Assembly (NCBI RefSeq): GCF_900116295.1
Contig: NZ_FPAF01000009.1
Coordinates: 49,097-113,096, forward strand
Reading direction: 5' to 3'
From: Bacillus sp. 103mf
GTDB taxonomy: Bacteria; Bacillota; Bacilli; Bacillales; Bacillaceae_G
Length of the DNA: 64,000 nt
The translations under genes and the position numbers were made by a program. A model generated the notes under the pieces. That model saw only the letters and a list, made by a program, of their open reading frames with translations, was not told the DNA's origin and ran no database searches. Of the stretch, positions 1 through 64,000 are shown piece after piece (positions within the stretch are counted from its first letter, which is position 1; each line of letters opens with the position of its first letter).

Positions 1-1040
1 AAGTATTCATTCAAAAGGGTGCAGGATTAGGATCAGGTTTTCCTGATGAGCAATATGTAGAAGCAGGAGCAAAAATCGTAGAAACAGCTGAAGAAGCTTG
101 GGCTATGGAAATGGTAATGAAAGTTAAAGAGCCAATTGCAAGCGAATATAAATATTTCCGTGAAGGCCTAATCTTATTCACTTACTTACACTTAGCTCCA
201 GAACCAGAATTAACAAAAGCATTAATTGAAAATAAAGTAGCAGCAATCGCTTACGAAACAGTTCAATTAGAAAATCGTTCTCTACCATTATTAGCGCCTA
301 TGAGTGAAGTTGCAGGTCGTATGGCAGCACAACTTGGTGCACAATTCCTTGAGAAAAACAAAGGTGGAAAAGGTATTTTATTAGCAGGTGTTCCAGGCGT
401 AAAACGCGGTAAAGTAACAATTATTGGCGGTGGACAAGCTGGTACAAATGCTGCTAAAATTGCAGTTGGTTTAGGTGCTGACGTAACAGTTATCGACTTA
501 AGCGCAGATCGTCTTCGTCAATTAGATGATATTTTCGGTAACCAAGTGACAACTTTAATGTCTAATCCTTACAATATTGCACAAGCTGTAAAAGAGTCTG
601 ATCTTGTAATCGGTGCAGTATTAATTCCAGGAGCAAAAGCACCAAAGCTTGTAACAGAAGAAATGATCAAGTCTATGGAGCCAGGTTCTGTTGTAGTTGA
701 TATCGCAATCGACCAAGGTGGTATTTTCGAAACAACTGACCGTATTACAACACATGACAACCCAACTTATGAAAAACACGGCGTAGTTCACTATGCAGTT
801 GCAAACATGCCTGGTGCGGTTCCACGTACATCTACACTTGCATTAACAAATGTTACAGTACCATACGCAGTACAAATCGCAAACAAAGGTTACAAAAAAG
901 CTTGCTTAGAAAACACTGCATTATTAAAAGGTATTAACGCATTAGAAGGCTATGTAACATTCGAAGCTGTTGCAGAAGCACATGGTGTAGAATATAAAGC
1001 AGCAAAAGAATTATTAGAAGCAGAAGCAGTATCTTGCTAA
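1..1040 (+). CDS. ald: alanine dehydrogenase, 5' end outside window
   Basis: This enzyme converts L-alanine to pyruvate and ammonia with NAD, a cytoplasmic catabolic step also used in sporulation and spore germination. The reading frame is open from base 3, so the gene begins before the window; about 345 residues are visible and, against the usual length near 377, some 32 N-terminal residues are missing. The visible part starts in the conserved [13 protein letters not shown] segment. The Rossmann motif [10 protein letters not shown] (about bases 425-455) and the segment [10 protein letters not shown] are typical of the family. A strong terminator follows at 1078-1108. An amino-acid permease gene lies downstream on the same strand, which suggests linked uptake and use of alanine, although that link is inferred. 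Confidence 0.95.
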
Positions 1041-1077
1041 TCTAAATATCGAACAATATTTTCATACAACAAGATGA

Positions 1078-1108
1078 GAGCTAAGAGAAGTGCCTCTTAG
1101 CTCTTTTT
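1078..1108 (+). terminator. terminator after ald
   Basis: A perfect 10-bp stem (1078-1087 with 1094-1103) has a 6-base loop and is followed by five T residues. It separates ald from the permease gene, so the permease depends on readthrough or its own promoter. Confidence 0.85.
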
Positions 1109-1129
1109 AACTAGAAGGGGGCAAGAGTC

Positions 1130-2545
1130 GTGGCCAACTTATTTAAAAAGAAATCCGTGACACAATTGTTAAGCCAAAGTCAAAGTAAAACTTTGACAAA
1201 AACATTAGGGGCATTTGACTTAACGATGTTAGGAATTGGAGCGATTATCGGTACAGGAGTACTCGTATTAACTGGATTAGTAGCAGCAAGAGATGCTGGT
1301 CCAGCTGTTATTTTCTCGTTTATGATTGCAGCAATTGTTTGTGGTTTTGCAGCATTATGTTATGCAGAAGTTGCTACAGCGCTTCCTGTATCAGGTAGTG
1401 TATATACGTATGCATATGCAACAATTGGAGAATTTGTTGCCCATTTAATGGGATGGACATTATTGTCAGTTTATGTTTTAACAACAGCAGCGGTAGCCGG
1501 CGGCTGGACGGGTTACTTTAATAATTTAGTAAGCGGATTGGGATTAGAAATTCCGAAACAACTGTTAACGATTCCAGCTCACGGCGGAATTGTGAACCTT
1601 CCAGCGATTTGTATTACGTTAGTATTAACATGGTTACTATCTCGCGGTACGAAAGAAAGTAAACGTGTTAATAATGCAATGGTATTAATTAAAATTAGTA
1701 TTGTTGTATTGTTTATTGCAGTGGGTGTATTCTATGTAAAACCAGTAAACTGGACGCCATTTGCACCGTATGGTATAAGTGGGATTTTTGCCGGAGGAGC
1801 TGCAGTATTCTTTGCTTTCTTAGGATTTGATGCATTAGCAACTTCAGCTGAAGAAGTAAAAAATCCACAGCGTGATTTACCGATTGGTATTATTGCATCG
1901 CTTGCTATTTGTACAGTTATTTATATTGCAGTTTGTCTTGTTATGACAGGAATGGTGTCATACAAAGAATTAAATGTACCAGAAGCGATGTCTTATGTAT
2001 TAGAAGTTGTTGGGCAAGATAAAGTAGCAGGTGTTATCGCAATTGGTGCAGTAATTGGGATTATGGCCGTAATTTTTGCTTATATTTACGCGACAACACG
2101 TGTATTCTTTGCGATGAGCCGTGATGGTTTACTTCCAAAATCATTTGCGAAAATTAACCAAAAAACAGAAGCGCCGGTATTTTCAACATGGTTAACAGGT
2201 ATCGGAAGTGCTTTAATTGCCGGATTTGTCGATTTAAAAGAATTGTCAAACTTAGCGAATATTGGAGCATTATTAACATTTGCGATGGTAGGTGTTTCTG
2301 TACTGATCCTTCGTAAAACACATCCGAAATTACAACGTGGCTTTATGGTACCGCTTGTACCAGTATTACCGATTATTTCAATCGCATGTTGTCTGTTCTT
2401 AATGGTAAACTTACCGCTTACAACATGGTTATACTTCGGTGCTTGGCTTGTGCTAGGAGTTATCGTATACTTCGTATACTCTAAGAAACATAGCCACCTG
2501 CAACAAGATAAAGGTTCGCAAGATCATTTAAAACAAGCAAATTAA
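1130..2545 (+). CDS. APC-family amino acid permease (YfnA-like)
   Basis: This is a 471-residue integral membrane transporter of the amino acid-polyamine-organocation superfamily, resembling Bacillus YfnA and cationic amino acid transporter types. The family signature GIGAIIGTG occurs at residues 35-43 in the first membrane segment, and about twelve hydrophobic segments can be followed along the protein. The conserved stretch FFAFLGFDALATSAEEVKNP lies near the middle. The start is GTG, placed 8-9 bases after an AGAAGGGGGC ribosome site. It stands alone between terminators at 1078-1108 and 2553-2588. The substrate is not clear from sequence; its position behind ald makes alanine or a related small amino acid plausible, but that is inference. 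Confidence 0.88.
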   Translation: MANLFKKKSVTQLLSQSQSKTLTKTLGAFDLTMLGIGAIIGTGVLVLTGLVAARDAGPAVIFSFMIAAIVCGFAALCYAEVATALPVSGSVYTYAYATIGEFVAHLMGWTLLSVYVLTTAAVAGGWTGYFNNLVSGLGLEIPKQLLTIPAHGGIVNLPAICITLVLTWLLSRGTKESKRVNNAMVLIKISIVVLFIAVGVFYVKPVNWTPFAPYGISGIFAGGAAVFFAFLGFDALATSAEEVKNPQRDLPIGIIASLAICTVIYIAVCLVMTGMVSYKELNVPEAMSYVLEVVGQDKVAGVIAIGAVIGIMAVIFAYIYATTRVFFAMSRDGLLPKSFAKINQKTEAPVFSTWLTGIGSALIAGFVDLKELSNLANIGALLTFAMVGVSVLILRKTHPKLQRGFMVPLVPVLPIISIACCLFLMVNLPLTTWLYFGAWLVLGVIVYFVYSKKHSHLQQDKGSQDHLKQAN

Positions 2546-2552
2546 AGGGATA

Positions 2553-2588
2553 AAGCCTTATGCGTTGGGGAGCGCATAAGGCTTTTTT
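2553..2588 (+). terminator. terminator after the permease
   Basis: A 12-bp stem (2553-2564 with 2573-2584) is followed by a T tract, a standard intrinsic terminator. Confidence 0.88.
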
Positions 2589-2658
2589 ATGTTTTTGAAG
2601 GGATTTTAGGAAATCTCATAGAAACATATATGTCGAAAGATGGAAAAGGGGGATAATA

Positions 2659-3219
2659 ATGGTTGTAAAAGAGGGAGTAAAAGTTGTAGTTGGTGCAGAA
2701 GGATATAATAACAATCCAGGGTGGTTACATACACAAGAAAATGAACTAAATTTATTAAAAAGGGAAGATTGGGTGAAAAAATTTGCTCCAAACTCTATAG
2801 CAGCAATCTTAGCAGAGCATGTGTGGGAGCATTTAACATATGAAGAAGGAAGAGAAGCAGCAAAAATTTGTTATGAATTTTTACAGCCGGGTGGTCATCT
2901 TCGCTGTGCCGTACCAGATGCATTTTTCCCAGATGAAGATTATCAAGCAGGCGTACAAGTCGGCGGACCAGGTCCATTAGATCATCCGGCAGCGAGTCAT
3001 AAAATTGTTCATAATTATAAAACGATGACTTCGATGTTTGAAGAAGCTGGTTTTGAAGTGAAATTACTGGAGTATTGTGATGAAAACGGAGAATTTCATT
3101 ATCATGACTGGAATGAAAAAGACGGCTTTATTTATCGTTCCAAACGTTTCGATCATCGCAATCAAGATGGCCAACTTGGTTTTGTTTCGTTGATTGTCGA
3201 TGCGGTTAAGGCTAAGTAA
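2659..3219 (+). CDS. small SAM-dependent methyltransferase-like protein
   Basis: The product has 186 residues and resembles the short predicted SAM-dependent methyltransferases of the COG4627 type. The segment LAEHVWEHLTYEEG (about residues 51-64) corresponds to the post-II region of class I methyltransferases, and LQPGGHLRCAVPD (about 76-88) to motif III. The usual glycine-rich motif I near the N-terminus is degenerate (VVGAEGYNNNPGW), as is common in this short group. The start ATG is preceded by AAAGGGGGAT. It is a single-gene unit; no neighbour suggests a substrate. The methyltransferase fold is fairly safe, the reaction is unknown. Confidence 0.75.
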   Translation: MVVKEGVKVVVGAEGYNNNPGWLHTQENELNLLKREDWVKKFAPNSIAAILAEHVWEHLTYEEGREAAKICYEFLQPGGHLRCAVPDAFFPDEDYQAGVQVGGPGPLDHPAASHKIVHNYKTMTSMFEEAGFEVKLLEYCDENGEFHYHDWNEKDGFIYRSKRFDHRNQDGQLGFVSLIVDAVKAK

Positions 3220-3240
3220 AAGAAAAAAGCGCACAAATTT

Positions 3241-3367
3241 AGCATGTCGTTAATATATCAGCGATTCTTTGGGTATATCGGCGCTTTTTACAATATATCG
3301 ACCGTTTTTTAGCATATATCGGCGATTCGACATGATTTAAAGACCCTTCGACACTGTTCGACATACC
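3241..3367. repeat. family C repeat, first copy (ATATATCGGCG units)
   Basis: Four TATATC(A/G) units occur at about 20-base spacing (3252, 3273, 3292, 3313), ending in a tail ATCGGCGATTCGACA followed by a second TCGACA. The last 40 bases match about 34 of 40 positions of the copy at 31795-31887. No reading frame crosses it. A single further unit lies near 61258. Confidence 0.7.
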
Positions 3368-3375
3368 AAACGTAC

Positions 3376-3415
3376 AAAGAGAACCCTTTAGTATAAATTA
3401 AGGGTTCTCTTTTAG
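3376..3415. terminator. bidirectional-type terminator hairpin
   Basis: Arms 3376-3388 and 3400-3412 form a perfect 13-bp stem with A residues before and T residues after it. It lies 160 bases after the methyltransferase gene. Confidence 0.75.
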
Positions 3416-3462
3416 GTTCATCACTGTAACATGGGGTTGTTTTTTTGGAAATGAATCATTTT

Positions 3463-3572
3463 TCATACACGGAACGGAGAGTGGCGACTCCTGCGGGAAT
3501 AGCGAGGAAAGTGAGACCCCGCAGGCTCGCTCTCGCCCGCGGAAAGCGTCCACTCGGAGTGGAGTGTACATC
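3463..3572. repeat. family D GC-rich Bacillus repeat
   Basis: This stretch of about 110 bp is much richer in G and C than its surroundings and contains the blocks GCGACTCCTGCGGGA, CCCCGCAGG and GCCCGCGGAAAGCG. These blocks, in this order, are familiar from a dispersed intergenic repeat in many Bacillus and Geobacillus genomes. CCTGCGGG and CCCGCAGG can pair. It is non-coding as far as can be seen. Confidence 0.75.
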
Positions 3573-3642
3573 TTATATGTCCCCCGTCTTTTGGTGATGA
3601 ACCTTTTCTTATGAAATTTTCAAAAAATAAAACCAGAAATGA

Positions 3643-3710
3643 TTGACACATATGAACAATCACTCATATAATAAAAATATAAAATATATGAACAATTACT
3701 CATATGTTCA
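3643..3710 (+). promoter_or_regulatory. cadC promoter with two CadC-type operators
   Basis: A TTGACA box (3643-3648) and a TATAAT box (3667-3672) are 18 bases apart. Between them lies TATGAACAATCACTCATA, and a near-identical second site with the core TATGAACAATTACTCATA follows at about 3687-3704. Such TATGA-N8-TCATA sites are the kind bound by ArsR/SmtB metal sensors, so metal-free CadC probably represses this operon and Cd, Pb or Zn releases it. Confidence 0.82.
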
Positions 3711-3729
3711 AATGAAGAGGTGAGCTATT

Positions 3730-4107
3730 GTGACGGAACAAAAAGTAGAAACAAATGAAGAAACGTGTTTACAAAATGTCATTCATCAAGAAGTTGTAGA
3801 AAAAGTACAACAAACGATTCCACAGGATGATAGCTTAAGTCAAGTAGCAGAGTTATTTAAAGTATTAGGAGACCGTACGCGCACACGTATTTTACACGCC
3901 TTATTTGAGGCAGAAATGTGTGTATGTGATTTAGCATATTTACTCGGAATGACGCAGTCGTCTATTTCCCACCAATTACGTGTATTAAAGCAAGCGAAGC
4001 TGGTCAAAAATCGTAAAGAGGGAAAAGTAGTGTATTATTCACTTGCAGACCATCACGTTATTCATATTTTCGAGCAAGCATTTGAGCACGTAAATGAAGA
4101 AAAATAG
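3730..4107 (+). CDS. cadC: ArsR-family metal-sensing repressor
   Basis: This 125-residue winged-helix repressor should bind the operators upstream of its own gene and let go when it binds cadmium, lead or zinc. The helix-turn-helix lies around residues 65-95 (LAYLLGMTQSSISHQLRVLK). The Cys-Val-Cys-Asp motif at C64 and C66, together with N-terminal C13, matches the alpha3N metal site of staphylococcal CadC. The start is GTG behind a GAAGAGGTGAG site. The cadA gene follows after 23 bases with its own AAGGAGG, so the two form an operon. Confidence 0.9.
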   Translation: MTEQKVETNEETCLQNVIHQEVVEKVQQTIPQDDSLSQVAELFKVLGDRTRTRILHALFEAEMCVCDLAYLLGMTQSSISHQLRVLKQAKLVKNRKEGKVVYYSLADHHVIHIFEQAFEHVNEEK

Positions 4108-4130
4108 AAACAACACAAGGAGGAACAAGT

Positions 4131-6494
4131 ATGGGGGAAGCATTGGTAAAACGAAAACTTGTGTTAGAGGGATTGGACTGCGCAAACTGTGCAATGAAAA
4201 TTGAAAAAGGTGTAGGAGAACTAGAGGATGTATCATCGTGTTCTGTTAACTTCGTAACGAAAACGATGACGGTAGAAACAGCGAAACAAAATGAAGAACA
4301 TGTTGTCAAAGAAGCAACACAACTCGTAAATAAATTAGAACCGCATATTTATGTGAAAGAAGAACAAAAAACAAAAATAGCAAAAGAAACATTTATACTA
4401 GAAGGTTTGGATTGTGCAAACTGCGCGATGAAAATCGAAACAAAAATAAACGAAATGCCTGCAATTACATCCGCATCTGTTGATTTTGTTTCTAAAAAAT
4501 TAAGAATAGAAGTAGCAAATAAACAAGAATTAGAGACAACTGTTGAGCAGATAAAAGAAGTCGTACAGAAATTAGAACCAGAAGTAAACGTAGTGCGTGA
4601 GAAAGAGAAAACAGAGCATAGTCATAGTCATGATCACGGAGAAGCGAATACGAAAAAAATGATTTGGCGGTTATCGATTGGGGCGATTTTAACTGCTATT
4701 GCTGCACTAGCTTCATTACCGCAAATCATCATAATTCCACTTTTCGTGATTGCTTATATGATTATAGGCGGCGATATAGTTTTACGTGCTGCAAAGAATA
4801 TTGTACGCGGACAGGTGTTTGACGAAAACTTTTTAATGGCAATTGCAACACTTGGTGCTTTTGGGACTCAAAACTATTCAGAAGCTGTCGCGGTAATGCT
4901 CTTTTATCAAGTAGGTGAACTGTTCCAAAGCATTGCGGTAAATCGTTCCCGTAAGTCAATTAGTTCATTAATGGACATTCGACCTGATTACGCAAACTTA
5001 AAGATAGGAAATGAATCGAAACAAGTATCGCCAGAAGATGTGCAAATTGGTGATTTCATTATCGTCAAACCAGGTGAAAAAGTACCGTTAGACGGTAAAG
5101 TAATCGAAGGAACATCGATGGTAGATACATCGGCGTTAACAGGAGAATCTGTACCTCGTGAAGTAGAAGTCGGCAGCGATGTATTAAGCGGTTTTGTGAA
5201 TCAAAATGGTGTCTTAACAATCGAAGTGACGAAAGAATACGGTGAATCTACGGTTTCAAAAATTCTTGATTTAGTGCAAAATGCAAGTAGTCGTAAAGCA
5301 CCGACAGAAAACTTTATTACGAAGTTTGCTCGTTATTATACACCAGCTGTCGTCGTTACAGCTGCAGTATTAGCTTTTGTTCCACCGCTTATTATAGAGG
5401 GGGCAACGTTCTCAGATTGGATTTATAGAGCGCTCGTCTTTCTTGTTATCTCTTGTCCTTGTGCATTGGTTGTTTCGATTCCACTTGGGTTCTTCGGAGG
5501 TATTGGCGCAGCATCTAAGAGCGGAATTTTAGTGAAGGGCAGTAACTATTTAGAAGCATTAAATGATGTAAAACATATCGTATTTGATAAGACAGGTACG
5601 TTAACAAAAGGTGTCTTTAAAGTAACAGATATGCAACCAGGCGAATTTGTGACGAAAGAAGAATTGTTACAGTATGCAGCATTTGCAGAGGTATATTCGA
5701 ATCATCCAATCGCGCAGTCCATTCGAGCTGCATATGGAAAAGTAGTCAATGAGCATATGATTGAAGAGTATAATGAAATTTCTGGTCACGGCACAGTTGT
5801 GAAAGTGAACGGAAAAGAGATCTCTGCTGGAAACGCAAAGTTAATGAGAAAAGAAAATATTCCATTCCAGCAACCGCAAACTGTTGGAACACTTGTACAC
5901 GTAGCTGTAGATGGTATGTATGCTGGATACATTGTCATTTCTGATGAAATCAAAGAGGATGCTAAGCAAGCAATTCAATCGTTAAAACAACTTGGTGTAA
6001 AAAGAACCGTTATGTTAACCGGCGATGCAAAATCAGTCGGAGAAGCAGTTGGGAAACAACTGGGGATTGACGAAGTCCATGCCGAACTGTTGCCGCAGCA
6101 AAAAGTAGAAGAAATTGAGAAAATTGATGCGACGAAACATCCGAAAGAAAAAATTGCGTTTGTTGGAGACGGTATTAACGATACACCTGTATTAGCAAGA
6201 GCGGATGTTGGGATTGCGATGGGTGGTTTAGGATCAGATGCAGCAATTGAAGCGGCTGACATTGTAATCATGACAGATGAGCCTTCGAAAATAGGAGCGG
6301 CTATTCAAATTGCAAAACGCACGCGCAGTATCGTATGGCAAAACATCATTTTTGCCTTAGGGATAAAAGGAGTTGTTCTTTTATTAGGGGCATTCGGCAT
6401 TGCAACGATGTGGGAAGCTGTCTTCTCAGATGTTGGTGTAACGTTGCTGGCTGTGTTAAATGCGATGCGTGTGCTACGAGTAAAGGATTTGTAA
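4131..6494 (+). CDS. cadA: P1B-type heavy-metal exporting ATPase
   Basis: This 787-residue membrane pump uses ATP to expel Cd2+, Zn2+ or Pb2+. Two N-terminal heavy-metal-associated domains each carry GLDCANCAMKIE (C17/C20 and C95/C98). A His-rich linker (HSHSHDHG) follows near residues 164-171. The membrane core has the ion motif SCPCALV (C442-P-C444), the phosphorylation motif DKTGTLT begins at D486, and a GDGINDTP hinge motif lies near the C-terminus. CPC with a CadC regulator points to the Zn/Cd/Pb subgroup rather than copper. Two HMA domains is one more than many CadA proteins have. A terminator shared with the convergent pncB gene follows. Confidence 0.93.
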   Translation: MGEALVKRKLVLEGLDCANCAMKIEKGVGELEDVSSCSVNFVTKTMTVETAKQNEEHVVKEATQLVNKLEPHIYVKEEQKTKIAKETFILEGLDCANCAMKIETKINEMPAITSASVDFVSKKLRIEVANKQELETTVEQIKEVVQKLEPEVNVVREKEKTEHSHSHDHGEANTKKMIWRLSIGAILTAIAALASLPQIIIIPLFVIAYMIIGGDIVLRAAKNIVRGQVFDENFLMAIATLGAFGTQNYSEAVAVMLFYQVGELFQSIAVNRSRKSISSLMDIRPDYANLKIGNESKQVSPEDVQIGDFIIVKPGEKVPLDGKVIEGTSMVDTSALTGESVPREVEVGSDVLSGFVNQNGVLTIEVTKEYGESTVSKILDLVQNASSRKAPTENFITKFARYYTPAVVVTAAVLAFVPPLIIEGATFSDWIYRALVFLVISCPCALVVSIPLGFFGGIGAASKSGILVKGSNYLEALNDVKHIVFDKTGTLTKGVFKVTDMQPGEFVTKEELLQYAAFAEVYSNHPIAQSIRAAYGKVVNEHMIEEYNEISGHGTVVKVNGKEISAGNAKLMRKENIPFQQPQTVGTLVHVAVDGMYAGYIVISDEIKEDAKQAIQSLKQLGVKRTVMLTGDAKSVGEAVGKQLGIDEVHAELLPQQKVEEIEKIDATKHPKEKIAFVGDGINDTPVLARADVGIAMGGLGSDAAIEAADIVIMTDEPSKIGAAIQIAKRTRSIVWQNIIFALGIKGVVLLLGAFGIATMWEAVFSDVGVTLLAVLNAMRVLRVKDL

Positions 6495-6500
6495 AAGCAA

Positions 6501-6536
6501 AAGGAGAGAAGCGAGGTGCTTCTCTCCTTATTTTTT
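6501..6536. terminator. bidirectional terminator between cadA and pncB
   Basis: A perfect 12-bp stem (6501-6512 with 6518-6529) has a 5-base loop and T tracts on both strands. The arm overlaps the pncB stop codon at 6528-6530. Confidence 0.88.
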
Positions 6537-7991
6537 GATAGAATTTACAATTTGTTCTCGCACAGTTTGAATATAATTCATTTTATGATCCCAGCACACT
6601 TGGCTTAAATCGACTGGATATTCTTCTGGATTCAGCGTCCGTTTATACTCTTCCCATAAGAAGGATAAGCTGCTTTGTGCATGGCGCTGAATATGAAGGA
6701 TGTCAGGTAATTCGTATGTGAGCTGCCCGTTCACAAATATATCATGATGCAGCTCTTTTGCTTCAAAGTTCGTAACAAATTTACTAATATACGTATGAAC
6801 AGGGTGGAACATTTTTAAACGCTCTTCTTGCTGCGGTTCTTCCGTTTCTAATGCAATATAATCGCCTTCTGCATGCTGATTGATACGATTGATAATACGA
6901 TAGATACGCTTTAATCCTGGTGTTGTAATTTTCTCAGGATTGGACGAAATTTTAATTGTGTCGTTTAGTGTACCGTTTTCATCTTCGATACAAACTAATT
7001 TATAAACAGCGCCTAATGCTGGCTGTTCAAACGATGTGATTAGTTTTGTTCCGACACCCCATACGTCAATTTTGGCTCCTTGCGATTTTAAATGTAAAAT
7101 CGTGTATTCATCCAAGTCGCTCGAAGCAATAATTTTTGTATTGGTAAATCCAGCAGCATCTAACATTTTACGTGCTTCTTTAGATAAGTACGCCATATCG
7201 CCGCTATCGAGGCGGATGCCATGAAAGTTAATGCGATCACCAAATTCTTTTGCGACGCGGATCGCATTTGGTACACCAGATTTTAATGTGTCGTATGTAT
7301 CAACGAGAAAAACACATTTTTCATGTGTTTCCGCATATTTTTTGAAGGCTACATACTCATCGCGATACGCTTGTACAAATGAATGAGCATGTGTACCAGC
7401 AACAGGAATACCAAATCGTTTTCCAGCTCGAACATTACTTGTTGAAGAAAAACCGCCGATGAATGCTGCTCTTGTTCCCCAAAGTGCTGCATCAAATTCA
7501 TGAGCACGGCGTGTTCCGAATTCAAGAAGTTCATCATCACCAGCTGCATGCTTCATCCGTGCAGCTTTTGTAGCAATTAATGTTTGGTAGTTCACAATAT
7601 TTAAAAGTGCGGTTTCAATAATTTGTGCTTCTCCAAGTGGTGCTTCTATACGCAAAAGGGGTTCGTTATGAAAGACAACCTCGCCTTCCTGCATACTGCG
7701 AATGGAGCCAGTAAACTTCATATTTTGTAAGTAGTGTAAAAAATCTTCTTCAAATTGCAGCTCTTTGAGATAAGCGATATCACTTTCTGTAAACCGAAAG
7801 TTCTTCACATACTCTATAATCTTCTCGAGCCCTGCAAAAATAGCATAACCATTTTCAAAAGGCAGCTTACGAAAGTATAAATCGAATACTGCCCGGCGAT
7901 TATGAATATTATCCTTCCAATATGTATAGGCCATATTCATTTGATATAAGTCTGTGTGTAAGGCGTAGCTATCGTCTTTATAATGCCCCAT
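6528..7991 (-). CDS. pncB: nicotinate phosphoribosyltransferase
   Basis: This 487-residue cytoplasmic enzyme makes nicotinate mononucleotide from nicotinate and phosphoribosyl pyrophosphate, the entry step of the Preiss-Handler NAD salvage route. The N-terminal segment ALHTDLYQMNMAYTYW is characteristic, and the FGTRRAHEFDAALWGTRAA block followed by AGTHAHSFVQ holds the substrate and phosphohistidine region. The length fits the Bacillus form. The ATG is preceded by TGGAGGTG, and a TATACT -10 element lies about 35 bases upstream. It is a lone gene, convergent with cadA. Confidence 0.93.
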   Translation of the reverse strand: MGHYKDDSYALHTDLYQMNMAYTYWKDNIHNRRAVFDLYFRKLPFENGYAIFAGLEKIIEYVKNFRFTESDIAYLKELQFEEDFLHYLQNMKFTGSIRSMQEGEVVFHNEPLLRIEAPLGEAQIIETALLNIVNYQTLIATKAARMKHAAGDDELLEFGTRRAHEFDAALWGTRAAFIGGFSSTSNVRAGKRFGIPVAGTHAHSFVQAYRDEYVAFKKYAETHEKCVFLVDTYDTLKSGVPNAIRVAKEFGDRINFHGIRLDSGDMAYLSKEARKMLDAAGFTNTKIIASSDLDEYTILHLKSQGAKIDVWGVGTKLITSFEQPALGAVYKLVCIEDENGTLNDTIKISSNPEKITTPGLKRIYRIINRINQHAEGDYIALETEEPQQEERLKMFHPVHTYISKFVTNFEAKELHHDIFVNGQLTYELPDILHIQRHAQSSLSFLWEEYKRTLNPEEYPVDLSQVCWDHKMNYIQTVREQIVNSIKK

Positions 7992-8187
7992 AACATAAAC
8001 ACCTCCATATTTTGGTTATAGTATACCTCTTTTTTAAAGTTTTTTTGCTAAAAACTATACATATCATAAATGTTATAAAGTAAAAATAAAAAATCCTTCG
8101 GAATATTTTTATTTATCAATTTATATTTTGGTAAAATTTATGTATTATTAAAGTACTAGGGGATAACTTAGAATGGAGGAGGGGACT

Positions 8188-9459
8188 ATGCAACAAAATC
8201 TAGAAAAAATGGGTAAGCAAATTTTTTACAAACGACTCCAACAAAAAATGACACAAGAAGAACTTTGTCAAGGCATTTGTTCCGTCTCATATTTAAGTAA
8301 AATTGAAAATGGAAAAATTGAGGCCTCAGAAGAAATATTGCAGTTATTATGTACGAGATTAGAGATTGCAGTTTCGGATTTAAGAGATATTGAAGCTGAA
8401 GTGAAAGAAAAGTTAGAGGAGTGGTTAAAGGCACTAGTTCAATTAGATAAATATAAAGTTGAAGAGTTATATACAGAATTAGAAGCAGAAATGCAACAAA
8501 TTGTAGATTTTGAAATTGTGAATTATTATAAGTTATTATATACAAGATATTTAATTATGAAGAGAAATATACCAGCCCTTAAAGAGGAGTTGGAGAAACT
8601 AAAAAAGGTTTATAAAAAATATTCTCCATTTCAGCAGCTGCTATATCAGTATAGTCAGGCTTTATGCTATTGCCTACAGCATAAATGGCCAGAGGGATTA
8701 CGGTTTTTAATTCAGACAGAGTTAATGGCAAAAGAACAAGATTATTATGAAACTGGAATTTATTATAATTTAGCACTTGCATATACTCATTTGGAAATTC
8801 CACATATGGCACTTCATTTTGCTAATATTGCCATGGAAGGATTTCGAAATGAATATAAATTTCGAAACGTAATTAATTGTCAAATCATCGTTGCGTTAAG
8901 CTATATTGAAAAAGGACAGTATGATGAAGCATTAAAAATTTATGAGAGTATACTACGTGAAGCGGATTCTTTTTCTGAAAAAGATGTATTGATGGCAATG
9001 GTATTAAGTAATATTGGCACTATACATTATAGAAAAAAAGAGTATGAAGAAGCTAAAAAATACTATACAAAAAGTTTACACTATCAAAACATAGAAGATG
9101 TAAACTACGTCGATACATTATATGAGATGGCGTTGCAATGTATTCACCTTGAACAATTAGAAGAAGCAAAAGAGTGGATTGACAAGGGTATTGCTTCTGC
9201 TAAGAAAGATGAAAGGTGTAATACGAAGTTGTACTTACTGCTTATGCTTCGTTATAAGTATTATACAGAACCAAGCGTAAATAAAGTATTCTTAGAAACT
9301 GAAGCAATACCTTTTTTCAAAAATGCAGGAAGTAAAAAAGAATTAAAGAAAGTATATATAGAACTTGCTGAGTATTTTGAGAATTATTCACAGTTCAAAG
9401 AAAGCAATCATTATTATAAGTTAGCAATTGAAGTGCTCGAAACGATACGGGAGGGATAA
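8188..9459 (+). CDS. nprR: RRNPP quorum-sensing regulator NprR
   Basis: The product has 423 residues: an N-terminal helix-turn-helix (about 8-60, with QEELCQGICSVSYLSKIENG) and then tetratricopeptide repeats to the C-terminus. In the B. cereus group NprR binds the re-imported NprX peptide and then activates nprA and necrotrophic genes; the peptide-free protein acts on the sporulation phosphorelay in place of a Rap protein. The start ATG at 8188 sits four bases after GGAGGAGGGG and gives the known family length; an ATG at 8173 overlaps the ribosome site and is unlikely. nprX follows after two bases and nprA after that, the canonical order. Confidence 0.93.
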   Translation: MQQNLEKMGKQIFYKRLQQKMTQEELCQGICSVSYLSKIENGKIEASEEILQLLCTRLEIAVSDLRDIEAEVKEKLEEWLKALVQLDKYKVEELYTELEAEMQQIVDFEIVNYYKLLYTRYLIMKRNIPALKEELEKLKKVYKKYSPFQQLLYQYSQALCYCLQHKWPEGLRFLIQTELMAKEQDYYETGIYYNLALAYTHLEIPHMALHFANIAMEGFRNEYKFRNVINCQIIVALSYIEKGQYDEALKIYESILREADSFSEKDVLMAMVLSNIGTIHYRKKEYEEAKKYYTKSLHYQNIEDVNYVDTLYEMALQCIHLEQLEEAKEWIDKGIASAKKDERCNTKLYLLLMLRYKYYTEPSVNKVFLETEAIPFFKNAGSKKELKKVYIELAEYFENYSQFKESNHYYKLAIEVLETIREG

Positions 9460-9461
9460 AG

Positions 9462-9590
9462 ATGAAAAAAGTAGTAATAGGTACGATTTTAACAATGGTG
9501 GCATTAGTTGTAATAGCTAATCCGCAATATTCTCATGTACCAGATGTTTATGGACAAGCCGATGACACAGTTGAAACAGTAAATATATAA
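9462..9590 (+). CDS. nprX: NprX signalling peptide precursor, variant pherotype
   Basis: This 42-residue open frame begins two bases after nprR. It has a basic start (MKKVVIG), a hydrophobic stretch to about residue 19, and then the presumed signal region SHVPDVYG (24-31) and an acidic tail DDTVETVNI. This is the architecture of NprX, a precursor exported, cut to a short peptide, imported and bound by NprR. From memory the B. thuringiensis peptide is SKPDIVG; here the corresponding stretch keeps the P-D-x-x-G core but differs around it and seems one residue longer. The gene is below usual length cut-offs and easy to miss. The exact processed ends cannot be read from sequence. Confidence 0.9.
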   Translation: MKKVVIGTILTMVALVVIANPQYSHVPDVYGQADDTVETVNI

Positions 9591-9611
9591 GGTGTGACCA
9601 TTGGGAATGAG

Positions 9612-9660
9612 ACTGACTCGAAATGTCGTTAAAAAACGGCCTTTTGAGTCAGTTTTTTTA
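9612..9660 (+). terminator. terminator after nprX
   Basis: ACTGACTC (9612-9619) pairs with GAGTCAGT (9646-9653), with partial pairing inside, followed by a T tract. It separates nprRX from nprA, so nprA needs its own NprR-driven promoter. Confidence 0.75.
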
Positions 9661-9673
9661 TTCCTGTTTTTAA

Positions 9674-9851
9674 ATTGTTCGTCAAAATTCTACAAAACTT
9701 GAGAAATAAAAATATTTAAATATTAAGATTGCAGCTCGTTTATCACATTGTAATCAAGTTAATGTGAGTATAGAATAACAGCAAAACCCTCTGTCCTGAT
9801 AAACAGGAGGGCTAAATAATTGTTCGTCAAAATTCTACAAAACTTGAGAAA
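9674..9851 (+). promoter_or_regulatory. nprA upstream region with exact 33-bp direct repeat
   Basis: The same 33 bases, beginning ATTGTTCGTCAAAATTCTAC, occur at 9674-9706 and again at 9819-9851, 145 bases apart and without a mismatch. The second copy ends about 90 bases before the nprA start. Between them is an imperfect hairpin at 9787-9811. Given the setting, the repeat may be a binding site for NprR or another activator; this is inference, since the exact NprR box cannot be checked here. Confidence 0.6.
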
Positions 9852-9917
9852 AAAATTTTTTTAATTTTCAGTATTTTAATAGTGAAAACTTAATGCTACT
9901 ATAAATCTACTCTTTAA

Positions 9918-11606
<1,689 letters not shown>

Positions 11607-11629
11607 GTTCCACTCCCCTTTATATAATG

Positions 11630-11656
11630 AAAAAGGAGCATATGCTCCTTTTTTCA
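11630..11656. terminator. bidirectional terminator between nprA and the VTT gene
   Basis: AAAAGGAGCA (11631-11640) pairs with TGCTCCTTTT (11643-11652), a 10-bp stem flanked by A and T tracts. Confidence 0.82.
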
Positions 11657-12202
11657 TTTTTTCTTCCATGTTTTCCACAAATAAAATAAGCCCGCGCAAC
11701 CAGCAATTGTTATAATCCATTTTGCTTCACTTGTTCCGTTTATAACTTGGTAGGTAGAATACACTTCAATAAGTAGAGCCGGTATTTTCCCGAGAGTACT
11801 AGCGATGCTAAAAGTCAGAATGGACATCGTTCCAAGGGCTGCGAATAGTGTTACGATGCCAGACGGAATAAAGGGGATGAGACGAAACGATAAAACAAGA
11901 AAGAATGCTTCTTTTCTTTGTACATAAAGAAGTTTTTGTACTTTTGGATATTTATCTATATTTTTTTGAGCAGCTTTTTGAAAACCAAGTCGATATAAAT
12001 AAAAAGAAATAATAGCTCCTAATGATTCCCCTGCAATGGAGATGAGTGTTCCTGTTGTTACTCCAAATAATGAAATGTTAATAGCAGTCAAAAAAACACT
12101 AGGAATAATAGCTGTTAGGCTAATAAGAATATTGAATAAGATGCTAAGCGGAATTGCCATTGTTTGATGCTCTATAAGAAAAGAATGAATCGTTTCTGCC
12201 AT
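11654..12202 (-). CDS. TVP38/TMEM64 (VTT-domain) membrane protein
   Basis: The 182-residue product is an integral membrane protein of the DedA-related VTT superfamily. The core motif FRLIPFIPSGIVTLFAALGTM (about residues 106-126) is the typical F(R)-x-(I/L)-P-x-x-P block, and about five hydrophobic segments are visible. Proteins of this fold are linked to lipid scrambling or undecaprenyl-phosphate recycling, but the substrate of this one is unknown. It is a single gene convergent with nprA. A family B repeat lies just upstream of its start. Confidence 0.82.
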   Translation of the reverse strand: MAETIHSFLIEHQTMAIPLSILFNILISLTAIIPSVFLTAINISLFGVTTGTLISIAGESLGAIISFYLYRLGFQKAAQKNIDKYPKVQKLLYVQRKEAFFLVLSFRLIPFIPSGIVTLFAALGTMSILTFSIASTLGKIPALLIEVYSTYQVINGTSEAKWIITIAGCAGLFYLWKTWKKK

Positions 12203-12226
12203 ATAAATTAGTTTTCCTTTGTTTTT

Positions 12227-12447
12227 TTATATACAAGTTAAAAAACCGACATAAAACCCCCTTTCTTTTTGAGAAGACAAGAGCATCTGGCCGGGCATAG
12301 AAGCGATCAGGACCTTTTCCTGCCACATGCGAGGTTAAAACAAAGAGAGCAAACGAGTATAGGTCATGTTGTATTCTGCATAGCAGCGACTTACAAAGAA
12401 AAGCAGAGCTAGACAAAGATGCTGAAAAATTAAAATCGATTTATATA
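12227..12447. repeat. family B repeat, copy B1
   Basis: About 220 bp bounded by TATATA-type ends. It contains the shared blocks GACATAAAACCCC, GCATCTGGCCGGGCATAG, CCTTTTCCTGCCACATGC and TATTCTGCATAGCAGCGA. The same blocks appear in six other places in the window in either orientation. The ends are imperfect inverted repeats and no ORF of its own is convincing, which fits a small non-autonomous (MITE-like) element of the B. cereus-group bcr type. Confidence 0.8.
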
Positions 12448-12615
12448 GCATTACATCATAGTTTTTATATTAGGACAATAGAATTGTGGGAAATCATAGA
12501 TTTCTTTAAAGAAAAAGTCATATTTCTATAGAAAGAATTACTAGGAAGTAACAATAGGTACGATAAAATTGACTTTTTCTAAAGATAATACAATAATCAT
12601 GAAAGAGGTGATACG
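12448..12615 (+). promoter_or_regulatory. promoter region of the RNase lipoprotein
   Basis: TTGACT (12569-12574) and AATAAT (12592-12597) are 17 bases apart and the gene starts 18 bases after the -10 element. Nothing else is apparent in the remainder. Confidence 0.55.
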
Positions 12616-13122
12616 ATGAAAAGATTAGGGAATGTTATGATAAGCATCATGCTTATGATGATACTTGTATTAACTGGATGTTCAAGTCAGACTAAGCCGA
12701 AAGAAAATAATGCAGCATCAGTTGTAAACGTTAGTGATAAGATTTTAGATGAAATGGAAGGACCGCCAAAAAATGGTCATACACTAGAACGTCACGTTGG
12801 CAAAACAGATGAGCAGTTGAAAGAACGATTACGTACAGATAATGTATCTGCCGCAAGTACATATTATGATAAAGAAACAGCAACAAAGGCGGTAAAGGAT
12901 AGCTTAAAACAGCATGAAAAAGAAATTGAAAAATGGTTGAAAGAATCGAAGGAAAATCGTCTTGTATTGAATACGAAGCATAACTTTGCAGTTGGAAAAA
13001 CGGTATTAAAAAAGGATATGCGCGTAAAAGATGGACTTCGTAATACAGTAACTGTGTTGCAAAGAGATAAAGGGAGTCAGCTTGGTTTTAAAATTATTAC
13101 TTCTTATCCTTCTGAGAAATAA
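12616..13122 (+). CDS. lipoprotein with CdiA-CT-like RNase A domain (putative surface toxin)
   Basis: The 168-residue product has a lipoprotein signal peptide with lipobox LTGC (lipidated C22), a short polar linker, and from about residue 50 to the end a domain closely resembling the bacterial RNase A-like toxin found at the tips of CdiA proteins. Landmarks are GHTLERHVGKT, a middle ETATKAVKDSLKQHEKEIEKW helix pair, VGKTVL and the closing IITSYP. By spacing, H60, R71, T162 and Y164 would match the His, Arg, Thr and Tyr catalytic set reported for the Yersinia CdiA-CT; this is from memory. The toxin would be tethered outside the membrane. A 90-residue protein follows after 16 bases and is the likely immunity factor. 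Confidence 0.82.
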   Translation: MKRLGNVMISIMLMMILVLTGCSSQTKPKENNAASVVNVSDKILDEMEGPPKNGHTLERHVGKTDEQLKERLRTDNVSAASTYYDKETATKAVKDSLKQHEKEIEKWLKESKENRLVLNTKHNFAVGKTVLKKDMRVKDGLRNTVTVLQRDKGSQLGFKIITSYPSEK

Positions 13123-13138
13123 GAAAGGCAGGGAATTT

Positions 13139-13411
13139 ATGTATTCAACATTTCAATATTTTCTTAGAGCGTATTGTACATTAAGTATATATGAAGAAGA
13201 AATGGCTCATCTTATGCAACAATTTAAAGAACAGGAAGAACAAGAAACGCAGGAAAAATTATTACAAGAATTTGCTCAAATGCAAAAAAGAGAAGATTGG
13301 AAGAAAGTAAGGAAAGAAGCTGAACAATATGGAAATCGTATGTGGACAATAGAAGAAGCAAAAGTACATATCGGTAATTTTATTTCTATATTACAAAACA
13401 AAAAGGCGTGA
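13139..13411 (+). CDS. putative immunity protein to the RNase lipoprotein
   Basis: This 90-residue protein is rich in Glu, Gln and Lys and looks almost wholly helical. It has no signal peptide or membrane segment, so it should stay in the cytoplasm. It starts at the ATG at 13139 behind GGCAGGGA, 16 bases after the toxin-domain gene, and ends in a terminator, making a two-gene unit. The opening FQYFLRAYCTLS resembles the start of small CDI immunity proteins with an F-x-x-Y-x-x pattern, a weak likeness. Small cytoplasmic proteins encoded just after a CdiA-type RNase domain are usually its immunity partner. The role is inferred from position and composition. Confidence 0.6.
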   Translation: MYSTFQYFLRAYCTLSIYEEEMAHLMQQFKEQEEQETQEKLLQEFAQMQKREDWKKVRKEAEQYGNRMWTIEEAKVHIGNFISILQNKKA

Positions 13412-13426
13412 ATCATCCCGCCTTTT
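13401..13426. terminator. bidirectional terminator
   Basis: AAAAGGCG (13401-13408) pairs with CGCCTTTT (13419-13426). It overlaps the stop codons of both the immunity-like gene and the convergent vanW-type gene. Confidence 0.75.
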
Positions 13427-14669
13427 TGTATGTGCTTTTTGAAATTTGACCGCTCGAGAGCACTTGCCCATTTTGTGTTACTTTTTTATATGTTACAGCC
13501 ACAATGCTTTTATCAGTTTCACTTATAACTTTCGAAGAAACCTCTACATTTTTTCCTGTATTTGTACCGAAAATACGAGCAGTTACACTACTGCCACTCG
13601 TGAATGCTTGAATATAAATATATTTACCCGTATTATTTTTAAATTTCAAATCAGGGCCGTAGTCAGCAACTGCTGCATCTTGCCCAAGAGGTAAGTAATG
13701 GACCGGTAAAGAATGATTACTTCGAGCTACAACTCCTAAATCAGCTCGTAATACGGCACCATATAATGTGCTGCTTAATTGGCAAACACCACCCCCAGCA
13801 CTTTGTTCTACTTTTCCGTTTACATATATACCTGCTGATTTATAACCATGTGCTGCATCTGTTATGCCAACACGACCATTAAAACTAAATGTCTCATCGG
13901 GTGCAACAAATACTCCCGTTAATGTATCGGCAGCACGTTCTACATTAAAAGTTTGACTTGAGTTTCGTCCAGCCAGTGGGGTAGAGTATTCAGCGATTAC
14001 TTCTTGAATCCCCATCTTTTTTACATCTTCTGTTGAGCGCTCGGGTTTCAAGGCTGTAATTGGAACTTGAATATCTTGTTTATTTGTCGTAATGGCTTCT
14101 GTTGTGAGAGATTTTAATTTCTCTTTATCAACTTTTTCACCATCTTTACTTTCACTAATATTAATTGTTGTTCCAGAAATAGATAAGTCGGCATTAATAG
14201 GTTCTACTAAGGAATCATTATATTTTTCCTTAATAAATGCATCATATTTTGCTGCGTTTATAGAAGGCTCTAACTTATAGTCGCGTTTTAATTCACCTGT
14301 TTCAGCTTGTTTTCTCATTTTATAACGACTAGAAATATTGCCCTTTTGTTCTTTAAAAATTTTATCTGCAACATCTGTACTGTTATATTCAACCCCTAAT
14401 TCTTGCCAAGTATATGTATGTTTGTCATCCTGTAAGGCATAATTCACAGATTTTTTATTTAACTCATCAATTTTTTGTTGAATTATTTTTTGAACGTCTG
14501 CTTTCTTTTTCCCATCTATGGAAATACCTTCAAATGTTGTGTGGGGTAAAACGTATGTATCTAACTGATGATTTAATTTGGACACATATTGATAAGCGCT
14601 AACACCACCACCACAAAGAATGATTCCACCAGCAATCGCAGAACCAATAATCAAATTGCGTAATTTCAT
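13413..14669 (-). CDS. VanW-family envelope protein (YoaR-like)
   Basis: The 418-residue product begins with a single membrane anchor (about residues 7-27), followed by two repeats of a peptidoglycan-binding-like region (each with a pattern like DGKKKADVQKIIQQKI), then the VanW domain containing GGGVCQLSSTLYGAVLRA and RSNHSLPVHYLPLGQDAAV, and a short G5-like C-terminus. It is exported and should face the cell wall. VanW proteins are common around envelope functions but their activity is not settled. The ATG follows GGAGGGAAAT. It is a single gene, convergent with the RNase lipoprotein unit. Confidence 0.85.
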   Translation of the reverse strand: MKLRNLIIGSAIAGGIILCGGGVSAYQYVSKLNHQLDTYVLPHTTFEGISIDGKKKADVQKIIQQKIDELNKKSVNYALQDDKHTYTWQELGVEYNSTDVADKIFKEQKGNISSRYKMRKQAETGELKRDYKLEPSINAAKYDAFIKEKYNDSLVEPINADLSISGTTINISESKDGEKVDKEKLKSLTTEAITTNKQDIQVPITALKPERSTEDVKKMGIQEVIAEYSTPLAGRNSSQTFNVERAADTLTGVFVAPDETFSFNGRVGITDAAHGYKSAGIYVNGKVEQSAGGGVCQLSSTLYGAVLRADLGVVARSNHSLPVHYLPLGQDAAVADYGPDLKFKNNTGKYIYIQAFTSGSSVTARIFGTNTGKNVEVSSKVISETDKSIVAVTYKKVTQNGQVLSSGQISKSTYKKAG

Positions 14670-15000
14670 TTATTTCCCTCCGAAAAGAAAATTTTTTAGA
14701 TTATTAATATGTATATTTCTAACGTATAAATGATAAAAGCAGTAATTCTTATACACTAGTATACTATTAATTTTATTACATGTGTAATATTTTGATAAAA
14801 AACGTTACATTTTTGTAATATAATTACCTATAACTAGAAAGTTTATGTAGCAGAGTAAAGTAAAAATTCCACCAGTGGGAGTTTTCTTCCTAATCTGTCT
14901 TCTTTGCTTCGCATCGTGATGTGAAGGTTTTATTGCCTATGAATAGTGAGAGAAGTTTTCTTTGAATTGTCTCATGAAGTATAAGTTTTATAAGAGAAAG
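14670..15000. other. intergenic region with a decayed family A repeat (A1)
   Basis: About 14856-14960 matches, with many changes, the reverse orientation of the family A repeat: TTCCACCAGTGGGAG, then CTTCTTTGCTT, then GCCTATGAATAGTGAGAG. The rest is AT-rich and probably holds the vanW-type promoter. No gene is apparent. Confidence 0.5.
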
Positions 15001-15057
15001 ATAAGCACATAAAAAAACAGCTGTTGTATTACAACAGCTGTTTTTTTATGTGCTTAT
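15001..15057. terminator. 57-bp perfect palindrome, terminator of the LCP gene
   Basis: Bases 15001-15027 are the exact reverse complement of 15031-15057, with a 3-base loop. The stem is 27 bp with internal T/A tracts that would work as a terminator on either strand. The last codons and the stop of the LCP gene lie inside it. Confidence 0.85.
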
Positions 15058-16070
15058 AATTTCTTATGATCTAATTTACCTGTAACACCAAGATGGCCTT
15101 GTAGTTCCTTCGTAATATCTTGAACACTCTTTTCTTCAGGAACATAAAAGTATTTACCATCAATATATTTATCCTGACCTTTTACTTGCAATTTATCAAT
15201 TTTTAAGCGGGAGTCCATTGAGTTTTTTGTAATTGCCATCATATCGTCGAAAGTTAAGTTTGTTTTTATATCATGATCAACTGCATCAAGTAAGTCACCA
15301 AGTTTGTTAATTGAATTCACAGATAATGCTTTTTGAGCAATTGCTTCTAAAACAAGTTGTTGACGTTGACCGCGCATATAGTCGCTGTCAATATGACGCG
15401 TTCTTGCTAGTGCAAGAGCTTGTTCGCCGTTTAAGTGTTGGCGACCTTTTTCAAGGTGGATAGCACCTTGCTGGTCTTTACTGTCTTGTTCAGTAAAGGT
15501 AACTGGTACATCTACATCAATACCACCAAGAGAATCAACAATTTTTATAAAGGATTTAAAGTTAAATTTCACATAATAATCAACAGGAACATCTAGAAAA
15601 CGTTCTACTGTATTAATTGTGCTATCAACGCCACCAAATACGTGTGCATGTGTAATCTTATCTTCTTTCTTTTCTGATGGAATATATACGCGAGAATCAC
15701 GAGGAATGCTTAATAATTTCACGGATTTATCGTTTTTATTAATAGTTGCAAGTAACAATGCATCTGTACGAGTTGCAGTTCCGTATTCTTTTGTTCGTGT
15801 ATCACTTTCATCAACACCCATAATTAGGATTGAAATATTATCAGTCATCGGTTTTACTGCTTTTTCGCGCTTGTCCGATTTATCGCCGCGTCCTAATTCT
15901 GAGTAAGCACCATTAGCAACAGCTTGTGCTTTATTATATATATGGAAGAAATAGCTGCCTCCTCCAATAATCAAGAGGAATAAAGGAATGAGAACAAACC
16001 ATAGTATACGTTTTTTCTTAGAGCGTTTTTTTTGTAATGCTCTATTTAGCGCTTCTAAATCAGGTTTCAT
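15054..16070 (-). CDS. LytR-CpsA-Psr (LCP) family cell-wall ligase
   Basis: This 338-residue protein should attach anionic glycopolymers to peptidoglycan from lipid carriers. A basic N-terminus with one membrane segment (about 20-42) leaves the rest outside. The LCP domain shows NISILIMGVDESDTR, TRTDALLLATINK, SIPRDSRVYIP, GGIDVDVPV and RARTRHIDSDYMRGQRQQ-type landmarks, including the Arg residues that hold the pyrophosphate. The ATG at 16070 has AAAGGAG seven bases upstream; an upstream ATG at 16091 would place that ribosome site inside the protein. It is a single gene and ends in a long perfect hairpin. Confidence 0.9.
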   Translation of the reverse strand: MKPDLEALNRALQKKRSKKKRILWFVLIPLFLLIIGGGSYFFHIYNKAQAVANGAYSELGRGDKSDKREKAVKPMTDNISILIMGVDESDTRTKEYGTATRTDALLLATINKNDKSVKLLSIPRDSRVYIPSEKKEDKITHAHVFGGVDSTINTVERFLDVPVDYYVKFNFKSFIKIVDSLGGIDVDVPVTFTEQDSKDQQGAIHLEKGRQHLNGEQALALARTRHIDSDYMRGQRQQLVLEAIAQKALSVNSINKLGDLLDAVDHDIKTNLTFDDMMAITKNSMDSRLKIDKLQVKGQDKYIDGKYFYVPEEKSVQDITKELQGHLGVTGKLDHKKL

Positions 16071-16335
16071 TAATATTTCTCCTTTAAACAATCAATTCAT
16101 ATATTTTCTTATAATTTTAAAAAAGACACACTTTCTATTGTACATAAATACAATTAGTTTTCATTAAAAATTTTTAAATGACATAAAAATGAAATATATG
16201 AAATATATGAAATATATTGTATTATAAAGATGTTTATATTGTATGAAAAGTTCTTGCACGAAAAACAGATGCCTTATAAAAAGGCATCTGTTTAAGAATG
16301 ATTGTATACAAAAAATAAAGGAAAAAAGATTTAAT
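16071..16335. other. AT-rich spacer with short tandem repeat and hairpin
   Basis: GAAATATAT occurs three times in tandem at 16191-16217. A terminator-like hairpin has arms 16263-16275 and 16281-16293 (AAACAGATGCCTT and complement). Nothing else is seen. Confidence 0.6.
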
Positions 16336-16879
16336 TTAAATCATAATACTAACAATAGTCGCAGATAGAATGCTTACTAATGTTGCTCCGTATAGGAGTT
16401 TCAAACCGAATCTAGCAACGACATTTCCTTGTTCTTCATGTAAACTTTTTACTGCTCCTGAAATAATTCCAATTAGGATTCTAATTTACCAAGACCATTT
16501 ATTTTACTAAGGAAAAAACCAATCCAGCGAATGATGAATGGTAAAATTTTAAAGTGTTGTAAGATACCAATTAAGACAGAGATAAATACAATTGGCAGTA
16601 AAACACTTAAAAAGAAAGACATTTCACCTTTGTTTAATAAGCCACCGAATACAAAGTTTACACCTGCCGCGGCATAATTTAATAACTCATTAAATAAATT
16701 TGAAATTGCTGTAATGAGGATGAGGCCAACCTGTGTATTTAATAGTAGGAACGTTAAAATTAATTGTACAATAAGCATGATAATGATTGGTTTGAACTTA
16801 ATGTACTTTCTATTCTTACTTGCTATAAAAGCAAGAAAAAAACGACAATGAGTCCGAGACCAAATGTGAAAAATTTCAT
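16336..16879 (-). pseudogene. nupC: nupC nucleoside transporter, broken
   Basis: Reading the minus strand from 16879, a NupC-like start (MKFFTFGLGLIVVF) is followed by a frameshift in a T homopolymer near 16845, then an intact stretch from the first half of a concentrative nucleoside transporter (FVFGGLLNKGEMSFFLSVLLPIVFISVLIGILQH and on to NGLGKLES; given here only in part as landmarks FVFGGL and GLGKLES). A stop follows at about 16473, and then only the last part of the family is recognisable ([18 protein letters not shown]). Roughly 230 residues from the middle are missing. The gene therefore has a frameshift and a large internal deletion and cannot make a transporter. Confidence 0.8.
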
Positions 16880-16956
16880 AGTAATCCTCTTTATAGGTGA
16901 CTTTGTATATAGGTTTTTCATTTCAAAGGAGAATATACAAGAAAGGGAAAGAGAAG

Positions 16957-17343
16957 ATGAATATTACTGCTGTTCACCACGTTGCCATTATTTGTTCCAA
17001 TTATGAAGCATCAAAAAAATTCTATACAGAAGTACTTGGTTTTCAAATTTTACGTGAAGTATATCGAGAAGAGAGAGAATCATATAAGTTGGATTTGTGT
17101 GTTGGGAATACATATCAAATTGAATTATTTTCATTTCCTACCCCTCCGAAGCGCATAAGCTTTCCCGAAGCAACAGGATTAAGACATTTAGCATTTTCTG
17201 TTTCATCTATAGAAGAAGCTGTATCGCATTTACAGAAGCACGGTATACAAACTGAAAGCATTCGAATTGATGAGATAACTGGAAAACGTTTTGTATTTTT
17301 TCAAGATCCAGATGGTTTGCCCCTTGAATTATATGAGAAATAA
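16957..17343 (+). CDS. VOC/glyoxalase-family protein (YaeR-like)
   Basis: The 128-residue product is a single vicinal-oxygen-chelate domain close to E. coli YaeR. Likely metal ligands are H7 or H8 in AVHHVAII, the Glu of IELFSFP, the His of GLRHLAFSV and the Glu of PLELYEK. The YREERESYKLDL segment is also typical of this subgroup. It may act on a glyoxal-derived conjugate, but the substrate is unknown. The ATG at 16957 starts the domain precisely and lies behind GAAAGGGAAAGAG; a longer in-frame extension to 16897 has no domain content. It stands alone. Confidence 0.85.
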   Translation: MNITAVHHVAIICSNYEASKKFYTEVLGFQILREVYREERESYKLDLCVGNTYQIELFSFPTPPKRISFPEATGLRHLAFSVSSIEEAVSHLQKHGIQTESIRIDEITGKRFVFFQDPDGLPLELYEK

Positions 17344-17456
17344 AAATTTGTGAAATTTATACAGGTTTTCTTGTGAGGAAATGAGAGAAAATAAAGAAAG
17401 TTAAACTTATCATTGCGGGAGGTGTAACTTTAGCTGCCTACAGCTAAGGGAGATAC

Positions 17457-18767
17457 TTGGAAATAGGGAATTTAATACTAGTTGCAGCTTTAATTACGTT
17501 GACGGGCTTTTTTGTTGCAATTGAATTTGCGATTGTTAAAGTACGTAGTAGTCGCATTGATCAACTTGTAGGAGAAAAAAAGCGGGGAGCAGTAGCGGCG
17601 AAAAAAGTGATTTCTAATTTAGATGAATATTTGTCAGCGTGCCAGTTTGGGATTACCATTACAGCACTGGGACTGGGGTGGTTAGGTGAACCAACCGTAA
17701 AACATGTATTAGAGCCTGTATTGATTACACTTCAAATCTCTCCTCCAATTGCTAATACTGTATCTTTTATTATTGCATTTGCTGTTATTACTTTTTTACA
17801 TGTTGTAGTTGGAGAATTGGCACCAAAAACATTTGCAATCCAAAAAGCAGAGCAAGTCAGTCTGATGTTTTCAAAGCCACTGATATATTTTTATCGCATT
17901 ATGTATCCATTTATTTGGACATTAAATCATGCAGCACGTTTTGTGGCAAGTTTATTTGGATTAAAACCTGCTTCTGAATATGAAGTAGCACATTCAGAGG
18001 AAGAGCTCCGCCTCATTTTATCAGAGAGTTATGAAAGCGGAGAAATTAACCAAGCAGAGTTTAAATATGTAAATAATATTTTTGAATTTGACAATCGCCT
18101 TGCCAAAGAGATTATGGTGCCGCGGACAGAAATTGTTGGGTTATATGCGGAAGATTTATTTGAAACACATATTGAAATGATTCGCCAAGAAAAATATACA
18201 AGATATCCAGTATTCGGTGAAGATAAAGATGAAGTTATAGGAATGGTAAATGTAAAAGATTTCTTTATCCGTTATATGGATGGAGAAAAGCAAGAAGCAA
18301 AATCAATCACGACATATACAAGGCCGGTTATTGAAGTAATGGAAAACATTCCAATACATGATTTGTTATTGAGCATGCAAAAAAAACGTATTCCTTTGGC
18401 AATTTTATATGACGAATACGGTGGAACAGCAGGACTTGTTACGCTTGAAGATATTTTAGAAGAAATTGTGGGAGAAATTCGAGATGAATATGATGAAGAT
18501 GAACATCCACCTATTCAACATATTAGTGACGATTGTAAAATTGTTGATGGAAAAGTGTTAGTAAGTGAAATTAATGATTTGTTCGGTTTACATTTGAATG
18601 AACAAGATGTTGACACAATTGGGGGATGGCTAATGATGCAAGGACAACCAATTGCAGAAGGGGATACGACTGTTGTTGGTGAATGGACATTTACTATTCT
18701 TGAAAAAGATATTCATCAAATTAAGCGAGTAGAGATTAAAAAAATGGAGACGAAAGAAAAAGGCTGA
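17457..18767 (+). CDS. CNNM/CorC-type (DUF21-CBS) membrane transporter
   Basis: The 436-residue product has an N-terminal DUF21 membrane domain (about 1-195), a CBS pair (about 205-330, with MVPRTEIVGLYAED and GGTAGLVTLEDILEEIVGEI landmarks) and a C-terminal CorC_HlyC domain (about 345-430, GGWLMMQGQP). Bacillus members such as YhdP (MpfA) export magnesium, so cation efflux is the likely role. The start is TTG behind AAGGGAGA. A small perfect stem (TAGCTG with CAGCTA) lies just ahead of the ribosome site. A terminator shared with the convergent lactate permease follows. Confidence 0.88.
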   Translation: MEIGNLILVAALITLTGFFVAIEFAIVKVRSSRIDQLVGEKKRGAVAAKKVISNLDEYLSACQFGITITALGLGWLGEPTVKHVLEPVLITLQISPPIANTVSFIIAFAVITFLHVVVGELAPKTFAIQKAEQVSLMFSKPLIYFYRIMYPFIWTLNHAARFVASLFGLKPASEYEVAHSEEELRLILSESYESGEINQAEFKYVNNIFEFDNRLAKEIMVPRTEIVGLYAEDLFETHIEMIRQEKYTRYPVFGEDKDEVIGMVNVKDFFIRYMDGEKQEAKSITTYTRPVIEVMENIPIHDLLLSMQKKRIPLAILYDEYGGTAGLVTLEDILEEIVGEIRDEYDEDEHPPIQHISDDCKIVDGKVLVSEINDLFGLHLNEQDVDTIGGWLMMQGQPIAEGDTTVVGEWTFTILEKDIHQIKRVEIKKMETKEKG

Positions 18768-18788
18768 TGAACGAGTCATCAGCCTTTT
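18758..18788. terminator. bidirectional terminator
   Basis: A 13-bp perfect stem (18758-18770 with 18776-18788) separates the CNNM gene from lctP. Confidence 0.88.
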
Positions 18789-18791
18789 GTA

Positions 18792-20414
18792 TTAGAAAAT
18801 ATGGAATGCAGCGTTAAGTTGAAGTAAGCTAATAATGAATAAGAAGATTAAGCTATATTTTATTGTTATTTTAAATAGTTCTGATTCTTTACCAACTATT
18901 CCAACTGCCGCGCAAGCTACAGCAACTGATTGTGGTGATACCATTTTTGCCATTGTACCGCCTACTACGTTTAATGCAACGAGAGTAGAAGGAACGATAT
19001 CTAATTGAGCGGCTGTAACAGCTTGAAGAGGTGCAAATAGAGAACCGCTGGATACTACAGAACCAGTTAAGAACACGCCAATCCAACCTAAGATTGGAGA
19101 AAGAATAGGGAATGCATCTCCAGTAGATGATAAAGCTAATCCAAGAGTTGAAGACATACCAGAATAGTTTGTTACATATGCTAATGCAATTACACTACAG
19201 ATTGTATAAATTGGTGTTTTTAACTCTTTTAATGTTTCAATAGTTAATTCTTTTACTAGCTTACCGCTTACACGGAATACAAGTAAAGATACGATAATTG
19301 CAAGTACAATTGCAGTAGTTGTTGATGAGAATACATCTAACTTAAAGATTGCTGGAAACGGTGTATTTGCTTTAACGATTGGCGCTGTTTTCATCACGTG
19401 ATTGTGCAGGCCAGGTACTTGAATATTCCATACTAAGCTACTTAATGTACCATTTGGAGCGAATAAGGCTTTTACTGCTTTTAAGTTAAAAATTGTTACA
19501 AATGCAGTTAAGAATACAAATGGTGACCAAGCGTATAAAATTTGTTTCATTGTATAACTATGTTTTTCTAGTTTATTTGTTTTTGCTTTTGTTGAAGATT
19601 TTGGTTGCCATACACGTAAGAATAATGCTAATGCGATCATGCTGACTACAGCTGCGAAAATATCAGTAAGTTCTGCACCAAGGAAATATGTTACAACGAA
19701 TTGAGTAAGAGCGAAAGAACCGCCGCTTACAATAATACCTTGCCAAGTTTCTTTAATTCCTTTGAAACCATCAACAATTGCGACAAGTAAGAATGGTAAG
19801 ACGAAACTAATAAATGGTAAAATTCCAACTGCATGACGACCAACAGTTAATGCGTCAAGTTGTGTTAATTGAGCAGGTACTGTAATTGGAATACCCATTG
19901 CACCCATCGCGCCCCCGGCAATGTTAGCAACTAAACATATACCCGCTGCTTTTAATGGATCAAATCCCATACCTACAAGTAATGCTGCTGTAATAGCAAC
20001 TGGTACACCAAAACCTGCTGCACCTTCTAAGAAAGCACCGAAAGAATAAGCAATCAATAATACTTGAAGACGAGGGTCGCTTGTAATGCTAGAAATGCTA
20101 TCGCGAATAACGTTAAATTGTTCAGTTTTTACAGTTAGTTTGTAAAGAAAAATTGCTGCGATAACAATTGTACAAATTGGATAAAATCCAGCGGCTACAC
20201 CGAAGGCAGCGGAGGATACGGCCATAGTTGCTGGCATTTTATAGACAAATATAGAAAGAATGATAGCTAAAATAACACTATAAAATCCAGATATGTATCC
20301 TTTCATTTTAAAGATTGTTAAACATAATACGAAAAATAAAATTGGTATTGCGGCTACAAGTGCTGATAGCCAAATATTGTGTAATGGGTCATAAATTTGT
20401 GTCCATGTATTCAT
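18792..20414 (-). CDS. lctP: L-lactate permease
   Basis: This 540-residue integral membrane protein of the LctP family moves lactate with protons. Landmarks are GAFLEGAAGFGVPVAITAALL and, further on, NIAGGAMGAMGIPITVPAQL; about twelve or more hydrophobic segments run the full length. Two sites matching the Rex operator lie 26-64 bases upstream of the start, so it should be repressed by Rex when the NADH/NAD ratio is low and come on during fermentation. It is a single gene. Confidence 0.93.
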   Translation of the reverse strand: MNTWTQIYDPLHNIWLSALVAAIPILFFVLCLTIFKMKGYISGFYSVILAIILSIFVYKMPATMAVSSAAFGVAAGFYPICTIVIAAIFLYKLTVKTEQFNVIRDSISSITSDPRLQVLLIAYSFGAFLEGAAGFGVPVAITAALLVGMGFDPLKAAGICLVANIAGGAMGAMGIPITVPAQLTQLDALTVGRHAVGILPFISFVLPFLLVAIVDGFKGIKETWQGIIVSGGSFALTQFVVTYFLGAELTDIFAAVVSMIALALFLRVWQPKSSTKAKTNKLEKHSYTMKQILYAWSPFVFLTAFVTIFNLKAVKALFAPNGTLSSLVWNIQVPGLHNHVMKTAPIVKANTPFPAIFKLDVFSSTTTAIVLAIIVSLLVFRVSGKLVKELTIETLKELKTPIYTICSVIALAYVTNYSGMSSTLGLALSSTGDAFPILSPILGWIGVFLTGSVVSSGSLFAPLQAVTAAQLDIVPSTLVALNVVGGTMAKMVSPQSVAVACAAVGIVGKESELFKITIKYSLIFLFIISLLQLNAAFHIF

Positions 20415-20439
20415 AATTGCGACATCTCCTATATATAGT

Positions 20440-20478
20440 CTGTGAATTTATTCACAAAAATTGTGAAGTATTTCACAA
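20440..20478 (-). promoter_or_regulatory. two Rex operators upstream of lctP
   Basis: TTGTGAAGTATTTCACAA at 20461-20478 is a perfect match to the Rex consensus TTGTGAA-N4-TTCACAA. CTGTGAATTTATTCACAA at 20440-20457 differs only at its first base. The two are three bases apart and lie upstream of lctP, whose product is a classic Rex-controlled fermentation function. Confidence 0.88.
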
Positions 20479-20988
20479 TCAAATTACATTTTTAGTATAG
20501 TCCCCTTAATCACTATTGTCAACTTGGTAAAGTGTAATTATTACATAGAATCTGTAACTGTAAAAATTCCGCTACATTTTATGAAGAAATTGGGAGGAAT
20601 AAAGGGATTAATATACAGCAAAGAGTGTATACGGATAGGATATGTTATCTGTTGTTTATATATTCTTGTATAATTTTTAGCTCTCTGCTATACATTTCAG
20701 AGATGTGCTTAATTAAATATAAGAATCATGAGGGGATACAAAAAAATATAACAAAAATGTTGAGAAATTTATTTTTGAAAGCAATGAACAGCCTTGTAGA
20801 TACTTTGCTTTTTCTCTAAGTCGTATAGTATAATATTCAAACATCAAAAGAGAGTTTTCTCTCTATATAAAGGAGGAATGTGGTTTTTATTATAGGAAGT
20901 TATTGGATATAGAATGGAATAACGAATAAGAAATATAAAAATAAAACATGTATAAATATAAAATAAGTAGAAAAAATGAGGGGAAAAT
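20479..20988. other. gene-poor spacer
   Basis: About 500 bases between the Rex sites and the ArsR-type gene. It is AT-rich. A 64-codon frame (20625-20819) has no ribosome site and no recognisable features. An AAGGAGGAATG near 20870 leads only to a short frame closing after a few codons. Confidence 0.5.
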
Positions 20989-21276
20989 ATGTATCAAAAT
21001 CAATTTGATTGTCGTATTTCAGAAGAAGATGTACAAATGTTACGAGCACTAGCTCATCCGCTTCGTCTTCGTCTTGTAATGGAACTAGTGCAGCGTGGAA
21101 TTTGTAATGTAACACAGTTGCAGGAAGTATTAGAAATTCCACAATCTACAGTATCACAACATTTAACAAAATTAAAGCAGAATAAAGTTGTCCGTTTTGA
21201 AAGACGTGGTTTAGAAGTATATTATGAAGTGCACAATGAGAAAGTAAATAAAATTTTAAAAACATTATTTTCTTAA
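20989..21276 (+). CDS. ArsR-family regulator, PagR-like
   Basis: The 95-residue product is a compact winged helix. ALAHPLRLRLVMELVQRG begins the core and IPQSTVSQHLTKLKQNKVV is the recognition helix region. It closely resembles B. anthracis PagR and its chromosomal paralogues in the overall pattern MRLKIV, PQSTVSQHL and GLEVYY. There is no CVC or other clear metal motif in the DNA-reading helix, so it may not sense metal. The ATG follows GAGGGGAAA. No target gene adjoins it on the same strand; a terminator follows at 21294-21330. Confidence 0.85.
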   Translation: MYQNQFDCRISEEDVQMLRALAHPLRLRLVMELVQRGICNVTQLQEVLEIPQSTVSQHLTKLKQNKVVRFERRGLEVYYEVHNEKVNKILKTLFS

Positions 21277-21293
21277 AATTGAAATATTATGCA

Positions 21294-21330
21294 AAAAATA
21301 GGTATGTACTTGTACATACCTATTTTTTTA
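21294..21330. terminator. terminator after the ArsR gene
   Basis: A 16-bp stem (21294-21309 with 21312-21327) with a two-base loop, flanked by A and T tracts. Confidence 0.85.
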
Positions 21331-21450
21331 TCCTGCATTAACGCGCAGCAAGACCCCTATCTCAAGATTGAGAGGGGAGCAAAGAAGATAGGTGGGGGAT
21401 AACTGCTGGCATGCGCCCGCTATTCGCAGATAGTGAGACTTTATCTCCAG
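21329..21450. repeat. family A repeat, diverged copy A2
   Basis: Begins TATCCTGCATTAACGCGC and carries GACCCCTATCTCAAGATT, GCAAAGAAGATAGGTGGGGG and TAACTGCTGGC. After that the order is disturbed: a second piece of the left end (CCCGCTATTCGCAGATAGTGAGAC) is joined on, so the right hairpins are missing. Confidence 0.65.
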
Positions 21451-21531
21451 ATTGTTGAGAAATAAAGAGAGAGGCGAGGATAAAATTCATTCAGACACGG
21501 CAATATAAAAAAGAATAAGGAGGGAATGATA

Positions 21532-21711
21532 ATGGATATAAAGCGAGTAAAACAAATTTTATCATCATCAAGTAGAATTGACGTTACATATCACGGTGTG
21601 CCTGTTTGGATTGAAAGCTGTGATGAGACAAATGGGCTTGCGAATGTGCACGATATAAAAACACCACATGACACAGTACAAGTAGACATCACTACATTAG
21701 AAGAGCATTAA
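21532..21711 (+). CDS. sspH: small acid-soluble spore protein H
   Basis: The 59-residue product matches the H-type minor spore protein ([18 protein letters not shown] at the N-terminus, [12 protein letters not shown] in the middle). These proteins accumulate in the core of the dormant spore and are made in the forespore. An AAGGAGGG site lies 7 bases before the ATG at 21532; an ATG at 21526 is too close to it. The length equals that of B. subtilis SspH. It is a single gene ending in a perfect hairpin. Confidence 0.92.
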
Positions 21712-21739
21712 AAAAAGCGGAGAAATTTCTCCGCTTTTT
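21712..21739. terminator. terminator after sspH
   Basis: A 28-bp perfect palindrome (21712-21725 with 21726-21739) flanked by A and T tracts. It is shared with the convergent peptide transporter gene. Confidence 0.85.
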
Positions 21740-21743
21740 ACAT

Positions 21744-23141
21744 TTATTCCATCATATGTGCAATTTTCTTAGAGAACATAAGAAGTATTAAACCTAATAC
21801 AATAACGATAATACCAATGCTTGAGAATACTTCTAAATAACCTAAAGATTGTGTGTAAGCTGCTAAGATACCTGATAGCTTATTAGCAAAACCACTACCA
21901 GCTAACCATACACCCATTAATAAAGAAGTTAATTTTACAGGTGCAATTTTAGTTACCATTGATAGGCCGATAGGTGATAGGAACAATTCACCTATTGTAT
22001 GGAACATATATGTGATAACAATAAACAGTAAGCTAGCCTTTGTTGTAATATGAGCTTCGTCACTTCCTGTTTTTAAAACTGCTAATGTTAATGCAAGATA
22101 ACCGACACCTAACAGAATCATACCAAGTGCCATTTTTGTTGGAACTTTTAAATCACCGTGTTTCGTCTTAGATAATTTAGCCCATAATGCAGATACAAGT
22201 GGTGCTAATAAAACGATAAATCCTGGGTTAACAGATTGGAACCAAGATGTTGGAATTTCCCATCCGAAAATAGTACGATCAACAAACTTATCTGTATAAA
22301 GAGTAAAAGAACTACCTGCTTGTTCAAAGCCTGCCCAGAAGAAGACAACGAAGCAAGTTAAAATAATAATTGCCCAAGTACGGTTTTTTTCTTGTTTTGT
22401 TAAAGGTTTTTTCTCAATAGCTTTTGCATTTTTGTCTTTTGATTTTTTACCTACAACTTTTGTTCCCGCATCACCAAGGTAACGAGGAGCTAATAGGTTA
22501 AAGAAAATCTGACCGACAATCATACCGATACAAGCAGCCAAGAACCCATATTTATAACCCATAACCATAACGCCATTAACGCTTGTTTTAAAGAAATCTT
22601 CTGCTAGGAAACCGCAAACAAGTGGTGCAAAGAAAGCTCCTAAATTGATACCCATGTAGAAGATTGTGAAAGCACTGTCACGGCGTGGATCATTTTCACT
22701 GTATAGTTCACCTAATAGAGTAGAGATATTTGGTTTAAAGAATCCATTACCAATAACTAATAATCCTAATCCTAAATAAAGTCCAGTTGTTGTATTCATT
22801 GAGAACAGAACAAAGTTCCCAATTGCCATAACAATACCGCCAAGAGTAATTGCAAGACGTCTTGGGATAAAGTGGTCAGTTAACCATCCACCAATAATTG
22901 GTGTGAAATATACAAGCATTGTAAATGTACCAAAAAGTTGTACAGCGTCTGCTTTATCAAATCCTAAACCACCACTAACAGCAGCAGTTGTTAAATAAAG
23001 AACTAAAAGACCACGCATTCCGTAGTAACTAAATCTTTCCCATGCTTCTGTTAAGAACAACAAATATAATCCCGGAGGATGTTTCTTTTTTTGTTGTTGT
23101 TCTCCAGCTTTGTCTAACTTCACAGCTGCATCCATTTTCAT
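21744..23141 (-). CDS. dtpT: POT-family di/tripeptide:proton symporter
   Basis: This 465-residue membrane protein imports di- and tripeptides with protons. Family landmarks are EAWERFSYYGMRGLLVLYL near the N-terminus (the ExxERFxYY motif), PIIGGWLTDHFIPRR, and FYMGINLGAFFAPLVCGFL (the PTR2 signature). About 12-14 membrane segments are visible. The ATG is preceded by AGGAGGAATG-type sequence. A lone gene. Confidence 0.92.
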   Translation of the reverse strand: MKMDAAVKLDKAGEQQQKKKHPPGLYLLFLTEAWERFSYYGMRGLLVLYLTTAAVSGGLGFDKADAVQLFGTFTMLVYFTPIIGGWLTDHFIPRRLAITLGGIVMAIGNFVLFSMNTTTGLYLGLGLLVIGNGFFKPNISTLLGELYSENDPRRDSAFTIFYMGINLGAFFAPLVCGFLAEDFFKTSVNGVMVMGYKYGFLAACIGMIVGQIFFNLLAPRYLGDAGTKVVGKKSKDKNAKAIEKKPLTKQEKNRTWAIIILTCFVVFFWAGFEQAGSSFTLYTDKFVDRTIFGWEIPTSWFQSVNPGFIVLLAPLVSALWAKLSKTKHGDLKVPTKMALGMILLGVGYLALTLAVLKTGSDEAHITTKASLLFIVITYMFHTIGELFLSPIGLSMVTKIAPVKLTSLLMGVWLAGSGFANKLSGILAAYTQSLGYLEVFSSIGIIVIVLGLILLMFSKKIAHMME

Positions 23142-23537
23142 TCCTCCTAATCTTGTTCAACGGATATTTATGTAATCATTTTAATTTACAAAATATTTAG
23201 AAGTCAATAGAATTATATGGAAATAGAATAAAAAATTTTGTAAATTCTGTGAAAACTGTTTCCGTTATCATATTTTTCCCTTGAAAAATTTAAAATAAGC
23301 GTTTTCAAGAGTATTCTTTCTCGTCTGAAAAGAGTGTAAAATAATAACTAATCTGAAAATTTTAACTAAACAAATTTTTCTAATATACTAAACTATTCTT
23401 TTTAATACTTTTAGAATATAACATATTTTGCATAAGAATACAAAATAAAAAACAACTCTTGTATGCTAGAGTTGTTTTTTACTAAGTATAAATTAAGAGG
23501 TGAAAACTACCAATTTACACCATTTTAATAAGATATT
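23142..23537. other. AT-rich spacer with a hairpin
   Basis: The stretch holds the upstream region of dtpT and, at 23447-23480, a 13-bp perfect stem with A/T tracts that can end transcription on either strand. No gene is seen. Confidence 0.6.
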
Positions 23538-23596
23538 TTATCCTGCTATTAGTAGGGGTGAAGAGCTCCTACTGATGGAAGTTTCACTTTATTTTA
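23538..23596. repeat. family A repeat, internally deleted copy A3
   Basis: Only the left end (TATCCTGCTATTAGTAGG) and the right end (CTACTGATGGAAGTTTCACTT) remain. The flanking TTTAT supplies the stop codon of the convergent binding-protein gene at 23589-23591. Confidence 0.7.
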
Positions 23597-24554
23597 CAAA
23601 TCGTTTTTCAATGTCATCTAGCATCAAGTTCGCAGCCATTACACCGCCAGCTGTATTCCAAATGACATCGTCAACTTTGTATACTTTACCATTTTTGGAA
23701 GCATTTAAGTTTTTGAATAGAGGATCGTTGATATATTCTTTTTCTAATTCAGAACCTTTCTTTTCATTACCTTTATCATATGTGAAGTAGAAGATGATAT
23801 CGCCATCCATTGCAGGAATGCGCTCTTTAGATACATTGCGTTCTGCAAAGTCATTTTTATTTTGATCACCAGGACGTTTGAAACTAAGTTCTTTTAAAAT
23901 AACACCAGAGAATGTATCTCCGTGATAAATACGAACATCACCAGGCATAAAGCGAACCATAGAAATTTCTTGATTTACTTTATCTCCAAGTTTACCTTTT
24001 AAGTCTGTTATACGTTTGTCGTAATCAGCTAGTACCTTTTGACCTTCTTTTTCTTTATTTACTGCTTTTGCATAAAGTTTAAAGTTATCTTTCCATTCAC
24101 CGCGTAGTGTTTCTGAGAAAACAGTAGGAGCAATGCCTTTTAATTGCTCGTATATTTTTTCGTGACGCAGTTTGTTACCAATAATTAAGTCGGGTTTTAA
24201 TGAAGCAATTGCTTCTACATTGGGTTGAAGCTCGGTACCGACAGTTTTTACATTTTTCAGTTTGTCCTTCGTATGTGGATACCATGGGTTACCGGTAGGT
24301 GATTCAGCAGCACCGATTGGTGTTACACCAAGGGTAAGTAAAGCTTCTGTTCCTTCATTTGTTAAAACAACGACACGCTTTGGATTAGCAGGAACTTCTG
24401 TTTTACCCATTGCATGTTCTACAGTAATCATTTCTTTCTTTTCTTCTTTTTTAGGCTCAGCTTTGTTATCTGATTTCCCACATGCCCCTAAAAGAAGGGT
24501 AAATGATAACACGAATACAAATAATGCAAATGATTTTTGCTTGATGAAATTCAT
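23589..24554 (-). CDS. iron-siderophore ABC transporter binding lipoprotein
   Basis: The 321-residue product is a type III periplasmic-binding-fold lipoprotein, lipobox LLLGAC with C25 as the lipidated residue. The mature part begins with KRVVVLTNEGTEALLTLGV and VEAIASLKPDLIIGNK, the standard start of siderophore-binding proteins. It resembles Bacillus YfiY, which takes hydroxamate/citrate types, but the ligand cannot be read from sequence. The ATG at 24554 has GGGGGAT upstream; an earlier frame extension has none. It is divergent from the two permeases and ATPase of the same importer, with Fur-like boxes in the shared spacer. Confidence 0.9.
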   Translation of the reverse strand: MNFIKQKSFALFVFVLSFTLLLGACGKSDNKAEPKKEEKKEMITVEHAMGKTEVPANPKRVVVLTNEGTEALLTLGVTPIGAAESPTGNPWYPHTKDKLKNVKTVGTELQPNVEAIASLKPDLIIGNKLRHEKIYEQLKGIAPTVFSETLRGEWKDNFKLYAKAVNKEKEGQKVLADYDKRITDLKGKLGDKVNQEISMVRFMPGDVRIYHGDTFSGVILKELSFKRPGDQNKNDFAERNVSKERIPAMDGDIIFYFTYDKGNEKKGSELEKEYINDPLFKNLNASKNGKVYKVDDVIWNTAGGVMAANLMLDDIEKRFVK

Positions 24555-24573
24555 TATGTATCCCCCTAGATAT

Positions 24574-24660
24574 TGAGAATCTTTTTCAATTAACAAGGTT
24601 GATATTAAGGTGTTATAACTAGATTGTCAATAGGTTCAATTGAAAATAATTATTACTATC
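24574..24660. promoter_or_regulatory. Fur-like boxes between divergent siderophore genes
   Basis: TGAGAATCTTTTTCA (24574-24588) and TGAAAATAATTATTA (24641-24655), the latter overlapping TAATTATTACTATCA, resemble the Bacillus Fur 7-1-7 core TGATAAT-N-ATTATCA. One lies close to each divergent gene, so iron repression in both directions is likely. Confidence 0.75.
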
Positions 24661-24728
24661 ATTGACGATGCGAATTAAGTTACAATACACTAACAACGTA
24701 TCATTATGTATTAAAGGAGAAACGCTGC

Positions 24729-25733
24729 ATGTTATTAAAAACAAATCAGGCAAAATGGGTTGGATTATTTGGTGGAATCATTGCAGTTATTGCTTGTATT
24801 TGGGGGAGTATTATTTTGGGATATACAAATACAAGTGGGAAATTAGCATTGGATGCTTTTTTCCATTTTAATGGTTCGAATGAACATATTATTATTCAAA
24901 ACGTACGTTTACCTCGTGCGCTTATTGCTGCTAGTGTCGGTGCTAGTTTAGCCATCGCTGGTTGCTTTATGCAAACTTTAACAAAAAATCCACTCGCTGC
25001 TCCGGATTTTATCGGATTAAACTCAGGTGCTGCCTTTTTTATTGTTGTAGCGATTGTTGTTTTTTCAATTTCATCTTTGTCAGCGTTTACGTGGATTGCC
25101 TTTTTAGGTGCAGCAGTTGCTGCCGCACTTGTATTTGCTTCTAGTTCTTTAGGAAAAGAAGGGACAACTCCTCTTAAGTTAACATTGGCAGGGGTAGCGA
25201 TAAGTGCTTTATTCTCTTCTTTAACACAGGGGCTGCTTGTTTTAAATGAAAAAGCGTTAGAAGAAGTATTGTTTTGGCTTGCTGGTTCTGTACAAGGTAG
25301 AAAGTTAGAAGTATTACAATCTGTATTTCCATATTTATTAGTTGGCTGGATTGCCTCTCTCCTGATGGCAGGGAAAGTGAATACGCTCATGATGGGAGAA
25401 GATGTAGCAAAAGGGCTAGGACAACGAACAGTGATGATGAAGGCACTTGTACTGCTTATTATTGTTTTATTGTCAGGTGGATCTGTTGCTGTTGCAGGAC
25501 CAATTGGATTTGTTGGAATTATTATCCCTCATTTCGCAAAAGCTCTTGTTGGTGTAGATCATCGCTGGAGAGTTCCGTATAGTGGATTGTTAGGTGCCAT
25601 TTTGTTATTACTTGCAGATATTGCTGCGAGGTATGTGATTATGCCACAAGAAGTACCAGTAGGGGTTATGACAGCATTTATTGGTGCACCATTCTTTATT
25701 TATATCGCACGTAAGAGAGGGCTTAGCAAATGA
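24729..25733 (+). CDS. FecCD-family siderophore permease 1
   Basis: This 334-residue membrane protein forms one half of the importer channel. Family landmarks are RLPRALIAASVGASLAIAG (the usual start of the conserved region), KNPLAAPDFIGLNSGAAF, and GPIGFVGIIIPHFAKALVG near the C-terminus, which contacts the ATPase. The ATG follows AAAGGAG by nine bases. The next gene overlaps by four bases (ATGA), which indicates coupled translation. Confidence 0.9.
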   Translation: MLLKTNQAKWVGLFGGIIAVIACIWGSIILGYTNTSGKLALDAFFHFNGSNEHIIIQNVRLPRALIAASVGASLAIAGCFMQTLTKNPLAAPDFIGLNSGAAFFIVVAIVVFSISSLSAFTWIAFLGAAVAAALVFASSSLGKEGTTPLKLTLAGVAISALFSSLTQGLLVLNEKALEEVLFWLAGSVQGRKLEVLQSVFPYLLVGWIASLLMAGKVNTLMMGEDVAKGLGQRTVMMKALVLLIIVLLSGGSVAVAGPIGFVGIIIPHFAKALVGVDHRWRVPYSGLLGAILLLLADIAARYVIMPQEVPVGVMTAFIGAPFFIYIARKRGLSK

Positions 25734-26788
25734 AGAAGTACATTCCGTTTCGTATAGGAAAAGACGGTCTCTCGTTTTTAATGTATAAACGAACTTGTCT
25801 CGTCTTGTTAAGTTTATTAGTTATTTTAATTGGATTATTTTTTGCAAGTGCGGGTCTGGGAGAGATGAAAATAGCTCCATATGATGTATGGCAAGCAATT
25901 ATCGGAAACGGTGATGCGATGTCTAATATGGTTGTAAATACGTTTCGTATGCCACGTATTCTCATTGCAATTCTCGTAGGAATAGCTCTTGCTGTAGCCG
26001 GATGTATTTTACAAGGGCTCGTTCGAAACCCGCTTGCTTCTCCTGATATTATTGGCATTACAGGTGGAGCAAGTGTAGCGGTTGTGTTATTCCTAGCTAT
26101 ATTTAGTGATAAAAACAATGCATTAACAGTAAGTATCCATTATATGCCACTGGCGGCCTTTATTGGGGCAACCATCGTTGCATTTTTTGTATATTTATTT
26201 GCGTGGAGAAATGATGGGTTATCGGCGATTAGTCTTGTTTTAATTGGTGTTGGGTTTTGGGCACTAACGAAAGCAGCAACAACATTATTCATGCTGCTAG
26301 CACCAATCTATCAAGCGAGCCAAGCCAATGTGTGGATTACCGGTACTGTTTACGGAGCTTCCTGGCAAAACGTAGGGGTGTTAGCACCTTGGGTTCTTAT
26401 TTTAACAGTGGTTGCATTTATAGCTGCTAGACATTTAAATGCACAAGAACTTGGTGATGATATTGCTACTGGACTTGGTATTCGTCTAACGAAATCACGT
26501 CTTTTCCTCTTGCTCCTTAGTACAGCGTTAATTGGAGGAGCGGTTGCCTTTGCAGGTGGAATCGGATTTGTTGGTTTAATGGCACCACATATTTCAAGAA
26601 GGTTAGTAGGTTCTTTATATGGTGCGTTAATTCCAGTAGCAGCTGTTGTAGGTGCGATTTTAGTACTTGCTGCAGATTTAATTGGGCGCACAGTCTTTGC
26701 TCCGCTTGAAGTGCCAGCAGGTGTATTTACATCAGCAATCGGTGCTCCATATTTTATTTATTTACTTTATAAAAGTCGAAATTCATAA
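25730..26788 (+). CDS. FecCD-family siderophore permease 2
   Basis: The 352-residue second half of the importer channel. Landmarks are RMPRILIAILVGIALAVAG, RNPLASPDIIGITGGAS and GGIGFVGLMAPHISRRLVG. It overlaps the first permease by four bases and is followed after 64 bases by the ATPase gene. Two non-identical permeases suggest a heterodimer as in FeuBC or YfiZ-YfhA. Confidence 0.9.
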   Translation: MKKYIPFRIGKDGLSFLMYKRTCLVLLSLLVILIGLFFASAGLGEMKIAPYDVWQAIIGNGDAMSNMVVNTFRMPRILIAILVGIALAVAGCILQGLVRNPLASPDIIGITGGASVAVVLFLAIFSDKNNALTVSIHYMPLAAFIGATIVAFFVYLFAWRNDGLSAISLVLIGVGFWALTKAATTLFMLLAPIYQASQANVWITGTVYGASWQNVGVLAPWVLILTVVAFIAARHLNAQELGDDIATGLGIRLTKSRLFLLLLSTALIGGAVAFAGGIGFVGLMAPHISRRLVGSLYGALIPVAAVVGAILVLAADLIGRTVFAPLEVPAGVFTSAIGAPYFIYLLYKSRNS

Positions 26789-26852
26789 AGGTAAAGAAAA
26801 AATATATAGATGATTTACTATCTATTAAAAAACGGAGTAAAGGAAGATAAAC

Positions 26853-27665
26853 ATGCAAAAAGCATTAGAAACAAAATCATTAACGTTGTCTTATGGTGAA
26901 ACAATTATTATTGATGAATTGGATTTAGAAATTCCAAAAGGGAAAATTTCGATTTTCATCGGTTCAAATGGCTGTGGGAAGTCTACTTTATTACGTTCAC
27001 TTGCACGTTTATTAAAACCAACATCTGGGGATATTTTATTAGGAGATCAAGTTATTCAAAATATGCAAACGAAGCAAATTGCTCGCCAGCTTGCGATTTT
27101 GCCACAAGGCCCACAAGCGCCAGAAGGAGTAACTGTTCTTCAGCTTGTTAAACAAGGACGTTATCCATATCAAACATGGTTAAAGCAATGGTCAAAGCAA
27201 GATGAAGAAATGATATGGAAAGCATTAGCTGCAACGGGGATGACTGAATTTGCAGAACGAGATGTTCATGCCCTTTCTGGTGGACAACGTCAGCGTGCAT
27301 GGATTGCAATGACACTTGCTCAGGATACAGATATCATTTTATTAGACGAGCCAACAACATATTTAGATATGACACATCAAATTGAAGTGCTTGATTTATT
27401 ATTTGAGTTAAATGAGAATGAGCAACGGACAATCATAATGGTGCTGCATGATTTAAATTTAGCTTGTCGTTATGCAGATCATATTGTAGCAATTCGTGAT
27501 AAACAAATTTATGCACAAGGCAAACCAGAAGATATTATTAATGATAAGCTTGTACGTGATGTTTTTCGCATGAATTGTGAAATTATAACAGACCCGTTAT
27601 TCGGTACACCGCTTTGTATCCCGCAAGGAAAGGGAAGACGTATACTTCCGCAAGCGGTTAATTAA
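26853..27665 (+). CDS. siderophore ABC transporter ATPase (FecE-like)
   Basis: The 270-residue ATPase drives the importer formed with the two upstream permeases and the divergent binding lipoprotein. Walker A is GSNGCGKST (37-45), the signature LSGGQRQR lies near residue 143, and Walker B with the catalytic Glu is IILLDEPTT. The ATG follows GGAGTAAAGGAAG. A family B repeat follows. Having the ATPase in the operon makes the importer complete, whereas in B. subtilis the shared ATPase YusV is encoded elsewhere. Confidence 0.92.
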   Translation: MQKALETKSLTLSYGETIIIDELDLEIPKGKISIFIGSNGCGKSTLLRSLARLLKPTSGDILLGDQVIQNMQTKQIARQLAILPQGPQAPEGVTVLQLVKQGRYPYQTWLKQWSKQDEEMIWKALAATGMTEFAERDVHALSGGQRQRAWIAMTLAQDTDIILLDEPTTYLDMTHQIEVLDLLFELNENEQRTIIMVLHDLNLACRYADHIVAIRDKQIYAQGKPEDIINDKLVRDVFRMNCEIITDPLFGTPLCIPQGKGRRILPQAVN

Positions 27666-27671
27666 AAGGAA

Positions 27672-27880
27672 AAATATATATAAATGCAAATTGAAAAACC
27701 GACATAAAACCCCCTTTTTTTAGGGGAGGACGAGAGTGTCTGGCCGCGCATAGGAGCGGTCAGGGCCTTTTCCTGCCACATGCCAGGTTTGAAACAAAAA
27801 GAGCAAGCAAGTGCAAGGCATGTTGTATTCTGCATAGCAGCGATTTGTGTGTTAAAAAATCAAAGTGGATTTATATATAT
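27672..27880. repeat. family B repeat, copy B2
   Basis: About 209 bp, same orientation as B1. Blocks GACATAAAACCCCC, GTGTCTGGCCGCGCATAG, GGTCAGGGCCTTTTCCTGCC and TATTCTGCATAGCAGCGA are present; the ends are TATATATA-type. Confidence 0.85.
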
Positions 27881-27905
27881 AAGGCGATGAATCAACATCG
27901 CCTTT

Positions 27906-28637
27906 TTATTTTGTACACGAAAATAATAGAAACAGGGGGATACGCAGCCTACGTATATATTCTTCTTCACTTTGAAAATGCTGCAAATCTGGTGTTGCTT
28001 CGCGTAAACTAGTGATCGTAAAACCAGCTTTTTGTAAAGATATGAAGTATTGTTCAATCGTCCGGTGGTATTTAACGACATGTTCATTAATCCATGGTTC
28101 GATCCGTTTGCCAGTTTTAAAATAATCATCAACAAGCCAGCTTGTTCGTTTTCCAGTGGCTTGTAAGCTTTCAAATGCAGAGGTGATAACTGGGTGTTGA
28201 ACACTAAAAGCAAAAGTACCGCCAGGTTTTAACGTTTGAAAAATCTGTCTGAGAGTATCATCAATATGTTCAATGTAGTGAAGGACAAGTCTAGATGTAA
28301 CGATATCAAAAGTAGAAGATGGGTATGTATAGTCTTTGAGGTTTAAAAGATGGACAATTCCATTTGTATTTTGTAATTGTTTTTGAGCTTCTTCATACAT
28401 ACGGTGGGAGCCTTCAATTCCAGTATAAGATTGGCACCCTTTCTGCAGTAACTCTACTCCAAATTGTGCATCACCACAGCCGAGATCAAGAATACTTTTA
28501 CCTTTTATATGGCCAAATAACTGTAAGAGAGCAGGCTTTTCAATCGTGTCGTTTGGGTTATCGGTTCGATGTCTACGTTTTATGTACTGTTCAAAAAATA
28601 AGTCTTCATTGTAAACGTCAGATTCTGTATAAGACAT
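27906..28637 (-). CDS. class I SAM-dependent methyltransferase
   Basis: The 243-residue product has a full methyltransferase core: motif I ILDLGCGDAQFG, the post-I acidic end YTGIEGS, TFDIVTSRLVLHYIEH and LKPGGTFAFSVQHP. It resembles a common Bacillus type annotated only as a methyltransferase. The ATG at 28637 lies behind AAGGAGATGATACA; an upstream extension begins before the ribosome site. It is alone between two family B repeats that face each other. Substrate unknown. Confidence 0.85.
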   Translation of the reverse strand: MSYTESDVYNEDLFFEQYIKRRHRTDNPNDTIEKPALLQLFGHIKGKSILDLGCGDAQFGVELLQKGCQSYTGIEGSHRMYEEAQKQLQNTNGIVHLLNLKDYTYPSSTFDIVTSRLVLHYIEHIDDTLRQIFQTLKPGGTFAFSVQHPVITSAFESLQATGKRTSWLVDDYFKTGKRIEPWINEHVVKYHRTIEQYFISLQKAGFTITSLREATPDLQHFQSEEEYIRRLRIPLFLLFSCTK

Positions 28638-28797
28638 TGTATCATCTCCTTGAAAACGTTTTTTTAATTCTACCAAAATCTAAATAATAATAATAGATTT
28701 CCGATATTATATAAGATATAATCAATAGATGTAAGCGTTTACTTTAAACTATTTTCCTATAATAAATTTTTGAAACGTGTTAAGCTTGTAAAGGGGT
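28638..28797. other. short AT-rich spacer
   Basis: This holds the promoter region of the methyltransferase. Nothing else is seen. Confidence 0.5.
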
Positions 28798-28998
28798 ATT
28801 ATATGAATCCATTTTAATTTTTTGACATAAAGATTGCTGCTATGCAGAAAAAAAGATTCTGCACTTGCTTTCTCCCTTTGTTTTTATTTCGCATGTGGTA
28901 GAAAAAGGCCCTGACCGCTTCTACGTATGGCCAGATGCTCTTGCCCACTTAAAAAGAAAAGGGTTTTTTATGTCGGGTTTTAATTTGGATTTATATAG
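28798..28998. repeat. family B repeat, copy B3
   Basis: About 200 bp in the opposite orientation to B1 and B2: TTTTTTGACATAA on the left, then CGCATGTGG, AAAAAGGCCCTGACCGCTTC, TGGCCAGATGCTCTTGCCC and TATGTCGG on the right. Confidence 0.85.
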
Positions 28999-29038
28999 GA
29001 TAATACTTTCTTTATATGAACAATAGGGAGGTTTCACG

Positions 29039-30229
29039 ATGTCTAGCAAAACACTTGAACAATTTTTAGTAGAAAACCTAGAGGACTTGAAATCAAAGGG
29101 GCTTTATAACGTTATTGATCCGCTTGAAAGTTCGAATGGACCGATTATTACAATTGGCGGAAAAGAATATATTAATTTATCTTCAAATAATTACCTTGGC
29201 TTAGCCACAGACGAGCGTTTAAAAGAAGCAGCAATCGGCGCGATTCATAAATATGGCGTTGGTGCAGGGGCTGTTCGTACAATTAACGGTACACTTGATT
29301 TGCATATTAAATTAGAAGAAACAATTGCGAAATTCAAACATACAGAAGCCGCAATTGCATATCAATCTGGATTTAATTGTAATATGGCAGCGATTTCAGC
29401 TGTTATGGATAAAAATGATGCAATTCTTTCTGATGAATTAAACCACGCATCTATTATTGATGGTTGCCGTTTATCAAGAGCAAAAATTATTGTTTATAAA
29501 CATTCTGATATGGAAGATTTACGTAAAAAAGCAATCGAAGCAAAAGAATCAGGTCTTTACAATAAATTAATGGTTATTACAGATGGTGTATTCTCAATGG
29601 ATGGCGATGTAGCAAAACTACCAGAAATCGTTGAAATTGCAGAAGAGTTAGATTTAATGACGTACGTTGATGATGCACACGGTTCTGGCGTACTTGGAAA
29701 AGGTGCTGGTACAGTAAAACATTTTGGACTATCTGATAAAGTAGATTTCCAAATCGGAACATTATCGAAAGCGATTGGTGTAATTGGTGGATATGTTGCT
29801 GGTAAGAAAAACTTAATCGATTGGTTAAAAGTGCGCTCACGTCCATTCTTATTCTCAACAGCGTTAACACCAGCTGATGCAGCTGCTTGTATGAGATCAA
29901 TTGAAATTTTAATGGAAAGCACTGAGCTGCATGACCGTTTATGGGAAAATGGTCGTTATTTGAAACAAGGTTTAAAAGAGCTTGGTTTTAACATTGGAGA
30001 AAGTGAAACACCAATTACACCTTGTATTATTGGTGATGAAGTATTAACACAAAAATTTAGTCAACGTTTAAACGAAGAGGGCGTATACGCAAAATCAATT
30101 GTGTTCCCAACTGTACCAAAAGGAACAGGACGTGTTCGTAATATGCCAACAGCAGCACATACGAAGGAAATGCTTGATGAAGCAATTCGCACATATGAAA
30201 AAGTTGGAAAAGAAATGGGTATTATTTAA
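29039..30229 (+). CDS. kbl: glycine C-acetyltransferase (2-amino-3-ketobutyrate CoA ligase)
   Basis: The 396-residue PLP enzyme splits 2-amino-3-ketobutyrate with CoA into glycine and acetyl-CoA, the second step of threonine breakdown. The PLP lysine is K244 in [12 protein letters not shown], the same number as in E. coli Kbl. Other landmarks are [12 protein letters not shown] and [12 protein letters not shown]. The ATG follows GGGAGGTTTCACG. The partner dehydrogenase gene follows after 43 bases, a kbl-tdh operon. Confidence 0.93.
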
Positions 30230-30272
30230 GACATTTACATCTATGAAAGCTTGTTAATGAGGAGTGGGGAAA

Positions 30273-31238
30273 ATGAAAAAAATTCTAGTAACCGGTTCTT
30301 TAGGTCAAATTGGTTCTGAACTTGTAATGAAACTTCGTGATGTATACGGTGCATCAAACGTTGTTGCAACAGATATTCGTGAAACAGATAGCGAAGTTGT
30401 AAAGTCTGGCCCATTTGAAATTTTAGATGTAACTGATGGTCAAAAATTACATGATATTGCAAAGCGTAATGAAGTGGATACAATCATTCATTTAGCAGCA
30501 TTACTTTCTGCAACGGCAGAAAAAAATCCACTATTTGCTTGGAACTTAAATATGGGAGGTCTTGTAAACGCGTTAGAAGCGGCACGCGAGTTAAACTGTA
30601 AGTTTTTCACGCCAAGCTCAATTGGTGCATTCGGTCCGACAACGCCAAAAGATAATACGCCGCAAGACACCATTCAGCGTCCAACTACGATGTATGGGGT
30701 AAACAAAGTAGCTGGAGAACTTTTATGTGATTATTACTATGAAAAGTTTGGTGTAGATACGCGCGGTGTCCGCTTCCCTGGTTTAATTTCATACGTTGCG
30801 CCTCCTGGAGGAGGAACAACTGACTATGCGGTTGAAATTTATTATGAAGCAATTAAAAAAGGTGCGTACACTTCTTACATTGCAGAAGGAACATACATGG
30901 ATATGATGTACATGCCAGATGCATTGCAAGCTATCATTTCTTTAATGGAAGCAGACCCAAGTAAGCTAAAACATCGCAATGCATTTAACATTACAGCGAT
31001 GAGCTTCGAGCCAGAACAAATTGCGGCATCTATTCGTAAACACATTCCAACATTCACGATGGATTATGCTGTTGATCCAGCTCGTCAAAAAATTGCAGAT
31101 AGCTGGCCAAATTCAATTGATGCAACAGCAGCAAAAGAAGAGTGGGGCTTTAAAGCAGACTATGATTTAGACAAAATGACAGCTGATATGCTGGCAAAAT
31201 TAAAAAAAAAATTAGAAGCTGAGATGGTACTTAGCTAA
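30273..31238 (+). CDS. tdh: L-threonine 3-dehydrogenase, short-chain (epimerase-like) type
   Basis: The 321-residue enzyme oxidises L-threonine to 2-amino-3-ketobutyrate with NAD. It belongs to the extended short-chain/epimerase group and not the zinc alcohol-dehydrogenase type: the Rossmann motif is GSLGQIGSE near the N-terminus and the catalytic YGVNK block lies near residue 140. The ATG at 30273 is 8 bases after AGGAG; an in-frame GTG at 30264 overlaps that site and is rejected. A bidirectional-type terminator follows. Confidence 0.93.
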
Positions 31239-31242
31239 TACG

Positions 31243-31276
31243 AAAGAGCCGATTCAATGAATTGAATCGGCTCTTT
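31243..31276. terminator. terminator after tdh
   Basis: A 16-bp perfect stem (31243-31258 with 31261-31276) with a two-base loop and flanking A/T tracts. Confidence 0.88.
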
Positions 31277-31299
31277 TTGTCAACATGTTTAAATTTAGC

Positions 31300-31489
31300 C
31301 TATATAAATCCATTTTAATTTTTTGACATAAAGATTGCGGCGATGCAGAAACAAAGGAAGTTGCACTCGCTTGATATCTATGGTTTTCACTGCGCATGTG
31401 GCAGAAAAAGGCCCTAACCGCTTCTATGCACGGCCAGATGCTCTTGCCCATCTAAAAAGAATGGTTCTTTTAATTTTGATTTATATAGA
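31300..31489. repeat. family B repeat, copy B4
   Basis: About 190 bp in the orientation of B3. Left end TATATAAATCCATTTTAATT, blocks GCGCATGTGGCAGAAAAAGG and GGCCAGATGCTCTTGCCC, right end TTTATATAGA. Confidence 0.85.
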
Positions 31490-31525
31490 TTTCACTTCAT
31501 GCATATCTACATTAGTTTTCTAATA

Positions 31526-31747
31526 TTATTGCTCCGTTTCTTCAAATTGTTTTTCATATTCGTAGCTAAAGGCTTTATGTGTTTTTTGATCTTTATCCCA
31601 AGGATTCGATTTTCCTAACTTTTTGTTAGAGGCAGAACCGTAAGGCCCTTCAGGAAACTCCTCAGGAATGACATATTGATGTCTAGCTTTGGCAGTTGTA
31701 ACATCCGTATATTGTTCATCCATTTTGGGAGAGAACCATCCTTTCAT
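31526..31747 (-). CDS. small conserved-looking soluble protein, unknown function
   Basis: The frame encodes 73 residues from the ATG at 31747, or 82 from a TTG at 31774. It is rich in charged and aromatic residues (GWFSPKMDEQYTD, HQYVIPEEFPEGPYGS, KAFSYEYEKQF) with no signal peptide or membrane segment, so it should be cytosolic. Codon use looks real. No ribosome site decides the start. I do not recognise a function; similar short proteins are usually listed only as cytosolic protein in the B. cereus group. Confidence 0.6.
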   Translation of the reverse strand: MKGWFSPKMDEQYTDVTTAKARHQYVIPEEFPEGPYGSASNKKLGKSNPWDKDQKTHKAFSYEYEKQFEETEQ

Positions 31748-31794
31748 ATATATCTGATTCTTAATATGCCCCAAAAATTTTCGTTTTTTACCGG

Positions 31795-31887
31795 CGACTT
31801 TTCAAATATATCGACCACTTTTCACCATATATCGGCGCAAATTAAAATATATCGGCGATTCGACACGAAATAAAGATTCCTCGACAA
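31795..31887. repeat. family C repeat, second copy
   Basis: Three TATATCG units (31806, 31827, 31847) at about 20-base spacing, the last continuing ATCGGCGATTCGACA and then TCGACA. It matches the end of the copy at 3241-3367 at about 34 of 40 positions. Confidence 0.7.
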
Positions 31888-31929
31888 AAAATGGCTAAAA
31901 AAACAGGAGCTTACCTCAGCTCCTGTTTT

Positions 31930-33813
31930 CTACTCAATCGTTTTCAATAGTAATTTCTTCAATAACGGTTTAATCTTCAAGCGTAAATCTTCAGCATGAT
32001 TCGCCACTAAGAAGTGGTGGTTGTAAATATTTTTCATTAGCTGATAGGTTGCTTCTTTTGCTTCGCCTTCTTCGATAAAGATTCCGATGACTTCTATGCC
32101 GCTTTTACGAGCAAGTTTTACAGCTTCATGTGTGTCTAAAATACCATCTTGTTGATAATCTAATGCAGACGGTTCGCCATCTGTAAAGACGAGTAGGAAT
32201 TTATGTTTTTCTGGACGTTTTGCAAGTTTTTCTGACACGATACGAATAATGTATCCATCACGGTTATCTTCTTCTTCACGAAGTTGCATGACTTCCGGAC
32301 CAATGCTTGGAAGCGTTGAGTTTTGATACGTTACGACTTCATGAATGACGTTTGGTTTATTTTCGGGTGTGGCGCTAGAAGCATCTTCCCAAAATCCACT
32401 AATAGCGTGCGGAATTTTTAACGATTTTAAAGCTTCATGGAAAAGAACAACGCTTTTTTTCGTTTCTTCCATTTTGTTATACATCGAACCAGAGCAGTCA
32501 ACTAACAGGTGAAAGACAACGTCAAGTTCTTGTGATTCTTGTCCTTTTTTATAAAACATACGTGGTTGTTTTTCTGTATAAATACGTAAGAACTTTTTAC
32601 GAAGTCTTCCGTAGTATTTATCAGCATTTGCGTTTGTTTTATTTTCAATTGTTTTTTCAATGATTTTCTTTAGTTCTTTCACATCTTTATTTACGACAGA
32701 TTTTATAGCGTGATAGTCTTTCTTTTCATCATGATTTGGTTTGCGAGCTTCTTTACAAGTATGCGTGGCACCGGCGTTATACTTCCCGTATACACCTTCA
32801 TTTTGGCTAGAAGCATGAGATGCTCTCGTATCTTCAGCATCTGCACCGTCGAAATTCGACTGAGTACTTTTTTGTGAAGTACCTTGCACAGAAGCGAGTG
32901 CTTGATCACTATCTTCAGATTCACGGGCAGTATCCCCCATCATATTTGTCTTTGTACCGCTCTCTAATTCAAAGCGTAAGAAGTTTTCGTTTTCATTGTT
33001 TTTATTTTCACGATGCCAAGTTGAGAAACTTTCATTTATTTTACTTTTATTATCGTCATCGTCAACAATTTGAACATCATCATTTGCTAATTCATCTACT
33101 CGTTCTTCAATTTTCTCAAAAATGACAGAAGTATTGAGCGGCGCAAGTCCAAAGTAGTTATTAATCATATCATTTTCTAAAAGTTCTTCTAAACGATAGC
33201 GAATTTTTTCGACAACATACATCGTATCTTCTGTTGTACGTGTTTGGAATGTTTCGTGTAAGATTGCTTCAATGTGCTCAAAGTAGTCGTTGTTAAACAT
33301 TTCGTATTTGTCGCTCGTTAATGTTAAGTAGCATAAACAGATGAGCATATCAGCATGATAATTACGGATACGGTTAATTTCGTATTGTGAGCTGAAATAG
33401 TTCCGATACATTTCTTTTCGGCGTGCAAAAATTGGTTTTGTACCAGGGCGCTCTTGTTTCACAATTTCTTCAACTCGTAAATCTTCTAATAGAACGAATA
33501 ACTGTGTTAAAAAATTTCTAAGCGGTGATTGCTGCAATTCTTTTGCATAATTACGAATGAGTTGCATATCGGAATGATGTTTATAGCCAAGAGCTTTTAA
33601 ATATACTTCACTTTTTAAGCCGATTACTTTATCCATTTCGCTTCGGTCATCCCAAAAATGACTGATGACAATTTTATTTTCGATTTCGTCATAATATGCT
33701 TTATATCCATATTCCAAATATGCATTTTCTTCTTTTAGAAGGGCATACATTAAATTTTCCATTTGCAGAAACAGAGACGCATCGATTTTTTTGTCGCTAA
33801 AAATTTGTCTCAT
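31930..33813 (-). CDS. yojO: VWA-domain protein (NorD/CobT-like, YojO)
   Basis: The 627-residue product has an N-terminal helical region of about 250 residues, an acidic low-complexity middle (VQIVDDDDNKSKI), and a C-terminal von Willebrand factor A domain from about residue 430. The metal-site motif is DCSGSMYNK, and VFTDGEPSALD is the typical second block. Proteins of this kind work with MoxR-type AAA ATPases to insert metals or remodel partners. The MoxR-type partner gene lies immediately upstream, with four bases between them. The client is unknown. Confidence 0.87.
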   Translation of the reverse strand: MRQIFSDKKIDASLFLQMENLMYALLKEENAYLEYGYKAYYDEIENKIVISHFWDDRSEMDKVIGLKSEVYLKALGYKHHSDMQLIRNYAKELQQSPLRNFLTQLFVLLEDLRVEEIVKQERPGTKPIFARRKEMYRNYFSSQYEINRIRNYHADMLICLCYLTLTSDKYEMFNNDYFEHIEAILHETFQTRTTEDTMYVVEKIRYRLEELLENDMINNYFGLAPLNTSVIFEKIEERVDELANDDVQIVDDDDNKSKINESFSTWHRENKNNENENFLRFELESGTKTNMMGDTARESEDSDQALASVQGTSQKSTQSNFDGADAEDTRASHASSQNEGVYGKYNAGATHTCKEARKPNHDEKKDYHAIKSVVNKDVKELKKIIEKTIENKTNANADKYYGRLRKKFLRIYTEKQPRMFYKKGQESQELDVVFHLLVDCSGSMYNKMEETKKSVVLFHEALKSLKIPHAISGFWEDASSATPENKPNVIHEVVTYQNSTLPSIGPEVMQLREEEDNRDGYIIRIVSEKLAKRPEKHKFLLVFTDGEPSALDYQQDGILDTHEAVKLARKSGIEVIGIFIEEGEAKEATYQLMKNIYNHHFLVANHAEDLRLKIKPLLKKLLLKTIE

Positions 33814-33816
33814 GAA

Positions 33817-34710
33817 TTATCCCTCAAAGAAATAGCTTTCTGCTAATTCACGCACCGTCATTTGTTCCGTCTCATCGCTTAATTTTGCAATAATACTTCG
33901 TTCAATTGCACGCATTACTGGAATATATACACTTAAATCACATGCATCGATAATACCGCGAATACTTGCAGCTTCTTCACTTACACGACCATCACGAGCA
34001 AGTGGCATCAAGTCACTAGCGAATGCTACAAACTTTTCGATCGTTGCTGCATTCTTTAATTTGGATTCAGCTAATAGGAGTTCTTTTAATGTTTCACCTT
34101 GAATATAAGGAACTTCAATAATAACGAAACGGTTTTTTAACGCTTCATTTAGTTCACTTGTTCCAACATAGCCTTCGTTAATCGCAGCAATTACACGATA
34201 TTCATCACTGCCATACACAACTTCTTGTGTGAATGGGTTTGTAATCATTTTGCGGTAGTCGAGTGCACCGTGAAGAAGTGGAAGCGTTTCTGGTTTTGCC
34301 ATGTTAATTTCATCAATATAAAGGAAGTGACCATTTTTCATCGCTTTCATCAACGGGCCATCCACGAAAGTAACTTCAGAGGCACCGTCCTTTGTTGTTA
34401 ATGTGTTGTACCCTAAAATGCCTTCTACATCTAAATCAACAGAGCAGTTGATGCTATGCATTGGCTTTTGGAAAAGATACGATAGTGTTTCAGCAAGAAC
34501 GGTTTTACCGCTTCCAGTAGGTCCTTTTAATAGAACATTTTTGCCAAGAAGTAGGGCAGTAATTGCATCTTCAATAATACTGCTATCTGCTGCTTTATAC
34601 ATTTTTGTTCCAATTAAAGTAGCAGCGTTGCCCGCTGCATGTTTATTTGTTTCATGAATATTTACAAGTTGCTCTTTTAATCCCTCATGTATATGAAATT
34701 GTTCTAACAT
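33817..34710 (-). CDS. yojN: MoxR-family AAA ATPase (YojN)
   Basis: The 297-residue ATPase has Walker A GPTGSGKT, Walker B FLYIDEINMA and the sensor region VIAAINEGYVGTSELNEALKNRF. It resembles NorQ/GvpN-type MoxR proteins and B. subtilis YojN. It is followed directly by the VWA partner, the common ATPase-VWA chaperone arrangement. The ATG at 34710 has AGGTGGG upstream; the longer frame from 34737 lacks a ribosome site. Confidence 0.88.
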   Translation of the reverse strand: MLEQFHIHEGLKEQLVNIHETNKHAAGNAATLIGTKMYKAADSSIIEDAITALLLGKNVLLKGPTGSGKTVLAETLSYLFQKPMHSINCSVDLDVEGILGYNTLTTKDGASEVTFVDGPLMKAMKNGHFLYIDEINMAKPETLPLLHGALDYRKMITNPFTQEVVYGSDEYRVIAAINEGYVGTSELNEALKNRFVIIEVPYIQGETLKELLLAESKLKNAATIEKFVAFASDLMPLARDGRVSEEAASIRGIIDACDLSVYIPVMRAIERSIIAKLSDETEQMTVRELAESYFFEG

Positions 34711-34819
34711 GTATTTCCCACCTAACATTATTTTCATAAAGTAAACAATCCTTCTTATGATAACGTGTTTTCATAAGTGAAGCAAAGAAAAAACATCTTC
34801 CAATTTGGAAGATGTTCCC

Positions 34820-34974
34820 TTATCCCGCTATTCGTGGACAGTAAGACCCCCACCTCAAGATTTAGAGGAAAGCAAAGAAGATAGGTGGGGGGTAACTGCC
34901 GGTAAAAGCCCGATTGGGCGGGCTAACCATCAGTGGGGGATAAGGCCCCCCCACTGATGGAAGTTTCACTTTAT
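34820..34974. repeat. family A repeat, full copy A4 (bcr1-like, about 155 bp)
   Basis: Begins TATCCCGCTATTCGTGG and ends GGAAGTTTCACTTTAT. It contains four potential hairpins in order: the left end, CCCCCACCTC with AGGTGGGGGG, AGCCCGATTGGGCGGGCT, and CCATCAGTGGGGG with CCCCCACTGATGG. Its length and TTTAT edge match what is reported for the B. cereus-group bcr1 element. Its right edge carries the stop codon of the cls gene (34971-34973). Confidence 0.85.
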
Positions 34975-36497
34975 AAAAGTGGCGAAATAAGTCGCATCAG
35001 TGATTCAAGCATTCTTTTTCGAATACTTCTTATTTGAAATACTTCCCAGCGAATTTCTGTAGAATCCTTAAAATCTTGTTCGAAATCACGTTTAATATCA
35101 AGGACAGTCGGAGAGTTGTATAATATGGCGATTAATTCATAATTCAATTCAAAACTACGAATGTCCATATTTGCTGTACCAATTGTTGCAATTTCATCAT
35201 CAATTAATACAATTTTAGCATGCATAAATCCATCTTTATAACGATAAATAGAAACACCTGCTTCCAATAACGGAGCAAAGTAAGATTGAGAAGCTTGGTC
35301 GCTTATAACGCTATCGCTTATGCCAGGATACAGAATACGGACATCAATTCCAGCGACTGCACTTAAACGTAGTAATGTTAATGTTTCTTGATCCGGAATA
35401 AAGTATGGCGTCGCAATCCAAATGGACCGTTTAGCTGATGTCATTGCCGCTAATAGGGCATTTCGAATTGTTTTGTCATTTGCACTCGGGCCACTTGCGA
35501 CAATTTGGACAGCACCTTCTGCCTGAGTCGTCCATCTTGGAAAATACTCTTTATTCATAAAAGGTTCCCAAGAATAGTTATTTAATCCACTACATGCGTA
35601 TAACCAATCTTCTAGAAAGATGGCTTGTAGTTTGTATAATGCTTTTCCTTCAAGTTTTAAATGACTATCTCGCCAAATTGGAAATTTCTTAGAACGACCA
35701 AGATATTCATCCCCAACATTCAATCCACCTGTAAATCCAATTTTCCCGTCAATAATAATGATTTTTCGGTGATTACGGTAATTGACAGTTTCGATTAACC
35801 ACGGAGAAAGGACAGGGTCAAATTCTACTACCTCAATTCCTGCATCCTTCATCGGTTGCAAAAAGGTGCTTCGTAATGGATAGCTTCCGAGATCATCAAA
35901 TAAAAAGCGGACAGTTACACCAGCTTTTGCTTTTTCAATTAAAGCATCCCGAATCTTTGTGCCAATTTCATCAGCCCGGTAAATGTAATATTGAATATGA
36001 ATGTGATGTTTTGCTTCTTGAATGGAGGACAAGATTTCTGTAAATGTTTCTTCTCCGTTTGTTAATAATTTCGTTGCCGTTTCATCTGCAATAGGGCCCC
36101 CGCCAAACTTTTGAATGATTGTAGTCAAATGGGCAGAGTGTTCATTTAGAGACGATGGTATTGCCTGTTTCAATCGTCTTCCTTCTAAAATTTCACGGAA
36201 CAACTTTCTTTGCTCTTCAGCACGATGTAAATGTTTTTTTCGGCGCCATCTGCTTCGGCCAAATAAAGCATACAAAAATACGCCAAAAATAGGGAGAATG
36301 GCTAATACTAAAAACCAAGCTAACGTACTTTGTGGGGAGCGATTTTCAATAAAGATGATGAAAGCAATGCCAGCAGCTGTAATAAAGAATAGTGATCCAA
36401 CGAAGGTGTATAACGATATAGATGATCTGTTTAATACTATTAGTATAATAGTTGAAACTGCAACAACGAATAGTAATTGAAGAACACGATTTTTCAT
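34971..36497 (-). CDS. cls: cardiolipin synthase
   Basis: The 508-residue membrane enzyme joins two phosphatidylglycerol molecules to make cardiolipin. Two N-terminal membrane segments are followed by two phospholipase D (HKD) motifs: NHRKIIIIDGKIGFTGG and MHAKIVLIDDEIATIG. Between them is the HIHIQYYIYRADEIG landmark. The ATG at 36497 has AAAGGTGAC upstream and gives the normal family length; a longer frame from 36566 is less likely. The stop codon lies at the edge of a family A repeat. Confidence 0.93.
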   Translation of the reverse strand: MKNRVLQLLFVVAVSTIILIVLNRSSISLYTFVGSLFFITAAGIAFIIFIENRSPQSTLAWFLVLAILPIFGVFLYALFGRSRWRRKKHLHRAEEQRKLFREILEGRRLKQAIPSSLNEHSAHLTTIIQKFGGGPIADETATKLLTNGEETFTEILSSIQEAKHHIHIQYYIYRADEIGTKIRDALIEKAKAGVTVRFLFDDLGSYPLRSTFLQPMKDAGIEVVEFDPVLSPWLIETVNYRNHRKIIIIDGKIGFTGGLNVGDEYLGRSKKFPIWRDSHLKLEGKALYKLQAIFLEDWLYACSGLNNYSWEPFMNKEYFPRWTTQAEGAVQIVASGPSANDKTIRNALLAAMTSAKRSIWIATPYFIPDQETLTLLRLSAVAGIDVRILYPGISDSVISDQASQSYFAPLLEAGVSIYRYKDGFMHAKIVLIDDEIATIGTANMDIRSFELNYELIAILYNSPTVLDIKRDFEQDFKDSTEIRWEVFQIRSIRKRMLESLMRLISPLL

Positions 36498-36713
36498 TGG
36501 TAGGAATGTCACCTTTTTCTGATTAGTTATATCCTTATTATAAAAGGTTTTATTTACATTAAACAAATATGAAATATTATAGCCTACGCTTCTTAATTAT
36601 CGGAACTTTTCGTTTTAAAAAGGAGAGAATTTGATGAATGGTATAAGTCGTCCTATTGGTGGGGGGATGGATATCCTTATCCACCCCCTTACCTATGCCA
36701 AGGTCCGCCTTAT
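36498..36713. other. spacer with possible remnant of a small Tyr/Pro-rich gene
   Basis: An AAAAGGAGAGAATTTGATG site near 36615-36636 leads into a frame of 34 codons closed inside the family A repeat. In a neighbouring frame the sequence reads GYPYPPPYLCQGPPYL, which resembles small spore-coat-type proteins. A frameshift plus the repeat insertion could have ended such a gene. This is a weak call. Confidence 0.3.
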
Positions 36714-36869
36714 TTATCCTGATATTCGTGGGCAGTAAGACCCCCACCTCAAGAATGAGAGAGAAGCGAAGAAGATAGGTGGCGGATAACTGCCAATAAA
36801 AGCCCGATTGAGTGGGCTTTCCATCAGTGGGGGATGAAAAAACCCCCACTGATGGAAGTTTCACTTTAT
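36714..36869. repeat. family A repeat, full copy A5
   Basis: About 156 bp in the same orientation as A4, from TATCCTGATATTCGTGGG to GGAAGTTTCACTTTAT, with all four hairpin blocks present. Confidence 0.85.
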
Positions 36870-37207
36870 ATGGCTACGGTTATTAAGAATTTTTTGTGCA
36901 GAAAAGGGAAATTGTAAGGGAAATTGCAAACTATTGTAAAGGAGTACCACCTTTTAGAACAAATAAGGTGGTATTTGTTTAGAAATAAAGAGATTAATTT
37001 TTATGAAATAAATATAAAAACAGCGAGTCCGTTCCAGGTATATGATAAAAAGGAAATTTCACCCAAGGGTGAAGGCTGCTCAAAATGAGGTTGGATCAAT
37101 ACATAAGTTATTTGGAATCGCATCATAACTCACAAATTAGTAGGTAATATAGGTCCTATTTTCTTATCAATTTATCTTTGCACCAGAATCAACCTTCTCG
37201 ATTTTCT
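36870..37207. other. spacer downstream of the germination operon
   Basis: A 9-bp stem (36945-36953 with 36965-36973) and a small hairpin TTCACCC/GGGTGAA near 37058 are seen. The rest shows no gene. Confidence 0.5.
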
Positions 37208-37435
37208 TTATTTTGGTACCATCTTTTCAAGCGGTTCGAAAATAATTTGAATCAATTTGTTAGGACCTGGCATATCAGGAAAGTGATTGAGCAGTATAGC
37301 CAGAATCCATCCAATCGCTGTCAAAGAAACAAAAACGAATTTATCCTTTTTTGGATAACGATTCATTTTCGGCCACTGATAGAGAGCCATAAGGCACACT
37401 AAGAATGTAATACCAACTATTGGTCCTATCTTCAT
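37208..37435 (-). CDS. small membrane protein of the germination operon (GerD-less fourth gene)
   Basis: The 75-residue product has two hydrophobic segments (about 4-20 and 32-49) separated by a basic loop KMNRYPKKDK. Its ATG overlaps the stop codon of the Ger(x)C gene, so it is translationally coupled and belongs to the operon. Small two-segment D-type subunits of this kind are known from some Bacillus ger operons, where they tune receptor activity. No sequence motif proves it. Confidence 0.7.
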   Translation of the reverse strand: MKIGPIVGITFLVCLMALYQWPKMNRYPKKDKFVFVSLTAIGWILAILLNHFPDMPGPNKLIQIIFEPLEKMVPK

Positions 37436-38631
37436 TTCTTTTCCCCCTCTTGTTTAGGCAAACCTCCAGGTCTCGTTCCTAATCCCGGCCTCCGCACATA
37501 AGCTTTGATATCAATGCCAACTTCCACTTGTGGAAAAATCTCATCCCACCTATCCTTCACTTTATCCCACTTGTCCGGATATTTTCGTTCAAAGGCTTCT
37601 GCAAAGTGAAAAACATCCGCTTTCATTTCTTTCTGTACCTTTTCTAAAGTCTGATTAAGCCGTTGTTGAATAGCCTTTGCCAATTTTTTTTGAATCATTT
37701 TATTTATTTCTGGTTTCATAACATCTAAATTAGTAGCGTTCTCTACGATACTTCCTTCAGTTCTAATATTTGCTGTTATTTTCCATTTATTATTTTCAAT
37801 TTTAGGAGCTATATCTGTATGTTCTTGAGTGAGTTCCATCGTTATGGTCTCTTTTTCCCCCTGAGGTTTCACTGCCACGACCGCTTCTAGAATTTCATTT
37901 CTTAACCAAAGGAGCCCTTTTGTCATTTCTGGATTAATTTTTCCAATCATTTTGTCTTTCTTAAAAATAGATGTTTCAAGGATAGAACCAAGTGTTTCCT
38001 TTTCTTCAATCTGTTCCAAATTTTTAGTATTAATGTAAGGAAGAATAGCTCCCCCCGCCTCTCCCGTAACCATTTGTTGAAAATCTTTTAAAGTGACAAC
38101 TGGACCCATTCGTTCATCCACAAGTTTCCGTAGGGACTTCCCTATATATCCCTCAAGCGGAGACTGAAGTGTTAAAAGATGAGCTGCATCCCCTTCACTG
38201 ACAAATAAATATGAACGATTCCGGGGTTCTGGGTGACGTACAAAGAAATCTATTTCATCATGAAGGCCCTCTTTCGCAGCCTGTTCCCCAAAAATATAAA
38301 CTCTGCATTGCCCCCAGAAGAGCTCACGGGGGGTTTTCGCTTGAATTTTTGACATAGCATCCGAAACATTTTTACCCAATGCGGTTCTCACTATAGTCGA
38401 TTTATCGTCTCCCCCTGCTTTAGCTTGTCCGGCACTCTTCTCCCCTTTAGGAATTAAGACCTGAACCGACACTTTAGTCTGATCTTTGCTTTTATCAATG
38501 GTTGTTGTTAATACAATTGCCATCTCAGTTGTTTCTATTCGATCCCAACAACCTGTGAGTGGAAGAAGACATATAAAAACGAGAAGAACTAAGAGTGATT
38601 TTTTTCTGCTAATAGGCACATAACGTTTCAC
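37432..38631 (-). CDS. spore germinant receptor C subunit, Ger(x)C lipoprotein
   Basis: The 399-residue product is a lipoprotein with lipobox LTGC (C28) followed by WDRIETTEMA, the invariant start of GerAC-type proteins. Landmarks are AKTPRELFWGQCRVYIFGEQAAKEG and GGAILPYI. In spores it sits on the outer face of the inner membrane with A and B subunits and is needed for nutrient-triggered germination. Its start overlaps the B gene by four bases. Together with the other members it forms a compact A-B-C-D operon on the minus strand. Confidence 0.9.
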   Translation of the reverse strand: MKRYVPISRKKSLLVLLVFICLLPLTGCWDRIETTEMAIVLTTTIDKSKDQTKVSVQVLIPKGEKSAGQAKAGGDDKSTIVRTALGKNVSDAMSKIQAKTPRELFWGQCRVYIFGEQAAKEGLHDEIDFFVRHPEPRNRSYLFVSEGDAAHLLTLQSPLEGYIGKSLRKLVDERMGPVVTLKDFQQMVTGEAGGAILPYINTKNLEQIEEKETLGSILETSIFKKDKMIGKINPEMTKGLLWLRNEILEAVVAVKPQGEKETITMELTQEHTDIAPKIENNKWKITANIRTEGSIVENATNLDVMKPEINKMIQKKLAKAIQQRLNQTLEKVQKEMKADVFHFAEAFERKYPDKWDKVKDRWDEIFPQVEVGIDIKAYVRRPGLGTRPGGLPKQEGEKK

Positions 38632-39743
38632 TGTTGGTGCTCTCCCTTCTTTTTGTTATGTTTCTGACGAACCATAGCCAGAAACAGGAGGCATGATGGA
38701 ATTACAAGGAGGAAAAGCGGTTTATAAAGTGGGCTTACCAATTTATAAAACTGACTCATTTCCGGTATATTAGGGTGTGCCCATATGCCGAACACGACCA
38801 TAAGCAAACCGTAAGGAAAGACAACAGGACGATAATCAGACAAATTTAACCATTGAGCAGTACCTAATGCAAGAGCATAGTAGAAAACCGATATTTTAAG
38901 GAAAATCCCCGTTACCCAAACCACCATAACGATGGCTTCTAGGTTTTCAAAAAAATCGCTAATATTGATATATCGAGCTGCCTCAAACACCGGATAAAGG
39001 TAGTTACTGGTCATTTTTCCTCCAAATAAGAAAAGGACGGTAAGGTTGATTACTACCATCGTGAGTGTAACTGCCAAAACAGAGATCATGCCCCATTTCT
39101 TTCCCTTCTCCCTATCTGTTAAGAAAGGTAATAAAAATGAAATGACGAAAAACTCTGTAAACCAACCTAACCCTGGGATAATCGCTCCCGATATAGAAGG
39201 CTTGATCCCATGCATCATGATGGGAAACATATTTTTGGTCTCAAAGTCCTGCAGAAGAAGAAGAAGCATAATGAATAAAGGAACAATAAATAATGGGATA
39301 TAAAGTTGAGCTAGTCTGCCCAATATTTCTATCCCTCCATAAACTACAAAGGCACAAAGCAAGGTAAGACAGGAAATGATAACAATACGTGGTGTTTGCG
39401 GGAGAATAGCCCCCACTGTGAACTCTGCATATTGCCGTAGAAAATTACCGATATTCTCCAGTAAGAAGAACAGGTAAAAAAAACTAATAAACTTTCCAAG
39501 AAAGCGTCCTATAATTTGTTCGCTGTATTGAATAAACGTCTCGTCGGGATAGATCTTGTTAAGCCGGTAAGCAAGAAACACTGAAAGAAAGCCCATGGAT
39601 GAAGCAAAAATAGGGGAAATCCACATATCCCGTTCTGCCTCCCTGCCCATAATTGTAGGAACGGCCAGAACAGTGGTTCCTAAAATCATAGGATACGCTA
39701 TGAGCCCCATTTGAATGGCAGAAATCTTTCCTTTCTCCAACAT
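38628..39743 (-). CDS. spore germinant receptor B subunit (GerAB/APC-like permease)
   Basis: The 371-residue product has about ten membrane segments and belongs to the spore germination group within the APC superfamily. The N-terminal ISAIQMGLIAYPMILGTTVLAVP and the LGRFLGKFISFFYLFF region are typical. In this family the B subunit is the likely germinant-binding part. It follows the A gene with two bases between them. The germinant is not predictable from sequence. Confidence 0.9.
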   Translation of the reverse strand: MLEKGKISAIQMGLIAYPMILGTTVLAVPTIMGREAERDMWISPIFASSMGFLSVFLAYRLNKIYPDETFIQYSEQIIGRFLGKFISFFYLFFLLENIGNFLRQYAEFTVGAILPQTPRIVIISCLTLLCAFVVYGGIEILGRLAQLYIPLFIVPLFIMLLLLLQDFETKNMFPIMMHGIKPSISGAIIPGLGWFTEFFVISFLLPFLTDREKGKKWGMISVLAVTLTMVVINLTVLFLFGGKMTSNYLYPVFEAARYINISDFFENLEAIVMVVWVTGIFLKISVFYYALALGTAQWLNLSDYRPVVFPYGLLMVVFGIWAHPNIPEMSQFYKLVSPLYKPLFLLVIPSCLLFLAMVRQKHNKKKGEHQQ

Positions 39744-39745
39744 GT

Positions 39746-41308
39746 TTATTCACCTCCCTTTGATGGATCAAGCTTCTGATTGGAAGATTGTCGGTCAGAA
39801 TCGTATTCTCCTGTTAAATGGGAACGAGGACTGATCATCCACCAAGGCGCCCGGAATAACACATCTTTCAAACCGCGCACTTTTACGGGAGCAATCGGAC
39901 TCAGATAGGGAACTCCAAAGGAGCGCAAGCAACACAAATGGATACTAATCGCAATTATCCCGAACATAATTCCAAGTAATCCAAGCGTTCCAGCAGCGAA
40001 CATTAAAGGGAAACGAAGCATCCTAAATGCTGTCCCTTGAACATAACGCGGAATCATGAAGGAGGAGATACCGGTGATGGCCACCACGATGACCATGATT
40101 TCGGAAACCAAACCAGCTTGGACAGCAGCTTCACCAATTACTAAAGCACCTACAATACTAACAGCAGCCCCAACTTGTTTCGGAAGCCGGACTCCTGCCT
40201 CACGTAATGCTTCGAATGTAAGTTCCATGATAAAAGCTTCTACGATTGTCGGGAAAGGAACAGGTTCACGTGATGCGACAATACTATTTAACAGCATGTT
40301 TGGAACCATTTCTTGATGAAACGTCATGATGGCTACATATATGGAGGGACCCAGAAGAGACATCCCAATAAATAAATAGCGCATCCATCGAATACAAGTA
40401 CTTATAAGAAATCGTTGATAATAGTCCTCCGGAGCCTGAAGCAACGAAAAAAACGTGACAGGCAAAATCAAAACAAAAGGTGTCTCATCTATCATGACAG
40501 CTACTCTTCCTTCCAAAAGATTTGCAGCTGTAACATCCGGGCGTTCTGTATTGAGGATTTGAGGGAATGGCGAAAAAGAATTGTCCTCAATCAATTCTTC
40601 GATATATCCGCTTTCCAGTACTCCATCCAGTTCGATTCGTTGTAGCCGGTTTTGAACCTCTTCAAGAAGCGTTTGGTCTACAAGTCCTTCAATGTAAGCA
40701 ATCACCACATCTGTTTGCGTATAGCGCCCGATTTTCATCGATTTCAATTTCAAATCTGGACTTTTAATTTTTCTACGCAAGAGGGATGTGTTGATTCTTA
40801 AAGTCTCCACAAAACCGGATCTTGGCCCTTGTATCACCCCTTCTGCAACCGGTTCTTCAATTGACCGTTTCTCCCATTTAGACAACCCTAAAGAAAGAGC
40901 CTGTTTCTCTCCCTCTATTAAAAGAAGGGGATTTCCTTGCAGAATCGATTCTATCCCTTCATGGACGGTATCCACTTCTTGTATACTGGCTACCGCAATT
41001 TTGCTTTTCTTTAATTGATTTATAATGTCTTTTTGTTCGGTTATATTCTGCATTAGAGGAGAAAGGAGATTTTTATCCATTTCTTCAAGGTCAGATAAGC
41101 CTTCAATATAAATCAAAACAGCTTTGATTTGATTCCCAATTAAAAAGGAACGGAAAATTACATCTGAACAATCGGTAAAAATCATTTGAAAAAAATGGAG
41201 ATTTTGTTCTAAATCCGAAAAAAGAGGTTGGGAATATTTTTGAATCTCCTTTTTTGGAGATAAGAGCGATCTATTTTTTGACTTTATTGGAGAATTTCTT
41301 CGAAGCAT
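39746..41308 (-). CDS. spore germinant receptor A subunit (GerAA type)
   Basis: The 520-residue product has a soluble N-terminal half (about 1-270), then a membrane part with about five segments. Landmarks are EGPRSGFVETLRINTSLLRRKI-type text near residue 168 (GPRSGFVETLRIN), EILNTERPDVTAANLLEGRVA-like NTERPDV, and EAFIMELTFEALREAGVRLP. GerAA subunits form a ring-shaped ion channel in the receptor. It is the first gene of the operon. Base use looks slightly richer in G and C than its neighbours, which may hint at later acquisition, but this was judged by eye. Confidence 0.9.
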   Translation of the reverse strand: MLRRNSPIKSKNRSLLSPKKEIQKYSQPLFSDLEQNLHFFQMIFTDCSDVIFRSFLIGNQIKAVLIYIEGLSDLEEMDKNLLSPLMQNITEQKDIINQLKKSKIAVASIQEVDTVHEGIESILQGNPLLLIEGEKQALSLGLSKWEKRSIEEPVAEGVIQGPRSGFVETLRINTSLLRRKIKSPDLKLKSMKIGRYTQTDVVIAYIEGLVDQTLLEEVQNRLQRIELDGVLESGYIEELIEDNSFSPFPQILNTERPDVTAANLLEGRVAVMIDETPFVLILPVTFFSLLQAPEDYYQRFLISTCIRWMRYLFIGMSLLGPSIYVAIMTFHQEMVPNMLLNSIVASREPVPFPTIVEAFIMELTFEALREAGVRLPKQVGAAVSIVGALVIGEAAVQAGLVSEIMVIVVAITGISSFMIPRYVQGTAFRMLRFPLMFAAGTLGLLGIMFGIIAISIHLCCLRSFGVPYLSPIAPVKVRGLKDVLFRAPWWMISPRSHLTGEYDSDRQSSNQKLDPSKGGE

Positions 41309-41676
41309 GACCGTCTCCCCTTTGAAACAGAATAAAAAAGAATCTTAATTTACTAAATTATTCTAAGCAAATGTACTTATTTTAATAGTTGTTGTTCTTT
41401 TTTTCAGTTCTGGTACAAAAAGAATTAAATAGCAAAATCGAAATGAATATTACCTAATAAATACGTCTGCTTCTTTCGTAATTAAATTCTTTATGATGAA
41501 CTTTCATAATAAGAATCGTCTAGATTGTTCGGTATTTACACTGTATTTTTATGTATATTTTGAAAACATTCGAGATTTGCGCCAGAACCAAATATAATGT
41601 TATTTTTGCAATTCCTTTGAAAAATATTCATCATTTAAGATGAATTCATATACAGGTTTTGTGTACCTATTAACTT
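41309..41676. other. upstream region of the germination operon
   Basis: AT-rich sequence with no recognisable gene. It should hold a forespore-type promoter for the operon, but no convincing sigma G site was pinned down by eye. Confidence 0.45.
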
Positions 41677-41875
41677 TTATCCCGCTATTTGCGGGCAGTA
41701 AGATCCCCACCTCAAGATTCAGCGAGAAACGTTGTCCAGCTCTAGCGGCTAGAATCTCCGGTCGTTTCGCCCCCTCCGACGAGGCAAAAAGCGCCTCTTT
41801 GTCAGGGGCGTGGGCGTCCTACGCTTCTGAGCGAGCCGCTTCCACTTTTCTAAAGAAGATAGGCGGGGGTAGTTC
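41677..41875. repeat. family A repeat A6 interrupted by another repeat
   Basis: The left end (TATCCCGCTATTTGCGGGC through CAAGATTCAG) and the middle (AAAGAAGATAGGCGGGGG) of family A are separated by about 129 bp at 41723-41851 that is not family A. The insert reads GTTGTCCAGCTCTAGCGGCTAG and later GCGAGCCGCTTCCAC, a GC-rich repeat type seen widely in Bacillus. The right half of family A is missing. (Motifs are shown only in short pieces.). Confidence 0.75.
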
Positions 41876-41925
41876 AATATACGAAACTGTTAACAGTATC
41901 AGAATTAAAAAATGAATTTTAACTG

Positions 41926-41959
41926 AAAAACACTAGCTCCGTAAAGGGCTAGTGTTTTT
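41926..41959. terminator. terminator after the antiporter gene
   Basis: A 12-bp stem (41926-41937 with 41948-41959) with flanking A and T tracts, downstream of the minus-strand antiporter gene. Confidence 0.85.
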
Positions 41960-41963
41960 GAAT

Positions 41964-43388
41964 TTAACTAATTTTTGTATCAAGTGTTTCTATGTTCTTT
42001 TCAGCGGTATTTTTCATGATAAATGGATAAAGAACTAATCCAATTACGAATAATCCTATTCCTAGTAAGAAAGTTTTTATATCAGCTGTCCCTGTTTTGA
42101 TAACCCAAATGGAATAAATAAGAGCAAGTACTGTGATGACTCCGTCCAATTTGCGAGAGCCTTGCATGTTGTTATATGTTTCACCAGTAATAATGAGTTT
42201 TAATTGATACAACGTTGAAACAAGATATGGAATTAAATAAGCAAGCGTAGCGACAACAATTGCAAAGTTATACGCTTCTGATACTGACCCAGAAATAGTA
42301 GAGAATAAGAATATTTGCGTCATAACATTTGTTAATAATAATGAGTTTTTCGGACTTCCTTTTTTATTTGTTTTTCCAAAGAAAGCAGGGAATAGTCCGC
42401 CTTTTGCTGCTTGATACGGAACTTCTGCACTTACAACGATCCAACCTACTGTAGAACCGAATAGAGAGACAAGTGCTAGAAATGCCATAATGTATGCACC
42501 TTTATTACCGATAGCCATATTCAATGCATCAACCAATGGTTTTTGTGATCCTTTTAGCGCATCTTGCGGAAGAGCACCCATTGTTAACAATGTAATTGAT
42601 ACATAAATAAGAAGCGCAATTACTAATCCGAAAATCGTTGCTTTTTTTACATCGCGCTGTGATTTTGCACGGTTTGAAAGCATAACAGCTGATTCAATAC
42701 CAATAAACGCCCAAAGTGTTGAGATGGCAGCAGCGTTGATTTGTCCGCCTAATGGAATGGATTTCCCAGCCTCATTCATAAAGGTTTGACCATCGCCGAA
42801 ATTCGCTGCATTAAAAATGAATAATGTAATGATAATAAACATCGTAAATCCAATAATTTTTGCAACTGTTGCAAGTAAGTTCATATTACCAGCACGATCA
42901 ATATTTTGAGAAAGAATATATTGAATGCCCCATAGCATAATACTACATACAGCAAATGTTAAGGCTTTTCCTAGTTCTAATGAGAAACCATTTGTCGTGA
43001 ATAAAACTTGTTTACTTTGCAGAACTGGGAAAAATGTAGATAAATATCCTGCAAATGAAATAATAACAGAAGCTGTTGCAGCCCAGTTTGCAGCCCAGTA
43101 ACCCCAAGCCATGCTATAACCAGCAACTTTCCCAGCTTTTGGTGAAGTGAACATTGCTTGCGCATAGCTTTGCGGACCTGCTTTTAAATTTGGTTTTCGC
43201 ATTGCTAAGTTTCCAAACACGAGCGCAATCATGAATACACCAAGCCCCGTAATTGTCCATGCAAGCGTGGACCCCATTGGTCCTGATACTTGCGCTAAAT
43301 TTGCCGGAAGCATAAACACGCCGCCGCCAACCATATTTCCAACAACGAATGCTGTTAAAATCCATAAACCCCATTTTTTTGTGTCCAT
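41964..43388 (-). CDS. APC-family amino acid antiporter (ArcD/YdgF-like)
   Basis: The 474-residue membrane protein has about twelve segments. The N-terminal FVVGNMVGGGVFMLPANLA and the mid-protein ALWAFIGIESAVMLS (seen as STLWAFIGIESAVMLSNRAK) are typical of basic amino acid/polyamine antiporters of the ArcD, LysI and CadB group. The gene is preceded by a leader peptide with four His codons and an attenuator at 43462-43626, which suggests that histidine or a histidine product is the substrate. The ATG follows AAAGGAGTTAGACG. It is a single gene on the minus strand. Confidence 0.85.
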   Translation of the reverse strand: MDTKKWGLWILTAFVVGNMVGGGVFMLPANLAQVSGPMGSTLAWTITGLGVFMIALVFGNLAMRKPNLKAGPQSYAQAMFTSPKAGKVAGYSMAWGYWAANWAATASVIISFAGYLSTFFPVLQSKQVLFTTNGFSLELGKALTFAVCSIMLWGIQYILSQNIDRAGNMNLLATVAKIIGFTMFIIITLFIFNAANFGDGQTFMNEAGKSIPLGGQINAAAISTLWAFIGIESAVMLSNRAKSQRDVKKATIFGLVIALLIYVSITLLTMGALPQDALKGSQKPLVDALNMAIGNKGAYIMAFLALVSLFGSTVGWIVVSAEVPYQAAKGGLFPAFFGKTNKKGSPKNSLLLTNVMTQIFLFSTISGSVSEAYNFAIVVATLAYLIPYLVSTLYQLKLIITGETYNNMQGSRKLDGVITVLALIYSIWVIKTGTADIKTFLLGIGLFVIGLVLYPFIMKNTAEKNIETLDTKIS

Positions 43389-43461
43389 GATCGTCTAACT
43401 CCTTTTGATGATAGTTTTTTTGTTTTATGATTTATTGTACCTAGTGTTTTTTGGAAATAAA

Positions 43462-43569
43462 AAAGAGCCATGTAGATAAAAAATACCTACATGGCTCTTT
43501 GCCTAACGTAGGTACAACGGGAATAACCCTTGTACCTACGCGTGAATTTTTCCGCTAGGTTTCAAGGGT
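43462..43569 (-). promoter_or_regulatory. transcription attenuator upstream of the antiporter
   Basis: Read on the minus strand, an 11-bp perfect hairpin (arms 43530-43540 and 43507-43517, CGTAGGTACAA type) is followed by a 14-bp terminator stem (43487-43500 with 43462-43475) and a T tract. TACCTAC in the first hairpin can instead pair with GTAGGTA at the foot of the terminator, and AACCCTTG after the leader stop can pair with CAAGGGTT in the first hairpin loop region. Such mutually exclusive pairings are the mark of attenuation. Confidence 0.75.
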
Positions 43570-43626
43570 TTACGTATGATGATGATGTTTTTGTGCAAAT
43601 GTAACTACAGTTGTATTTGTAAGCAT
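43570..43626 (-). CDS. histidine-rich leader peptide
   Basis: An 18-codon frame reads MLTNTTVVTFAQKHHHHT and then stops. Its ATG lies behind AAAGGACT. Four consecutive His codons stand immediately before the last codon, and an attenuator begins right after the stop. This is the layout of ribosome-mediated attenuation in his-type leaders. A ribosome waiting for charged tRNA-His would sit over the strand that competes in the downstream pairings. The gene is far below normal length limits. Confidence 0.78.
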   Translation of the reverse strand: MLTNTTVVTFAQKHHHHT

Positions 43627-43847
43627 AGTCCTTTGCTCCCTTTCTCCTCTGATTTTGAAGTAAGTATACTACATGTTTTTTAGAAAGGGAAGAGAAATGT
43701 ATATATTTTTTTATGAAAATTCGTATTAGTGATTAAATATTTATAGCGATGAAAGTATGGTTTTGTATGTATTTCTTTTTTTACAGGGAATATTAAGGTT
43801 GCTACAGAGTATTTGTAATATTTTTTGATGAACATGGAGGAAAGTAA
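43627..43847. other. divergent promoter region
   Basis: About 220 AT-rich bases between the leader peptide (minus strand) and the cytochrome gene (plus strand). It must contain promoters for both. No distinctive operator was found. Confidence 0.5.
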
Positions 43848-45806
43848 ATGGAAAATAGAAAGTCGGCTAGATCTCTTGCTTTGGGGATAATGTTTGTATG
43901 TATTGTCCTTTTTAACTTTTCAAAACCAACATATGCTTATATTCCTTCTGAAGATCAAATTGTAAAGAACAAACCAAATCATTACGGAACTGAGGGAAAT
44001 CAACCAGCCTATGATATTTGGGGACAAACGATTTCGCAAAAAAAGGCGAATGAGTTGTTGAAAACGAAAGAAGGCAAAGCTTTATTATCACCACAAAACG
44101 GAGCAGTGAAAATTGACAAGAATTTATTAAATTTGGGGAGAGAGTCTTTTTATGAAGAAACATTTGGAAATGAAGTGTTTCTTACAGACATAATGGGTAT
44201 TTTAAATGGTGCGTTAACTTTAGAAAATATTAAAAAAGCAATTCACGACTTACATGGAAAAGGGACAACAAATTTACGTGTTGAACTGGCAAAAACTGTG
44301 AAAATAGGAGATGAAACGTTTGAAAAAGGAACAAAGGTTGATACTGGCTTAGATGTTGCAAGAGGTTCTAATGAAGTATTAGGAATGCCTATTATTAAGT
44401 CTGAAGGAAGAGAGAAGATAGGAGTAAGCTGTGCCGCATGCCATGCAACGGTAACTAGAGATACAAAACAAGTTATTGAAGGTGCTGCAAATAATGATTT
44501 TAATGGCGGTCTCATTTTAGCACTAGGAACAAATTCGACAGCTTATTTTTCTCGTGCAGAAATTAAGTCATTACAAAACTATATAAAAGATTTAGGACGA
44601 ACAGTAGTAACTTCTGATGGAAAAAAAGCTCCGCTTCCTGATCCAGAGATGATAGAGGAGGCTGTAGATCGTACTTTATTAAAATGGCCAAGCGGAAACT
44701 TTGATGCGAGTAGTGATTTGGTGAATAATCCAACACAAATTCCAGATTCTTTTACATTTGGAGATCATCCTTATGGGTGGAATGGATTTGCACAAGCTGG
44801 TCCATTTAAAGGACTAAGTGTAATTAATAGTGCTGTAAATATTCAAGGATCAGATTTAACGACATTAGCACATGCTAGTCCATTCCTTTTCAAAATCGAC
44901 AAGGAAGTTTATTTAGGAACAATGTTACAAAATGCAGCGAATCTAAAATATCGATATGATCCTAAAATTGGAAAGAAACCATCTGAGTTCTTTGCTTCAG
45001 TAGACCCTACTCCAGGGGTACCAGGAGTAAATGAGTTAATTGCGCTTCCGACATTTCCAAGGCCGTCTTTAATCTCTCCAAATGGTTTATTATCAAATTC
45101 TCCTGGCTATCGGGTTATGGAGCAAAATAATGGAATGTCTGCATTACAAAATACATTCGTTTCCCCAAAACCACCATTATCTGTTGATGATAAGACGATG
45201 AAAAAGGGGAAGAACGTTTTTGCACGTGCAGGTTGTATTACTTGTCATGCAGGACAAATCTACACAAATAATAGGATTATTCCAGTTAATGAAATTAAGA
45301 CCGAGCCATCAAGAGCAAAAGCATTTGAAGCAATAGGTAAAGACTTAGCAGAGCCTATTATTTATTCACCGGATACACCTGTACCTGTACCAAAAGGGGC
45401 AAAATTGTTAAAAGTTCCAGCCTATTCATTAGATAAAGAGAAGATTAACTTAGCGTATATGTTAAATGGTTCACCTGGTGGTTATAAAGTTCCAAGTTTG
45501 TTAGGGCTTTATTGGGGAGCGCCGTATTTACATGATGGAGGTGTTGCGGTTGGCCAAAACGTGGAGAGTGAACTAGGTATGACAGGAACAGTATCAAAAG
45601 GAATTGAACCTAATCCGTTTAACAGCTTACGAGCATTAATTAATCAAAACTTGAGAAGAAAAGTAATCGAAGCAAACAAAAATTCAAAGGATTTACAAGA
45701 TGCACATATTACGGGAGAAGGACATGAATATTGGGTAGATTCTTCTACAGGTTTTTCAAAACAAGAGCAAGATGCGTTAATTAACTATTTACTCACATTA
45801 GAATGA
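43848..45806 (+). CDS. exported di-heme c-type cytochrome (peroxidase-like)
   Basis: The 652-residue product has an N-terminal signal peptide or anchor (about 7-30) and two covalent heme motifs, CAACH (C195, C198, H199) and CITCH (C463, C466, H467). The second lies in a typical cytochrome c domain with a later MLNGSPGGYKVPSLLG segment that contains a possible Met axial ligand. Large two-heme proteins of this shape resemble MauG/CcpA-type di-heme peroxidases. It should be outside the membrane and pass electrons to or from a quinol or peroxide. The ATG follows GGAGGAAAG. A TnpB element begins right after its stop codon. Confidence 0.82.
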   Translation: MENRKSARSLALGIMFVCIVLFNFSKPTYAYIPSEDQIVKNKPNHYGTEGNQPAYDIWGQTISQKKANELLKTKEGKALLSPQNGAVKIDKNLLNLGRESFYEETFGNEVFLTDIMGILNGALTLENIKKAIHDLHGKGTTNLRVELAKTVKIGDETFEKGTKVDTGLDVARGSNEVLGMPIIKSEGREKIGVSCAACHATVTRDTKQVIEGAANNDFNGGLILALGTNSTAYFSRAEIKSLQNYIKDLGRTVVTSDGKKAPLPDPEMIEEAVDRTLLKWPSGNFDASSDLVNNPTQIPDSFTFGDHPYGWNGFAQAGPFKGLSVINSAVNIQGSDLTTLAHASPFLFKIDKEVYLGTMLQNAANLKYRYDPKIGKKPSEFFASVDPTPGVPGVNELIALPTFPRPSLISPNGLLSNSPGYRVMEQNNGMSALQNTFVSPKPPLSVDDKTMKKGKNVFARAGCITCHAGQIYTNNRIIPVNEIKTEPSRAKAFEAIGKDLAEPIIYSPDTPVPVPKGAKLLKVPAYSLDKEKINLAYMLNGSPGGYKVPSLLGLYWGAPYLHDGGVAVGQNVESELGMTGTVSKGIEPNPFNSLRALINQNLRRKVIEANKNSKDLQDAHITGEGHEYWVDSSTGFSKQEQDALINYLLTLE

Positions 45807-45807
45807 A

Positions 45808-47488
45808 AACTCCCGCCACTTATCTCATTCGGATCTTGAAGTGGGGGTTTCTCGTGTATCACCTTCAAGAGATGCTTAACACGAGTGGAGTTGACACAGC
45901 TGCCTGATGGCACACCCCCTCTATTCCATCGGCAAACGCCTTTGGAACTGCTTTTTTTAATATGTTATAGGCACCATTCACATCTGCGTTCAGTAATTTG
46001 TTTTCTTTCGTGCGATACAAGCCACGTGTGATCCGTTTTCCACTGAATACAGGAATGTCTTTCTCACCGTAAGTGGGGATCGCATCATTGTCTAGAAAGG
46101 ATGCTTTACTTGTATACGATTCTTCCACGACTTGTACAATAATACCTTTTCGTTTTGCTTTATAGGTGATCACTTCAATGAGGAGATTGTGTGGGATATG
46201 GCAGAAGGATTGATTCTGTCGTTTTCCCATATCACTGTTTTGTTTCCATGATGTATTTTTCCCAATCACAATCATAGAAATCTCATGTTGAACTGCGAAG
46301 TGAACAATGTGATAACTGATTTTGTGAAAGAAATCTTTTATTTTGAGAAACCGTTTCTCATGAAGTCTCTCTAAACGCTTTGATGTGTGTGGTCCTTCTT
46401 TTGGTTCTTTTCCATGACGAAGAATACCCAGTAAATGAGCCTTTTTCTTGTTGTAGTATTGATTCATACTTTTGATTACATTGCCCTTTACTAACACAGG
46501 AGTAGCCCCTGTATTCGTTGTGATAGTTGCAATGTTATGAATCCCTAAATCAATACTTATGTAGCGATGGTTATCCACCTGCTCAGGTGCTGGCTCAGAT
46601 TTTTCTGCTACAATTTCTACTTTAAACTTTCCGTAAGCAGGAGAAACACGTATCTCTTTTAGATTGTTGATATGTCCGAACAATTTACCGATGTTTAATT
46701 TCATGCTTGTTTTAGGAAAACGAATGTACTTATCTTGGAGTTTACACACTTGATTCGTGAATACAATTTCTTTCATAGATGATTTGGTGTATTTTGGAAT
46801 ATGGGGTTTGCCGGTAAAATTGGAAGGATGTTTCTTGTATGCCTCAATGGATGCAAAAAATGATTTCCAATTTTGATATAACTTCTTCATAACCGCTTGA
46901 TTCGTTTGCGCTGGCAAGTTCATATAATCTTGTTGTTTCATTGTTTTAAACAAACAATCTAAGAAATGATACGATAGGAACGATTTCTCTTTTGTCGGGA
47001 AGGTAAACAAGTTACATTTTATATCTTTCTGTTCTTTAACAGGTTTTTCTTTTTGTTTTTGCATGCGTTTTTGGTATGCATGCAGTTGATTTTCATTCAT
47101 AATTTCAATATGTGCTTGTAATGTATGAAGAACTTCTTGTTGAAGTGGCTGTAATGGCTTATCAGTACGTAAGGCCGTATACACTTGGCGAATATAGAAG
47201 TTTGTTGTATTGTAGAGATTTTTTGCGTTTTGACACATTGCTAGGAAATAAGAGTATAACTTATGACCTTTCTTGATCCAAATTTGATAGGTTGCATATT
47301 CTTTTTCTTTTGTCATCATGTTCACCTCCTTCTTTCCTTCATGATACTACAAAACAACAAAAAAGAACATACATTCGTATTGATGCAAAAATATTTTTAC
47401 GAATGCAATGGCAGTTCAATCCCACCTTAAGCTTAGCTATGCCTTACACGTTTTGAAGATGGAGTTTTCTTGCCAATTTTTCGATGAA
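45808..47488 (-). mobile_element. TnpB-only IS200/IS605-type element
   Basis: The element runs from a hairpin at about 45812-45848 (CCGCCACTT with AAGTGGGGG) beyond the tnpB stop to a left-end hairpin near 47423-47470 (CCCACCTTAAGC, ACACGTTTTGAAGATGGAG). No tnpA (Y1 transposase) frame is present. On the tnpB strand TTCAT lies at 47484-47488 just before the left end, a plausible target/TAM motif. Exact borders are estimated. The ACACGTTTTGAAG hairpin also occurs in the wreck inside rbsR at 58661-58690. Confidence 0.75.
45865..47319 (-). CDS. tnpB: TnpB RNA-guided nuclease (OrfB)
   Basis: The 484-residue protein belongs to the IS200/IS605 OrfB/TnpB family, RNA-guided DNA nucleases related to Cas12. 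RuvC-like residues D257 (SIDLGIHN) and D446 (NADVNGAYN) are present. At the usual RuvC-II position the text is IVIGKN (G353-K354-N355) without the catalytic Glu; Glu residues E399-E400 in EESYTSK may replace it, as in known rearranged TnpB proteins. The zinc-ribbon cysteines are absent (TSKASFLD). The ATG pair at 47319 follows AAGGAGG. A guide RNA would be expected to come from the 3' end of the gene and the right end of the element. Confidence 0.88.
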   Translation of the reverse strand: MMTKEKEYATYQIWIKKGHKLYSYFLAMCQNAKNLYNTTNFYIRQVYTALRTDKPLQPLQQEVLHTLQAHIEIMNENQLHAYQKRMQKQKEKPVKEQKDIKCNLFTFPTKEKSFLSYHFLDCLFKTMKQQDYMNLPAQTNQAVMKKLYQNWKSFFASIEAYKKHPSNFTGKPHIPKYTKSSMKEIVFTNQVCKLQDKYIRFPKTSMKLNIGKLFGHINNLKEIRVSPAYGKFKVEIVAEKSEPAPEQVDNHRYISIDLGIHNIATITTNTGATPVLVKGNVIKSMNQYYNKKKAHLLGILRHGKEPKEGPHTSKRLERLHEKRFLKIKDFFHKISYHIVHFAVQHEISMIVIGKNTSWKQNSDMGKRQNQSFCHIPHNLLIEVITYKAKRKGIIVQVVEESYTSKASFLDNDAIPTYGEKDIPVFSGKRITRGLYRTKENKLLNADVNGAYNILKKAVPKAFADGIEGVCHQAAVSTPLVLSIS

Positions 47489-47499
47489 TAATCTATTTT

Positions 47500-47608
47500 T
47501 TATCCCGCTATTCGCGGGCAGGAAGATTCCACACCTTAAGATTTAGAGAGAAGCGAAGAAGATAGGCAGAGGATGAAGACCCTCCACTCATGGAAGTTTC
47601 ATCTTATC
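47500..47608. repeat. family A repeat, shortened copy A7
   Basis: Left end TATCCCGCTATTCGCGGGC and right end CTCCACTCATGGAAGTTTCA remain with the GCGAAGAAGATAGG block; the AGCCCGATTGGGC hairpin is deleted. The right edge carries the stop codon of the SDR gene (47604-47606). Confidence 0.75.
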
Positions 47609-48494
47609 CATTTATAATCACTCCACCGTTTACATGAAGCATTTGTCCTGTCATATATGAGGAGTCGTCCGACGCCAAATAAACATAGGCAGGTGCCAGT
47701 TCAAAAGGTTGTGCAGTACGTTTCATTGGTGTGTCACTTCCAAATGTTGCATAAATTTCCGGCGGAGCGCTTGAAGGGATAAGAGGGGTCCATACAGGCC
47801 CTGGAGCAACGCCATTGACCCGGATTCCTTGATTAATGACTGATAATGCTAACGAGCGGGTAAATGCAACGACAGCTCCTTTGGAAGCGGCATAATCAAT
47901 CGCGGGCTCAAGTCCGTTGTATGCAGCGAGTGAAGCCGTATTGATAATAGAGCTTCCATTTTTTAAATAAGGCATGGCTGCTTGTGTTAAATAAAAATAT
48001 GAAAAAATGTTTGTTTTAAAAGTACGTTCGAGCTGCTCTGCTGAAATGTCGCTTATACTTGCTTGTGCATGTCCTTCTCCAGCATTATTGACCAGGATTT
48101 CAAGATGGCCAAATGCTTCCATTGTCTTTTTAACGACATAATGACAAAATCCGGCACCCCCAATATCACCTGCAATTGTCAGGCATTGTCTGCCCAATTG
48201 GTTCACTCTGTCTTTTGTTTCGGATGCATCCCCATGCTCATTTAAATAAACAATTACAATATCTGCCCCTTCTTTTGCGAAAGCAATGGAGATAGCTCGG
48301 CCGATCCCGCTGTCTCCCCCAGTAATGATGGCGACTTTGTTCAACAGTTTGTTGCTTCCAGAATAATTAGGATTTTCGGAGATAGGTCTTGGAATCATCA
48401 AAGATTCAATACCCGGCTGTTGAGGTTGGTACTGCGGGGGAAATTCGATTGGAACTATATCGCACTTTTCTACAAACCCAAAATGCTCAGACAT
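47604..48494 (-). CDS. SDR-family oxidoreductase (general-stress type)
   Basis: The 296-residue product has the extended N-terminus with FPPQYQPQQPGIESLM common to Bacillus stress-type dehydrogenases such as YhxC/YhdF. The NAD(P) motif is TGGDSGIG (about 59-66), the NNAG block and the catalytic YAASK (Y and K of YxxxK) follow. The C-terminus MTGQMLHVNGG is typical. The substrate is unknown. The ATG has GGGGGCTAGC upstream. Its stop lies on the edge of a family A repeat. Confidence 0.88.
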   Translation of the reverse strand: MSEHFGFVEKCDIVPIEFPPQYQPQQPGIESLMIPRPISENPNYSGSNKLLNKVAIITGGDSGIGRAISIAFAKEGADIVIVYLNEHGDASETKDRVNQLGRQCLTIAGDIGGAGFCHYVVKKTMEAFGHLEILVNNAGEGHAQASISDISAEQLERTFKTNIFSYFYLTQAAMPYLKNGSSIINTASLAAYNGLEPAIDYAASKGAVVAFTRSLALSVINQGIRVNGVAPGPVWTPLIPSSAPPEIYATFGSDTPMKRTAQPFELAPAYVYLASDDSSYMTGQMLHVNGGVIING

Positions 48495-48525
48495 AATAAG
48501 CTAGCCCCCTTCGGTTATATGTGAT

Positions 48526-48672
48526 TTAGCATATTCTAAAAAAGATTATAGGTGCATGCCCGGTGTTTTGGCTTTCAATTTTTTCTATCCATTCCCTGTC
48601 TGTGTAAACAGGAAGGTGGACATCATTAGGCACTTCCGTTGTGAACAGCAGATCCCCACATTTGTAGAGCAT
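48526..48672 (-). pseudogene. possible remnant of a small protein gene
   Basis: A 48-residue frame (start MLYKCGDLLFTTEVPNDVH, then LPVYTDREW) has protein-like composition but no good ribosome site. I recall similar segments in longer small Bacillus proteins that carry a CxxC zinc ribbon, so this may be the broken N-terminal part of one. Low certainty. Confidence 0.35.
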
Positions 48673-48757
48673 TTTTGCCACTGAAATCACACTCTCCGAT
48701 TACCCGACAACTTGCATTAACCTGCCACTGTAGCTCAATAAGAAAACCGAAATTATT

Positions 48758-48860
48758 TTATCATATCTGGAGAGAAGCCCCCCACCTCAAGATTCAGAGA
48801 GAAGCAAAGAAGATAGGTGGGGGATGAAGAAAACCCCCACTGACGGAAGTTTCACTTTAT
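48758..48860. repeat. family A repeat, partial copy A8
   Basis: The left hairpin is lost or altered; CCCACCTCAAGATTCAGAG, AAGATAGGTGGGGG and the right end CTGACGGAAGTTTCACTTTAT are present. Confidence 0.75.
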
Positions 48861-48954
48861 TTGCTATTTTCATGATAAATATTATTTAGAAATTACTGTA
48901 AATAGAAGGGCGATGTGATAATCTTATAAAGAGGTTTTTTTAAGGGGTGGGAGC

Positions 48955-49158
48955 TTGCCGTATGTCGTACATATTTTAAGCATTTTCATGATTTGTGTAG
49001 GGGGAATTAGTGTATATCGCTCTGTTAAATATAAAGGGTACGGAGCTTATTTTAAAGTGAAAAAACTGAAAATTCCGTTATGGATTATTACGTTAGGGGT
49101 TGCGCTGTTTGTTATGAGCATGGGTATTTATACGCTTATATTGGAAGGGAAATGGTAA
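48955..49158 (+). CDS. small two-segment membrane protein, unknown function
   Basis: The 67-residue product has two hydrophobic segments (about 3-20 and 41-62) with a basic loop YRSVKYKGYGAYFKVKKLK between them. It starts with TTG behind AAGGGGTGGGAGC. It ends in a perfect terminator at 49196-49223. No family is recognised. Confidence 0.6.
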   Translation: MPYVVHILSIFMICVGGISVYRSVKYKGYGAYFKVKKLKIPLWIITLGVALFVMSMGIYTLILEGKW

Positions 49159-49195
49159 TGCTGTTATCGATATAAATTCCTTATTATTGGAATGG

Positions 49196-49223
49196 AAAAG
49201 GAGTAGAATGTTCTACTCCTTTT
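49196..49223 (+). terminator. terminator after the small membrane protein
   Basis: A 13-bp perfect stem with a two-base loop followed by T residues. Confidence 0.85.
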
Positions 49224-49287
49224 TTCAATTCTCAGCAGTGATTTTAAGATTTATGGCGAATTATGTAGAGAAGAGAGGAGTGTTCAT

Positions 49288-50262
49288 ATGGAATTAGCAG
49301 TTGAAAAAGTGTTTACAAAAGAAATTTTACAAGAAGGAGCGAAGCGCTTCGGAGTAACGGTTATGGAAGAACCATTAGGGGATTTTGAAAATTATATTTT
49401 TCGTGCCGAGGGAGAAGATCGTACACCGTATGTTTTACGTTTGACACATTCATCTCATCGTACATATAAGCAAATTGAGGCCGAATTAGATTTTCTAGCA
49501 TATCTCGGCAAAAATGGTGCAAAGGTAGCCGCGCCGCATCGATCAAAAAATGCTCTATTTGTCGAAAGTCTACAAGCAACTGATGGCACATCTTTTTACA
49601 TTTCACTTTTTGACTATGCAAAAGGAGAAAGAGTGAAAGATGTAGATTCTGCTGTTTGGAATGATACGCTTTTTTACGCTTGGGGTAAAGCAATTGGGCA
49701 GTTACATCGACTTACGATGGATTATCCAAAGACGGAGAATCGTATTACGTGGATGGAAGATGAAATTACTGTTATTGATATGTTACAGGAAGATAAGGAA
49801 CTACAGGAAATTGCGTATGAAGTTGTAGCAGAAATTAAAAATTTACCTGTGACAAATCACACATTTGGATTGATTCACGGAGATATTCATCATAAGAATT
49901 TTCACTATGAAAATGAGGAGTTAACCATTTTTGATTTTGATGATGCCACGTACAATTATTTTGCACATGACATTGCAATGGTTTTATATTATTCTGCCCT
50001 GCAAAAAGATTGGTCAGAAGAAAAAAAGGCGATGTTTGCACGTCACCAGTTGCAAGTATTGAGAGAAGGATATGAGACAGAGCATATTCTTGATGATTCT
50101 GTATATGATACGATACCACTTTTCATGCGCCTTCGAGATGTTGCTTTATATGGAACGATTATGAAAAAGTTTAACGGTAAAGAAATGCCAGAGTATTTTC
50201 AAACATTAACAAATGGTATTTATAAGAGAATTCTTGCGAGAAAAGCAATTGTTGAATGGTAA
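49288..50262 (+). CDS. aminoglycoside phosphotransferase-fold kinase
   Basis: The 324-residue product has the APH/choline kinase fold. The catalytic loop is LIHGDIHHKNFHY (Asp and Asn of HxDxxxxN) near residue 195 and the metal Asp is in IFDFDDA. It resembles homoserine kinase type II and SrkA/YihE-like proteins; the substrate could be a sugar, amino-acid alcohol or protein. The ATG follows GAGAGGAG. It is a single gene with a terminator at 50273-50311. Confidence 0.82.
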   Translation: MELAVEKVFTKEILQEGAKRFGVTVMEEPLGDFENYIFRAEGEDRTPYVLRLTHSSHRTYKQIEAELDFLAYLGKNGAKVAAPHRSKNALFVESLQATDGTSFYISLFDYAKGERVKDVDSAVWNDTLFYAWGKAIGQLHRLTMDYPKTENRITWMEDEITVIDMLQEDKELQEIAYEVVAEIKNLPVTNHTFGLIHGDIHHKNFHYENEELTIFDFDDATYNYFAHDIAMVLYYSALQKDWSEEKKAMFARHQLQVLREGYETEHILDDSVYDTIPLFMRLRDVALYGTIMKKFNGKEMPEYFQTLTNGIYKRILARKAIVEW

Positions 50263-50272
50263 GTAAAATGAG

Positions 50273-50311
50273 AACTGACCTAAAGCACTATTATAGTGTT
50301 TTAGGTCAGTT
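50273..50311 (+). terminator. terminator after the kinase
   Basis: An 18-base arm (50273-50290) pairs almost fully with 50294-50311, followed by T residues. Confidence 0.85.
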
Positions 50312-50318
50312 TTTTTAC

Positions 50319-50490
50319 TATATAAACACAAAACCGAAAAAACCTTTTTTCTTTAGGTGAGCGAGAGCGTCTGGCGGCGCATAGTAACAGTCAGGGCCTT
50401 TTTTGCTATAAAACAAAAGGAGAAAGCAAGTCGCGGTCATGGTTATTCTGCAACGCAGCGACTTATATGTACTCAAATCGAAGTGGATAG
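50319..50490. repeat. family B repeat, copy B5 with an internal deletion
   Basis: About 170 bp in the orientation of B1: AAACCGAAAAAACC, GAGCGTCTGGCGGCGCATAG, GTCAGGGCCTTTTTTGC and GGTTATTCTGCAACGCAGCG blocks are kept; the CCACATGC block is lost. Confidence 0.75.
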
Positions 50491-50868
50491 AGAGGTTCAT
50501 TTGAATACATATGATTGGATGAATTATTTAAGATCCCTTTTGTGTTTTTATACAAAAATGTGTTTATTTTCTCGGAATAATATTGTATTTCATAAGGTGT
50601 ATATTTTGTATTTTTTATATATTCCGAAAATTATTTGTAAAAAGGAGAATTTCGTGGTGATCCAGCTTATTACATTGAAAAGGGACTAGGAATGAAATGG
50701 TATATGGAAAAGATAAACAAGAAGAAGTTTCCTAAAAGAAGTGAAAGAAGCAAAGAAAGTGATTTCTTTGCTTCTTTTTTTGTCTAAAAGATTACTAGTT
50801 ATTTTTTTAGATGTTTTCGAATATAAAAAACTATACAGGCCTTTTGAGTTGTAAAGGAGGGGAGTAGA
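50491..50868 (+). other. upstream region of the glutamine-type importer
   Basis: AAAAAGGAG at about 50640 leads to a GTG-started 11-codon frame (VVIQLITLKRD) and then a 14-bp hairpin with T tract at 50745-50776 ahead of the importer genes. A short leader and terminator of this kind could be an attenuator, though there is no run of codons to name a signal. Another short frame (from 50692) runs through the hairpin. Confidence 0.4.
50745..50782 (+). terminator. terminator hairpin upstream of glnQ
   Basis: Arms 50745-50758 and 50763-50776 form a perfect 14-bp stem followed by T residues. Confidence 0.8.
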
Positions 50869-51597
50869 TTGATTGTTTTTCGCGATGTCAACAAGTATTA
50901 CGGCAACTTTCAAGTTTTAAAAAATATTAATTTGCAAATTGAAAAAGGGGAAGTCGTCGTGGTCGTTGGCCCGTCGGGTTCAGGGAAAAGCACGTTGCTG
51001 CGCTGCATGAATCAACTAGAGATGATCACGAATGGTGAATTGGTTGTAAATGGTGTCAACATACATGAGGGAAAGAAAGATATAAATCAATTAAGACGAA
51101 GTATCGGCATGGTATTTCAACATTTTTATTTATATCCTCATAAAACGGTGCTTCAAAATATTACATTTGCCCCAATAAAAGTACTTAAAAAGCCGAAAGA
51201 AGAAGCAGAAAAAATTGCCATGTTTTATTTAGAAAAAGTAGGGATTACGGATAAAGTAAATGCCTATCCGCACCAACTATCAGGGGGACAGCAACAGCGC
51301 GTTGCCATTGCAAGGGGACTAGCGATGAAACCGGAGATTATGTTGTTTGATGAACCGACTTCGGCGCTTGATCCTGAAATGATTGGTGAGGTACTTGATG
51401 TGATGAAAACATTAGCAAAAGAAGGCATGACGATGGTTGTTGTTACACATGAGATGGGATTTGCCCGCGAGGTAGCTGATCGCATTTTATTTATGGACAA
51501 GGGTGAAATTGTGGAAGAGGCCTCGCCTGCTGATTTCTTTGTAAATCCAAAGCAAGAACGCGCCCGATTATTTTTAAGTCGTGTGCTGAATCGTTAA
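50869..51597 (+). CDS. glnQ: polar amino acid ABC transporter ATPase (GlnQ)
   Basis: The 242-residue ATPase powers a glutamine-type importer. Walker A is GPSGSGKST (34-42), the signature LSGGQQQR and Walker [13 protein letters not shown] follow. The start is TTG behind AAAGGAGGGGAG. The order glnQ-glnH-glnM-glnP in this window matches the B. subtilis glutamine importer. The genes are tightly spaced and form one operon. Confidence 0.9.
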
Positions 51598-51609
51598 AGG
51601 AGGAATTTG

Positions 51610-52434
51610 ATGATTAAAATGAAAAAGTGGTTTACGCTTATCGTTTTTGCCTGTTTATTTGTATTGGTTGTAGCTGGGTGTGGAAATAAGAAAGAAAAAG
51701 AAGCTGTAAAAAATGAGAAAGAAACTGTTATTGATCAAATTAAGAAACGTGGAAAATTAGTTGTCGGTGTGAAGTATGATACGAATCTATTTGGATTAAA
51801 GAATCCAGCAACAGGAAAGGTAGAAGGATTTGACATTGATGTTGCAAAGGCACTCGCGAAAAAATTTTTAGGCGATGAGAATAAATTAGAATTAAAAGAA
51901 GTTACTTCTAAAACGCGCATCCCAATGCTGAAAAACGGCGATATTGACGCAATTATTGCGACAATGACAATTACCGAGGAACGCAAAAAAGAAGTTGATT
52001 TCTCAGATGTGTATTTTAAAGCTGGGCAATCTTTGCTTGTAAAAAAAGGAAGTGGAATTAAAGATATAGCTGACGTGAAAAAAGGGGTAAAAGTGTTAGC
52101 TGTAAAAGGTTCTACTTCTACGAACAATATTCGTGCCAAAGCACCGGAAGCGACTGTGCTTGAATTTGAAAACTATAGTGAAGCATTTACGGCATTGAAG
52201 GCAGGACAAGGCGATGTGTTAACAACAGATAATGCCATTTTATATGGTATGGAAAAGCAAGACGCAAACTATGAAGTGGTTGGAAAAAAATTCACAGATG
52301 AACCATATGGCATTGCGGTGAGAAAAGGAGAAACGGAGCTTACGAAAGTAATGAATGAGTTACTCAAAGAGATGCAAGCAAACGGTGAATACAATAAATT
52401 ATATGAAAAGTGGATTGGGAAAAAGCCGGAGTAA
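51610..52434 (+). CDS. glnH: glutamine-type ABC binding lipoprotein
   Basis: The 274-residue product is a lipoprotein (lipobox VVAGC, C24) with the family 3 amino-acid binding fold. Landmarks are GFDIDVAKALAKKFLG and IIATMTITEERKKEVDFSDVYF. It captures glutamine, or possibly glutamate or aspartate, outside the membrane. The ATG at 51610 has AAAGGAGG upstream; a TTG one codon earlier is less likely. Confidence 0.9.
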   Translation: MIKMKKWFTLIVFACLFVLVVAGCGNKKEKEAVKNEKETVIDQIKKRGKLVVGVKYDTNLFGLKNPATGKVEGFDIDVAKALAKKFLGDENKLELKEVTSKTRIPMLKNGDIDAIIATMTITEERKKEVDFSDVYFKAGQSLLVKKGSGIKDIADVKKGVKVLAVKGSTSTNNIRAKAPEATVLEFENYSEAFTALKAGQGDVLTTDNAILYGMEKQDANYEVVGKKFTDEPYGIAVRKGETELTKVMNELLKEMQANGEYNKLYEKWIGKKPE

Positions 52435-52506
52435 TACCACAAATATAGGATACAAGAGGATGAGAAATAATCATCCTCTTGTTATGAAGAAAGAGGGGGA
52501 GCGTTT

Positions 52507-53163
52507 GTGCCCGATTTTTCGATTCTCTCAAATAATCTAGATTTGTATTTAGAAGGATTCAAATACACAGTACTGTCTAGTTTGATCGCGTTAATTGGTA
52601 GTTTTATTCTTGGCATCATCATCGCAGTGATGCGAATTGCGCCAATTCGGCTTCTAAATTGGATTGGGGCAACATATGTAGAGTTTATTCGGAATATCCC
52701 TTTAGTCCTCGTTGCATTTGCTTTTTATTTTGCTTTTCCGGTAATCGGTGTTACATTAAGTGGATTTGTTGCTGGTACAACTGCACTTACGATATATACA
52801 GCGGCTTTTATTACAGAGGCAATTCGTGCAGGAATTTTATCAGTTCCGAAAGGGCAGATGGAAGCAGCACGTTCTTCTGGTTTAACATATGTACAAGCGA
52901 TGTATTATATTATTTTGCCACAAGCGATAAAAATTGTAATTCCGCCGCTAGGTAATCAATTTCTAAATTTAGTGAAAAACTCTTCTATATTAGGGATTAT
53001 TGCTGGGACGGATTTAATGTACCAAGGTGATTTAATCTCTACAAGAACATTTGTCACATTTGATGTATATATATTTGTTGGTGTGTTTTATTTACTTTTA
53101 ACTGTTCCGCTTAGCATGGGTGTTCGCTTCTTAGAGAAACACTTGGCGAAAGGAGCTGTGTAG
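52507..53163 (+). CDS. glnM: polar amino acid ABC permease 1
   Basis: The 218-residue membrane protein is a His/Glu/Gln/Arg/opine-family permease. The loop that touches the ATPase is EAARSSGLTYVQAMYYIILPQA (seen as ARSSGLTYVQAM). It starts with GTG behind GAGGGGGA and ends directly against the next gene (stop then ATG). Confidence 0.88.
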   Translation: MPDFSILSNNLDLYLEGFKYTVLSSLIALIGSFILGIIIAVMRIAPIRLLNWIGATYVEFIRNIPLVLVAFAFYFAFPVIGVTLSGFVAGTTALTIYTAAFITEAIRAGILSVPKGQMEAARSSGLTYVQAMYYIILPQAIKIVIPPLGNQFLNLVKNSSILGIIAGTDLMYQGDLISTRTFVTFDVYIFVGVFYLLLTVPLSMGVRFLEKHLAKGAV

Positions 53164-53808
53164 ATGGACTTTCGAGGTGCTTATACAGGAGATCATATTA
53201 TTTTTTTATTAAAAGGATTACTTGTTACGCTAGAAATCGCTCTTATTGCAATCTTCCTTAGTTTTATCATTGGTAGCGTCATCGGTACGTTGCGATATAC
53301 GAAAATACCGGTTGTATCAACAATACTTGCTTGTATTGTTGAAATCATTCGTAATTTACCGCTGTTATTAATTATTTTCTTTACATATTTTGCGCTCCCA
53401 GAAGCTGGATTGAAATTAGAGATTACAACAGCGGCCATTGTGGCTTTGACGATATTTGAAGCAGCAATGATATCAGAAATTGTTCGCAGTGGTTTATTCT
53501 CAATTGAGAAAGGGCAAATTGAAGCAGCGCGTGCTTCTGGATTAACGTATGTACAAACGCTTCAGCACATTATTCTGCCGCAAGCGCTGCGACGTATGGT
53601 GCCGCCGCTTGTCAGTCAGTTTATATCTCTTTTAAAAGATACATCGTTGGCAGTCGTTATTTCATTACCAGAATTAATGCATAATGCTCAAATTATAAAT
53701 GGTCAAAATGTGAACTATATGATTCCAATCTTTCTTCTCGTCGCTTGTATGTATTTCATTGTAAATTATAGTTTGTCTCTTTTTTCAAGACGGTTAGAAA
53801 GTAGGTGA
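53164..53808 (+). CDS. glnP: polar amino acid ABC permease 2
   Basis: The 214-residue second permease has ARASGLTYVQTLQHIILPQA as its ATPase contact loop. It starts immediately after the first permease stop, so translation is coupled. A hairpin (53808-53817 with 53826-53835) and T tract end the operon. The two permeases are similar and probably form a heterodimer. Confidence 0.88.
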   Translation: MDFRGAYTGDHIIFLLKGLLVTLEIALIAIFLSFIIGSVIGTLRYTKIPVVSTILACIVEIIRNLPLLLIIFFTYFALPEAGLKLEITTAAIVALTIFEAAMISEIVRSGLFSIEKGQIEAARASGLTYVQTLQHIILPQALRRMVPPLVSQFISLLKDTSLAVVISLPELMHNAQIINGQNVNYMIPIFLLVACMYFIVNYSLSLFSRRLESR

Positions 53809-53847
53809 CTCTTGCATTGTATTTTATGCAAGAGTTATTTTTTTAGA
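53808..53847 (+). terminator. terminator after glnP
   Basis: A 10-bp stem (53808-53817 with 53826-53835) followed by a T-rich tract. Confidence 0.75.
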
Positions 53848-53947
53848 AAAATTTTAATTTTATATAGAAATTGTAAACGCTTTATTGTATATTTTTTATT
53901 ATCAGAAAATTTTAAAATTCAAAGGGGTATGCAAGGGGAGGAAGAAG

Positions 53948-55372
53948 ATGAATCAGACAACGAATGAGCAATTACATCGTACAATGAAGAGTAGACATTT
54001 ATTTATGATTGCACTTGGAGGAGTAATCGGAACAGGTTTCTTTCTCGGATCAGGATATACAATTAATCAAGCAGGACCAGGAGGAGCAATCCTTTCGTAC
54101 TTAGTCGGTGGTTTAATTATGTATTTAACGATGCTTTGCCTTGGTGAACTAACAGTTGCCATGCCCGTTTCGGGATCGTTTCAAAAATATGCGACGAAAT
54201 TTATCGGACCTGGAACAGGGTTTATGATTGGGTGGCTGTATTGGCTAGGCTGGGCTGTAACGGTTGGTTTAGAGTTAACGTCAATTGGTTTAATGATGAA
54301 AAGATGGTTTCCGGATGTAAATGTTTGGGTATGGTGCCTTGTGTTCGGAGGACTTTTATTCATTTCAAATGCAGTATCAGCAAAAAGCTATGCAGAATTA
54401 GAATTTTGGTTTTCAAGTATTAAAGTAATTACCATTATTGCATTTATTCTTCTTGGTGGAAGTGCACTACTTGGTTTTTTACCATACGATGGAAAAGCAG
54501 CAGCACTGCTTTTTTCTAACTTCGTACATGATGGCGGGTTATTTCCACATGGAATTGGAGCTGTGTTACTAACAATGATCACGGTAAACTTCTCCTTCCA
54601 AGGAACAGAGTTAATCGGAATTGCGGCAGGTGAAAGTAAGGAACCGGAAAAAACGATTCCACGTGCTATTCGTAATACAGTGTGGCGTATTATGTTGTTC
54701 TTTATTTTAACGATAACGATTTTAGTAGGATTAATTTCTTGGAAAGAAGCAGGAGTTATTGAAAGTCCGTTTGTTGTTGTCTTTGATAAAATTGGTATTC
54801 CATATGCGGCGGATATTATGAACTTTGTTATTATCACTGCTCTATTATCGGTAGCAAACTCTGGATTATATGCAGCAACGCGTATTTTATGGTCGTTAGC
54901 AAATGAGGGAATGGCACCAACTTCTTTTAAGAAGGTGAATAAAAGAGGGATCCCGATTACAGCATTAGTTGTAACGATGATTATTGCAGCGCTATCGTTA
55001 TTAACAAGCGTATTCGCGGAAAGTACTGTATACATGTATTTACTATCTATTGCAGGGTTATCTGCGGTGTCAAGTTGGATTATTATCGCATTTTCACAAA
55101 TTCGATTTAGACAACAATATGTAAAGAGCGGCGGCAAGTTAGAAGAATTAAAATATAAGACACCATTGTATCCAATTGTGCCAATTGCAGCGCTTGTTTT
55201 AAACAGCATTGTTGTGATTAGTTTAGCCTTCATCCCAGAACAGCGCATGGCATTATATTGCGGCATTCCATTTATTATTTTTTGCTACATATATTATTAT
55301 ATAAATAAAAAGAGACAGCAAAAGGTGCAAATGGAAAAGGAGAATACATATGCAACTAATAGTCAAGCGTGA
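53948..55372 (+). CDS. amino acid permease, AAT family (LysP-like)
   Basis: The 474-residue membrane protein has about twelve segments. MKSRHLFMIALGGVIGTGFF and GGLIMYLTMLCLGEL are the characteristic start, and FQGTELIGIAAGES follows in the middle. This group includes lysine, GABA and branched or aromatic amino-acid permeases; which one cannot be told. The ATG at 53948 has GGGGAGG upstream; a longer frame to 53885 lacks this. The OsmC-type gene overlaps its 3' end by 23 bases. Confidence 0.86.
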   Translation: MNQTTNEQLHRTMKSRHLFMIALGGVIGTGFFLGSGYTINQAGPGGAILSYLVGGLIMYLTMLCLGELTVAMPVSGSFQKYATKFIGPGTGFMIGWLYWLGWAVTVGLELTSIGLMMKRWFPDVNVWVWCLVFGGLLFISNAVSAKSYAELEFWFSSIKVITIIAFILLGGSALLGFLPYDGKAAALLFSNFVHDGGLFPHGIGAVLLTMITVNFSFQGTELIGIAAGESKEPEKTIPRAIRNTVWRIMLFFILTITILVGLISWKEAGVIESPFVVVFDKIGIPYAADIMNFVIITALLSVANSGLYAATRILWSLANEGMAPTSFKKVNKRGIPITALVVTMIIAALSLLTSVFAESTVYMYLLSIAGLSAVSSWIIIAFSQIRFRQQYVKSGGKLEELKYKTPLYPIVPIAALVLNSIVVISLAFIPEQRMALYCGIPFIIFCYIYYYINKKRQQKVQMEKENTYATNSQA

Positions 55373-55727
55373 TGAAATCATAACGAAGCTTCCATATGGT
55401 GAATTGCAAATTGGAAAAGAGAATGGGTATACACCATTAGAACTTTTGATTGCTTCGATTGCAGGGTGCAGTGCAATTGTATTTCGAACGATTTTAGAAA
55501 AAAAACGTATTACGTATCATGAATTTACAATGGAAACGGAAATCAGAAGAAGCGAAACTTTATCGAAACCATTGGAGAGTGTCCATTTACACTATAAAAT
55601 AAAGGCAGAAAGAATCACGCAAGAACAGTTAGAAAAGGCATTAGAGCTTGCGATGAAAAATTGTACAATTGTGCAATCTGTGAAGGATAGCATTGAAATT
55701 ATTGAAACAATTGAATTGATTTCATAA
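55350..55727 (+). CDS. OsmC/Ohr-family protein
   Basis: The 125-residue product has the OsmC-type fold with GYTPLELLIASIAGCSAIVF, where the C in AGCS is a likely catalytic cysteine. A second cysteine (NCTIV) lies near residue 107, so a peroxide-reducing dithiol pair is possible, as in YhfA-type members. Its start lies within the permease gene's 3' end, behind AAAAGGAGAAT, so the two are coupled. Its stop codon lies at the edge of a family A repeat. Confidence 0.85.
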   Translation: MQLIVKRDEIITKLPYGELQIGKENGYTPLELLIASIAGCSAIVFRTILEKKRITYHEFTMETEIRRSETLSKPLESVHLHYKIKAERITQEQLEKALELAMKNCTIVQSVKDSIEIIETIELIS

Positions 55728-55879
55728 AGTGAAACTTTAATCAGTGGGGGGCTTTATCCCTCACTGATTATCAGCCCTCACCAATCGGGCTTTTACGGGC
55801 AGTTTATCTCCCACCTAACTTCTTTGCTTTCGCTGAATTTTGAGGTGGGAGTATTACTGCACGTTAATGCGGGATAAAG
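55725..55879. repeat. family A repeat, full copy A9, reverse orientation
   Basis: About 155 bp: AAAGTGAAACTTTAATCAGTGGGGG, then AATCGGGCTTTTACGGGCAG, CCCACC, and TAATGCGGGATAAAG (shown in short pieces). The osmC stop codon TAA (55725-55727) is the left edge of the repeat. Confidence 0.85.
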
Positions 55880-55887
55880 AAGTAAAG

Positions 55888-55926
55888 ACTACCATTGCTA
55901 TGTGGTGTATGCATAGTAATGGTAGT
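55888..55926. terminator. hairpin after copy A9
   Basis: A 15-bp perfect stem (55888-55902 with 55912-55926) followed by T residues. Confidence 0.8.
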
Positions 55927-55961
55927 TTTTTGTTATGAGAAAATCATCCTAGCATTTCAGC

Positions 55962-56160
55962 TATATAAATCCATTTGAATTTTTCGACATATAAGTTTCT
56001 GCCGTGCAGAATACAACATGACCGCTACTTGCTTGCTCTCTTTGTTTAAAACCTGGCATGTGGCAGGAATAGGCCCTGATCGCTTCTATGCATGGCCGGA
56101 TGCTCTTGTCCCCTTTAAAAAGAAAGGGGTTTTTATGTCGCTTTTTTAACTTGTATATAG
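55962..56160. repeat. family B repeat, copy B6
   Basis: About 199 bp in the orientation of B3: TATATAAATCCATTTGAATT, TGTGGCAGGAATAGGCCC, GGCCGGATGCTCTTGTCCCC and TATGTCGC with TATATAG at the right end. Confidence 0.85.
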
Positions 56161-56217
56161 CATGATTTTCGTATTTTTTTACCGAAAAAATACGAAAGTT
56201 TGCAAGAAACAAAATCA

Positions 56218-56264
56218 TTGACATTATTAATTTCGGAGTTTAATATTTAAAGACGTTAAATATT
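56218..56264 (+). promoter_or_regulatory. marR promoter with inverted-repeat operator
   Basis: TTGACA (56218-56223) and TAATAT (56241-56246) are 17 bases apart. The inverted repeat AATATTTAA-N5-TTAAATATT (56242-56264) overlaps the -10 element. This is the placement expected of a site bound by the MarR protein encoded next. Confidence 0.78.
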
Positions 56265-56291
56265 TTATTGTTTAAATAAGGGGTAGAAAAT

Positions 56292-56750
56292 ATGCAAAAT
56301 GACATGACTCATATAGATAAAATTCAAGCTCTTGCATTTTCTATTGGAAAGAAATTGCAAACGGAGTTATTAGAGAAATTACAGTCATCTGGATTAACAC
56401 CACCGCAATTTTATATTTTAAAAATTTTAGATCGTTACGGTGCATCAAGAGCAACAACATTAGCGAAGAAAATGTATGTGAAACCGAGTGCCATTACAGT
56501 CATGATTGATCGTTTAATCGATCACGATTTGGTTTTGCGTTATCATGATGAAAATGATCGCCGTGTGGTTGTAATTGAGTTAACGGCAAAGGGGAAAGCT
56601 GTTCTAGAAGAGGCAATGATTGCTCGTAATCAACATATTGCCAAGTATTTTTCTGAATTAGAAGTACAAGAGAGAGAAGACTTATTGCGATTATTTGAAA
56701 AACTAGAAGCAATTATTTGTCAATCATCAGAGAAGAAAGAGACAAACTAA
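56292..56750 (+). CDS. MarR-family repressor
   Basis: The 152-residue product is a winged helix dimer of the MarR family: GLTPPQFYILKILDRYGASR opens the core, and AITVMIDRLIDHDLVLRYHDENDRR is the recognition helix and wing (both shortened here to landmarks). The ATG follows GGGGTAG. The drug-efflux gene follows after 19 bases, so it likely represses itself and the exporter until a ligand or oxidant releases it. Confidence 0.9.
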   Translation: MQNDMTHIDKIQALAFSIGKKLQTELLEKLQSSGLTPPQFYILKILDRYGASRATTLAKKMYVKPSAITVMIDRLIDHDLVLRYHDENDRRVVVIELTAKGKAVLEEAMIARNQHIAKYFSELEVQEREDLLRLFEKLEAIICQSSEKKETN

Positions 56751-56769
56751 AGAGAGTTGAGGAGATTAT

Positions 56770-58392
56770 ATGGAACAACAAGCAAATCAAAATAGAACGT
56801 TGTTGTTAATTGGTTTAGTTATCGCGATGCTATTTGCTGCATTAGACGGAACAATCGTTGGTACAGCAATGCCGCGTATTGTCGGTGAACTTGGCGGATT
56901 AAGTTTAATGACATGGTTAACAACAGCATATATGTTATCATCAACAACGGTTGTACCAATCGCCGGTAAATTAGCCGATTTATTAGGCCGCCGCACTGTA
57001 TATATGACAGGATTAATCGTCTTCATGATTGGTTCTGCGCTTTGTGGTATGGCAAACGGTATGACTGAATTAATTATTTTCCGTGGTATTCAAGGGCTTG
57101 GCGGCGGTATTATGATGCCGATGGCTATGATTATCATTGGGGATATGTTTACAGGAAAAGAACGTGCGAAATGGCAAGGGGTTTTTGGAGCGCTTTATGG
57201 TCTTGCTTCTGTCATTGGTCCGCAAATTGGTGGTTGGATTGTTGATTCAATGAACTGGAGATGGGTATTCTACATTAACTTACCAGTTGGGATTTTAGCG
57301 ACAATCTTTATCGCAATGGGCTTAAAAGGGAAGAAACAAACAGGGCCAATTCAAATTGACATCGCTGGTATTTTCACGATGATCGTCGGTGTTGTGAGCT
57401 TATTATTAGCATTAACATTTGGCGGAAAAGACTACGCTTGGGATTCTTGGCAAATCATTGGTTTATTTGCGCTTGCGATTATTGGGCTTATCAGCTTTGT
57501 TATGGTCGAGAAAAAAGCGAAAGAACCGATTTTACCTGTCCATTTCTTTAAAAATCGTACATTTACATTATTAAATGCAATTGGTTTCTTTATGAGTATT
57601 GGAATGTTTGGAGCAATCATGTTTGTTCCATTCTTTATGCAAGGTATTGTTGGTGTAAGTGCTGCTGAATCAGGAACGATTATGACGCCAATGATGATTA
57701 CGATGATCATCACGAGTATTATTGGTGGTCAACTTGTGTTAAAAGTTGGAGTAAAGCCACAAATTATTACTGGGATGCTAGTTATGGCTGGCGGATTTGG
57801 AATGTTAACGACAATGGATATGCATACAAGTAAGCTTGTTGCAACGTCGTATATGATGATTATTGGTTTTGGAATGGGCCTTGTAATGCCAACTTTAACA
57901 TTAGCATTACAAGAAAGCTTTCCGAAAAAAGATCTTGGAATTGTAACTTCATCAAGTCAATTCTTCCGTCAAATCGGTGGTACATTTGGGATTACGATTT
58001 TAGGTTCCATTATGAATAACACATCTGGTACAGTATTAACAGAAAAATTAGTGCCTGTACTGAATACGTTCCCACCACAAGCAGGACAAATCGTGACGAA
58101 GTTTAAAGATATGATTCACACAGATCCGCAAGGGCTATATTCAATGTTATTTAGTCCAGAAGCAATGAAGCAGATGCCAGAAGCAATTGCAAACAGTATT
58201 GTGCCTGTATTAAAGACATCATTATTAGATTCTCTTCATCATGTATTTATAACTGGATTAGTATTTATTCTAGTTGGTGCTGTATTTACATTGTTCTTGA
58301 AGAAAATTAAGCTTTCTGATCGTAAAAAGGGAACAGAAGAACAAAAGAATGAAAAAGAAGAGAAAGATGCAAGTGCAAGTGTATCTTATTGA
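56770..58392 (+). CDS. MFS multidrug exporter, DHA2 (14-TM, EmrB/QacA type)
   Basis: The 540-residue membrane protein has about fourteen segments. LDGTIVGTAMPRIVGELGG (motif D1 region), KLADLLGRRTVYMTG (motif A) and ALYGLASVIGPQIGGWI (motif C) identify the DHA2 family. It pumps drugs or toxic compounds out with protons. It forms an operon with the MarR regulator upstream. A terminator at 58404-58432 follows. Confidence 0.92.
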   Translation: MEQQANQNRTLLLIGLVIAMLFAALDGTIVGTAMPRIVGELGGLSLMTWLTTAYMLSSTTVVPIAGKLADLLGRRTVYMTGLIVFMIGSALCGMANGMTELIIFRGIQGLGGGIMMPMAMIIIGDMFTGKERAKWQGVFGALYGLASVIGPQIGGWIVDSMNWRWVFYINLPVGILATIFIAMGLKGKKQTGPIQIDIAGIFTMIVGVVSLLLALTFGGKDYAWDSWQIIGLFALAIIGLISFVMVEKKAKEPILPVHFFKNRTFTLLNAIGFFMSIGMFGAIMFVPFFMQGIVGVSAAESGTIMTPMMITMIITSIIGGQLVLKVGVKPQIITGMLVMAGGFGMLTTMDMHTSKLVATSYMMIIGFGMGLVMPTLTLALQESFPKKDLGIVTSSSQFFRQIGGTFGITILGSIMNNTSGTVLTEKLVPVLNTFPPQAGQIVTKFKDMIHTDPQGLYSMLFSPEAMKQMPEAIANSIVPVLKTSLLDSLHHVFITGLVFILVGAVFTLFLKKIKLSDRKKGTEEQKNEKEEKDASASVSY

Positions 58393-58403
58393 TCATAAAG
58401 AAG

Positions 58404-58432
58404 AGCATCGCCTGTAGTGGCGATGCTTTTTA
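58404..58432 (+). terminator. terminator after the exporter
   Basis: AGCATCGCC (58404-58412) pairs with GGCGATGCT (58419-58427), followed by T residues. Confidence 0.8.
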
Positions 58433-58519
58433 TATAATCGCAATTTTTACTGGTGGGAGAGCGATTTTGGATGTTGAAAAAGTAAAGGAGTTGGGGATGA
58501 TCTTGTCATTTACAAACAA

Positions 58520-58566
58520 TTGACGGATTTTCATGAATACGTTATATTATTTGCGTAAACGGTTAC
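58520..58566 (+). promoter_or_regulatory. rbs promoter and LacI-type operator
   Basis: TTGACG (58520-58525) and TATATT (58543-58548) are 17 bases apart. GTAAACGGTTAC (58555-58566) lies just past the -10, where RbsR or CcpA sites stand in Bacillus rbs operons. The promoter seems intact though the repressor gene is not. Confidence 0.7.
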
Positions 58567-58587
58567 ATATGGTAAAGAGAGAAAAGA

Positions 58588-59111
58588 ATGTGCGATAAAA
58601 GACGTCGCGAAACTAGCGGGGGTATCTTTTGCTACTGTTTCTAGAGTAGTCAACTACCCACCACTTAAACGTTAACACGTTTTGAAGTGGGGGCTTGTAA
58701 AAAGCCCTGGTTGTCTAGCCTTAGTCTTCCGTGGACTCCGTTCGTAGGTTGCATACCCAAGAATGATTCCCTAGTTCTTGGCTCTATGGTGGCTCTGTAA
58801 CAGTTCTGATTGGGAAGGAACGGTCAACCACATGCTTTCTTGTATAAGAAGTTGCTAACACCTACAAACATTGGCGAAGGGAAACTACATCCTGATATGG
58901 ATGGGCAAAACATGTGTGTATTTGCCAAGAGTTATTTTAGACTATGCCTAACCGAAAGAAGTCCTCATCTTACCGCTGGGCTCTTGCCCGTCACTTGCTT
59001 GAAAATGGGGACTTCTTTCGGAAATACGTTAAAAGTGCCGGTTATAGCAATTGATCGTATCGTTGCAGGAAATGATTTGATTGCATTCGGTACAGTAAGG
59101 AGGGGAAGGTA
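58588..59111 (+). pseudogene. rbsR: rbsR ribose repressor, broken by deletions and an IS605-type remnant
   Basis: Bases 58592-58653 read AIKDVAKLAGVSFATVSRVV and then N, the DNA-binding start of RbsR, but out of frame with the ATG at 58588. About 380 bp of foreign sequence follows. Near 59038 the text returns as VPVIAIDRIVAGNDLIAFGTV, joining a mid-protein block of RbsR to a late one with the stretch between lost, and then runs into the rbsK ribosome site. The repressor is therefore non-functional. Confidence 0.8.
58654..59035. mobile_element. IS200/IS605-type remnant (no tnpB) inside rbsR
   Basis: A hairpin at 58661-58690 (CCACTTAAACGT, loop TAAC, ACGTTTTGAAGTGG) resembles the left-end hairpin of the tnpB element at 47423-47470. 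A second perfect 13-bp stem pairs 58952-58964 with 59009-59021. No transposase frame lies between them. Borders are approximate. Confidence 0.6.
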
Positions 59112-60017
59112 TTGCCAAATATTGTAGTAGTTGGCAGTGTTTCCATAGATTTAGTTGCCATCTCAAAAAAACGCCCGAAAGCTGGTGAAACAGTAATTGG
59201 TGAAGCATTTTATACTGTTCCGGGTGGAAAGGGTGCAAATCAAGCTGTAGCTGCAGCACGTTTAGGTGCAAATGTTGCGATGGTTGGAGCAATTGGAAAT
59301 GATAATTATGGAAAATTTGTTCGAAAAAATTTAGAGAATGAGCATATTTTTAATGAATACGTGGAAGCGATTACGCATGAAACAACAGGCATTGCCCATA
59401 TCGTATTGGCTGAAGAAGATAATAGTATCATTGTTGTGCAAGGTGCAAATCGTTCTGTAAATGAACAACTTGTAAATCGTGCAAAAGATCTTCTTATGAA
59501 AGCAGATATGGTTGTTTTACAGTTAGAAATTCCACTTGAAACAGTAACATATGTACTAAATATTTGTGAAGAACATCAAATTCCAGTTATTTTAAATCCA
59601 GCTCCAGCGCAAAGATTGCCAGAGGAAGTATTGCAAAAAGCAACGTATATTACACCAAATGAGCATGAATGTCGAATTGTTTTAGATGACTTTACATCAC
59701 CAATTGAATCACTGCTTGAAAAATACCCCAATAAGTTGTTAATGACGGAAGGTGGAAACGGTGTTCGCTTCCATAATGGCATAGAAATTGTTCATGTACC
59801 AAGCATATCTGTTGAAGTTGTTGATACGACAGGAGCTGGAGATACATTTAACGGTGCATTAGCAGTTGCGATTGCAGAAGGGGAAGAATTGCAAAAAGCA
59901 ATTTGTTTTGCAAACATTGCAGCCGGGCTTTCTGTAACGAAATTAGGAGCACAAGGTGGTATGCCATCAAGAGATAAATTACGAGAAGTAAAGAGGATTG
60001 TAGGATGGTTTAATTAG
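59112..60017 (+). CDS. rbsK: ribokinase
   Basis: The 301-residue PfkB-family kinase phosphorylates D-ribose to ribose-5-phosphate. Landmarks are the N-terminal VVGSVSIDLV, the PGGKGANQAVAAARLG substrate loop, and DTTGAGDTFNGALAVAIAEG with the catalytic Asp (GAGD). It starts with TTG behind AAGGAGGGGA. It is the only intact member of the former rbs operon in this window: no functional ribose transporter remains around it, so the ribose it uses would have to come from elsewhere, for example nucleoside breakdown. Confidence 0.92.
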   Translation: MPNIVVVGSVSIDLVAISKKRPKAGETVIGEAFYTVPGGKGANQAVAAARLGANVAMVGAIGNDNYGKFVRKNLENEHIFNEYVEAITHETTGIAHIVLAEEDNSIIVVQGANRSVNEQLVNRAKDLLMKADMVVLQLEIPLETVTYVLNICEEHQIPVILNPAPAQRLPEEVLQKATYITPNEHECRIVLDDFTSPIESLLEKYPNKLLMTEGGNGVRFHNGIEIVHVPSISVEVVDTTGAGDTFNGALAVAIAEGEELQKAICFANIAAGLSVTKLGAQGGMPSRDKLREVKRIVGWFN

Positions 60018-60539
60018 CTTTGTTATTGCAACATTAAATTTAGTGTATATTGAACTGTCAAATGCATGTAAGATTATGACTTTTATCGTAATTTTAACTT
60101 AGAGGTATTGACTTATTAGTAGGTTCTATTTTAGCATTATTACGTACACTTATTGCTGGCATGAATTCATTCTTTGCAATAAGTGTGGATTACTTGCTGT
60201 CCTTATAATGGTAATTGTAAACGGTCTCATCATTGAGAAAGGAAAAGTAGTACCTTTTATCGAAAATGATGTTTTGAGGGGTTTTACACTCATTTTTATG
60301 GACAGACGTCTGACAACTAATCTTCGTTATTGCTTTGATATTTCTGCTAAATGAATAGTAGTGGATGTACAAAATCTCGTTTAAAAAGCAATATGTAATC
60401 GGTATTATTTCAACGGATTCCAATGCAGTTACATCGGTAGTAAGTGTGGCAAAGGAAAAAAGTAAAAATTTTTTTGGTTGAATTAGGCCGTATTAAGAAA
60501 AAATAAACACATACTTACATTCAGAAAGGAAGAAAAAAC
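60018..60539 (+). pseudogene. wreckage of rbsC and rbsB
   Basis: Between rbsK and tal, short stretches in changing frames recall the ribose permease RbsC (GSILALLRTLIAGM, then VNGLIIEKGKVVPFI and RGFTLIF near 60110-60305) and the ribose-binding protein RbsB (VVDVQN, then IISTDSNAVTSVVSVAKEK near 60362-60465). No trace of rbsD or rbsA is obvious. Stops and frame changes break every piece. Confidence 0.7.
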
Positions 60540-61187
60540 ATGAAATTTTTTATTGATACAGCAAACATTGACGAAATTAAAGAGGCAAACGACCTTGGCG
60601 TATTAGCAGGTGTGACAACGAACCCATCTCTTGTGGCAAAAGAAGGCGTAGATTTTCATGAGCGTATTCGTGAAATTTGCAGTGTTGTAGAAGGACCTGT
60701 AAGTGCAGAGGTTATTAGCCTAGAAGCAGATAAAATGATTGAAGAAGGAAAAGAATTAGCGAAAATTGCACCAAACGTTGTTGTGAAAGTACCAATGACG
60801 ACAGAAGGCTTAAAAGCAGTAAAAGCATTCGCTGATTTAGGAATTCGTACAAACGTAACATTAGTATTCTCAGCAGTACAAGCATTACTTGCAGCACGTG
60901 CTGGTGCAACGTATGTATCTCCATTTTTAGGTCGTTTAGATGATATCGGTCATAACGGCATGGACTTAATTCGTCAAATCGCTGACATCTTTGCGATCCA
61001 CGGTATCCCAACGGAAATTATTGCAGCATCTGTACGTCACTCTGTTCACGTAACAGACGCAGCGTTAAACGGTGCGCATATCGCAACAATTCCAGCAAAT
61101 GTTATCGCTTCATTAGTGAAACACCCATTAACAGATCAAGGAATTGAGAAATTCTTAGCGGATTGGGAAAAAACGCAAGGAAAATAA
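60540..61187 (+). CDS. tal: transaldolase (TalC/fructose-6-phosphate aldolase family)
   Basis: The 215-residue cytoplasmic enzyme belongs to the small transaldolase subfamily (YwjH type). [16 protein letters not shown] and [13 protein letters not shown] open it, NVVVKVPMT contains the Schiff-base lysine, and [31 protein letters not shown] follows (abridged). It moves three-carbon units in the non-oxidative pentose phosphate pathway. The ATG follows AAAGGAAG. Lying after the ribose operon, it fits pentose use. A strong terminator follows. Confidence 0.9.
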
Positions 61188-61190
61188 TAT

Positions 61191-61228
61191 AAAAAAATGG
61201 TTCAACGGATACGTTGAACCATTTTTTT
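61191..61228 (+). terminator. terminator after tal
   Basis: A 17-base arm (61191-61207) pairs with 61212-61228, with flanking A and T tracts. Confidence 0.88.
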
Positions 61229-61460
61229 TATGGATAATTCCTTCTTACATGTCCACTAATATATCGACCGGTTTTTTTATTGGGAATTTCTTCGAATGTA
61301 ATAAGTATTTTAAAAGATGAATATTAAAATTTTAGGGAAATATGGAAGGGATATGAAGTAGAGAAGAAAACACCGTTTCGAGTTTTTTCGGCATTTGCAG
61401 TAACGACATTATTAAGTTGTACACTTATGTCGAAAAATTAAAGTGGATTTATAGTTTGGA
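61229..61460. other. decayed region with fragments of repeats and genes
   Basis: A single family C unit lies near 61256-61275 (TATATCGACCGG). A short plus-strand frame reads KKTPFRVFSAFAVTTLLSC (about 61360-61420), like the end of a membrane protein. It is cut off by a 33-bp fragment of family B (61424-61456, ATGTCGAAAAATTAAAGTGG). No whole gene is present. Confidence 0.45.
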
Positions 61461-61524
61461 ATAAAGTGAAACTTCCGTCAGTGGGGGGGGCTTCATCCCC
61501 CACTGCCCGTTAATGCGGGATAAA
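61461..61524. repeat. family A repeat, shortened copy A10, reverse orientation
   Basis: ATAAAGTGAAACTTCCGTCAG at one end and CCCGTTAATGCGGGATAAA at the other are joined with the middle deleted. Confidence 0.75.
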
Positions 61525-61943
61525 TTCCTAAATATTTTATCGAGTTGTGCAGAGAGAAAAAATATTTCCGGGGGAATTGTCGAAAGTTATTCTATTTTTT
61601 TATTTAGATTTTGTTTATGAACAGCAACAACGGCTACCGTTGTCAGCAAAGTAATTATCTCAATATGCTTTTTAAAATGAAAAACTTGGAACAAAACCTA
61701 GAAATATATGGGTTATTAAATATAGAATAGAAGTTAGAAGGGGTTCATTCCAACTTTTAGGCAAGTATTGATATAAAAACGTTTTGGGATACTCTAAAAT
61801 ATTAGCTTGATGGCGATGTGGTGCTACCCCATACAGAAATAGACATACAAAAACGCCATTCTTTCCTATGATTTTACAGAAAGAATAGCGTATTTTTTCA
61901 TTTTAGGGGGTATTTTGTTTTGTTAGATTGATAGCGATGGGGG
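61525..61943. other. spacer with no clear gene
   Basis: A minus-strand stretch reading HIEIITLLTTVAVVAVHKQN (about 61600-61665) may be the end of a lost membrane protein. A hairpin with one mismatch (61854-61865 with 61879-61890) and A/T tracts lies just after the MFS gene and probably terminates it. Confidence 0.45.
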
Positions 61944-63098
61944 TTATTCCATCATTGCTTTTTTAAATCTTCCTCGTACATAAATTGTTGAAGCAAAAGT
62001 AAGTAAGAAAGCTGTTCCAATTACAAAGCTTACGCTCGGTGAGGCGCCGATTGCTCCAATTGTAAAAGAACCGGCAACAACGCCTAATGAGAAGAATGCA
62101 TAGAATAATCCAAATGCTTTTCCGCGATTGTCTTCTGTTGTATTTTCAACAAGTAAGGCATTAATAGAAGGAAAGAGAATGGCAAATCCAATTCCGTAAA
62201 TCATCATTACAACAAAAAGCATGCTCTTTGTTGTAAATATACCAAGCAATGATAGTGCCAATGCCATGATTGCAATACCGATAACCATCATTTTTTTACG
62301 GTTAAAGAAATCGTATATACGATTTGTAGGTAGTAAAAAGAAGAGGATTGCAGTGATTCCAAAGACACTAAGCATCATTCCTGTTGTAGACGTTTTTAGT
62401 CCTAAAGCTTCTATTTTTACAGGTAACATATATGTGACAATTCCTTGTGAAAACATTAAGGTGAAAGCACCGATATATGCTTGTAATAGTGGTTCGAACT
62501 TTAATAATTCAAGCAGTTCTTCTTTGTTCATCATTTGTATCCGTGACGACTTTGTTCTTGTTATGTTATTTGGCAGCAAGAAAAGTGAGATCATTGTACC
62601 AAGTATCATTAAGATAGAAATTGTAATGAAGACCCAGTGTATACCAGCTTTTGCTTTCATAATCCCACTGAATGCAGGACCGATGATAGCTGCTGTTCCA
62701 ACGGCTGCACCAGATAAAGCCATTGCTTTCCCTTGTTTTGTTGAGTTTGTTTGTTTTGATAAGAAAGTGAAGGCAGCTGGTATTAAGAAACCATCACTAA
62801 ATCCGTGCAGAAAACGAACGATAATAAGTTGTTCTCCGCTTTGAACAATGGTATATAACAAAACTATAAGACTTGTAATACCCATGCTAATATAAAGAAC
62901 TTTTTTTGCACCATATTTATCAACAGATGCACCTGCAATAATATTGCCAATCATATTAGCAAACGAGTACATTCCAACGACAAGACCGATAATAAGAGGA
63001 GTTCCCCCGAGGTTTTGTGCGTATGTACTCATAATTGGTAATTGTGAAAATGTATCGAAAAATGCGATGATAACAATAAAATAAATAAAGTATTTCAA
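61944..63098 (-). CDS. MFS transporter, DHA1-like
   Basis: The 384-residue membrane protein has about twelve segments. VVGMYSFANMIGNIIAGASVDKYGAKKVLY contains motif A (abridged: GASVDKYGAKK) and GAAVGTAAIIGPAFSGIM matches motif C of exporters. The start is probably TTG at 63098, 8 bases after AGAGAGG; longer frames read through this site. It is alone on the minus strand. Substrate unknown. Confidence 0.85.
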   Translation of the reverse strand: MKYFIYFIVIIAFFDTFSQLPIMSTYAQNLGGTPLIIGLVVGMYSFANMIGNIIAGASVDKYGAKKVLYISMGITSLIVLLYTIVQSGEQLIIVRFLHGFSDGFLIPAAFTFLSKQTNSTKQGKAMALSGAAVGTAAIIGPAFSGIMKAKAGIHWVFITISILMILGTMISLFLLPNNITRTKSSRIQMMNKEELLELLKFEPLLQAYIGAFTLMFSQGIVTYMLPVKIEALGLKTSTTGMMLSVFGITAILFFLLPTNRIYDFFNRKKMMVIGIAIMALALSLLGIFTTKSMLFVVMMIYGIGFAILFPSINALLVENTTEDNRGKAFGLFYAFFSLGVVAGSFTIGAIGASPSVSFVIGTAFLLTFASTIYVRGRFKKAMME

Positions 63099-63249
63099 CT
63101 CTTTCACCTCTCTTGTGCTATTATGACATAATGCTAATTTTCTCCGCAATGAAATTGATTGGCATGTTTGGAAATTTGCGTATGGGGTTATAGGAGAGGA
63201 AAGATATTAGAAGGTAGTGAAAAATAGATTTTTGCATGTCTTCATTCTA

Positions 63250-63370
63250 TTTATATTAATCTATTTTAATTTTTTGACATACAAGTCGCTTCTATGCATG
63301 GCCAGATGCTCTCGCCCGCCTAAAAAGAAAGAGTTTTTTTATGTCGATTTTTTAATTTGTATTTATATCG
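63250..63370. repeat. family B repeat, internally deleted copy B7
   Basis: The left end (TTTTTTGACATACAAGTCGC) is joined directly to CTTCTATGCATGGCCAGATG, so about 75 bp of the middle are missing. The right end is TATGTCGATTTTTTAATTTG. Confidence 0.8.
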
Positions 63371-63435
63371 TATGCAAGAAGATTATCTTATGGGCTATTT
63401 ACAAATTGTAGGTGGAGAATATTTGACGCTTACAA

Positions 63436-63473
63436 TAAAAAAAACAGAAGTCATTCGTAAAAATGACTTCTGT
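63436..63473 (-). terminator. terminator of the CAP-domain gene
   Basis: ACAGAAGTCATT (63444-63455) pairs with AATGACTTCTGT (63462-63473). The T tract lies on the minus strand, so it ends transcription from the CAP-domain gene. Confidence 0.75.
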
Positions 63474-63609
63474 CGTTCAAAACTTTTTATTGAACTCTTT
63501 ATGGAATACATTTATCAAACGGTTGAATTCGTTTCATAATTAAAATCCCATCACTTGCAAGTCCAAAAAAGTTTTTTGCTAAAAACTCGAGTTTATCAAC
63601 AATTTTTAT

Positions 63610-64000
63610 TTATTTTTTGATAAATTGTTGCGTCCAAATATTATCCTGTTCCACGTAACCAACACCTATATAGGTAAAATTACCATTTAAAATATTCGCA
63701 CGATGTCCCGGACTGTGCATCCAAGCATTCATAACTTCTTCTGGTGTTTGTTGCCCTTTAGCAATATTTTCACCTGCTGCGGAATAAGAAATACCAAAAC
63801 GTGTCATCATGTCAAATGGCGAATGATAAACCGGACTAGTATGATCAAAATAATTATTTTTCAACATATCCTCTGATTTTATACGTGCTACTTTACTAAG
63901 CTCTGTATCTATCTGTAATGGAGATAAGCCCGCTTTCGCTCGTTCTACATTAACTAGCTCCGCAACACGTTTTTCAAACGCATTTAGTACATGACCTTTA
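63610..64000 (-). CDS. CAP-domain (SCP/PR1) secreted protein, N-terminus outside window
   Basis: The visible C-terminal 130 residues form a CAP domain of the YkwD type: the helix ELVNVERAKAGLSPLQ, then HTSPVYHSPFDMM, GENIAKGQ, AWMHSPGHRANIL and the closing GVGYVEQDNIWTQQFI. The frame stays open to the edge of the window, so the start, with any signal peptide or wall-binding repeats, lies beyond 64000. In Bacillus such proteins are secreted; their activity is not defined. Confidence 0.88.
   Translation of the reverse strand, partial: KGHVLNAFEKRVAELVNVERAKAGLSPLQIDTELSKVARIKSEDMLKNNYFDHTSPVYHSPFDMMTRFGISYSAAGENIAKGQQTPEEVMNAWMHSPGHRANILNGNFTYIGVGYVEQDNIWTQQFIKK

Follow-up and report, generated by a model that had tools for sequence, protein, structure and literature searches.

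A lipoprotein with an RNase A-like toxin domain and its probable immunity partner in Bacillus sp. 103mf: a candidate tethered counterpart of barnase and barstar

Results

Analysis of the window, the 64,000-nucleotide stretch of Bacillus sp. 103mf DNA studied here, outlined two adjacent genes encoding a lipoprotein with an RNase A-like domain (RNlp) and a small acidic protein (p90), for which the explanation we favour, with modest confidence, is that of a membrane-tethered, barnase-barstar-like surface RNase with a cytosolic inhibitor (Table 1). The features that can be read from the sequence itself are the domain and its catalytic residues, the lipobox motif, the pairing of the two genes and the kinship of p90 to genes located beside RNase A toxins. 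The pair combines a polymorphic-toxin RNase domain with an immunity-type gene in the absence of any carrier and on a predicted membrane anchor, an arrangement that has probably arisen twice. The lipoprotein is already known as a named family, and the domain and immunity types are also established. In the open literature searched, a scope outside which most subscription papers fall, no paper was found on RNlp, on its partner or on the re-mounting of the domain; within that literature, the link between p90 and immunity genes, the sister group of carrier toxins and a second lipoprotein form are new.

Table 1. Features of the RNlp-p90 locus, in window coordinates.
Feature	Position	Strand	Evidence
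RNlp, RNase A-like domain lipoprotein, 168 aa	12616..13122	+	PF18431, NF041883 and 5e3e_B matches
Signal peptide and lipobox LTGC, with Cys22 (codon 12679-12681) as predicted lipidation site	12616..12681	+	motif
RNAse_A_bac domain, residues 54-165, with H60, R71, T162 and Y164	12775..13110	+	PF18431
p90, acidic 90-aa protein without signal peptide; probably the immunity protein of RNlp, related to a divergent CdiI_2 type	13139..13411	+	
Promoter-like TTGACT-17-AATAAT, 5' of the RNlp gene	12569..12597	+	site scan
Stem-loop over the p90 stop codon, where the p90 and VanW genes converge; probably a terminator for both	13398..13429	.	
Membrane protein with a VTT domain, also a neighbour in Ectobacillus panaciterrae	11654..12202	-	
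VanW/PG_binding_4 protein, encoded convergently, also a neighbour in E. panaciterrae	13413..14669	-	

The promoter-like site upstream of RNlp is weak, since the scanned region contains five such sites and 5.0 are expected from shuffled sequences. The stem-loop at the p90 stop codon has a predicted energy of -17.2 kcal/mol (z -5.4) and is absent from the list returned by a simple terminator scan; its position fits the organisation of RNlp and p90 as a single two-gene unit (12616-13411, + strand).

A lipoprotein with a complete RNase A-like domain

The RNlp N-terminus, MKRLGNVMISIMLMMILVLTGC, is a lipoprotein-type signal, and its C-terminus encompasses a full RNAse_A_bac domain, matched by PF18431 along positions 1-113 of its 113-position profile (E 9e-29; 101 bits, with the cut-off at 27). 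The protein also matched, over its full length, the NCBIfam family NF041883, "RNase A-like domain-containing lipoprotein" (321.8 bits, cut-off 200), and this cut-off was exceeded by four of the four RNlp orthologs tested. Both the lipoprotein and the full domain proposed in an earlier note on this DNA were hence recovered by the profile searches. No barnase-type family was listed among the RNlp matches, which included PF18431.

The closest solved relative by sequence is the CdiA toxin of Yersinia kristensenii (5e3e_B, E 1.5e-15). RNlp residues H60, R71, T162 and Y164, put forward in the earlier note as a catalytic set, align to chain positions 8, 19, 109 and 111 of this structure, which a constant offset of 167 turns into H175, R186, T276 and Y278. 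These four residues are given as the active site of the Y. kristensenii toxin in the excerpted text of a published account (PMC9086364). Furthermore, the set is conserved in nearly all of the 28 complete domains compared here, with H60 and T162 present in 28/28, R71 in 27/28 and Y164 in 26/28 (Phe in the other two). On these grounds, RNlp is predicted to act as an RNase with an intact active site, within the bacterial branch of the RNase A group.

The lipobox occupies RNlp residues 19-22, and an LSGC or LTGC motif was identified in all seven lipoproteins of this form, with the lipobox Cys aligned in the six rows of the lipoprotein alignment (A2) and constituting the sole Cys of the mature protein in 7/7. 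Between Cys22 and the Pfam domain lie 31 residues, and a linker of 30 residues had been proposed; the spacer is shorter, at about 20 residues (23-42), because the ILDEME segment that precedes the domain corresponds to LDKME in the carrier toxins nearest to RNlp. No entry, translocation or escort domain was seen in RNlp. Single-chain AlphaFold models of RNlp and p90, built on the window and E. panaciterrae rows only, were poor (mean pLDDT of 52.8 and 44.5), and the five helices modelled for p90 prove nothing, given their low confidence.

The p90 partner and its kinship to immunity genes

The p90 gene starts 16 nt after RNlp, and its product has a pI of 5.7 and, by eye, no signal peptide. Searched alone, the window p90 showed no Pfam or NCBIfam match over a curated cut-off: CdiI_2 (PF18593) was absent at E up to 1, the best Pfam match was DAG_kinase_N (E 4e-4; 21.1 bits, below the cut-off of 23), and the PDB contained no solved relative below E 0.14. 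PF18593 was listed for all five p90 orthologs scanned, in every case below the curated cut-off, with E values of 1.2e-5 (26.4 bits vs 26.7), 1.5e-4, 2.7e-3 and 0.077 for the four scanned singly and of 4.9e-4 for the ortholog from G811. Unrelated families scored as high as CdiI_2 or higher for the Ectobacillus p90 (DUF505, 3.1e-4; ARMC9_ARM, 2.5e-3), and two other families did so for the L043 p90, the ortholog with the CdiI_2 match of 0.077. The barstar family was not listed for p90 or its orthologs.

The immunity genes located beside other RNase A toxins were sorted by eye into a canonical and a second type, and profiles were built for the seven p90 proteins (A4), for five second-type genes (A5) and for a canonical CdiI_2 set (A6). 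Profile comparison with hhalign matched p90 to the second type with 98.7% probability (E 3e-16, 86 columns) and to the immunity gene of an RHS carrier (L076) with 96.6% (E 5.7e-10), and detected no match between p90 and the canonical set (2.1%). Given these matches to A5 and the L076 gene, and not to A6, p90 is placed in the second of the two types of immunity gene. The tie of p90 to CdiI_2 proper is remote and in part transitive. The A5 and A6 profiles matched each other weakly (43%). Four of the five A5 genes were scanned against PF18593, yielding E values of 5.4e-8, 4.2e-5, 1.6e-4 and 2.3e-3, and among these four only the L027 gene (5.4e-8) exceeded the cut-off; two scanned genes of canonical type gave 3.6e-13 and 3.2e-20. 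In the PDB, the CdiI chain of Y. kristensenii (5e3e_A) was absent from the matches of the p90 profile up to E 10, and the canonical set matched it weakly (E 0.018). The top match of the p90 profile, PrgX, was rejected as a relative: its E value of 5e-4 holds for the whole sequence, the two matching stretches score 1.7 and 16, and the similarity is attributed to helical chance. The match to second-type genes strengthens the suggestion that the small acidic protein is an immunity partner and, together with the constant pairing of the two genes described below, makes p90 very probably the immunity protein of RNlp.

Distribution and pairing of RNlp and p90

Peptide-pattern scans with RNlp returned no relatives. 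Scanning with the neighbouring VanW protein identified 13 loci, with no B. cereus-group record among them, including one in E. panaciterrae (L001) in which VTT, RNlp (62%), p90 (42%) and VanW genes lie together in the same arrangement as in the window. A PF18431 search of 397 genomes from the Ectobacillus order yielded 21 genomes with matches at E up to 0.001, 20 of them over the cut-off, and none in 14 control genomes. The domain, previously described as known mainly from Gram-negative bacteria, is hence not confined to them. The lipoprotein form was present in five of the 397 genomes (G001, G078, G232, G274 and G333), at 53-62% identity and with p90 adjoining in all five. Searches at the family level added one further RNlp, likewise with p90 (G811), and a related carrier toxin (G797); in four families searched, the lipoprotein form was found in 1/19, 2/16, 1/26 and 2/34 genomes. 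Wider samples were sparser. In the class sample, 19 of 398 genomes matched the A2 lipoprotein profile at all, some of them through the signal peptide or a fragment only, and a full-length match came from G001 alone; in the phylum sample, PF18431 matched three of 398 genomes, two of them over the cut-off.

The p90 gene lies directly 3' of RNlp in the seven lipoprotein loci, window included, with gaps of 0-16 nt. Homologs without the small downstream gene, which the earlier note had named as grounds for refuting its proposal, are thus represented by none of the seven. By eye, these loci fall into five gene neighbourhoods, with the window resembling L001, L043 resembling L044 and the remaining three all different, and the pairing in 7/7 loci across such differing neighbourhoods suggests that RNlp and p90 move as a unit. 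A mobile-element origin was rejected: no relatives were found in phages or viral contigs, and among 72,556 records of plasmids only six gave matches, all of them distant (27-39% identity).

In the one close species pair for which dN/dS was computed, with a simple method (L043/L044), values were 0.10 for RNlp, 0.45 for p90 and 0-0.12 for six neighbouring genes. In this pair, the RNase is kept under purifying selection and its partner changes faster. p90 is acidic in 7/7 loci (pI 4.1-5.7), and mature RNlp is basic in five of the seven (pI 8.6-9.8), with a pI of 6.5 in the other two.

Carrier toxins and orphan immunity genes

The order and phylum searches provided 28 PF18431 loci, encompassing five of the lipoprotein form and 18 others that were examined, with L035, L038, L039, L040 and L042 left out. 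Inspection of the 18 loci by eye identified a full small immunity-type gene directly 3' of the toxin in 15; among the remaining three, the gene lies beyond the locus end in one (L068), is shortened in another and is missing from the last. Where the toxin domain is complete, an immunity-type gene was present in 11/11. In G301 (L032, 901-3001, and L039), a PF18431 toxin frame is interrupted, by eye, by an apparent transposase gene.

Searching the order sample with the p90 profile identified 11 of 397 genomes: the five with the lipoprotein form, three with carrier toxins (G031, G238 and G301) and three without PF18431. In this last group, G260 and G396 present an intact second-type immunity frame and G351 a broken one (L066, L069 and L070, near 1500-1780), with no PF18431 match. 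In addition, G274 and G333 each harbour one further p90-like gene amid other small genes and without a PF18431 match there. Judging from these sequences, the p90-like genes of G260, G396 and G351 resemble orphan immunity genes, as do the additional ones carried by G274 and G333. One small-gene cluster (L096, 4996-8443) comprises an orphan p90-like gene and repeated unknown genes and looks like an immunity island; the sole PF18431 match of its genome is the lipoprotein, located elsewhere.

Origin of the lipoprotein form and a second instance

A tree was inferred from 28 complete domains out of 42 distinct profile matches. The 14 rows left out correspond to nine partial or broken toxin frames, four proteins that match solely through their own lipoprotein signal (L055, L088, L089 and L090) and one weak match (L087). 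The seven lipoproteins occupy one side of a branch (support 90/92, not starred), and their tree neighbours are L054 and L076 (joint support 90/82, not starred). The former, as L058, carries a PT-TG pre-toxin region and the latter RHS repeats, both accompanied by p90-like second-type immunity genes. The LDKME motif preceding the domain in L054 and L076 corresponds to LDEME or LDDME in the lipoproteins, and the toxin module is taken to begin at this motif because carriers and lipoproteins have it in common. The simplest history compatible with these sequences would be that a cassette of toxin and immunity gene was captured by a lipoprotein signal.

The class search revealed a second lipoprotein-RNase A protein in G935 (L077/L095; L095 5351-6213), 184 aa long from its first ATG, with a signal ending in LLAFLTAC, a PF18431 match of 1.5e-29 and a canonical CdiI_2 gene directly 3' (7.5e-16). 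In the family of G935, a full match was found in this genome only among 23, and one other presented a 36-residue partial match. L077 falls among the canonical-type toxins in the tree (97/94, starred). A single origin for all lipoprotein RNases was rejected, since forcing L077 to group with the seven costs 30.3 log-likelihood units (AU p = 0.033); this constitutes moderate evidence, as the group was chosen after the tree had been seen and the test used 25 rows, with three long branches removed. L077/L095 is probably a second, separate capture.

Discussion

RNlp belongs to the same family as NF041883 over its full length, under a name that covers the lipoprotein only and not its partner, its immunity kinship or its carrier-toxin origin. 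It shares with the CdiA-CT/CdiI pair of Y. kristensenii (5e3e) the PF18431 domain, the same four active-site residues and a small immunity gene after the toxin, but, in comparison with this pair and with CdiBAI systems, has no CdiA stalk or other large carrier, being 168 residues in all, as the earlier note had remarked. A CdiB transporter was likewise absent from the few neighbouring genes scanned. The PT-TG, RHS, LXG and PG_binding_1 carrier toxins of the Bacilli, which bear RNAse_A_bac domains at their C-terminus, have homologous immunity genes, and the domains nearest to RNlp are those of PT-TG and RHS carriers. Their carriers span some 350-640 residues or more, whereas RNlp presents a signal peptide and lipobox instead. 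In gene anatomy RNlp-p90 also resembles, as far as the excerpted sources describe it, the barnase-barstar pair of Bacillus amyloliquefaciens, a small carrier-free exported RNase with an intracellular inhibitor; the RNase and inhibitor families differ, and barnase is released, whereas RNlp is predicted to be lipid-anchored. According to the portions of the literature available, barstar protects the producer from barnase present inside the cell (PMC8625414), and simple barnase-barstar pairs might represent an incipient toxin-immunity order without notable polymorphism (PMC3482391). The anatomy of RNlp-p90 would likewise fit that of the myxobacterial SitA/SitI systems, in which lipoprotein nuclease toxins are accompanied by cognate immunity proteins; as described in the excerpted text, SitA proteins comprise several nuclease types, bear an escort domain some 375 aa long and are delivered by outer membrane exchange (PMC8546572), and RNlp has no escort domain. 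MafB2 of Neisseria is described, again in excerpt, as another RNase A-fold polymorphic toxin with a different immunity protein (PMC9970974).

In the explanation that we place first, the lipoprotein signal would export RNlp and leave the RNase anchored to the outside of the cell membrane, and p90 would remain in the cytosol and block the enzyme until it has been exported, in the manner of barstar with barnase. An RNase A domain with a CdiI_2-like immunity gene may have been re-mounted as a cassette on a lipoprotein signal, after which the two would have been retained together and passed jointly from one genus to another; the first targets would be extracellular RNAs or those of dying neighbours, and not the cytosol of a neighbour. 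Toxins delivered to a cytosolic target usually possess entry parts, and it is because RNlp has some 20 residues in their place that this reading was ranked before that of a contact toxin; a surface RNase with a cytosolic safety inhibitor also appears to require fewer assumptions. It has to contend with the fact that its relatives are antibacterial-type toxins and that orphan immunity-type genes occur, both of which suit a weapon better than a scavenging enzyme. Barnase, moreover, is secreted freely, so that the tethering of RNlp is left without explanation, and the window p90 lacks PF18593, with all five ortholog matches below cut-off. We assign a much lower, though by no means negligible, probability to the proposal of the earlier note, a minimal carrier-free contact toxin. 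In such a reading, the tethered RNase would be handed to adjoining cells through vesicles, by exchange of lipoproteins or membrane, or after its tether is cut, would enter their cytosol and cut RNA there, with p90 protecting kin. The toxin domain, lipoprotein signal and immunity-type partner of the earlier proposal were all borne out, but nothing resembling an entry or translocation domain lies in the roughly 20 residues between Cys22 and the toxin module. The nearest domain relatives, C-terminal toxins on PT-TG and RHS carriers with homologous immunity genes, speak for a weapon, as do the immunity-type genes devoid of a PF18431 toxin (second copies in G274 and G333; G260 and G396; broken in G351), the patchy distribution (5/397 genomes of the order sample) and the second, probably separately mounted lipoprotein-RNase A with CdiI_2 (L077/L095). 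Lipoprotein toxins with immunity proteins are, in addition, known from myxobacteria in the text excerpted (PMC8546572). Against this stand the single domain type found on the RNlp clade and the strong conservation of RNlp (dN/dS 0.10, one pair). We know of no lipoprotein-exchange route between Gram-positive cells, which also weighs against delivery. That RNlp is a minimal Gram-positive counterpart of SitA, a lipid-tethered RNase A toxin directed against neighbours and mounted at least twice on a lipoprotein signal, is accordingly worded here as a tentative and rather unlikely possibility.

Two further readings concern the role of p90. The pair could be an old cassette put to another housekeeping use, for instance RNA turnover within the biofilm matrix or the zone of the wall, in which p90 would be a specific chaperone or secretion partner and not an inhibitor. 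The VTT-RNlp-p90-VanW block common to the window and E. panaciterrae, and the purifying selection on RNlp in one species pair, would agree with this reading, which we nonetheless consider improbable: the cassette lies in other neighbourhoods at the other five loci, and p90 is kin to genes located beside RNase A toxins on several unrelated carriers, a kinship that makes inhibition the simplest role for p90. It is more improbable still, to the point of being hardly credible, that p90 has no immunity role and that its pairing with RNlp is an accident of a shared operon. The window p90 shows no family match over a curated cut-off and no solved relative below E 0.1, as such an accident would allow, but the pairing holds in 7/7 loci and five neighbourhoods, five immunity genes that accompany other RNase A toxins are matched by the p90 profile at 98.7%, and the four of those genes that were scanned all list CdiI_2, with the L027 gene over the cut-off. 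Should the preferred reading of a surface RNase be true, RNlp-p90 would represent an RNase A-family counterpart of barnase-barstar; should the pair be a weapon, it would pose the question of how a tethered enzyme of about 150 residues without an entry domain reaches a neighbour's cytosol. The pair is small, stand-alone and easily tested either way.

Other observations at the locus

Past the VanW gene, the window contains a gene of the LytR_cpsA_psr family (15054-16091), with a similar neighbour, by eye, in E. panaciterrae (L001, 6333-7346). A second VanW-type gene of E. panaciterrae (L002), at 66% to that of the window, is accompanied by neither RNlp nor p90 in the 17 kb fetched. Positions 8173-11606 of the window encode a regulator with HTH and TPR repeats, a neutral protease of the M4 type and, at 9462-9590, a peptide of 42 aa. 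This region, just upstream of RNlp, looks like an NprR-NprX-NprA quorum-sensing locus, a resemblance that suggests an origin of the DNA in the B. cereus group. The RNlp gene was not found as a member of the NprR regulon in the excerpted text of two NprR papers (PMC3325205 and PMC7756075), searched for mentions of a lipoprotein or of an RNase or ribonuclease; the single RNase mentioned there is a reagent. The 42-aa peptide contains the sequence SHVPDVYG, which may correspond to an unusual pheromone variant.
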